From positions 1 through 35,287 of the forward strand of contig JAJRZA010000104.1 in the NCBI GenBank assembly GCA_024275485.1: 35,287 bases of DNA. Reading direction: 5' to 3'. The number at the start of each line of letters is the position of its first letter. The first letter of the stretch is position 1. The notes beneath the pieces are model-generated. The model was not told the DNA's origin, made no database searches, and was given only the letters and a program-made list of their open reading frames with translations. Position numbers and translations under genes: made by a program. This stretch comes from Candidatus Krumholzibacteriota bacterium. GTDB taxonomy: Bacteria; Krumholzibacteriota; Krumholzibacteriia; LZORAL124-64-63. Below, one piece after another: positions 1 through 35,287 of the stretch.

Positions 1-587
1 CCAACGACGAACAGGTAGCCATCAAGGGCGGATATTATTTGTCCAAAATTCTTGCGTGCTCCGGTAAGCTGGGTTTCCAGATCCAACACCTGATGCCGTT
101 GCCCAAGATCCAGAACCACCAATCGCATGGCATTCAAAAGACATGATTCGTATTCATGGGTCTGCCGGGAAGCAAAACCGATGATCCACATCCGGCCGCC
201 GTCCAAATCCAGGGGCAAGGTGCCCACCTGGTTCAAACCTGCATCACGAAATACCCCGGATTTTTCACCCCAGGTCTCCTCCCACCGGTTGACGACCTCG
301 TGCCCCACCAGCAGATGACTCACCACTGCATCGGAATAATCCATACCGGACAGGACACTTTGGATTTGAGGATCCGCACCAGCGGAGCTTTCCAAAATCA
401 ACCGATCACCGGAGGCCTCCCGCAACCAGATCCATACGCAATCCAACTGGGAAAAGGCCAAACAGGCCCGAGTCAGCCTGTCGACCAGTTCAGTCCGGGT
501 ATTTGCCGCATTTACGGTTTTTTTAATATTGGCTTGGATAAGCAACGGATCCACGGGATCCGCTACGTTGTCGTGTGGGTCGGCCAT
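1..587 (-). CDS. GAF/PAS-containing sensory protein, N-terminal part only
   Basis: This leftward gene runs off the left edge, so only the first 195 codons are visible. The ATG at 587 is preceded by a purine-rich GGAA stretch, and the frame is open to the edge. Residues about 20-170 look like a GAF-type sensory domain: an N-terminal helix, a strand with WIWLRE, and a strand with GTLPLDLDGGRMWIIGFAS. The last visible residues (GARKNFGQIISALDGYLFVV) look like the start of a PAS domain, which often follows GAF in histidine kinases and diguanylate cyclases. There is no signal peptide or membrane segment, so this part should be cytoplasmic. The output domain lies outside the window, so the type of signalling protein cannot be given. 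It is divergent from the glycosyltransferase at 717, with a 129-base gap that must hold both promoters. Confidence 0.6.
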   Translation of the reverse strand, partial: MADPHDNVADPVDPLLIQANIKKTVNAANTRTELVDRLTRACLAFSQLDCVWIWLREASGDRLILESSAGADPQIQSVLSGMDYSDAVVSHLLVGHEVVNRWEETWGEKSGVFRDAGLNQVGTLPLDLDGGRMWIIGFASRQTHEYESCLLNAMRLVVLDLGQRHQVLDLETQLTGARKNFGQIISALDGYLFVV

Positions 588-716
588 TGATTTCCATTCC
601 TTGAATAACCGGTTGTCGGGTTCCTTCCCTCGGGACACCAATCCCCTTCTTCTCCGGTCCATTTTACGGTATCGTCATGAGACCCTGTCCATGTAGGAAA
701 AAATGCGAGGAAATCC

Positions 717-1949
717 ATGTCCAAAAAAATTTTACATGTCCTTTCTCAGCGCCCGTCCCGCACCGGCAGCGGGATCACCCTGGATTCCATGATTCGCCTG
801 GCCTCCAGCAAGGGTTGGCAGCAGGCCGCCATGGTCGGTGTGCCTGCCAACGACACCCGGCTGCAGGTTGGCGGCCTTTGCTCCGACAGCATTCATCCCG
901 TGCGTTTTTCGAGTGATGATTCCAGCGCCATCCAGGCTGATCTGGATTTCCCGGTGCCCGGCATGAGTGACGTGATGCCCTACCCCAGCAGTATCTGGTC
1001 CACCCTCCGGGACGATCAGCTGGTCGCCTATCGCCAGGTTTGGCGACGACATCTTTCGCAGACCATTGAAGCCTTCGCACCTGATCTGATCCACAGCAAT
1101 CACATTTGGCTGGTGAGCTCGCTGATCAAGGACGTCGCCCCCGAAATCCCCTTGGTCACAACCTGTCATGCCACTGGTTTACGTCAACTATCCCTTTGTC
1201 CCGGCCTCGCCGAAGAGGTGGTCGCAGGCTGCAGACGCAACGATCATTTCCTGGTTTTGGGCCGGGACCACGCCACCGACCTGACTGACGCTCTCAACAT
1301 CCCCGACAACCGCATCACCGTTGTTGGGGTAGGGTATCGGGATGAGGTGTTTCGACCTGAAAACCACACCCGGAAATCCCCGCCAAAAGACCTTCTGTTT
1401 GTGGGGAAATTCAGCAACGCCAAAGGACTGCCCTGGCTTCTGGATGCTTTTGTCCAACTGACACAGCGGTGGCCGCAATTGCGGCTTCAGATAGCCGGCG
1501 ACGGTTCGGGGCCCGAGGCCGAAAAATTGCGTAGCCGCATGAATGGTCTGAGTCCAGGCGTCATCATGCACGGAATGCTGGATCAGGAGAACCTGGCCCA
1601 GCTGATGCGGCGCTGCCGGGTCTGTGTCCTGCCATCTTTTTATTAAGGTGTGCCTCTGGTGCTGGTGGAAGCCGCTGCCTGCGGATGCCGCCTGGTGTCC
1701 ACCGCGCTGCCCGGTGTTCTGGAGCAAATCGCCCCCGCGTTGGGATCATCCCTGGAGCTGGTCGCTCTGCCCCGCCTGATGAATGTGGACATTCCCTTAT
1801 CCGAAGATTTACCCGGCTTCACTCGGGGCCTGGAAAAGGCGCTGGCCCACAGCCTGGAAGCTCCCCCAGGTCCGCCCCCTGATCTTGGACCATTCTCCTG
1901 GAAAGCAGTTTTTGGTAGGGTGGAATCCATTTGGAAAAATCTTATCTGA
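717..1949 (+). pseudogene. GT4-family glycosyltransferase interrupted by in-frame TAA
   Basis: The ATG at 717 follows a good ribosome site (GAGGAAAT). The frame gives 309 codons, then TAA at 1644-1646, then continues open in the same frame to TGA at 1947-1949, about 410 codons in all, normal for a GT4 retaining glycosyltransferase. The N-terminal half has the expected opening strand and Gly-rich loop (HVLSQRPSRTGSGIT). The C-terminal half has the GT-B nucleotide-sugar region: LLFVGKFSNAKGLPWLLDAF, then LQIAGDGSGPEAEKL, then CVLPSFY, stop, GVPLVLVEAAACG. The stop sits exactly where the first Glu of the family's E-x7-E motif belongs, so one G-to-T change of a GAA codon explains it. The 309-residue product would lack the donor-binding end. 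Nonsense mutation is most likely; a base-call error is possible. Acceptor and sugar are unknown. Confidence 0.8.
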
Positions 1950-1974
1950 CAATTTATTGGTGGATATGCATCGG

Positions 1975-2010
1975 GGTGGCCTCATGGGAATTGAATCCCA
2001 TGAGGCCACC
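1975..2010. terminator. Perfect 15-bp hairpin between convergent genes
   Basis: Arms at 1975-1989 and 1996-2010 are perfectly complementary (GGTGGCCTCATGGGA and its complement) around a 6-base loop. It lies between the end of the glycosyltransferase remnant and the end of the leftward TM2-like gene, so it could end transcription from both sides. Neither side has a T-run, so it is not a textbook intrinsic terminator. It may be a factor-assisted terminator or a 3' end protecting structure. Confidence 0.45.
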
Positions 2011-2026
2011 GGAACCACCATGACGA

Positions 2027-2650
2027 TCATTTATCCTTTTGCCGGCCCTTGAAGATCAACCATCCGCCGAAGCCCACCAGGGCCAGGGGCCACCAGTTTT
2101 CAATCCATTCCATGGAAACACCATAGTTCAGGTGGAGCAGAATGAGGAATCCCAACACCATCAGCAGGACGCCCATGGGCAGACTGCCCTTGAGATTGGG
2201 CATTTCAAAATCCGGGGGAACGTCGGATTGTTCCATTCCATCCAGGTATCGATTGTAGTGCGTGGCCCGGCGGTTGGCGTCAATCAGATTGAAAATCCAG
2301 AAAAAGGCCAGCATGGGGCTAATGAAAGGCTCCAGGATGCCCAGGCTCAGAACCAGGATACTCAGGGACATGACCACCACATACATGAACCCCAGCTGGT
2401 AATAGCCAATGTAGGTCTGCCCGAGTCCCGGAAAAAGGGACAACCAGGTGGCCAAAGCAGTGGATTTGTAGGGCAGGTTCGGGTTGCGCACCTTGCGACC
2501 AGCGGCGAAAACCGGATCGCCGGTTCGATTGTACTGCTGATCGGACCCATCGCCCAACTGCTGGTAGTTCTGTTCATTGTTCATGATTGTACCTTCCTGG
2601 TGCCCTTCCGGAGGATTGATTCCGGTATTGTTATTTGATTTACCAAACAT
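2027..2650 (-). CDS. TM2-domain-like membrane protein with C-terminal DUF5668/LiaF-like segment
   Basis: The product is a 207-residue membrane protein. A hydrophilic head of about 65 residues is followed by a TM2-like block: LPYKSTALATWLSLFPGLGQ, a YIGYYQLG turn, two or three membrane segments and an aromatic FFWIFNLIDA stretch. The C-terminus has two more hydrophobic segments, the last with WWPLALVGFGGWLIF, typical of the DUF5668 / LiaF transmembrane region. It is the last gene of a leftward operon after the ECF sigma and anti-sigma genes, 12 bases behind the anti-sigma stop. This suggests a membrane sensor or effector for that sigma system, but the role is inferred from position only. Two starts are possible: ATG at 2650 (AAGGG upstream) and ATG at 2584 (AGGAAGG upstream). 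The longer one is given. Confidence 0.75.
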   Translation of the reverse strand: MFGKSNNNTGINPPEGHQEGTIMNNEQNYQQLGDGSDQQYNRTGDPVFAAGRKVRNPNLPYKSTALATWLSLFPGLGQTYIGYYQLGFMYVVVMSLSILVLSLGILEPFISPMLAFFWIFNLIDANRRATHYNRYLDGMEQSDVPPDFEMPNLKGSLPMGVLLMVLGFLILLHLNYGVSMEWIENWWPLALVGFGGWLIFKGRQKDK

Positions 2651-2662
2651 GGTATTTCCCTT

Positions 2663-3484
2663 CTATGATTTCGGATTGATCCGATTGGTTTCCTGTTGAC
2701 CCAGCCACAACTGTTTCCAGGTTAGGCGGAAGTCATTGGCCGCTTCCAGAAGCTGAAAGCCGGCCTGGTTCAGCTGACCGCTTCCTCCCTGACTCCAGGC
2801 CAGTTCCAAGTGCCCCATCATGGCTGCACGGGGTTCCCTGGTGCGTTCAAGACGGGTGTCCAAATTGTTCCGCACCTTTTGCCATCCGCTGTTGGCATGA
2901 TCCCGGATTTCGGAAATTGTTTGGTCCAACTTGTTTTCACCAAAGGTCAACAACGGCCCTAACAGGGGCATGGCCCGGGGACCAGCCAGGACCATTTCCC
3001 GGGCTTGGCTGGCCTCTTGTCTCAAGGGCGCACCCGGCACCGAAGTGAGCAGAACCAGGATCACCGTGGCCACATAAGCCACTTCCATGGCAAAACGAGG
3101 CCGGAAAATCTGCTCCTGCCACCAACGCCCCACACGATCGATTACTCCCAGCGGCCCCACCGTTTCACCCCGGCGCGCCGCATGGGCCAAGGGATGCAAA
3201 GCACCCGTTGTGCGGACAACCACTGCCTGGGTGAAGGCCGGCCCGGGATCCAACTCGGCCATTTCAGGCAGCAGAGGCTGAACCCAACCGAGAACCACGG
3301 CCACCGAACGGCAACCCGTACAGTGTTCCAGGTGGGCCTGAACCAGTTGACGATCCAGTTCCTCCAGGAGGCCGTCGGCCAAATCAGGCAATTGCCCACA
3401 GGCCCGTTCACATGGGGAACCGCTGGTGCGGGCCATCACATTGCGCACAAATTCGTTGTTTTTATCCCGATTTTTGGGGTTCAT
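2663..3484 (-). CDS. Zinc-finger anti-sigma factor, single-pass membrane protein
   Basis: The 273-residue product pairs with the ECF sigma factor encoded just upstream. The ATG overlaps the sigma stop codon as ATGA (3481-3484), so the two are translationally coupled. The N-terminal domain has the ZAS anti-sigma signature His-x3-Cys-x2-Cys (HLEHCTGC, about residues 52-59), preceded by a helix with LADGLLEELDRQLVQA. A single membrane segment follows at about residues 133-153 (VAYVATVILVLLTSVPG). The C-terminal part, about 120 residues, would be periplasmic and helical, rich in charged residues, with no enzyme motif that I recognise. By analogy with RsbW-independent ZAS factors, the N-terminus should hold the sigma factor inactive until a signal reaches the outer domain. 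The signal is unknown. Confidence 0.85.
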   Translation of the reverse strand: MNPKNRDKNNEFVRNVMARTSGSPCERACGQLPDLADGLLEELDRQLVQAHLEHCTGCRSVAVVLGWVQPLLPEMAELDPGPAFTQAVVVRTTGALHPLAHAARRGETVGPLGVIDRVGRWWQEQIFRPRFAMEVAYVATVILVLLTSVPGAPLRQEASQAREMVLAGPRAMPLLGPLLTFGENKLDQTISEIRDHANSGWQKVRNNLDTRLERTREPRAAMMGHLELAWSQGGSGQLNQAGFQLLEAANDFRLTWKQLWLGQQETNRINPKS

Positions 3485-4134
3485 GAGGCCACCCCCCTAC
3501 TCAAATTCCCATCAGGTCCAAACCCAAAGCCGGAAATTACCCTGGCCAATTCTATGCGCGCCCGGCTGGATCGGGATTTCACCGTACCGACTGGCACGTC
3601 CAGTAGATCGGCGACTTCTTCCAGGGACAATTCCTGAATATCCTTCAGCAGGATGATTTCACGGTTGATCTCGCTGAGCTCCTGCAGGGCCCGGAAAACC
3701 AGATTTTTGCGGGTGTTGTTCACCCAGTCCTGCTCCGGATCGCTCATGCCACCGGCCAGATTGTGCATTTCATCGGCTGGTATATCCTGCCGGGGCGGCC
3801 TGGCCTTCAACCGGCGCAAATGGTCGATGCAGGCGTTGCGGGCTATGCGGGTCATCCAGGCCATGAATTTTTCCGGGTCTTCACAGGTGTCCAATCGCTG
3901 ATAGATGCGGACGAAGATCTCCTGGGCGAGGTCAAAAGCCTCATCCTGGTCGCCGAGGTAGCCGTAGGCCATGGCGCAGATTCGTCCCTGATGCTGTCTC
4001 ACAAGCACCTCCCAGGCCAGTTCATCTCCCTGGCGACATCGGTTAAAAAGCCCCGTTAAATCCATGATTGGTCTGGGCAACTCCCGCTGCAATTGACGAC
4101 TGTTGATCGTTTCATGATTAACCATACGCATCAT
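3481..4134 (-). CDS. ECF-family RNA polymerase sigma factor (RpoE-like)
   Basis: This 217-residue protein has the two ECF sigma regions and nothing else. Region 2 covers about residues 28-112, with DEAFDLAQEIFVRIYQRL, then FMAWMTRIARNACIDHLRR for -10 recognition and core binding. Region 4 covers about 145-200 with the helix-turn-helix LSLEEVADLLDVPVGTVKSR that reads the -35 element. It directs core polymerase to a small regulon and is first gene of a sigma / anti-sigma / membrane protein operon. The ATG at 4134 (MMRMVNHE) is adopted, with a weak GGAAA site; an internal ATG at 4065 (MDLTGLF) begins right at region 2 and is an alternative. It is divergent from the DUF5916 gene, whose upstream region has an ECF-type promoter. 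Confidence 0.93.
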   Translation of the reverse strand: MMRMVNHETINSRQLQRELPRPIMDLTGLFNRCRQGDELAWEVLVRQHQGRICAMAYGYLGDQDEAFDLAQEIFVRIYQRLDTCEDPEKFMAWMTRIARNACIDHLRRLKARPPRQDIPADEMHNLAGGMSDPEQDWVNNTRKNLVFRALQELSEINREIILLKDIQELSLEEVADLLDVPVGTVKSRSSRARIELARVISGFGFGPDGNLSRGVAS

Positions 4135-4180
4135 ATCGTTTCCAGGTTCGCTCCCCAGATGATTTTTTTTTCAAATATCT

Positions 4181-4206
4181 GGAACACCAGTGTCCGGATT
4201 CCGTAA
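4181..4206 (+). promoter_or_regulatory. Putative ECF-type promoter for the DUF5916 gene
   Basis: GGAAC at 4181-4185 and CGTAA at 4202-4206 are separated by 16 bases, which fits the -35 GGAAC and -10 CGT elements known for RpoE-like ECF sigma factors. The predicted start of transcription is about 45 bases before the ATG at 4258. The block also contains an imperfect palindrome, ACACCAGTGT (4184-4193), and nearly reads as GGAA on the other strand, so it may also serve the divergent sigma operon. This is a reading by eye. Confidence 0.45.
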
Positions 4207-4257
4207 TTCAACCCTTGATAATAGCCTGCTGCTCCCTATCCGTAATCTGGAGTCTAA

Positions 4258-6897
4258 ATGTCTCGATTGAGCCTTCACCATGGCTTTTACGCCATTTTGT
4301 TTTCTGGCCTCTTGTTCTCCCACTCCCCAACTTCAGCTACTGAAGCAGCCGTGGATTTTGCCAATCAAGCGGCCAGCAGCCGGCACCGCGATCAGGGCAA
4401 CGGCACCATCACCCCCATTCCCACCATCAAGGCTTTTTATCTGGATCAGCAGGTAATAGTGTTGGACGGTGTCCTCGATGATGTGGCCTGGGGCCGGGCG
4501 GACACTGGCTGGGGCTTTCGGCAGGTCAACCCCGAACGCTTTGGGGAAGCCTCCGTCCCGACCACCTTCAAAGTCGCCTACGACAATGATGCCATCTATT
4601 TTGCGGTGGCCTGTTGGGAAGACGACATGGCCAATGTCAACAGCTACCTCAGTCGCCGGGACGAAATCGAAGCCTCGGATTTGGTCAGCATATACATCGA
4701 TCCCTATCACGATCGCACCACCGGCTACAACTTTCGGGTCAACCCTTTGGGTGTTCAACAGGACGCCTATATCTATGACAATGGCCGCCGTGACAACGAT
4801 TGGAACGCTGTCTGGGAATCGGAAGTTTCCAGCGACGAAAAGGGTTGGTACGTGGAAATCAGGATCCCCTTTTCCACCATCCGCTTCAAACCCGCCGATG
4901 ACATGACCTGGGGACTGCAGGTTTATCGCTGGTTGCACGGCCGCGGAGAAGACACCGGTTGGGTGATCTGGGATCGCAACTCCAACGGATTTGTCAACCG
5001 CTTTGGAACCCTCACGGGTTTGCAGGGAGTCGAAAACCCCAGAAAACTGGAGGTCTTGCCCTACGTGGTAACCCGCCACACCGACCCCGCCGCCGAAGGC
5101 GATGCCGACCAATGGAACAATTTCCAAAACATGGGCGCCGATTTCAAATACGGATTGACCTCGAACCTCACCCTGAACGCATCCATCCAGCCTGACTTTG
5201 GCCAGGTGGAAGCCGATCCGGCCATCCTAAACCTTTCCCCGTTTGAAACCTACTTCCAGGAGAAAAGGCCCTTCTTTGTGGAAGGGGCGCGTTTCTTTCA
5301 ACATCCGGATTTCAACCTGTTCTACTCCCGGCGCATTGGCACCGGCGATCCCAACTCCCGCATCCGGGCCGCTGCCAAACTGACCGGTAAAGTTGGCGGT
5401 GACTTTTCCCTGGCCGTGCTCGCTGCTACAACCGATGTGGCCGAGGCCGGAAAAGTTCACAACCCGTTTATCAGTGGCAATGAAAAATCGCACTACGGTC
5501 TGGTGAGATTAGGCAAGGAATTCGACGAGGGAAACCACCGCTTCAACCTGATGGGCACGGTGGTCAAAAGGAATGAAAGCTCCTTCGCCGATATCGGTTA
5601 CTTCGACAGTGGGGCCGCACGAATTCTGCGCGACGGTTACAGTGGCGGTATGGACTTTGAAATGAATTTCGATGACCGCATGTACAATGTCCGTGGCTCG
5701 CTTGTAGGCACGGTTGTAGATCCTTTTGAAAACAAGCTGGACACCGGTCTCAGCCGGGAAACCCAGTTCGGCACTGGCGGGCGCATGGAAATGGAAAAGA
5801 CATCCGGCACCTGGCGCGGCAGCCTGGCCGGACGGTGGGAAACGGACAGGCTCGACCCCAACGACATGGGCTTTCTTTCGGCTCCCGATGAAAAGATCGT
5901 GGCCGCTGAAGGTGGTTACTTCTACGATGCAGACGGCCAGGACAGTCCTTTCAACCATGCCAAGGTTGAGCTGAGATCCTACCGCAGCTGGCTTTACGCA
6001 GCCAACTCCGGCACCGACATCAGCACAGGCGACCAGGCCTGGAGTTACGACCGCAGCCACCACCAGGGCAGTGGTGTGAATTTCAGCACCTGGGTCCAGC
6101 ACCGCAGCTTCCATCAAGCCTGGATCTTCATGGGTCGCTCCACTGAGGGCTCGGACAAATACAGCACCCGCGGCTTCGGCACCGATCAGGACCGACAACG
6201 CGGACCCCTGATTACAAATCCCGGCCGATACAACATTGCCACCGGCGGCACCACCGATTGGCGCAAACCGATGTCCCTGAATCTGAAGTTTTCCTACAAC
6301 CACGGTGACGAGGGCATGCGCAGTTATCGGGCCGGAGCCAATCTGCGCTGGAATCAAAGCCAACATTTTTCCCACAATATCGGCATCGGTTGGAGCCAGG
6401 TAAGCAACACCGATCAATGGTTGTTCAACGAAGCCAACGATGGCTCCCAACCAGGGGTTACCGGCATTGGCGGAGTCGACTACGTATTCGGCAAACTGGA
6501 CCAGACCACCACTGATATCACCCTGCGCAGCAACATCATCTTCAACCGCGATCAATCACTGCAGATTTACCTGCAGCCATTCCTGACCTACGGCAACTAC
6601 AGCAGCGCCTCCTGGCTGGCCACTCCTGATTCTTACGACCTGCGCCCCTACGACTACGAGGCCTCATTGTCTGATTTTGAATTTGGCGCTTTGAACCTTA
6701 ACGTGGTATACCGTTGGGAGTACCGTCCGGGATCAACCATTTATCTGGTATGGACTCACGGCAAACAGCGGTACGATGAACGCAGCTTTGCCTCCAATCC
6801 GGAGACCTGGAAAAATGATTTGGACTTGGGCTATCCTTTCGACACCGAACCGGAAAATACCGTCATGGCCAAATTCTCCTATTGGTTCAGCATTTGA
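4258..6897 (+). CDS. CBM9-like / DUF5916 outer membrane protein
   Basis: The 879-residue product starts with a signal peptide (hydrophobic core about residues 9-26, cleavage after a TSAT-like stretch) and follows a GGAG site six bases before the ATG. Residues about 55-240 are a CBM9-like domain: LDGVLDDVAWGRAD, then FKVAYDNDAIYFAVACWEDD, then DLVSIYIDPYHDRTTGY, and FRVNPLGVQQDAY. The rest matches DUF5916, with NLTLNASIQPDFGQVEADPA and YFQEKRPFFVEGARFFQH, then many alternating strands ending in a Phe-containing strand (MAKFSYWFSI), as in outer membrane beta-barrels. Members are widespread in FCB-group bacteria, Acidobacteria and Gemmatimonadetes. Their function is not established; carbohydrate binding is suggested by the N-terminal domain alone. 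It overlaps no neighbour and probably forms an operon with the deacetylase-fold gene 11 bases downstream. Confidence 0.88.
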   Translation: MSRLSLHHGFYAILFSGLLFSHSPTSATEAAVDFANQAASSRHRDQGNGTITPIPTIKAFYLDQQVIVLDGVLDDVAWGRADTGWGFRQVNPERFGEASVPTTFKVAYDNDAIYFAVACWEDDMANVNSYLSRRDEIEASDLVSIYIDPYHDRTTGYNFRVNPLGVQQDAYIYDNGRRDNDWNAVWESEVSSDEKGWYVEIRIPFSTIRFKPADDMTWGLQVYRWLHGRGEDTGWVIWDRNSNGFVNRFGTLTGLQGVENPRKLEVLPYVVTRHTDPAAEGDADQWNNFQNMGADFKYGLTSNLTLNASIQPDFGQVEADPAILNLSPFETYFQEKRPFFVEGARFFQHPDFNLFYSRRIGTGDPNSRIRAAAKLTGKVGGDFSLAVLAATTDVAEAGKVHNPFISGNEKSHYGLVRLGKEFDEGNHRFNLMGTVVKRNESSFADIGYFDSGAARILRDGYSGGMDFEMNFDDRMYNVRGSLVGTVVDPFENKLDTGLSRETQFGTGGRMEMEKTSGTWRGSLAGRWETDRLDPNDMGFLSAPDEKIVAAEGGYFYDADGQDSPFNHAKVELRSYRSWLYAANSGTDISTGDQAWSYDRSHHQGSGVNFSTWVQHRSFHQAWIFMGRSTEGSDKYSTRGFGTDQDRQRGPLITNPGRYNIATGGTTDWRKPMSLNLKFSYNHGDEGMRSYRAGANLRWNQSQHFSHNIGIGWSQVSNTDQWLFNEANDGSQPGVTGIGGVDYVFGKLDQTTTDITLRSNIIFNRDQSLQIYLQPFLTYGNYSSASWLATPDSYDLRPYDYEASLSDFEFGALNLNVVYRWEYRPGSTIYLVWTHGKQRYDERSFASNPETWKNDLDLGYPFDTEPENTVMAKFSYWFSI

Positions 6898-6908
6898 AAA
6901 GAGTGCCC

Positions 6909-8744
6909 ATGTGGCATAGCCTGAAAAAACTACTGGGCCTGGGTTCCAACGTTCATGGTCCCTTCTTTGTCATCCACCTTCGTTACCAAATGGATGCGCC
7001 CTTTCCCCAGTACGACGCCCGTCGTCCTTTTCGTATCCTCTCCTATCTTGAAGCCCGCAACCTGTTACAAAAGGGCACATTGCGTCGCCCACGGGCCGCC
7101 ACAATCCAGCAACTTCAAATGGTGCACGACCCTCTTTACCTACATTCCCTGGAAGAAGAAGGAGCCCTCGAACCCATTCTCGGTTTCCGTCTGAACAACA
7201 AAAGCCAGGACAGATTCCTTTGTTTCCAGCGCATGATGTGCGGTGGAACCGTGCGCGCGGCCCGCCTCGCAACCAAACGAAAAGAGGTGGCGGTCAATCT
7301 GGGTGGCGGATTTCACCACGCTTCGGCCGATCACGGCTCCGGGTTCTGTGTTTTCAACGATGTGGCCATCGCCGTGGCGTCTCTGCGGGCCAAGGGTTTC
7401 GACCGCCCCATCCTGATCATCGATCTGGATCTGCACGATGGCGACGGCACTCGCTCCATATTCGCCGACGACCCCACTGTGCACACCTTCTCCATCCACA
7501 ACAAGACCCTGGACCACGATCAGGCCATCGCTTCGACAAGCATCGAGTTGGGCAGCGGTGTCGAGGATGAGCAATACCTGCAGGAACTGGAGAAACAGCT
7601 ACCCCCTTTGCTGCGGGAGTTTGAACCGGGCCTGGTTTTTTATCTGGCCGGAAGCGATCCCGGAGCCAGAGACAAGCTGGGCGACTGGAACATCAGTCTG
7701 GAGGGAATGCTGGCGAGGGATCGGTTCGTCATGAACCTGGTTCGAACGGGTGAACCGGACCTGGACATTCCCTGTGTGATTCTGCTGGCCGGTGGCTACG
7801 GAAGTCATGCCTGGCGTCACGGCGCGGCCTTTTTTCAATGGCTGTTGAGCGGCACCCACAGTCTCGACATCCCGTTGGAGCTGGAGTTGCCCGTGGGACA
7901 CTACCGTCGGCTCACCCGCTTGATGAAAACTCCCGTCATGATGCCCGACGAAAAGGTGGATGGAAAAGACGGAAAACCCGGACCATCAAATGATGACGAT
8001 TGGGGCCTCAGTGAAGAAGAGTTGGGCATGCCGGGGGAAAAAGTGGAGACTCGTTTTCTGGGCACTTTTTCCCGTTACGCCGTGGAGTTCGCCCTGGTGG
8101 AATACGGTTTGATGGACCGGCTGCACCAGCTGGGCTACAAGGAGCTGCGTCTGGCCATGGACCTGGATGATCCCCTGGGCCACACTCTTCGGGTTCAAAC
8201 CGGCGGAGTCGACCCCTTGGTGGTTCTGGAACTCAAGTTGAAAATTGATCGTCCGCGTGATTCGGAACGGGCCTTCTTGTCCGTGGAATGGTTGCTCATC
8301 CAGGATTCGCGATCCCGCTTTGAAATGTCGCGCCCTTTACTGCCGGGCCAGAAATATCCCGGCCTGGGATTTCTCCGAGACACCGCCGCAGTGCTGGTGA
8401 TTCTTTGCGAACGCCTGAAACTGGACGGCCTTGCTTTCACGCCAACCCACTACCATTTGGCGGCCCTGTCCAGGCCCTTGGCACTTTGTCCGGACCCGGG
8501 GGATGAAGGCCGCTTCCGAGCCCTCAAGGAATCGCTGGCAGGTTTGGACTTGCGACAGGCGGGGATGGCCGTGGAGTCAGGCAAGGTGATGGATGAATTG
8601 ACTGGTGAGCCGCTGATCTGGCAACCATCCCGTCTGATCATCCCGGTCAGCAAAACCCAAAAGCGGGATTTTGCTTCTGAGGACTTCCGGCGACTGGTCA
8701 CCGCCAGTGAAGAAGCATCGCATTTTCGCTTGAGGCGACCCTGA
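6909..8744 (+). CDS. Histone-deacetylase-family zinc hydrolase with extra C-terminal domain
   Basis: Residues about 20-325 form an arginase/deacetylase-fold HDAC domain. All key residues are visible: the His pair His136-His137 (GGGFHHASADHGSGF), zinc ligands Asp174 and His176 in DLDLHDGDG, zinc ligand Asp250 in AGSDPGARD, and transition-state Tyr297 in LLAGGYG. It should therefore be an active zinc deacetylase or deacylase on an acyl-lysine, acetylated polyamine or similar amide. After an acidic linker (about 338-375), some 235 more residues form a separate domain (from LGTFSRYAVEFALVEYGLMD) with no motif I recognise. Bacterial HDAC relatives usually end near 310-370 residues, so 611 is long. 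The ATG at 6909 is chosen; a TTG at 6882 would overlap the previous gene. No signal peptide is seen. It probably shares a transcript with the DUF5916 gene. Confidence 0.88.
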   Translation: MWHSLKKLLGLGSNVHGPFFVIHLRYQMDAPFPQYDARRPFRILSYLEARNLLQKGTLRRPRAATIQQLQMVHDPLYLHSLEEEGALEPILGFRLNNKSQDRFLCFQRMMCGGTVRAARLATKRKEVAVNLGGGFHHASADHGSGFCVFNDVAIAVASLRAKGFDRPILIIDLDLHDGDGTRSIFADDPTVHTFSIHNKTLDHDQAIASTSIELGSGVEDEQYLQELEKQLPPLLREFEPGLVFYLAGSDPGARDKLGDWNISLEGMLARDRFVMNLVRTGEPDLDIPCVILLAGGYGSHAWRHGAAFFQWLLSGTHSLDIPLELELPVGHYRRLTRLMKTPVMMPDEKVDGKDGKPGPSNDDDWGLSEEELGMPGEKVETRFLGTFSRYAVEFALVEYGLMDRLHQLGYKELRLAMDLDDPLGHTLRVQTGGVDPLVVLELKLKIDRPRDSERAFLSVEWLLIQDSRSRFEMSRPLLPGQKYPGLGFLRDTAAVLVILCERLKLDGLAFTPTHYHLAALSRPLALCPDPGDEGRFRALKESLAGLDLRQAGMAVESGKVMDELTGEPLIWQPSRLIIPVSKTQKRDFASEDFRRLVTASEEASHFRLRRP

Positions 8745-8781
8745 TGGACCCACTGGTGTCGGGCACAGGTCAGACCAGGGA

Positions 8782-9342
8782 TCAGACCAACAAACTTCCT
8801 GTCAGATAAACCGACTCCAGCACCAGGACCCCCACCAGCGTTCGATGCATGCTTGAGCGCAGGAAGGTTCGCGCACTGGCCAAAACCACATTCACGGGAT
8901 GATTGCGTTGCAAGTCCATAATCACCGGCGGACGCTCTTTGTCAAAAAGGGCAAATCCTGACTCCAGGCGAGGATCCCCGGGAGCCAGTTTTTTGGCCTT
9001 CAACAAATACCGGTAACCCTGCTCCAGGCGGGATCCCAGCAAATGGATGTAGGCCAATGCGTAATACCCGGCTGGCGATTGAGGTGCCAGACGCACCGCT
9101 TCGGAAGCCAGCTTGGTGGCGGAAACAAAACGCCCCGTGGCCTCGGCCACGCAAATAGACAAGCCCGCCATGGCGTCGGCATCACGAGGGTTGTCTATCA
9201 AAATACGCTGGAACCGTTTCTCCGCTCCACCGCGATCTCCCTCGAAGAGAAGCCCGTAGGCAGCGCATACGACGGGACTTGCATCCATGCCCGTGCAATT
9301 TGATTGCTTGCCCAGGCCCAACAGTTGGTGAAATTCACTCAT
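8782..9342 (-). CDS. Tetratricopeptide-repeat protein with hydrophobic C-terminus
   Basis: The 186-residue product contains about three TPR units between residues 25 and 125. The repeat pattern is visible in AAYGLLFEGDRGGAEKRFQR with ILIDNPRDADAMAGL, then ASEAVRLAPQSPAGYYALAY and LLKAKKLAPGDPRLES. TPRs bind partner proteins. The last 22 residues are hydrophobic (LVGVLVLESVYLTGSLLV) and could anchor the protein in the membrane, although no charged tail follows. The ATG at 9342 has a strong GAGGAAG site five bases before it. It converges on the deacetylase gene with a gap of 37 bases. The 221 bases upstream, up to the S9 remnant, show no other gene. The partner and role are unknown. Confidence 0.72.
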   Translation of the reverse strand: MSEFHQLLGLGKQSNCTGMDASPVVCAAYGLLFEGDRGGAEKRFQRILIDNPRDADAMAGLSICVAEATGRFVSATKLASEAVRLAPQSPAGYYALAYIHLLGSRLEQGYRYLLKAKKLAPGDPRLESGFALFDKERPPVIMDLQRNHPVNVVLASARTFLRSSMHRTLVGVLVLESVYLTGSLLV

Positions 9343-9563
9343 GATTCTTCCTCATCGGGCTTCTTGCCCTCCCCCATCTTGCGCAATTTCCGCCCTGTGC
9401 TACCGGTTTTTCCTTGCGATTCCCTCTGCTTCCTCGTGCACCCTTCATGGTTTACCACTTGCATTGATTGGGCCGGACACGACAAAGGACAGCCGAAGCT
9501 GCCCTTTGCTATCAAATAAGTTGCAATATCTCGACAGGTTTCATCAGGCCCGACGCCACCTCA

Positions 9564-11730
9564 TTATTCCCACCGTTGCTGCCAAGCTTCCGGTTGTTCC
9601 CTGCAAAAACGATCAAACCATTCCAGCAGCATGGTGCGATGAGACACTCGATTGTCCCAGCTATCACTGATGCCGTGCCCTTCACCCGGAAAAACATCCA
9701 TTTCCACCGTTCGGTCCAACACCGACAAGGCCGTAAACAGCTGATCCGATTCACCGGGTGGAACGTTGGTATCGGCCGTGCCGTGCAACAGCAGCAAGGG
9801 GGTGTTGATTCGGTCCGCCCGGAACAACGGGGAATGCTCCACGAAGTATTGCTGGTCGTCCCAGGGTGTTGCCCCACCAAGGGCCATGTCGCCGTAAGTC
9901 CATCCCCAGGCCCCTTGACCCCAGTAACTGGCCAGATCGCTGATACCGGACATGGACACGGCTGCAGCATACATATCGGTGGTGGTGATCAGGTACTCGG
10001 TCATGAACCCACCGTAGGATCCGCCATAGACTCCCATGGCATCCCGATCCAGCCACGGATTCTGTTCCAGGATATTGACGGTGCCATCGACAATATCAGC
10101 CGCCGCGAGAGTGTTGAAGCGGCGGATAAAACCAAGCCTCGATTTCGACACCCCCGGTGCCCACGAAACTGGCCTCCACCGGTTCACTCCAAAGCCAGTT
10201 TTCGTCCCAACCGGCCGCAAAGCTCTCCAGCAAACGGCTCTTGCCCCCAGTTTCGGCACTGTACAAGGAGCCCGGGTCACTCGTGGAGGAGGCGGAAAAA
10301 AGAAGGCCCCCGCCATCGGGGCTGACGGCCAGGGATCCCAGGCTCTCACCAGACAATTCAATCAACTCCACCGCCCAGTCTTTTTTCGGATTCAGCCGAG
10401 CCAGCTTTTTATAGGACTTGTCGGTTGTCAGAACCAGCAACCCGCCCTTGCTGTCGAACCGTGGCAGACCACCGCCCACATCAAAGGCCAAATTCAAATC
10501 AGTGGTTAAACGCTCGAATTTTCCCGTTGCCAGATCCAATCGCCAGATCTGCTTGTTGTAGACGTTGTGCTTGGTGCAGTGTTTGGGAATGGAAGATGGA
10601 TTTACCGTCCGCAGAAAAAATCGCGTCGTCCAGCACCTTGTCAGCCGGGGTGGTCAGTACTCGTCGGGCACCGGTGACGAGGTCCAACAAGTGCAGGTGG
10701 GGCACCGGAGTGAAGTCGGTCACCCTTTCGCGCGGGTGGACGTATCGGCGGTTGCCCTCTTCAGGGTCGGCTTCTGCGTACGCCGCCGTGGAAGCAAAAA
10801 GCAGGTATCGACCATCTGGACTGATTTTCATCATGCCCAGACCGGGTTCGTCACGCAAAACCGTGCGCATGGGCCCCGCGGGTCCACTCCAAACCAAAAG
10901 ATCAGAACCTTCGTCCCCTGGTTGACGCAGGAGCAGGTCTTCACTGTCCGGTAAAAATGCAACTGGCTTGGCTTTACCGCCACCAAGACCCGAAGCCAAC
11001 AAGCGTCCCTTTTGGTCCATAACATCGAGACGGTCCAACTCCGGTTCCCGGCGACTGAGTTTTCGAACCATGATTTTGCCACCATCGGGCATGGCCAAAG
11101 ATCCGACCCGCAGTTGGCTGGCATAGTCTTCAAACCGCGTCAAGGGGACCTGGCGCTGCAAAGTCCACTCGGCCCTGGTGGCGTCGATCACCCTGGCGAT
11201 CAGACTGGTTGACCCAACCGCACGGCCATAAACCGTGACCCAACCTGGGTCCAGGGTCGTATTTCCAGTGAATTCATCATCGGCTCCTTCGGAGTCCAAC
11301 TTTTCACCATTACAATACAAAACCGTCACACCTGTAGACTGAATTCCACTTCCGCCCTGGAATCCAGATGCAATACTGCTGCCAGCCAATGGATATCCTC
11401 ATCAGGGAAACGAACCGAGCCATCGGCCCCGCAATCCACTTGTTGCCATTGCAGATCCTGGCCTGGCACCAGGGAAAAATTCAGGTCCGGGTTGGGCAAA
11501 ACCCGGCCGGGATCAATTTCCGGCACCTCTTGATGCTCTCCGCGGGGAAACGAGGCAACTTCGGTGACCGCAGGGGTGGGCAAGGGTCCCAGAACCAGGA
11601 TTTGGTTGGAAATGACCTCCTCAAGCGGATCGTCCTGTGGATCCTCCCCAGCCTGAACCGAAGGATTCACAAGCCCTGACAGATAAACCAGGGCAACTGC
11701 CAGAACAAGGGAATTGCGTGTGCAGAACAT
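9564..11730 (-). pseudogene. Decayed secreted S9 prolyl-oligopeptidase-family peptidase
   Basis: The gene begins at ATG 11730 with AAGGAG six bases upstream and a signal peptide (TRNSLVLAVALVYLSGL). Reading the peptidase requires four frame segments. The first ends near 11340 (EVEFSLQ, continuing as GVTVLYCNGE one base over). The second is a beta-propeller-like region with SPDGRYLLFAS to about 10580, where the next segment resumes with NKQIWRLDLATGKFERLT. The third stops after VEIEAWFYPP near 10120, where the hydrolase domain should begin. The fourth resumes at ADIVDGTVNILEQNPWLD. Catalytic Ser (GGSYGGFM), Asp (HGTADTNVP) and His (GEGHGI) remain. About 80 residues normally found between the third and fourth parts, including the HGGP oxyanion region, are absent in every frame, so a deletion as well as frameshifts occurred. 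No active enzyme can be made from this sequence as given. Confidence 0.85.
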
Positions 11731-11801
11731 AAAATCTCCTTGGCAGATTAAAACTCTGTAAGAACTCTGGAACAGATCTTGCGATGTCAACAATATCGAT
11801 T

Positions 11802-11830
11802 ATTGTACCGCCGACAAGCAAGAATTCCAA
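11802..11830 (-). promoter_or_regulatory. Putative sigma-70 promoter of the S9 peptidase remnant
   Basis: On the minus strand, TTGGAA (11825-11830) and TACAAT (11802-11807) are separated by 17 bases, a good match to vegetative -35 and -10 elements. Transcription would start near 11795, about 65 bases before the ATG at 11730. The inverted-repeat element at 11838 begins only 7 bases upstream of the -35 box. Confidence 0.4.
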
Positions 11831-11837
11831 TGATTGG

Positions 11838-11974
11838 GTTGTGCCCCGGAGAATGTTGCTGGGCCTAAAACCGGCCCCTTTTTTGATGTACAGCGTATTT
11901 TTAATGTGTTTGAAGTTGCAGTTTATGGGTATTTTTGGCTTTTTGGAGATCAGCAACATTCTCTTGGGCACAAC
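11838..11974. mobile_element. 137-bp inverted-repeat element, MITE-like
   Basis: Two 24-base arms, 11838-11861 and 11951-11974, are complementary at 22 positions: GTTGTGCCC, two unmatched bases, then GAGAATGTTGCTG, against its complement on the right. They enclose 89 bases that are much richer in A and T than the surrounding genes. A third copy of the arm (20 of 23 bases) occurs at 35108, beside an unidentified leftward gene. This suggests a short non-autonomous transposable element, with the arms as terminal inverted repeats. No clean target duplication is seen; CAATGAT occurs on both sides (11828 and 11980), but is not flush with the right arm. A structured intergenic RNA is the alternative. 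Confidence 0.55.
11861..11884 (+). terminator. Rho-independent terminator-like hairpin inside the inverted-repeat element
   Basis: A 5-bp GC stem, GGGCC (11861-11865) with GGCCC (11873-11877), and a 7-base loop are followed by six T residues (11879-11884). No rightward gene ends here, so it would block read-through into the CBM48 gene at 12004 or act as an attenuator. The stem is short, so the call is modest. Confidence 0.35.
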
Positions 11975-12003
11975 CTTCACAATGATGGATGAGGGAGAAA
12001 ACC

Positions 12004-12321
12004 ATGGGTCTGCAAATACGTTTTCTGAAATCAAGGCCGATCGGCAAGGTTACTTTCCGTTTGCCGAAAGAAGCTGCCGCCGAAGCCACCGCCGTCAATC
12101 TTGTGGGTGAGTTCAACAACTGGGACAAGACCACATTGCCCATGACCCGCTTGAAAAATGGTGAATTTAAAGTCACCATCGATTTGCCCGTGGGTCGCGA
12201 GTACCACTTTCGATATCTGATCAGCAATCCCGAGGGCACAACCTGGGAAAACGATTGGACTGCTGACAAATATGCGTCCAGTGGCTTTTTCGGATCAGAA
12301 AACTCGGTTTTGGTTCTCTAA
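12004..12321 (+). CDS. Stand-alone CBM48 (glycogen-binding, isoamylase N-terminal-like) protein
   Basis: The 105-residue product is a single CBM48/AMPK-beta-type domain. It shows VTFRLPKEAAAEATAVNLVG, the signature GEFNNWDKTTLPM with the Trp expected to stack on glucose chains, and the strand GREYHFRYLI ending in WENDWTADKY. This family binds alpha-glucans such as glycogen. There is no signal peptide, so it should be cytoplasmic. The ATG at 12004 follows GGAG at seven bases; an ATG at 11989 lies upstream in frame but has no ribosome site. No catalytic domain is attached and no glycogen gene is nearby, so it may act as a targeting or sensing subunit. Such short proteins are known in several bacterial phyla without assigned roles. 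Confidence 0.85.
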   Translation: MGLQIRFLKSRPIGKVTFRLPKEAAAEATAVNLVGEFNNWDKTTLPMTRLKNGEFKVTIDLPVGREYHFRYLISNPEGTTWENDWTADKYASSGFFGSENSVLVL

Positions 12322-12371
12322 GGAATCCCTCTAAAGGTTTTACTTATTTGGCCGACAATCAGGCAGACTTC

Positions 12372-12399
12372 CGGAATTACCCGGACGGAATTACCCGGA
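12372..12399. repeat. Perfect tandem 14-bp direct repeat upstream of the chemoreceptor gene
   Basis: CGGAATTACCCGGA occurs twice without spacing (12372-12385 and 12386-12399), ending 48 bases before the chemoreceptor ATG. Each unit contains CCGG and CCCGG separated by five or six bases, so it can fold. It is followed by the palindrome GGCCGGCC and TTT. An operator pair or a small attenuator are both possible. Confidence 0.55.
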
Positions 12400-12447
12400 G
12401 GCCGGCCTTTGTTGTCTGGCACCTTGAATTTTTCAGTGAGGTAAATC

Positions 12448-14496
12448 ATGAGTTTGCGGCAGAAAATCCTGCTCCCAATCCTGCTGTCTGTTTTTGTTGC
12501 AGGAATTGGGACTTTTATTGGCGTTACAATGACGGTGGGTGATCTGGTTGACAGCCAGGTTGCCGACAAACAGAGTTCTCTCAAGAAAAATATGGACCAG
12601 GCCGTGGATGTTAAGATCCATGAGTATCATGCTTTCCTTCAGGCCGCCGAAACAGAAGCCTTGAATCAGGCTGCCGTCTTTACCGAATTGCCTGAAGTAC
12701 ATGCTGCCTACAATCTGGCCATGAGCGGAAATATCAACAATGAATCCGATGCCATCTGCCAGCAAGCCCGGGAACAACTGCGTCAGGTGGTGGCTCCTTT
12801 TGCCAGTGGATACAGTGCCCGCACTGGAAACAAAGACTTCCGCATGCATTTCCATTTGCCAAGCAATCGCAGCTTTGTCCGGGTTTGGCGCAAAGACTGG
12901 CAGGCCAAGCGTGGCGGAAAGAAAGTCGACATCAGTGACGACTTGAGCAGCTTCCGCAAAACAGTTGTTCAGGTGAACAAAACCCATCAGCCTGTCAGTG
13001 GCATTGAGATTGGTCGCGGCGGCTTTGTGGTTCGGGGCGTGCAACCGATCAATTCCAATGGCAACCACCTTGGGTCCGTGGAATACATGACGGGTTTCCT
13101 GCCCATCGCCCAAAACCTTGTTGGCAGCGACAAGGAAAATTTCGCCATCTACATGGCTGCGGACAACCTGTCCACGGCTCGCAAACTCCAGGACCCAGTA
13201 AAGTATCCAGTATTGGCTGACAAATACGTCTTTTGCGCCGCCACCAATCCCGAATTGGCCCGTCAGATGGCCAGCCCGGAATTGCTTGATCAGGGTTTGA
13301 AAGGCAAAACCCTCATTGTTAAAGACAACTTTCAGGTGGCCGCCTTCCCCATTGAAGACTTTTCCGGCAAACCGGTGGGTGTGATACTGATGACCCTGGA
13401 CATCTCCCAGGATCTTGCCGCCATGGCCGCCATCGAAGCGGAAGGAAGTCGCGCCACCACCGGTTTGATGGTCGGGATTGGCATTGCCACCATCATCGCC
13501 ATGCTCCTCATTGGTGGATTGATGTTCGTCATCGTGCGCCGCATCAACAACACCCTTGAGATTTTGATTCAGGATTTGTCGGCCGGGTCGGATCAGATCA
13601 CCCAGGCCAGCAACCAGGTGGCCGGATCCAGTGGTCAGCTGGCCGAAAGTTCCGGCACTGCTGCCGCCAGCCTGGAAGAAACAGGTGCATCGCTCACGGA
13701 GATGGCCAGCCAAACCCAGAGCAACAGCAATACTGCCGATAAAGCCAGCCAGATCGCTTCTGCTGCCCGCACCGCCTCCGAAAAAGGCATGGAGGCCATG
13801 GAGCGGTTGAACGACAGCATCAGCAAGATCAAGGATTCCTCCGACCAGACTGCCAAAATTCTCAAGACCATCGACGAGATCGCTTTCCAGACCAATCTTT
13901 TGGCCCTGAACGCGGCTGTGGAAGCCGCCCGGGCGGGAGATGCCGGCAAAGGCTTTGCCGTGGTGGCCGAAGAGGTGCGCAACCTGGCCGGGCGCAGTGC
14001 CGAAGCGGCCCGCAGCACCGCCGGCCTGATCCACGAGAGTCAGGAAAATTCCAACAATGGGGTGGTCGTCAACTCTGAAGTGGCCGAGATGCTGGCCACC
14101 ATCAACGAAGAAATCGGCAAGGCCGCAGAGTTGATGGGCGAAGTCAACATAGCCAGCAGCGAACAATCCCGGGGTATCAACGAAATCACCAAAGCCGTGG
14201 ATTCACTGGACCAGGTTACCCAGAGAAATGCCGCCAGCAGCGAAGAGATCGCCGCCGCCGGGGAAGAGCTTTCAGCCCAGGCCCATGAATTGGATAACAT
14301 GGTCGGTGTGCTTGTTGAATTGGCAACCGGGAGGAAACCGGAGGGTTCCGGGTATCCGGCCCCGGTCTCCTACAACCCGCCTGCGTCAAATCCTGTTGCG
14401 GCGGCCGCACCCGCAGCCTGGAATTCGGCACCTGCACCTGGGGCTGCCCCCAATGTTGTCATCCCTCTGGATGAAGATGAGGAAATCGTCATTTGA
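12448..14496 (+). CDS. Methyl-accepting chemotaxis protein with double-Cache periplasmic sensor
   Basis: The 682-residue product is a transmembrane chemoreceptor. A first membrane segment (about residues 7-30) and a second (about 339-362, [20 protein letters not shown]) flank a large periplasmic sensor. The sensor fits the dCache_3 type: [20 protein letters not shown], then [33 protein letters not shown] and [11 protein letters not shown]. The cytoplasmic signalling domain has the invariant CheA/CheW-contacting tip around residues 476-517 ([38 protein letters not shown]). No clear HAMP domain lies between the second membrane segment and the coiled coil, where one is usual. The C-terminus is a Pro/Ala-rich tail ending in acidic LDEDEEIVI, not the NWETF-type CheR docking site. 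The ATG has GAGG eight bases before it. Ligand unknown; no chemotaxis kinase is nearby. Confidence 0.93.
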
Positions 14497-14521
14497 TTTA
14501 TCTTGGATGACAATTCTCCGA

Positions 14522-14550
14522 GCCGGCGGCCCATGGTCGCCGGCATTTCT
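14522..14550 (+). terminator. Intrinsic terminator of the chemoreceptor gene
   Basis: GCCGGCG (14522-14528) pairs perfectly with CGCCGGC (14538-14544) around a 9-base loop and is followed by ATTTCTTT. It lies 26 bases after the chemoreceptor stop codon, in the expected orientation. Confidence 0.6.
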
Positions 14551-14657
14551 TTGGCCAGTGCCATATCAGCAGAATATTGCCCATGGTAATTCCTCCATCC
14601 CAATGCCATAATCCACTTAAGATTTCCCACACACTCCCAGCATCCCAAGGATGGCCC

Positions 14658-15326
14658 ATGTTCCAACGCAAACCCCTGCGCGACGATGTGCAGAAGGAAA
14701 TCCTCAATCGCATTGTCGACGGCCGTCTCGCTGCCGGCTCCCGCATCAACGAGACTCACCTGGCGGTCGACATGGGATTGAGCCGAACTCCCCTGCGCGA
14801 AGCCATGATCTCCCTGGTGGCCAAGCAATACCTCAGCAGCGATATGGGGCGCGGTTTTGCCGTCCCGCCACTGGATCCGGTTCAGTTCAGGGAAATCCAG
14901 GCCATGCTCAGCAGGTTGGAACCGTTTGCACTCTCGGAAGCCAGTGCCCTGAGCTCCCAAACCGTGATGGAGCTGTACAACCTCATCAACCGGGCCAGGA
15001 TGAAGCTGGGGAGCGAACCGATTTGGCCCCAACAGGCCGAGGCCCTGACTATCCTGGTTTACCAATGGTCAACCCTGGTGATGAGTCACGGTCCCAATCA
15101 AACCCTGCAAACAGAAATCGCAAGGCTTCAGGGACTGGCCGGCCGTTTCTGGTTCCAGGTGGCTCGTCGGGGATTTCCTTTCGAAGATCTCCTGGCATCC
15201 TATTCACAATTGTACGAGCTCCTGCGAAGCGGGCGAACCCGGGAAGCCTGCACCCACTGGCAAGATCAAACCATGCGTTTCAGCGAACCTGCGGCCAGCA
15301 TTCTTGCCAGGCCCAATGCCGATTGA
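14658..15326 (+). CDS. GntR-family transcriptional regulator (FadR/FCD-like)
   Basis: The 222-residue product has a GntR winged helix at residues about 5-75: LRDDVQKEILNRIVDGRLAA, GSRINETHLAVDMGLSRTPL, REAMISLVAKQYL and GRGFAVPPL. The remaining 145 residues are helical, in the position of an FCD ligand-binding domain, but the usual Asp and three His metal ligands are not obvious, so the ligand type is uncertain. The ATG at 14658 follows AAGGA at seven bases; an in-frame start at 14577 lacks the conserved beginning. GntR regulators usually control neighbouring metabolic genes. Here the next gene is of unknown function and no catabolic operon is adjacent, so the target cannot be named. Confidence 0.87.
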   Translation: MFQRKPLRDDVQKEILNRIVDGRLAAGSRINETHLAVDMGLSRTPLREAMISLVAKQYLSSDMGRGFAVPPLDPVQFREIQAMLSRLEPFALSEASALSSQTVMELYNLINRARMKLGSEPIWPQQAEALTILVYQWSTLVMSHGPNQTLQTEIARLQGLAGRFWFQVARRGFPFEDLLASYSQLYELLRSGRTREACTHWQDQTMRFSEPAASILARPNAD

Positions 15327-15371
15327 TTGCTTTGGTTGTATCCTGTACATTCATCTCTGGAGGAGGAATTT

Positions 15372-15851
15372 TTGGATCTCAATTTGCGCATCAATGAAAC
15401 ATGTCTTCAACCCGGGACCACAATTGATAACGGGATGCTAATGGATGCCGATTTCCGCAAAGTGGGATTGGTGCAAAGATTTTTCCAACGCTTGCCCCGG
15501 GACCATGACCTGTATATTGCCGACAACTGCACCATCGACTGTTTTGGTGATCGACTAAGTCTCTTTCCTTGCACCCACGACTACCTGACCAAGGATCGGC
15601 AATGGCAGACCCGGGCCTCCGTCCTTGTGGTCGGCGACCAAATCAAAAAAGTGGATTTTCATGTGCTGGAGGGTGTTTATGCCGCTCCCAATTCCATCGA
15701 AACTTTCCAAATCATCTGCAATGAGAATTTCGGCAGCCCGGAAAAACTGCAACCCAACCATTATCGCTGGAAGAACAAAGCGTTAAGCTTCTCCAGTTAT
15801 CTGCATTCCGACAGCATCACTGCCGATTTCTGCATCGAAACCCTGGAATAA
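15372..15851 (+). CDS. Protein of unknown function, TTG start
   Basis: I do not recognise this 159-residue protein. The start is set by a very strong ribosome site, GGAGGAGG (about 15358-15366), five or six bases before TTG at 15372; the frame is also open further upstream but without such a site. The product is soluble with no signal peptide. It contains many aromatic and acidic residues and five Cys (CLQPGT, DNCTIDCFGD, FPCTHDY, QIICNENFG), besides one near the end. There is a strand-rich middle (RASVLVVGDQIKKVDFHVLE) and an ENFGSPEKL stretch, which may point to a compact beta-sheet fold. It lies 45 bases after the GntR gene on the same strand and converges on the nucleotidyltransferase gene 11 bases away. 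Co-transcription with the regulator is likely. Confidence 0.7.
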   Translation: MDLNLRINETCLQPGTTIDNGMLMDADFRKVGLVQRFFQRLPRDHDLYIADNCTIDCFGDRLSLFPCTHDYLTKDRQWQTRASVLVVGDQIKKVDFHVLEGVYAAPNSIETFQIICNENFGSPEKLQPNHYRWKNKALSFSSYLHSDSITADFCIETLE

Positions 15852-15862
15852 ATTCCAGGCAA

Positions 15863-17266
15863 TCACTCCTGCGGATCAGGCTCACCAAACTCCCTCAGCA
15901 CCAATTCCCTTCCCTCTTGCATCGTATTGATTTCCCCACCCAGCTGGGCCTCGAAGCACCGATCCAGAATCTCCTTGAATTGCAATCCCGGAGTGAACCC
16001 CAACTCAATGAGATGACGTCCCTGCACCAGGGCGGACGGCGGGTTATCACAAACTTTCAACCGCCAGGCCTGGGCCAAAAGCCAGGGGCCGGCAGGAAAA
16101 GGATCCGGAGGCAGGGGGGGGCGTCCCAGGACATCGGCCCGAGCCACCCGCACCAAACGATCAATGCGCTGAACCCGGGTAGCCAGCCGGCGAATGGCCG
16201 CATCCGAAGATTTGTCCCGGTAGAAAATATTAGGTCGCATGTGTTCTCCCACCAGGATGACCACATCGCGAACCAGTCCCTCCTGGTTGGTCATGCGCCC
16301 CAGAAAATCCCTGGTCAGCCGAACCCCCGCCTTTTCATGGCCGATGCACTGGATCTTGTCCGCCTTCACCACCGTGGTGGATGGTTTGCCAAGGTCATGG
16401 CACAGAACGGCAAACCCCACCACAAGGTCTTCATAGTCGTGGCCCAAACGATCCTCTGCAAATGAGTCCATGCAGTGCAGGGTGTGAACCCAGACATCCC
16501 CTTCAGGATGCCAAACCGGATCCTGAACGCAGCCCTGCAAATCCTCCAACTCGGGGAAGTGGGATATCCAGCCGGAATCCTTCAGAAATTTCAAACCAAT
16601 CGACGGTTTGACTCCCCGCAGGATAAATTTCTCCCATTCCCAGAAGATACGCTCCGGCGCCAAGCCTTCCATATCCATGGTGCTGCTCAGGGCAACTGTT
16701 TCAGGAGCCACCTTCAGATCAAAACGGGCGGCAAACTGCATGCCTCGCAAGACCCTCAGGGGGTCTTCACTGAAGGCCGCCGAAGTATGGCGCAATATGC
16801 CCTTTTCGAGATCAACCAGCCCTCCGTGGGGGTCCTCGATTTCGCCCGTCAACGGGTCCAGATAAATGGCATTGATGGTGAAATCGCGCCGGGCAGCGGC
16901 AGTGGGCAAATCCAGATTGGGGTCGGCCACCACTTCGAAACTCTTGTGCCCGCGGCCGGTTTTCGATTCCCGGCGAGGCAAACCAATGTCGATTGGGAAA
17001 CCAGACAGTTTGTAGATGCCGTAGGACTGACCCACAAAATCCAAACGATATTGCACTTCCAGAGCCTGCCGCAAGCGGGCATCTTCGAGCTTGAAAATCT
17101 CCAGATCCACATCCCGGATGTACAACCCCAGGGCGGCATCGCGCACACTGCCACCGACCAACCAGGCTCGACCGCCAGCCTGTTCCACCAGTCGGCATAC
17201 CTTGAGCACTTCCTGCCACAGGCCCTGGGCCAGATTGTCGGGAGTAATTTTCAGCGGGCTATTCAC
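15863..17266 (-). CDS. CCA-adding-type tRNA nucleotidyltransferase with HD domain
   Basis: The 467-residue product belongs to the class II nucleotidyltransferases that add or repair the tRNA 3' CCA end, or act as poly(A) polymerases. The head shows GGSVRDAALG (residues 38-47) and the metal-binding Asp pair Asp52 and Asp54 in RDVDLEIF. The neck shows AARRDFTINAIYLDPLTG, DPHGGLVDLEKGILRHTS and DPLRVLRGMQFAARF. Residues about 245-370 form an HD domain with HTLHCMD, LCHDLGKP and GHEKAG, as in bacterial CCA enzymes with 2',3'-cyclic phosphodiesterase or phosphatase activity. CCA versus poly(A) specificity cannot be settled by eye. The start is GTG at 17266 with AAGGA eight bases before it. It is divergent from the EamA gene, with 138 bases between them. 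Confidence 0.88.
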   Translation of the reverse strand: MNSPLKITPDNLAQGLWQEVLKVCRLVEQAGGRAWLVGGSVRDAALGLYIRDVDLEIFKLEDARLRQALEVQYRLDFVGQSYGIYKLSGFPIDIGLPRRESKTGRGHKSFEVVADPNLDLPTAAARRDFTINAIYLDPLTGEIEDPHGGLVDLEKGILRHTSAAFSEDPLRVLRGMQFAARFDLKVAPETVALSSTMDMEGLAPERIFWEWEKFILRGVKPSIGLKFLKDSGWISHFPELEDLQGCVQDPVWHPEGDVWVHTLHCMDSFAEDRLGHDYEDLVVGFAVLCHDLGKPSTTVVKADKIQCIGHEKAGVRLTRDFLGRMTNQEGLVRDVVILVGEHMRPNIFYRDKSSDAAIRRLATRVQRIDRLVRVARADVLGRPPLPPDPFPAGPWLLAQAWRLKVCDNPPSALVQGRHLIELGFTPGLQFKEILDRCFEAQLGGEINTMQEGRELVLREFGEPDPQE

Positions 17267-17404
17267 TTAGGAATCCTTTTCACAAACGATATATTGGGAT
17301 CGCCTTGTCACCTTATGACATTCCCTGAGAAAAAGAAAGGTTGTGCCTCGTTGCCCAACCAGAATTCCCAGATACCCTCCTGCAACAAAATAACCGGCGA
17401 CAAC

Positions 17405-18259
17405 ATGACGCGCGCCATGGCCTGGATGATCCTGTCCGGCATCAGCTTTGCCTTCATGGGCGCCGCCGTCAAGTTGTCCGGCGATGTGCCCCTCACAACC
17501 AAGGTCTTTTTCCGCAACCTGGTAACCATGATTCTGACCGCTTGGGTGGCAGTTCGCATGCATCAGAACCCCCTGGCCACCACCCCAAACCTGGGCCGTC
17601 TTGTGTTGCGCAGTCTTTTTGGCCTGATGGGTGTGGGGCTGTACTTCCTTGCCCTGTACCAGTTGAACCTGGCCGAAGCCTCTCTGCTGAACAAAACCTC
17701 ACCTTTCTTCGTGACTATTTTTGCAGTGTTCTTTTTGAAGGAAAAATTCAACAGGACGATGATACCCGCCCTGGCCCTGGCTTTTGTTGGAGCGGTGCTG
17801 GTCGTCAAACCCCGTTTTGACGTGACGATTCTGCCGGCAGTGGCCGGTTTTTCTTCCGGTATGTTCGCGGGCATGGCCTACACCCTGGTGCGCTCTCTCA
17901 AAGGGCGGGAAAGCCCCAACCGCATCATATTCTTCTTTTCATTCATATCCTCACTGGCCACCCTGCCGTTTCTTTTCATTTTCCCGTCCTCTCCAACGGG
18001 CACGCAGTGGTTGGCCCTGATCGGCACCGGAATCTTTGCAGCCGGTGGTCAGTACGGTTTGACCTTCGCCTACCACCATGCCCGGGCCTCGCGCATCTCC
18101 GTCTTCACCTATCTGCATGTGCTATTCAGTCTGGTGGTGGGTTATCTGCTTTGGAACGAGAAACCGGATCTCCCCAGCATCTTTGGTGGACTGTTGATTA
18201 TTGCCGGGGCAGTAATCTCCCACCGCGCCACCAGTCGTGAGAACAAAGGTCTCAATTGA
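17405..18259 (+). CDS. EamA-family (DMT superfamily) transporter
   Basis: The 284-residue product has ten predicted membrane segments in two EamA repeats. The first begins at the start (MAWMILSGISFAFMGAAVKL) and includes LYQLNLAEASLLNKTSPFFV and FLKEKFNRTM. The second has GMFAGMAYTLVRSLKGRESP and AYHHARASRISVFTYLHVLF followed by LLWNEKPD. Such proteins export or import small metabolites at the inner membrane; the substrate cannot be told from sequence. The frame is open far upstream, but the ATG at 17405 begins just before the first segment. It has no strong ribosome site. An in-frame ATG at 17315 is an alternative. The stop overlaps the start of the next transporter by one base (TGATG), so the two are coupled. 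Confidence 0.85.
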   Translation: MTRAMAWMILSGISFAFMGAAVKLSGDVPLTTKVFFRNLVTMILTAWVAVRMHQNPLATTPNLGRLVLRSLFGLMGVGLYFLALYQLNLAEASLLNKTSPFFVTIFAVFFLKEKFNRTMIPALALAFVGAVLVVKPRFDVTILPAVAGFSSGMFAGMAYTLVRSLKGRESPNRIIFFFSFISSLATLPFLFIFPSSPTGTQWLALIGTGIFAAGGQYGLTFAYHHARASRISVFTYLHVLFSLVVGYLLWNEKPDLPSIFGGLLIIAGAVISHRATSRENKGLN

Positions 18260-19065
18260 TGGAGATGACACTCATACTTTTCCTTACCTTTCTGGGCGTC
18301 GGTCTTGGTGCTGGATTTGTGGCCGGATTTGTGGGGGTTGGCGGCGGAATCATCATGGTTCCGGTGCTGCTTGAAATATTTCGCAACGCAGGCACGCCCG
18401 AAGAAGCCGTGGTTCAGGCAGCCATGGCCACCTCCCTGAGTGTGGCCGTTTTCAGTGTGGGCAGTTCCATTTTTCGGCATCGACGACAAGGAAGAATTCG
18501 CTGGAATCTGGTGCGGTGGTTGGCTCCCGGCAGCCTGCTTGGTGGTTGGTTGGCGGCCCATCTGGCCACTCGTTTGCCGGGCCATTGGCTGCAATGGGTT
18601 TTGTCGGTGCTGATGATTTTTGCGGCCGTGCGTATGTTGAGAAACCGGGAGATGCCTGATGTTCCCCATAAGAGAGCCTCCAGATGGAAGATGGGATTGA
18701 CCGGTCTGGGCGTGGGGCTGGTCGCCGGCATGAGCGGGCTGGCCGGCGGCATAGTCCTGGTGCCTGCCCTCAGTTTGATTCTGGGAGTACCGGGCGGTTG
18801 GTTGGCCGGGACCAGCAGCGGCACCATTATTTTCAGCGCTCTGGCTGCGGCACTTGGTTATCTTTCAACTTCGCCTGCCATCGACCTGGGTTCCGGATTT
18901 TTTGGCTACGTGTGCCTGCCGTTGGTTTTGCCTTTGGCCTTGGGCACCATCCCGGCCGCGCAGTTGGGGGCCATGGTCAACCGTCGAATCCAGGGAAATA
19001 TCTTTCAAAGGATATTCGGAGGATTGTTGCTCGTGGTGGCCTTGCGCCTGTTGCTGAATGCCTGA
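18259..19065 (+). CDS. TauE/SafE-family (TSUP) membrane transporter
   Basis: The 268-residue product is a TSUP protein with about eight membrane segments. The two family repeats are seen as FVGVGGGIIMVPVLLEIF (about residues 25-42) and GMSGLAGGIVLVPALSLILG (about 155-174). Each is followed by a region rich in small residues with charged connecting loops (RHRRQGRIRW after the first). Family members move sulfite, sulfoacetate and other organosulfonate or sulfur anions across the inner membrane. The substrate here is unknown. The ATG at 18259 overlaps the stop of the EamA gene by one base, with AAAGG upstream inside that gene. The pair may share one function, but no biosynthetic or sulfur gene is adjacent to name it. 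Confidence 0.88.
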   Translation: MEMTLILFLTFLGVGLGAGFVAGFVGVGGGIIMVPVLLEIFRNAGTPEEAVVQAAMATSLSVAVFSVGSSIFRHRRQGRIRWNLVRWLAPGSLLGGWLAAHLATRLPGHWLQWVLSVLMIFAAVRMLRNREMPDVPHKRASRWKMGLTGLGVGLVAGMSGLAGGIVLVPALSLILGVPGGWLAGTSSGTIIFSALAAALGYLSTSPAIDLGSGFFGYVCLPLVLPLALGTIPAAQLGAMVNRRIQGNIFQRIFGGLLLVVALRLLLNA

Positions 19066-19073
19066 CCCATTTG

Positions 19074-19108
19074 TTTGCATCCTGCCAAAAGGTCGACGGA
19101 GATGCAAA
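19074..19108. terminator. Hairpin between convergent TauE and subtilase genes
   Basis: TTTGCATC (19074-19081) pairs with GATGCAAA (19101-19108) around a 19-base spacer. It is the only structure in the short gap between the two convergent genes. The loop is long and no T-run follows, so this is a weak call. Confidence 0.25.
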
Positions 19109-19151
19109 GTACCCCGGCGCCCGGCAAATCCATGAGTTGATTTGTTGAAGA

Positions 19152-21068
19152 CTACTTCACCATCTCCACTGTCTTCTTCGGATTGATCAGCAATATATTC
19201 GGATGGTCCTTGTTGGGATCAGCTCCCTCTTCAATCAGGCTCACCACTTCTTCCGGACTCAATTCCGGTTTGACGGTGAAAAGTTTCGCGGCCAGGTTGC
19301 AGACATTGGGGGAAGCCATGCTGGTGCCGGACATCTTCATGGTACCACCACCGGGAATTTCACTCTCCACCTGGAAACCGTTGGCATAGACCCGCACGTT
19401 GCGTCCGCCGCTGGTGAAGCTGGTGGGATTGCCCGCCTGGTCCACCGCACCGATAATCATCAGGTTCGGCATATCGAAACTGGACGGAATCACCACATCG
19501 AATTCCACATCGTTGTCGTCGTTGCCGGCAGCGCTGACGAAGAGAATTCCCGGCGCCGCAGCCATGGAGTCGTGCAACCCCTTGCTGAGAACATCAATCA
19601 TTTCACGAGCCATCTTGGCCCGCTCTTCGGCGTTCTCACCCACACCGTTGGCTTCCAGGCTGCCTTCAATTTCCTTGAAGGTCCAGCCCCAGCTCATGTT
19701 TACCACACGCACGTCGTGCTGGGCAAAATATTTGGTGGTGGCCAGGTAATTTTCGGCCAGGCGCTGGGCTGTTTCCATGGTCATGGCCTGGGGTGTCGGG
19801 TGGTAATCGAAGGTGATCCGGGCCACCAGGATTTTTGCGTAGGGATTGCCTTTGGTCGCGATACCGGCCACGTGGGTGCCGTGACTGAATAGACCGCCAA
19901 AACTGAGGGAAGTCAGGAAATCACCAACATCTTCAGGAGGCATGTTGGCCATCTCGCCGCGTACATCACTTGCGGCTTTGCTGTCGATGGCACTGGTCAA
20001 ATCGGTGAAGCCCTGCATGTAGTCGAAGACCTTGTCCAGCTTGCCGTCCTGGTCGCCGAGAGGATGCAGCATTTGAGAATTGGCAACGCCGTCCAGATCG
20101 AAAGCGATGCCGTGCACATCGTCCACCCAACCATTGCCGTCGCTGTCGAGGCCATCAAGAATTTCGGCTTCGTTGACATACATCCGACGGCCGAAAACCT
20201 TGGCGTCCACTCCGGAATCCCAGATGCCGACCACCACATCGGGTCGCATTACTTTGTCCGTGAAAATGAATTCGCGGGCGGGCCAGATGTTCTTCTTTTC
20301 CACCGCGTTTTCCTTGAGATACTGACTGTAGATTTTGGCCACCACCGGGTTCAGTGGCAAAATCTCGTCCATGGCGTAACGCATGCCGATGATGGTACCG
20401 GCCTGGTCGGCGCTCATCTCACCGGTGGAGGCCACGGCCGGATTCAACTGGGATTGCACAACCCCACGCAAAAAATTCTCACTCAAAAACTCGGCGCGAC
20501 CCTTGCCGGATTTGATTTTATCCTGGACGATTTCATAAGGCAGTTGGTTCACATGGGCCTGCAGCTCCGCCCCAAAAGCATCCTGCAATTCCTGCTGGGT
20601 GTAATTCCCAGACAGTTTACCCTTGGCCGCGATCAGGGCGCGGACCGTCATGCCGCTGGTCAGGCGTGAGGCCTCCTTGTCTTCCAGGATCGCCACTTCA
20701 CCCAAAAACCTGAGGGCCTCGTCGTTGCGGCCGTCAATGACCGCAAGAGTGGCCAGGGTGCGATATTTTCCCTGGAGGGTGGCGGTATCCTTGATCTCGT
20801 ATTTGGCCAGGTCGGCCTCCAGGTCGGCACGAAACAGGGTGCGCAGGTCCGCCAGGGCAGCGCGGTCGTCCAGCAATTCGCTCATGGTTCCCTTGATGGG
20901 GTAGGTATGAACCGGAAGCTCGTCCAGGCTGGTGATTTTGATTTTTTTGATGGTCGGGACAATCGGGGCCTGGGCTGGTTTGGAGGATGCGCATCCTCCT
21001 GCCAGGAAGAGGGCCAACAACAGGAGGGCGTAAAGGCCTACAACGGTGAATTGAGCGTAGCGTTTCAT
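19152..21068 (-). CDS. Subtilisin-like (S8) serine protease, lipoprotein
   Basis: The 638-residue product begins with a lipoprotein signal (LLLALFLAGGC, lipidated Cys about residue 25) after a strong GAGGAG site before the ATG at 21068; a longer in-frame start lacks the signal. Residues about 40-270 form an Ala- and Leu-rich helical N-terminal domain. The S8 catalytic domain follows: Asp284 in GIWDSGVDAK, His396 in SHGTHVAGIA, oxyanion Asn in VSAAGNDD, and Ser583 in SGTSMASPNV. The triad is complete, so it should be active at the cell surface or in the periplasm. The Asp-to-His spacing (112 residues) is about three times that of subtilisin. The insert contains DSDGNGWVDD, like a calcium-binding loop. 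It is divergent from the receptor-like gene at 21251. Confidence 0.9.
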   Translation of the reverse strand: MKRYAQFTVVGLYALLLLALFLAGGCASSKPAQAPIVPTIKKIKITSLDELPVHTYPIKGTMSELLDDRAALADLRTLFRADLEADLAKYEIKDTATLQGKYRTLATLAVIDGRNDEALRFLGEVAILEDKEASRLTSGMTVRALIAAKGKLSGNYTQQELQDAFGAELQAHVNQLPYEIVQDKIKSGKGRAEFLSENFLRGVVQSQLNPAVASTGEMSADQAGTIIGMRYAMDEILPLNPVVAKIYSQYLKENAVEKKNIWPAREFIFTDKVMRPDVVVGIWDSGVDAKVFGRRMYVNEAEILDGLDSDGNGWVDDVHGIAFDLDGVANSQMLHPLGDQDGKLDKVFDYMQGFTDLTSAIDSKAASDVRGEMANMPPEDVGDFLTSLSFGGLFSHGTHVAGIATKGNPYAKILVARITFDYHPTPQAMTMETAQRLAENYLATTKYFAQHDVRVVNMSWGWTFKEIEGSLEANGVGENAEERAKMAREMIDVLSKGLHDSMAAAPGILFVSAAGNDDNDVEFDVVIPSSFDMPNLMIIGAVDQAGNPTSFTSGGRNVRVYANGFQVESEIPGGGTMKMSGTSMASPNVCNLAAKLFTVKPELSPEEVVSLIEEGADPNKDHPNILLINPKKTVEMVK

Positions 21069-21250
21069 GATTTCTCCTCTAGGGGATGACTTCAGCCACT
21101 TCATTTGCCCCCCATTTTCGCCCCCAGGGCCAGGAAAATCCATATTTTCAATGAAAAATCAGTAAACCCAACTTGTTTTTAGACGAATCAATGCACAGAA
21201 CACCGGGAGAATCACGCCCGCTGATTGTTTGGCATTGATGGAGGAAATCC

Positions 21251-23389
21251 ATGTCCACGCGGCATCTTATGAACATCGGAATGGGGACGGTCGCTCTTTT
21301 GTTGGCGGCTTCAGTGGGTCTTGTCTTCAACTCCCTTGGAGATCGGGAGGCGGATCAAGCTCGAATTGAGCTGGCAATGAGCCAACAGGGTATTGTCCAG
21401 AACATATCCCGGCAGGCGACAGACTTGGCCAATGCCGACAATTTGGTCCTGGTCCGCCAGGCACGTCAGGAGCTGGGTTCTTCCATTCTCCTTTTCGACC
21501 AGAACCTGGCGACATTGCTGTATGGAGGAACCATCACCGACCAGGACGGCAAAGAAATCAAACTGACAGGTGCCAGATCCTCCTTCGCCAAAACCGAACT
21601 AGGTACCGTGGCCGAACTATGGATCCAAACAGGTTTGCCCCTGGCGGATCTAGCCGCTGGTGAATTCAGTATTTTCAGTTCCGCCGGACAAAATGCCCTG
21701 GACGGACTGAGGGACAATGGCACCGACCTGGTGAACCATCTCGGTGAAGCCGTTGAGGGTTTGCAGGCCGAAGTGCAGACTCGTCACGCCAAGGGCAACC
21801 TCGCACGCTGGATGGCCCTGGGTCTGACCGCAGCCTTCATTGGCCTTGGACTTCTCCGTTTCAAACCAGCACCAAAATCTCCAATTCAAGTCCCGAAGAG
21901 TACTACCTTGACCCCCATGGCCACCGCTCCGGACGCATCGGATTCGGCTGAAGCTCCTGCGGTCCCATCATCGCCGGAAGCTGCCCAGGCGTGGGACAGC
22001 CAGCCTCATAAAAAATTCATTTCACCGGTGGATTTCGACAACGTGAACGCCTCGGTGGACCAATTGTCCGTGGACATGAACACCATCGCCAGCAGCACTG
22101 ACAAAATGGGTCTGGCCATCGACTCGGTGGGCTTCGCCATGCAGGGTATGTTGTTCAGCCTGCAACAAATGGCCCAGGACACCGCCGAAGGTTACAAGAT
22201 CGTGCGCGGCGCCAACAATGCCGCCACCTACACCCACAACACCGCCGGCGAACTGGCCGAATCAGCCCAGGAGATGAGTCGAGTGGTGGCCAGGGTGACC
22301 CAATTGGCCATGAAAACCAAACAGGTGGCAGGGCAAATCGAGGCCGAGGCGGTAAGCACCGGCAGCACGGGTGAAGCTTTCACTTCCGTGGTGGCAAGCG
22401 AGGTCAAGGGTTTGGCACAGCAAACATCCCGGGCTACCGCAGGCATCGAACAGACGGTGGCCGAAATCCTGGGTACTGCCCGCAAGTATGAAGATGCCAT
22501 CGGGCAGATACTCAAGAATATCAGTGGTATCAACAAGGTGAGTGAGAATTTCGGAGAAATGATGTTGCACCCGCCGAATGCTGGTGTAGCTGGAACTCCG
22601 CTGCCGGCAGCGGCGCCATTGTCCCTGTCCCCGCAGCCAGTTGCCGTCAGCCCTGTTGACCAACCAGTTGCTCAACCGGTTGAGCAACCGGTTGAGCAAC
22701 CGGCTGAAGACCCGGATGTTCCAAATATCATTGAGCCTGCAGCCGTAGCAAAACCTGAGTCGGCACCGGAGCCTGCCCCGAAACCGGACAGTGGAATTCA
22801 AGTCGACGACCCGGTGGTCATTGAACCCACAAGCGAGGAAGTTGCTGAAAAGACCGCCTCGGCCATCGAAGAAACAGCCGCCGATCCTGAATCCAGCGGC
22901 AGCTCCGGCAATGTCTTTATGCTAGGCGGAGCGCCCAAAAAAGCCAAGGCCAAACCAGCCCTGGCAGAAAAGCCCAAAGAGGATCCCAAAAAAGAGCCCG
23001 AACCCGAGCCCAAGGCCGGAGAATCGGCACCGAATGAAGAAGAGGATGATGGATCCAACATCTTTATGCTCAACAAACCTGAAGAAACGCCGGTGGCCAA
23101 AACTGAAGAACCGGCGGCAGCAGCACCGGAGCCGGAACCTGAACCAGCACCTGATCCCGAGCCCGAGCCCGAATCCGAGCCCAAAGCTGAAGAACCCGCT
23201 GTTGCCGAGGAAAAAAAGGACGGCGGCGCCAATGTCTTCATGCTCAACAAACCCAAAGATGCTCCGGCGGCCGCTGCCGAAGAGACACCTGTAGACCAGG
23301 AGGAGGCCGTCACCGTGCCGGCCGATGCTGAAGAAGAAAAGAAAGACGACGGTGGTGGCAATATATTTATGTTGAACAAGCCTAAGTAA
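21251..23389 (+). CDS. Receptor-like membrane protein with degenerate chemoreceptor coil and repeated NxFML tail motif
   Basis: The 712-residue product starts at an ATG with a strong GGAGG site. A first membrane segment (about residues 8-27) and a second (about 186-205) enclose a 155-residue periplasmic region. A Pro/Ala linker leads to a helical region (about 262-437) whose middle resembles a chemoreceptor hairpin: VARVTQLAMKTKQVAGQIEA, then GEAFTSVVASEVKGLAQQTS. The tip residues that grip CheA and CheW in true receptors ([17 protein letters not shown]) are lost. The last 275 residues are a disordered Pro/Glu/Ala tail. It has four motif copies, centred on Asn554, Asn603, Asn661 and Asn704: NVFMLGG, NIFMLNKPEE, NVFMLNKPKD and NIFMLNKPK at the very end. 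It is divergent from the subtilase gene. Function unknown; a scaffold or sensor that no longer signals through CheA is my inference. Confidence 0.8.
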   Translation: MSTRHLMNIGMGTVALLLAASVGLVFNSLGDREADQARIELAMSQQGIVQNISRQATDLANADNLVLVRQARQELGSSILLFDQNLATLLYGGTITDQDGKEIKLTGARSSFAKTELGTVAELWIQTGLPLADLAAGEFSIFSSAGQNALDGLRDNGTDLVNHLGEAVEGLQAEVQTRHAKGNLARWMALGLTAAFIGLGLLRFKPAPKSPIQVPKSTTLTPMATAPDASDSAEAPAVPSSPEAAQAWDSQPHKKFISPVDFDNVNASVDQLSVDMNTIASSTDKMGLAIDSVGFAMQGMLFSLQQMAQDTAEGYKIVRGANNAATYTHNTAGELAESAQEMSRVVARVTQLAMKTKQVAGQIEAEAVSTGSTGEAFTSVVASEVKGLAQQTSRATAGIEQTVAEILGTARKYEDAIGQILKNISGINKVSENFGEMMLHPPNAGVAGTPLPAAAPLSLSPQPVAVSPVDQPVAQPVEQPVEQPAEDPDVPNIIEPAAVAKPESAPEPAPKPDSGIQVDDPVVIEPTSEEVAEKTASAIEETAADPESSGSSGNVFMLGGAPKKAKAKPALAEKPKEDPKKEPEPEPKAGESAPNEEEDDGSNIFMLNKPEETPVAKTEEPAAAAPEPEPEPAPDPEPEPESEPKAEEPAVAEEKKDGGANVFMLNKPKDAPAAAAEETPVDQEEAVTVPADAEEEKKDDGGGNIFMLNKPK
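22661..22708 (+). repeat. Four tandem 12-bp units coding for Gln-Pro-Val-Glu-type repeats
   Basis: Units at 22661, 22673, 22685 and 22697 read CAACCAGTTGCT, CAACCGGTTGAG, CAACCGGTTGAG and CAACCGGCTGAA. They encode QPVA, QPVE, QPVE and QPAE in the linker of the receptor-like protein. CAACCGGTTG is itself palindromic. The unit number may vary by slippage without a frame change. Confidence 0.75.
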
Positions 23390-23411
23390 GGGTTCATTCT
23401 AAGAGCCCTTG

Positions 23412-23444
23412 AAAAACCGGATCGAGCGATCGGTCCGGTTTTTT
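23412..23444 (+). terminator. Intrinsic terminator after the receptor-like gene
   Basis: AAAAACCGGATCG (23412-23424) pairs with CGGTCCGGTTTTT (23431-23443), with one G-U pair, around a 6-base loop. The stem ends in a run of six T residues. It begins 22 bases after the receptor-like gene's stop and separates it from the decarboxylase gene. Confidence 0.8.
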
Positions 23445-23493
23445 GTATCCTATTGTCTGCCATATCAAATTCATTTCTCCCATGGGAGCCCTC

Positions 23494-24906
23494 ATGAATG
23501 CCGAAGAATTCCGCAAACACGGCCACGACCTCATCGACTGGGTAGCCGATTATCTGGAGAATGCCGAACAATATCCGGTTTTGTCACGCAGCCTGCCCGG
23601 TGAGATTCGTGCCCAACTGCCGGATCATCCACCAGAAGACGGTGAGTCCATGGACCAGATTTTGGATGATTTTCGGCGCATCATCCTGCCCGGGGTGACC
23701 CATTGGAACCATCCCCGGTTTTTCGCCTACTTCCCGGCCAACAACAGCGGGTCATCCATACTGGGCGAACTGCTCTCGGCCGGTCTCGGGGTAAACGCCA
23801 TGCTGTGGCAGACCAGTCCGGCAGCTACGGAACTGGAAGAAACTGTCATGTCATGGCTGGGCGAATTGATCGGCTTGCCCGAGGGATTTCATGGTGTGAT
23901 CCAGGACACTGCCAGCACCGCCACCCTCTGCGCCCTGGTTTGTGCCCGGGAAAGAACCACCGCCCACTCCATCAATCGCATGGGCCCCGAAGGATTGGCC
24001 GGGGCCGGAAGTCTGCGCATCTACACCTCCAGCGAGGCCCACAGTTCGGTCTTGAAAGGAGCCAAGATTGCCGGTTTCGGTGCTCAGAATGTCGTCCTGG
24101 TGGAAACCGACGAGAAACTGGCCATGGATCCCGAAGATTTGGATCGCCTCATCGGCATGGACCTGGCGGGAGGTCTTGTCCCCTGTTGCATTTCAGCCAC
24201 GGTGGGCACCACCAGCAGCACCGCCATGGATCCCCTGGTTCCCATCGGGGCCATTGCCAAACGTCATGGTTTGTGGCTGCATGTGGACGCCGCCCTGGCC
24301 GGTAGCGCGGCCATCGTCCCGGAGTATCGCTGGATATTTGACGGCATTGAAGCCGCCGACTCCCTTGTTTTCAACCCCCACAAATGGTTGCTGACCAACT
24401 TTGACTGCTCGGCCTACTTTGTTAAGGATCCAGTACATTTGCAACGCACCATGGCCATCAATCCCGAGTATCTGAAAACCAATCAAGACCATGAAGTGAA
24501 CAATTTTCGGGACTGGGGCATTCCCCTTGGGCGCAGATTCCGGGCCTTGAAATTGTGGTTTGTCCTGCGCAACTATGGTGCGACTAAATTGCGGGAAATC
24601 ATCGCCCTGCACATTGGGTTGGCAAAAATGTTTGCCGGTTGGGTTGATGAGAGTTCCCAGTGGGAATTGCTGGCTCCCGTGCCACTCAATACGGTGTGTT
24701 TTCGCTGGAATCCCGGTGGGCTGGATGAGGCGGAGCTTGAGGTCCGGAACAAAGCCCTGCTGGATAGGGTCAATGCCGAAGGGACCATCTATCTGACACA
24801 CACCAAACTGAAAGGGACGTTTGCCTTGCGAGTTGCCATTGGTCAGACCGCTACCCGCAACAAACATGTGGTTGAAGCCTGGGAAAAATTGAACAGTTGC
24901 CTTTGA
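23494..24906 (+). CDS. Group II PLP-dependent amino acid decarboxylase (aromatic-type)
   Basis: The 470-residue product is a cytoplasmic PLP enzyme of the DDC/tyrosine/tryptophan decarboxylase family, which removes CO2 from amino acids to give amines. It shows THWNHPRFFAYFPANNSGSS, then LWQTSPAATELEETVMSWLG, then HSSVLKGAKIAG, the cofactor Asp in HVDAALAGSA, and the PLP lysine Lys297 in NPHKWLL. The C-terminal domain is complete and the length matches bacterial aromatic decarboxylases. The substrate (Trp, Tyr, Phe or another) cannot be set by eye. The ATG at 23494 is chosen because GGGAG lies six bases before it and the family starts here; the frame is open back to 23443. A terminator lies just upstream, so it has its own promoter. 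The glucosaminidase gene follows by 33 bases. Confidence 0.9.
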   Translation: MNAEEFRKHGHDLIDWVADYLENAEQYPVLSRSLPGEIRAQLPDHPPEDGESMDQILDDFRRIILPGVTHWNHPRFFAYFPANNSGSSILGELLSAGLGVNAMLWQTSPAATELEETVMSWLGELIGLPEGFHGVIQDTASTATLCALVCARERTTAHSINRMGPEGLAGAGSLRIYTSSEAHSSVLKGAKIAGFGAQNVVLVETDEKLAMDPEDLDRLIGMDLAGGLVPCCISATVGTTSSTAMDPLVPIGAIAKRHGLWLHVDAALAGSAAIVPEYRWIFDGIEAADSLVFNPHKWLLTNFDCSAYFVKDPVHLQRTMAINPEYLKTNQDHEVNNFRDWGIPLGRRFRALKLWFVLRNYGATKLREIIALHIGLAKMFAGWVDESSQWELLAPVPLNTVCFRWNPGGLDEAELEVRNKALLDRVNAEGTIYLTHTKLKGTFALRVAIGQTATRNKHVVEAWEKLNSCL

Positions 24907-24939
24907 TACCATCCATTTTCGAGAGAGAGCACCAGCCCA

Positions 24940-25908
24940 ATGAGCCATTTTTGTATTTTGCCCCGCAGCAGTTTCAAGACATCTTCAGTTCCATGGTTCA
25001 CCATGGCCGTACTCTTGCTGACCATCCTGCCCAACTTCACCCTTGCTGGCGACAACGCGGAAAGCAAACTACCCCATCGCACCGTGATAAGCCGATCCAC
25101 CGAAGATATTTTCAACCTCTTTGATTCCCTGGACTACACCGCCGAGGCCTGGTCGCAAGGCGTGCGCGAAATCCCCCGCATCTACATGACCAAAATCCCT
25201 TCACGATGGAAAACCGAGTCCGATAAAATCACCGTGGTCCGCAAGAAGGAAATCTTCTTTCGTCTGCTGGCTCCAGTGATTCTGCGGGCCAACGAGTTGA
25301 TCATGGTCGAACGGCGAGAGTTGAAAAGAATGGCTGATATGGACCTTGATCCCGATTCCAAGGAAATGAAATCCCTGCTGACCCTGGCGCAAAAATACAA
25401 AGTGATCCAGAAGGATGACCACCAACTCACCGGACAACATTTGGCAGAATTGAAAATTCGCGTGGACATCATCCCGCCCAGCCTGGCCCTGGCCCAGGGT
25501 GCCGAAGAAAGTGGTTGGGGAACCTCACGTTTCGCCCTGTTGGGAAACTCCTTGTTCGGCCAATGGGATTTTTCCGGCAAAGGCATCAAACCCGAGCAGC
25601 AACGCACCGAGTTGGGGAATTATGGCCTGGCCGCCTTCGACACTCCTCTGGACGCCGTGCTCGCCTACACCCGTAACCTCAACACCCACCGGGCCTACAC
25701 CCGAATGCGGCAACTTCGGGCAGGAATCAGACAGAAAGGCCAGGAGCCCACCGGATTTGAACTCGCTGATACCCTGGACAAGTACAGTGAGCGGGGTCAG
25801 GCCTACGTTGATGGTTTGCACGCCATCATGCGGGTGAACAAGCTGGCCGCTGCAGACAAGGCCCATCTTGCCAACAATGCCGTCATTTTGATTGAACCGG
25901 CTGATTGA
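24940..25908 (+). CDS. Bax-like glucosaminidase-domain protein, exported
   Basis: The 322-residue product has an N-terminal hydrophobic segment (about residues 22-36, MAVLLLTILPNFTLA), which is a signal peptide or anchor. A helical region of about 140 residues, with charged KIRVDIIPP at its end, leads to the glucosaminidase domain at about 175-310. That domain shows SLALAQGAEESGWGTSRFA with the expected catalytic Glu, GNSLFGQWDF, YGLAAFDTPLDAVLAYTRNL and LADTLDKYSERGQAYVDGL. This is the layout of the E. coli Bax family. It should hydrolyse the N-acetylglucosamine bonds of peptidoglycan in the periplasm. The ATG at 24940 has only a distant GAGAG site; the ATG at 25003, right at the hydrophobic core, is an alternative. 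It lies 33 bases behind the decarboxylase gene and 14 bases from the convergent YfhO-like gene. Confidence 0.85.
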   Translation: MSHFCILPRSSFKTSSVPWFTMAVLLLTILPNFTLAGDNAESKLPHRTVISRSTEDIFNLFDSLDYTAEAWSQGVREIPRIYMTKIPSRWKTESDKITVVRKKEIFFRLLAPVILRANELIMVERRELKRMADMDLDPDSKEMKSLLTLAQKYKVIQKDDHQLTGQHLAELKIRVDIIPPSLALAQGAEESGWGTSRFALLGNSLFGQWDFSGKGIKPEQQRTELGNYGLAAFDTPLDAVLAYTRNLNTHRAYTRMRQLRAGIRQKGQEPTGFELADTLDKYSERGQAYVDGLHAIMRVNKLAAADKAHLANNAVILIEPAD

Positions 25909-25922
25909 ATCAATCTTGTGAA

Positions 25923-28340
25923 CTAGTTCGCCGACTCTTCATGGCCGGAACTCTTGTAGCGCATCAACCAACCCACCAGAAGCCCCAAAGCAAGGACCAT
26001 CCAAATCAACAACGCCCCACGTGTCAACCACATGGCAGGCACCCAACCTTCAGGTGTGAAACTGAGTTGCACGAGATGCAACCCCGCAGGCACAGGCATG
26101 CCGCGAAGCAGAAGATTGATACGATGGATGGGCACCTTTTTTCCGTCCACCCAGGCTTCCCATCCGGGGAAATAGGTGTCAGCCACCACCAGAAATGATG
26201 GTTGGGAACACTTGGTCTCGATGGCCAGATGATCGGGTTGATCTTCGACCCAGCGCAGGCGGCAGTTGCTTGATCCGGGATAATTACCGGCAGCCTCAGG
26301 ATCGGTGGTGAAGGCAATATTCTCAGGCAGGAATCCCCTGCCGGCCATGCTTTCGGATACTTTTTGGTCGTCTTCCAGAAGAACAACCTGGGGCACCGTG
26401 TAAGCCCGGCCCAAAGCGCCCAGGATGCGGTACACGGGATCGGTTCCCTCGGGTGAAACCCGCTCAAAAATCCTGCTGTCGGCAGGGCTTTTGCTGTCAG
26501 AGGCATAAAACACCACCCCAAAAGCACGCAGAACCTGAAAGTACCTGGTGAGCTGGTTTTCGAACACCGGACGCCAGACATCGGGAAAGGCTCCGTGAAT
26601 TCCGCCCAGGGTGGGTGCGCGCCAACTGATCCAGAAATTGGTGTAAGCTTCGCTGAATTCCGCTCGGCCATTCGGGCTGATGATGGCCCGACGAACTGAA
26701 TGGGCCCGGGCTCCAGGTTCATGGGCAGTGAAGGAGGCCAAAGCCGTTGGCTGCGGTGGAGAGATAAATTCCGTTGTTCCGGTGGCGCTCTTGAGATGCG
26801 GAACGCTGACCGTGCCCAGATCAATGGCCAGAACAGCCAGCAATAACCAGGGAGTCAAACGCGAGATCGGGTGATTCTTTCGCGCCAACGCCACCAAAAC
26901 CAGGGCCAATCCAGCAAGGAATGCTCGCATGATCAGGTCGCGTCCCGCTCCCGGGGCAAGGCTCAATGGTATCTCGGCCGGAATTTCCGGTCGCACTGCT
27001 TGAGCCCAACCGACATAGGCATCCGAAAGCATTCCGCTGGCCAAGCCGACACCCAGAATCAGGATCAACCCCGTGGCGACTATCAGACCCGTGTGCACGG
27101 CGGAAGCTCTGGAGTGGAGCTCGTTCTGTTTGGAGGCCTGCTGCAACGCACGGGCCACGAGCAAAGCCAGGGCAACCTGAGCCGTGATCAATCCATAAAA
27201 TGGGATGCGAAAACGAGACCAGCATGGCACGTGTTGATGCAGGAACGAATAGAGAGGGCCAAGATTGCTGCCCAATGATACAAGCACGGCCACCAGAGCT
27301 ACCGCTGAAAGCAACCAGGCCATCCTTGAATGCCGAAAATCACCCATGCTCCAGGCCTAGAATGCGAGCAGCACCACCGAGACCCCCAGGTAGGGAGAAT
27401 AATCGGTGCCGGCCATGCCTCCCCAATACGTTTCACCACCAAAACCAACCGCTTGCGGCCACACCAGAGAGAGCAGATCCCTGGGTGCCAGACTGTATTT
27501 CGCCACCTCACCCAGACCAACACCAGCGGCGCCCAAGCCCCGATAGGAATGTTGGCTGTAAAGCAGGGCCGGCCACCACATGGCAGCAGCGATGGCCGCA
27601 CCCAGAATAATGGCGATCCCGGTTAGGAACAATCGTTTGGGTTGACGCAAATTCCAGGCTTGAGTGATGGCAAAAATCACCACCAGCATTCCTGAATAAA
27701 CAATAAACTGGGGATGCCCGAACAGGCACTGGATGCCCATGACCAAGGCCAAAGCCAGGGCCCCGGCATAAGCGCCTTGACTGGGGGATGAGACAGTCAT
27801 GTGGCCGAACAACAACGCCACAGGTATCAATGATGCTGAAACAAACTGTGCACCGTGCCCATAACCAAAAGGTATCAATAGGCCAGGCATGAGCCCCCAG
27901 ACAAGGGCGGCACCAACCATCCCTGCCGGGCCGCTCTGCCATTGCCTTCGCGCCAGAGCAGCCACCGCCAGCATCCCTGCCAAATGAGCCAACAATGGCC
28001 AGAGCAAAGGGATTGTCTTCTGGCCCACAATGCTCTCATACCAATCGAGCAGAACATCGGGCAGAAATTGGGGCCGGGCATCGGCAAGGGATGAAGACGC
28101 GGGAACGCCCATCATCACATACGGATTCCAGAAGGTGCGAGTGTGATGTTCGGACCACTGTTCACGGGAAAGCTCCGCAAAAGGACGGTAAACGGGAGCA
28201 TCACCCAGGACAAAGGTTTTGGTGGTAAAAAGCTGTGGATAGAAGAGCAGCCCCCAAGCCATTAGAACCAGCAGGGCAACCAGCGCAGTGGAACGGTAAT
28301 TCAGGGAAAGCCCACCCCCGCATGGCATGTTCCTATTCAT
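25923..28340 (-). pseudogene. YfhO-like multi-pass membrane protein split by in-frame TAG
   Basis: The ATG at 28340 (AGGGG six bases upstream) gives 327 codons to TAG at 27357-27359, and the same frame then stays open to 25923, about 805 codons together, normal for a YfhO-family protein. The first part has eight or nine membrane segments. The second part resumes directly (AWSMGDFRHSRMAWLLSAVA) with further segments and ends in a soluble domain with YFPGWEAWVDGKKVPIHRIN and VPAGLHLVQLSF, typical of YfhO. The family is linked to transfer of sugars to cell-wall or lipid acceptors. CAG-to-TAG would explain the stop. The second half has its own ATG at 27347, four codons after the TAG, but no proper ribosome site. 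Options: nonsense mutation, sequence error, or a coupled split gene. It overlaps the GT39-like gene by eight bases. Confidence 0.75.
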
Positions 28341-30510
28341 ATGGTCCCCTGGTTTCAAGCTCGCCGAGCACCCTTTGCACCAAGAGCACCAATTCGGAAT
28401 ATTGTGGTGCGTCGCCAGCCAAAAGAAGGGCGGACTTCAAATCGGCAATAGCATCTTCGACATTCCCCAGGTGGGTTTTGGCCATACCCAGATAGGCCCT
28501 TGGTTCGGGATCCGGGGTGGAAATTTTTGACCAGTGCTGCAACAGGGGTTCAACCTGTTGCCAGCGCTCGCTGTTCAACAAAGCCAGGGCATAGGGTCGC
28601 AGGTATTGTTCGCGTTCCGCGGGCGCGGTGGTTTCATAAAGTGGTTGAAAATAAGTAGCTGCGATGCCGAAGAAACCGCGCTCGTAGGCATCCTCGGCCA
28701 CGGTCTTGATAAAGACCTGGAAATGGGACCCCACGACCTTGCCTGCGGCCGCTCGGAACTCATCCTGACTCAGAAGAGGTTTTACAGTCGCCAGGCGATG
28801 GCGCACCGCATCGTCAACAGTGTAGATCCGGATTTCCGGACCACGCCGAACTCCTTCCGGAGCAAAAACCTGAACATCGGGTAATTGGGCATCCAGGTCC
28901 CCGTAAAACTCAACCTGTTTGGCAAAACGTACAGGGTCCTTTTCGTAACGCCCACGCACGGCTGATGAAGTGACGACAAAATCAAACCCAAGAAAATGAC
29001 GCAGGTCGTAATAGAAGTCACTGGCCCCCTGGCGAGTGCTGTAAAAAGGAAGATACACGATTTTAACAGGGTCAAAGTCCAGCCAACGACGCTGTTGTTC
29101 CGGGCTGAGATGGCCAAAAGCCGGATCATTTTTTCGCAGTGAAATATGCCGTGACCGAGGCAAGGAAGGTGTATAAACCTCCATGGCCAAATATGGACCC
29201 AAGCCACTTTGCTGGGAGAGAATCCACTGTTTGGCCAGCTGCTGAGTGCCGGGCAATCCCTGTTTGGTCAGAAAGCGCGAAGTAGCCAAACCGGGCCTGA
29301 TGGCCAAGGTCGCCACCAGCACAACCACCGCAGCAATGCTCACAGCACGGCCCTTCAGACGTAGCCAGGGTTCGATCACAACCCACCAACCCGCCGTGCC
29401 CAAAGCGAGGGGTAGAAGTGCCGGCATCATGTAGCGCTCAAAACGTGTCTGCAACATGGCCAGTGGCAAATAGAAGATAAGGAAAGTTGCCAGGATTACC
29501 CACCAGGGCCCACCCCGACGAAAGGCCGCCACCATGAGCCCCGTCACTCCCAGCAGAAAGGCCGGCCACCCCAATCCGGGTCCCAGGACATCGCGCACGT
29601 AGAAAACCAAACCCGGGCCCTGGGCCGCGTGCCCCAGATGGCCTTCCACCATGTGGGTGGTCTGGTAATCCAGATCGCGAGTCAAAACATCGAGGTCCGC
29701 CAAAACGAAAGGGCTGGTCAGGATAAATATGCCCAGGCAGGTGGCGGCACCCAGCCAAATCCGGCCATCAGCGAGACCCAAACGGGCAGGAATTTTTCTA
29801 TTTTTCCGTCGCCCCAGAAGATGCGCCAGATACAGACAAGGCAACAGCAGAACCGGCGTATACTTGGTCGAAACACCCAGACCAATCCAGAGACCGGCCA
29901 ACATATAATCGAGCAGACGACCTCGCTCGTAAACTTTCACCAGGGCCTTCAGGGCAAGAGCGCAGAACATGACCAGCAAGACATCGGGGGTGATCAGGTG
30001 TGCATAACGGGTCAACAGGGGGCTTGTCAGCAAAACCATCCCCGCCAGGAGGCCACCGACCTGGCCAGCTAGGCGACTACCCAACCGCACGCCGGCAAAG
30101 ACAACCACCGAGACAGCAAAGGTCCCGATCCCCCGGGCCCACACCGCCACGGGAGTCCAGGTGGCTTGTTGGAGGAAAAAATCGCCCCGGTCGGCAAAAG
30201 TCCCACTTAAGCGTCCCAGGCCGTATTGAAGATGCTGAACAATCATGTGAACATAAAATGAAAGGGACGGCCATCCGGCTGTGTTCGGATCAATCCGCAA
30301 ATCACCCGTACCCCAGCCACACATTTCGAAGGCTTTCTTCATGGGGAATGCCTCGTCCTCCAGGTCGGGCAGACCCCAATCCAGGTGACGGGATCGCACA
30401 ACAATTGAGACCACCGCAAAAAGAAGAGCGATCAGGAAACTGTTGCGGCCCGGTTGGGCACGCAGGTCTGTTGCCGGAGCTGATTCTAGAGGAGGGGTTA
30501 CGATGGACAT
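28333..30510 (-). CDS. GT39-like glycosyltransferase, multi-pass membrane protein with C-terminal soluble region
   Basis: The 725-residue product has the GT-C layout. A first membrane segment (about residues 26-41) is followed by an acidic loop, DWGLPDLEDEAF, where the catalytic Asp of PMT/ArnT-type enzymes lies. Up to ten further segments extend to about residue 405. Such enzymes use a polyprenyl-phosphate sugar on the outer face of the inner membrane. The loop after the first segment contains GWPSLSFYVHMIVQHLQYGL. From about 410 on, a soluble region has a strand-rich part and, at 620-715, TPR-like helices (PRAYLGMAKTHLGNVEDAIA). The ATG at 30510 has GAGG seven bases upstream. Its stop lies inside the start region of the YfhO-like gene, so the two are translationally coupled. 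Acceptor and sugar unknown. Confidence 0.8.
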   Translation of the reverse strand: MSIVTPPLESAPATDLRAQPGRNSFLIALLFAVVSIVVRSRHLDWGLPDLEDEAFPMKKAFEMCGWGTGDLRIDPNTAGWPSLSFYVHMIVQHLQYGLGRLSGTFADRGDFFLQQATWTPVAVWARGIGTFAVSVVVFAGVRLGSRLAGQVGGLLAGMVLLTSPLLTRYAHLITPDVLLVMFCALALKALVKVYERGRLLDYMLAGLWIGLGVSTKYTPVLLLPCLYLAHLLGRRKNRKIPARLGLADGRIWLGAATCLGIFILTSPFVLADLDVLTRDLDYQTTHMVEGHLGHAAQGPGLVFYVRDVLGPGLGWPAFLLGVTGLMVAAFRRGGPWWVILATFLIFYLPLAMLQTRFERYMMPALLPLALGTAGWWVVIEPWLRLKGRAVSIAAVVVLVATLAIRPGLATSRFLTKQGLPGTQQLAKQWILSQQSGLGPYLAMEVYTPSLPRSRHISLRKNDPAFGHLSPEQQRRWLDFDPVKIVYLPFYSTRQGASDFYYDLRHFLGFDFVVTSSAVRGRYEKDPVRFAKQVEFYGDLDAQLPDVQVFAPEGVRRGPEIRIYTVDDAVRHRLATVKPLLSQDEFRAAAGKVVGSHFQVFIKTVAEDAYERGFFGIAATYFQPLYETTAPAEREQYLRPYALALLNSERWQQVEPLLQHWSKISTPDPEPRAYLGMAKTHLGNVEDAIADLKSALLLAGDAPQYSELVLLVQRVLGELETRGPYE

Positions 30511-30694
30511 GCTTTGCCTCTGGTTCCCAACTGGTCCCTGCCATGGTTAAAAGGAAAAACAAATGGCGACTGCCACCGGATGTCTCAAAGGTCAGGGTAG
30601 CAAAGAAAGCAGGTCCCGTAAATGAAGGGAACTGTCATCCTGATGGAATATTTTGAGAGTATTGTTCTTCGTTCTTCAAAATACTGATAGAAGA

Positions 30695-30716
30695 GGGGCG
30701 GTCTTTCCACCGCCCC
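30695..30716 (-). terminator. Likely terminator of the cytochrome c assembly gene
   Basis: GGGGCGGT (30695-30702) pairs perfectly with ACCGCCCC (30709-30716) around a 6-base loop, 52 bases past the stop of the leftward ResB-CcsA gene. On that strand it is followed by TCTTCTATC, which is only moderately T-rich. The 258-base gap up to the GT39-like gene shows no other gene. Confidence 0.45.
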
Positions 30717-30768
30717 ACGGAATCAACAAACAACCAATGTCCTGAACCCCGGTAGAGTAGCGAGTTCA

Positions 30769-33700
30769 TCAGACACTGGGAATATTTTTCTTTTTGTTCT
30801 TCTGATACACAACCCCACTGGAAATAATCAGGATCAGCATTCCAATGTTAAATCCATGCACCCAAGCAGGCACCGTGGCAGCTTCACCTGCGCCATAACT
30901 ATGCAACCCAACGAGGAAGTAGTTTACCCCGAAATAGGTCATCAGCACAGAGTCGATGATCACCCAGTTCCAGGCGGCACTGAGCCAAAAGCTGCGCATC
31001 TTCGGGAGAAAGCGGAAATGCAGACCAACCGACGCCACCAGAATGGTGATCAAAGACCAGGTTTCCTTGGGGTCCCAGCCCCAATACCGTCCCCAACTCT
31101 CATTGGCCCACACTCCACCCAGCAGAGTGCCGATGCTCATCATGCCGATGCCCACCACCAGAATCCAGAAGTTCACCTTGTCCAGGGCCTTGAGGCTGAA
31201 ATCCAGGTTCTCCCGGCCGGCTTCGTCCTTTTTCAAGGCGCGCACCAGGATGAGAATCATGATCATCACCCCGAGCAGGAATGCCAGGCCGAACAGGGCA
31301 TAGCTGCCGGTGATCACCGTCACATGAATGTTCAACCAGTAGGAAACCAGAACCGGCACCAGGGGCCCGATGGCCGGATCGAACATGGACAGCATCGAGA
31401 CCCCTACAATGATCAAGGTCAGCAGCGCAGCCAAGCTGGCGGGCAAACTGATGCGAAAAATCAGCTCGCTGATCAACCCGGTAACCACCGCAGCCAGGCT
31501 GATGAACAACAACGACTCGTGGCCATTGCTCAAGGGTGCCCGCCCGGAGGCTATCCAGCGCAGCACATAGCCGTAGATCATTCCCACGGCACCAATGGTA
31601 TACAACACCATGCCTATGCTGTAAAAAATGTTCCGGAAACTAACCTTGGCCAGGCGATTTTTGAACAGGTTCCACAAGAACACACCCATCAGAATGAGGA
31701 ACGCTCCCAGCAGAGGAATCATCATGTAGGAAAAAATGTGATTCTTGTTGTAGGAAAGTTCGGCGGCCAAGCGAGCATCCGAAGGTATCACCGCGGATCC
31801 ATACTGATGTTGAATGTCGTTTATGCCGCGCAAACCAGCCATGATCTGGCTGTTGTCGCCGGTTTTGAGTCCCTTCATCAAACTGCTGTAGGCCATGTTG
31901 TACTGGTCGGCTTGTTCGGGGGTCAGGCGCGAACCCACGTCGCTTATATCCAACCAGGTGTTGTTCACATCACCGGGCACCGGGAACATGCGCAGGGTCG
32001 TGCCCTGGAAAGTCATGTAGAGCAAATTGAATCGTTCGTCGAAAGTCAGCAGTTTGCGCTGAACCTTGCTACGTTCCGGATCAGGTTTGCGATGGGCCTC
32101 GCGCACCTGGTCCATCATGCGGTAGCTGCCATTTTCGAACATGCTGGCCATGCTCACCCGTTTGGTGGATGGATCCACTCCCAGCAGGTTTTTTAATCCG
32201 CCGTGCCGCACACCGATCACTTCCTGGTCCCACCAGAACGAAGGATTCGCTGTCCAGTTCAGGAACATGTCCACGGGATGACGCTTCTGGAATTTGGTGG
32301 ACTTGGCCACCTTCATGGTCATTTCCCGGGCCAGGGTATCGAGGGGTTTCATGCGACCCTGGAAATCCTGGATCACCAGGCGACTCGCCAATTCCCGGGC
32401 CGGGTCACTTAGGGCAATAAAACCCTTGGCGGCCACCGGGGCATGATTGTGCCCATCGTTCTCACCGTGCTCCTGGGCACGGGCTGTTCCGATTGAGCCC
32501 AACGCCAGCAACCCTACCAACAGCACTGCTGCCACACTTTCCGTTTTCCCACTCTTTTTCTTGCGCGGGAACAACAGATTTTTCAGGATCGTCAAGAGGA
32601 ATCCCAGGGTGAGCAGGGAGTAACCGATGTAAGTGGGGATCTTGCCGGGATCGTGGTTCACCGAAAGCACTGTTCCCTTTCGGTCAGCGTCGTAGGACGA
32701 CTGGAAATGCTTGCTTCCGCCATGAGAAAGGGGGTGATTCATATAGATATGAAAACTCTGGTCGACAATGCCCTGCCCAGGATCGTTGAGCAACACATGG
32801 CTCTCGTAGGTGGCTGGATTGTCGCTACCAGGGTAGGTGTCCAATACGAAATCTTCCAACGTCAAACTGTAACCCAGCTTCATCTGTACCGGACCGAAAC
32901 TCAGCTTCAACGGGCGACCACCGAGGTCCACCCTTTCGGCCGGAGAATATTTGACGCAAATGGCCGAAGCCTCATTGCCCTGGCTGTCACGAATGGTCAG
33001 CCGGGCGGCGGGCGGAGCGTTGGAGTTGTCACTGTGGGAGGGTTTCAAAACCACCGAGCTCATGACCTTGACCGGCACAAAACTGAAGCCCTGGGCATCG
33101 TTGATATAGAGCATTTCCTCCCGTACGGCGAAAACCTCCCCCGCGGCAACTTCCGAGCGTTCCTCCGAGTTCATGTCCATGGCCGAAATGGGGAACGAAG
33201 CCCTGGCCTGCAGGCCATCGGCAGTATGGTAGGAAAATTCGATACCTGAACTAACGGAGTAAAGCAGGTCCAGATCGGCAAAGGGATCTTCACCACCGCT
33301 GTGCCCCATGCTGAAATCGGGATGCAGGGCAAAGAGCAGACGCTCTCCGCTGCGACCATCGTTGTCGCTGATCGCCACGCGAATCATGGGATTGGTCAGG
33401 GGCCCTTCGGGGTGGGACTCGCCACCCACCGCGTACGAAGTCTGGAATTCGACAATTTCCAGAGCAAGGTCCCCGCAGTTGTGCACCGTGCCGTCAGGAA
33501 TCCCCACCGGGATGCTACAAGACTCGCCACCGGAATGCACTCGCAAATCACCATAGGGAGACACGCTCATCTCCCCGGAAAAACCACGGGTCAGAAAATG
33601 CGCCGGCACGGAACCGATTTTGCCGCGCTCACCGGCGGTCAGGATATGGGTGGTAATATCGCCCCCCATGCTCACACCGAACTGCACACCAGGAGGGCCA

Positions 33701-34236
33701 CCCGGACCTTCATCGTAGATTTCGGTGAAGTTGGCCCAGAACTCGGTGATGCCCAGTTCAAACTGCTCACCTTCGAGGGTGACTTTTTGCCATTGGTCCA
33801 CCTTGCCAGGTTTGAACAGGCGCACTGGATAACTGGCTTCCTGTTTGCCGGTGCTCACTTTGGCGTGAACCTTGGCCGATAGGATATAATCCACGGTTGC
33901 ACCCTCGCGAATGGGCATCACACCTTCATAACCAAAGTAGCGGGTGATTCCGGAGGCGATCAGAATCACGATCATCGATAGATGCAGGAGCATAAACCCA
34001 CTCTGTTGCCGTCGATACGGCATGCGCTTTAAGAACGAAAGCATCAGGTTGATGACGAAAAGCGCCAAGGTGGCCTCAAACCATGAGGCGGCATAGATCA
34101 TTTGGTATGCTGCATCCCGACCACCATAGAAGGACTCGATGAATGTGCCGAAGATGCTGCCTATTGCAACGATCGTCATGAGGGCCGCGCCAAGTTTCAC
34201 CGACGAGAGAAACTGGAGCACAGGATTCTTGAACAT
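30769..34236 (-). CDS. Fused ResB-CcsA cytochrome c biogenesis protein (System II)
   Basis: This very long gene (1155 residues) encodes both System II partners, which bring heme to the periplasm and attach it to apocytochromes c. The N-terminal ResB part starts with the family opening FLSSVKLGAALMTIVAIG and IGSIFGTFIES, then three more membrane segments. A large periplasmic part (about 100-590) ends in LLTLGFLLTILKNLLF. A second hydrophobic stretch with an ARAQEH end (about 610-630) introduces some 200 more periplasmic residues. The CcsA part (about 850-1155) has several segments and the heme-handling WWD-type motif WGRYWGWDPKETWSLI near residue 1050, with conserved His in WLNIHVTVI and VGLHSYG. 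Fused forms occur in Bacteroidota and Campylobacterota. The start at 34236 is chosen because the family begins there; the open frame runs back to 34368. It is divergent from the beta-barrel gene. Confidence 0.92.
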   Translation of the reverse strand: MFKNPVLQFLSSVKLGAALMTIVAIGSIFGTFIESFYGGRDAAYQMIYAASWFEATLALFVINLMLSFLKRMPYRRQQSGFMLLHLSMIVILIASGITRYFGYEGVMPIREGATVDYILSAKVHAKVSTGKQEASYPVRLFKPGKVDQWQKVTLEGEQFELGITEFWANFTEIYDEGPGGPPGVQFGVSMGGDITTHILTAGERGKIGSVPAHFLTRGFSGEMSVSPYGDLRVHSGGESCSIPVGIPDGTVHNCGDLALEIVEFQTSYAVGGESHPEGPLTNPMIRVAISDNDGRSGERLLFALHPDFSMGHSGGEDPFADLDLLYSVSSGIEFSYHTADGLQARASFPISAMDMNSEERSEVAAGEVFAVREEMLYINDAQGFSFVPVKVMSSVVLKPSHSDNSNAPPAARLTIRDSQGNEASAICVKYSPAERVDLGGRPLKLSFGPVQMKLGYSLTLEDFVLDTYPGSDNPATYESHVLLNDPGQGIVDQSFHIYMNHPLSHGGSKHFQSSYDADRKGTVLSVNHDPGKIPTYIGYSLLTLGFLLTILKNLLFPRKKKSGKTESVAAVLLVGLLALGSIGTARAQEHGENDGHNHAPVAAKGFIALSDPARELASRLVIQDFQGRMKPLDTLAREMTMKVAKSTKFQKRHPVDMFLNWTANPSFWWDQEVIGVRHGGLKNLLGVDPSTKRVSMASMFENGSYRMMDQVREAHRKPDPERSKVQRKLLTFDERFNLLYMTFQGTTLRMFPVPGDVNNTWLDISDVGSRLTPEQADQYNMAYSSLMKGLKTGDNSQIMAGLRGINDIQHQYGSAVIPSDARLAAELSYNKNHIFSYMMIPLLGAFLILMGVFLWNLFKNRLAKVSFRNIFYSIGMVLYTIGAVGMIYGYVLRWIASGRAPLSNGHESLLFISLAAVVTGLISELIFRISLPASLAALLTLIIVGVSMLSMFDPAIGPLVPVLVSYWLNIHVTVITGSYALFGLAFLLGVMIMILILVRALKKDEAGRENLDFSLKALDKVNFWILVVGIGMMSIGTLLGGVWANESWGRYWGWDPKETWSLITILVASVGLHFRFLPKMRSFWLSAAWNWVIIDSVLMTYFGVNYFLVGLHSYGAGEAATVPAWVHGFNIGMLILIISSGVVYQKNKKKNIPSV

Positions 34237-34413
34237 TGCTTTCACGAAGACCACCCGGGTTATCACGATTCTCCAAGGGCGGGCCCCAAAAAAAACCGTA
34301 TTCATTAGGGAGAATATTTTAGTGTGTGAAATATAATCACTGAAACTGTGATCGCCCATGAAAATCACTGTTGAATCAGATAAATCGATTTCGAAAATAA
34401 TTTCATCCGGATG

Positions 34414-34442
34414 TGGACCTCTTTTAACCGATTGATTATACT
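34414..34442 (+). promoter_or_regulatory. Putative sigma-70 promoter of the small beta-barrel gene
   Basis: TGGACC (34414-34419) and TATACT (34437-34442) are separated by 17 bases, the optimal spacing. Transcription would begin near 34449, which is past the upstream in-frame ATG at 34448 and supports the start at 34484. The same gap has two AATCACTG copies, at 34335 and 34363, which may be a binding site for the divergent gene. Confidence 0.45.
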
Positions 34443-34483
34443 ACGTCATGAAATTGTTCCACATCCCAGAAACGAGGATTTTG

Positions 34484-35107
34484 ATGCGTTCATCACTGAA
34501 GACCATGGCCCTTACCTCTTTAATTATTCTCCTGGTGACGACCTCCGCTCTGGCCATGGACCTTGGCGGTCACGATCGTGACGGCGTGGTTGTCGGCTTC
34601 ACCATCGGTGCCGGTTGGAACTGGTTGGATTTCTCCATCCCCGACGATGATGGCAACCCGGTGTCCGGCCAGACCGATACCGATGTCGATCTGACCGGTG
34701 GCCTGTCCCTGGGCTGGGCCCGGAGTGATCATCTGGTCTTCTCCCTCGGAGTGCATGGCTGGAAGGCCCATTACTATTTTCTCGGAAACTCCTATAGTGC
34801 CAGCACCACCCAGTTTCAAGCAGATGTATCCTGGTTTCCGCGGGGTAAGGGGTTTTGGTTGCGTGGGGGAATTGGTCCGGGAAATATCAGCTTTTCAGCA
34901 GTCGTTCCAAGGGCTAATGTTACATTCCAGGAATGGGGGTGGAATTTGCTGGGCGGAGCTGGATATGAATTCAGGGTTTCCGATACAACAGCCATTGGCT
35001 TGGCCTACGAGTATCGTCATCTCGGGGTGGGCGCTTTTGAAGGGTTTGACGATACCGAAATTTCCAGCCACAATGCCCTGCTGAGTTTCCGGTGGTACAT
35101 GGATTAA
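34484..35107 (+). CDS. Small outer membrane beta-barrel protein
   Basis: The 207-residue product has a signal peptide (residues about 1-23, LTSLIILLVTTSALA). It is followed by alternating strands rich in aromatic and small residues: VVVGFTIGAGWNWLDFSI, then GGLSLGWARSDHLVFSLGVH, FWLRGGIGPG, WGWNLLGGAGYEFRV and TTAIGLAYEYRHLGVG, and it closes with NALLSFRWYMD. This is the pattern of eight-stranded OmpA/OmpW-like porins, and the last strand with a terminal aromatic fits outer membrane assembly. The family is general; the cargo is unknown. GAGG seven bases before the ATG at 34484 and the promoter position favour this start over 34448. The stop codon ends at 35107, and a mobile-element-like end begins at the next base. 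Confidence 0.78.
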   Translation: MRSSLKTMALTSLIILLVTTSALAMDLGGHDRDGVVVGFTIGAGWNWLDFSIPDDDGNPVSGQTDTDVDLTGGLSLGWARSDHLVFSLGVHGWKAHYYFLGNSYSASTTQFQADVSWFPRGKGFWLRGGIGPGNISFSAVVPRANVTFQEWGWNLLGGAGYEFRVSDTTAIGLAYEYRHLGVGAFEGFDDTEISSHNALLSFRWYMD

Positions 35108-35130
35108 GTTGTGCCCCCGAAAATGTTTCT
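35108..35130. repeat. Terminal-repeat copy, same family as the element at 11838
   Basis: The 23 bases starting directly after the stop codon of the beta-barrel gene match the left arm of the element at 11838 at 20 positions: GTTGTGCCCC, a changed base, then GA and AATGTT. Orientation is the same as the left arm, so the element should extend to the right, beyond the window. The opposite end cannot be seen. Confidence 0.55.
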
Positions 35131-35172
35131 CCCTTCTATCGTTGGCCGGTTCCCCAACCATCCATTAACCCC

Positions 35173-35287
35173 CTACCGTGCGTAACTCAACTCATGTTCA
35201 CAATTCCTCTCCAATGCCCGGGTCTTGACCTTGCCATCGTAGTATTCCGACCAACGTTCCGGTAACTCAATGTGATCACGAAAGATC
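35173..35287 (-). CDS. Unidentified protein, C-terminal end only
   Basis: The last 37 codons of a leftward gene are visible, ending with TAG at 35173-35175. The frame is open to the right edge. The readable part is IELPERWSEYYDGKV and then KTRALERNCEHELSYAR. I do not recognise it. It lies just inside the terminal repeat at 35108, 42 bases from it, where a transposase C-terminus would be expected, so a transposase is a reasonable guess from position but not from sequence. Another gene into whose 3' side the repeat inserted is equally possible. The rest of the gene would settle it. Confidence 0.35.
   Translation of the reverse strand, partial: IFRDHIELPERWSEYYDGKVKTRALERNCEHELSYAR

Follow-up and report, generated by a model that had tools for sequence, protein, structure and literature searches.

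The 712-residue receptor-like protein encoded at 21251..23389 (+ strand, stop codon included) of the window, the whole stretch of 35,287 nucleotides analysed here, is best read as a chemoreceptor paralogue that has been converted into a membrane-anchored scaffold on which chemotaxis proteins dock, with CheV as its most likely client, a reading to which we give a probability of roughly 40%. The repeated peptides of its cytoplasmic tail very probably form a docking array under selection; that the client of this array is a chemotaxis protein is slightly favoured, and the narrower identification of the client as CheV, which draws on co-occurrence among genomes, is plausible at somewhat less than even odds. 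The preliminary description had proposed a multivalent docking array and possibly a new signalling or scaffold system: the array is the best reading of the orthologues and the codon analysis, whereas the novelty gives way to a remodelled McpN-like chemoreceptor whose distribution is tied to known chemosensory machinery, CheV especially.

The periplasmic sensor, two membrane segments and chemoreceptor-like coil described at the outset are borne out by a structure model, fold matches and the Pfam MCPsignal family. The model is shallow (12 sequences, pTM 0.32), and all receptor features given here lie on the + strand. The first transmembrane helix spans about residues 5-28 (21263..21334; helix 2-28 in the AlphaFold model) and is followed by a periplasmic helical bundle of the PilJ/NarQ/McpN fold (about residues 29-188; 21335..21814; pLDDT mostly above 85) and by a second transmembrane helix seen in both sequence and model (about residues 189-205; 21815..21865). 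A disordered Pro/Ala/Ser linker (residues 208-260; 21872..22030; pLDDT below 50) then leads to an MCP-like helical hairpin at 22034..22567, delimited by Pfam, the model and the codon analysis, with an N arm (residues 262-370), a turn (371-375) and a C arm (376-439). With a periplasmic sensor between two membrane helices and a predicted antiparallel cytoplasmic hairpin, the modelled protein has the layout of an MCP. The remainder is a Pro/Glu/Ala-rich cytoplasmic tail (residues 440-712; 22568..23386) that composition and pLDDT values below 50 over most of its length mark as disordered, presumably in vivo as well.

The periplasmic bundle points to the origin of the protein. Compared with the PDB by Foldseek, it matches McpN (6gcv_C) and NarQ (6xyn) with target TM-scores of 0.72 and 0.76 and E-values of about 0.01-0.02, and Pfam PilJ gives a weak match in two of 12 orthologues. 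No orthologue contains the nitrate N-box of McpN-type sensors, [IVL]-[ND]-x-A-G-x-Q-R-M-L-[ST]-Q (PMC6381276); of three related ordinary receptors that were compared, two have it. These two (L083:1216-2901 and L084:1201-3039) are McpN-like chemoreceptors with an exact N-box (INLAGRQRMLSQ), a HAMP domain and an intact tip; judging from their sequences, they are likely to serve the family as nitrate receptors and to represent the type from which the tailed protein arose. Among the paralogues, the closest are ordinary chemoreceptors of the McpN-like kind, tail-less and equipped with HAMP and an intact tip, and the tailed protein is therefore taken to be a remodelled chemoreceptor. It shares the periplasmic bundle fold, the two membrane helices and a recognisable hairpin with the McpN-type nitrate chemoreceptor (PilJ LBD, HAMP, MCPsignal), but lacks the N-box and HAMP, has a replaced tip and a truncated C arm, and has gained a long motif-bearing tail.

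Remodelling is most evident in the cytoplasmic signalling region. No HAMP match was found between the second membrane helix and the hairpin in 12 orthologues, whereas the paralogues do have HAMP; since the 53-residue linker in its place is predicted to be floppy, conformational signals would hardly reach the hairpin and rigid transmission to a kinase appears unlikely. Pfam MCPsignal (PF00015) recognises residues 327-424 only (E=3.7e-7; 30.6 bits, below the 34.6-bit cut-off), and a match of some strength occurs in 12 of 12 orthologues, the best at E 1e-8. In the model, the returning arm of the hairpin is cut down to about 64 residues, against about 150 beyond the tip in paralogous receptors, and the coil codons are strongly constrained (dN 0.017 vs dS 0.73). 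The canonical CheA/CheW-binding tip, QTNxLALNA.xEAARAG[ED], is intact in seven MCPs from this and related genomes and is replaced in all orthologues readable there; in the studied protein the corresponding position reads KTKQVAGQIEAEAVSTGSTGEAFTSVVA, within a replaced stretch at residues 352-392 (22304..22426), and the orthologue consensus is [KR]TxxVAxQI[ED]xEAxxTGxTGEAFTSVVA, where the tip of ordinary MCPs ends in [ED]xGxGFAVVA. As the orthologues have the same version in common, this tip is a conserved replacement and not the product of drift: the canonical CheA/CheW contact had rightly been described as lost, but the position is far from unconserved.

The genomic surroundings were considered as a source of functional clues. 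A subtilase gene (19152-21143, - strand; lipoprotein-like signal by eye) is divergent from the receptor gene at a distance of 107 bp, and a PLP-dependent decarboxylase gene (23443-24906, + strand) starts on the same strand about 50 bp downstream of the receptor ORF. Both flank the receptor gene in several genera, an arrangement that may be functional or just conserved order; it was set aside as an operon clue, since much of the wider gene order is conserved too and no core chemotaxis gene, cheV included, adjoined the receptor gene in the neighbourhood comparison. An ordinary MCP gene lies 7 kb off within the window (12448-14496). Elsewhere in the window, a gene for a 1199-residue fusion of ResB and a CcmF-like protein (CcsBA type, cytochrome c assembly; 30769-34368, - strand) has counterparts in the vicinity of the receptor gene at about 11 loci, and a prolyl-oligopeptidase-like (S9) gene (9567-12324, - strand) is split over three reading frames; the latter is a single open frame in the closest relative (L034:1661-5149), and the broken copy is either a pseudogene or the result of assembly frameshifts.

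The tail holds the four copies of N-[VI]-FML that had been reported, starting at residues 554, 603, 661 and 704 and thus spaced by 49, 58 and 43 residues: NVFML within NVFMLGGAP (residues 554-558; 22910..22924), NIFMLNKP within NIFMLNKPE (603-610; 23057..23080), NVFMLNKP within NVFMLNKPK (661-668; 23231..23254) and NIFMLNKPK (704-712; 23360..23386), the last being the exact C-terminus, directly followed by the stop codon; NKP follows the core in three of them. Across the family the motif takes a looser form than the original N-V/I-F-M-L, which holds for the studied protein: N-[VI]-[FY]-x-L-x-[KR]-P occurs in one to six copies in 18 orthologues with a readable tail, and up to six copies are kept down to about 37-41% overall identity. 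Individual copies have their own flavours among the orthologues, with NVFMLGG first, NIY.L late and NIFMLNKPK last. Ahead of copy 1 lies a second conserved element, EPTxxEVAExTxxAIEExA, predicted from the model and the orthologue comparison to form a short helix (residues 528-543; 22832..22879) and possibly a separate docking site.

Chance is ruled out as the source of the motif by the orthologues and by shuffling of the 273-residue tail, in which 200,000 rounds yielded a single copy once and two copies never. Nor do the copies appear to be fresh duplications, because identical motif residues are encoded by differing codons among the copies within the studied protein. That the motif is held by selection while the spacers drift, as first suggested, is confirmed by the orthologues and by codon analysis: between this genome and its closest relative, 13 changes fall on the 17.7 synonymous sites of the motif codons and a single amino-acid change on their other 78 sites, and motif dN is 0.013 against a spacer dN of 0.208, with synonymous sites near saturation. 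A tailed homologue devoid of the motif had been named at the outset as a refuting observation; the nearest approach to one is found in G010 only (locus L022), where vestiges such as KVFQLGKP take the place of intact copies and the tip has diverged as well. A search for the motif as a DNA pattern in 78 genomes, along the lines proposed in the preliminary description, matched almost only the receptor gene; the few scattered matches elsewhere were about as frequent as those of a reversed-pattern control, which rules out a motif common to a family of client proteins, and no canonical MCP inspected carries it. The segment NIFMLN resembles NLLALN of the canonical tip, a likeness provisionally set down to coincidence, since the copies differ from one another at position 6 and in the residue preceding L. 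To our knowledge, the tail motif is unlike any CheV or CheW ligand.

Orthologues are confined to one GTDB family in Krumholzibacteriia, where they occur in 25 of 38 genomes, with none in 42 other genomes of the class, a set that also covers the whole phylum as represented in the collection; a scan of a wider genome collection returned orthologues from the same group only, plus a handful of distant matches to MCP-like proteins of ordinary type. Metagenome assemblies make up most of the genome set, and the absence of a gene can be due to assembly loss; two orthologues (G013 and G025) are cut by contig ends before the tail and are counted among the genomes lacking an intact array. FliG is present in all 37 family genomes searched.

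Within this family, the distribution of the array coincides with that of CheV, a CheW domain joined to a receiver: 18 of the 20 genomes that have a multi-copy motif encode it, as does one of the remaining 18 in the family (Fisher p=1.9e-7, phylogeny not corrected). The two array genomes without CheV, G032 and G020, are one a 980-contig and one a 65%-complete assembly. Only one genome, G002, has CheV and no receptor; it is also missing the gene found beside the receptor elsewhere, and for that reason an assembly gap is suggested. CheV is likewise absent from all three genomes whose orthologues have degraded motifs (G010, G022 and G024), and G023, of the same genus as the latter two, has both motif array and CheV. 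CheW-domain counts are higher in motif-array genomes (Mann-Whitney p=2e-6); abundant CheW alone does not bring CheV, since 13 of 19 tested genomes of other families of the class have CheW domains and none has CheV by this query. The co-occurrence is nonetheless correlative and comes from a single clade, and it is confounded both by common descent and by how rich a genome is in chemotaxis genes overall. Two side observations may be added: a small PilZ-domain gene lies directly upstream of cheV in most of these genomes (e.g. L123:4516-5933, G000:C33), hinting at a cyclic-di-GMP input next to CheV, with nothing to tie the PilZ protein to the receptor, and a CheW-CZB-like protein, identified by eye from sequence, occurs in a few genomes only (G018, G027, G029 and G030).

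Taken as a docking scaffold, the protein would have descended from an McpN-like receptor: the periplasmic bundle, the two membrane helices and the hairpin are retained, and the nitrate box, HAMP relay and CheA/CheW-binding tip are gone, along with roughly one half of the hairpin's returning arm. The hairpin is expected to dimerise. Each N-[VI]-[FY]-x-L-x-[KR]-P copy would serve as a short docking peptide on disordered spacers, and several copies on a dimer would give high avidity, so that the client, CheV or, as the next choice, another Che protein, would be held at or near the receptor cluster, conceivably with an effect on swimming. In a still more tentative and rather unlikely extension, a receptor lineage without helical-tip coupling recruits phosphorylatable CheV through its new motif array, as a membrane-tethered CheV reservoir or an array tether. 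A precedent exists in that phylogenetic profiling previously tied CheV to one receptor group, that of Salmonella McpC (PMC4742279), whose profile tracks CheV as that of the tailed protein does. Receptors of the McpC type carry signalling domains of the usual kind, on which CheV is proposed to contact the same spot as CheW, in the hairpin; the tailed protein has no canonical tip left, and its docking would run through the tail.

Several other explanations bear on the same observations. A localisation scaffold, whose tail docks a protein outside chemotaxis (a polar landmark, the cytoskeleton or an enzyme) and which merely occurs in the same lineages as CheV, agrees with the lack of an adjoining che gene and with a linker and lost tip that suggest no kinase control; we consider it unlikely, as the presence of the protein closely tracks chemosensory gene content and CheV and loss of the motif coincides with absence of CheV. 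Self-association is improbable: N-[VI]-F-x-L segments acting as beta-prone stickers could cross-link receptors into a condensate or cluster with no separate partner, in keeping with the stickers-and-spacers layout, the several copies and the hydrophobic core, but a specific receptor site is suggested by copy-specific conservation and by the N, L and [KR]P that are kept on either side of that core.

Somewhat less probable again is an adaptation-enzyme tether, in which the motifs would be a divergent C-terminal pentapeptide holding CheR or CheB near receptors. The layout is the same as in the NWETF tether, a short hydrophobic peptide starting with N at the end of a flexible C-terminal receptor linker; the tailed protein nevertheless differs from it in sequence and in having several copies, internal ones included, with V/I and L at positions 2 and 5 and basic flanks after the motif, and the canonical MCPs inspected lack the motif. 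Such pentapeptides follow xZxxZ, where Z is F, W or Y (PMC7390727), a pattern from which the C-terminus NIFMLNKPK departs, and a CheR/CheB pentapeptide proper is accordingly rejected. Membrane-touching anchors, with hydrophobic-basic peptides holding the tail against the inner membrane, would account for the K(P)K that comes after IFML in most copies, but are very unlikely: the conserved Asn and Pro and the short core make no amphipathic helix, and first copies often have no basic part directly after the core (NVFMLGG). A decaying receptor pseudogene with a low-complexity tail, brought to mind by the lost tip, HAMP and N-box, is refuted by an intact gene in most family genomes and by strong purifying selection on coil and motif.

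Recruitment through repeated short peptides is a design known from eukaryotic condensates. A limited literature search found no description of it for chemotaxis proteins, nor of this tailed receptor family. An analogy is found in the pyrenoid, where the membrane protein BST4 depends for its localisation on a client-binding motif that occurs twice in its long disordered C-terminus (PMC10680556); the Rubisco-binding motifs of BST4 and EPYC1 resemble the present array in working only, with no homology, a eukaryotic setting and Rubisco as the client. If the docking-scaffold reading is true, a chemoreceptor was turned into a multivalent recruiting scaffold by giving up a folded contact surface and taking on short repeated peptides in its stead. 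As the docking peptide is short and defined, its binding to CheV or other Che proteins is directly testable, and the outcome would bear on the unclear role of CheV.
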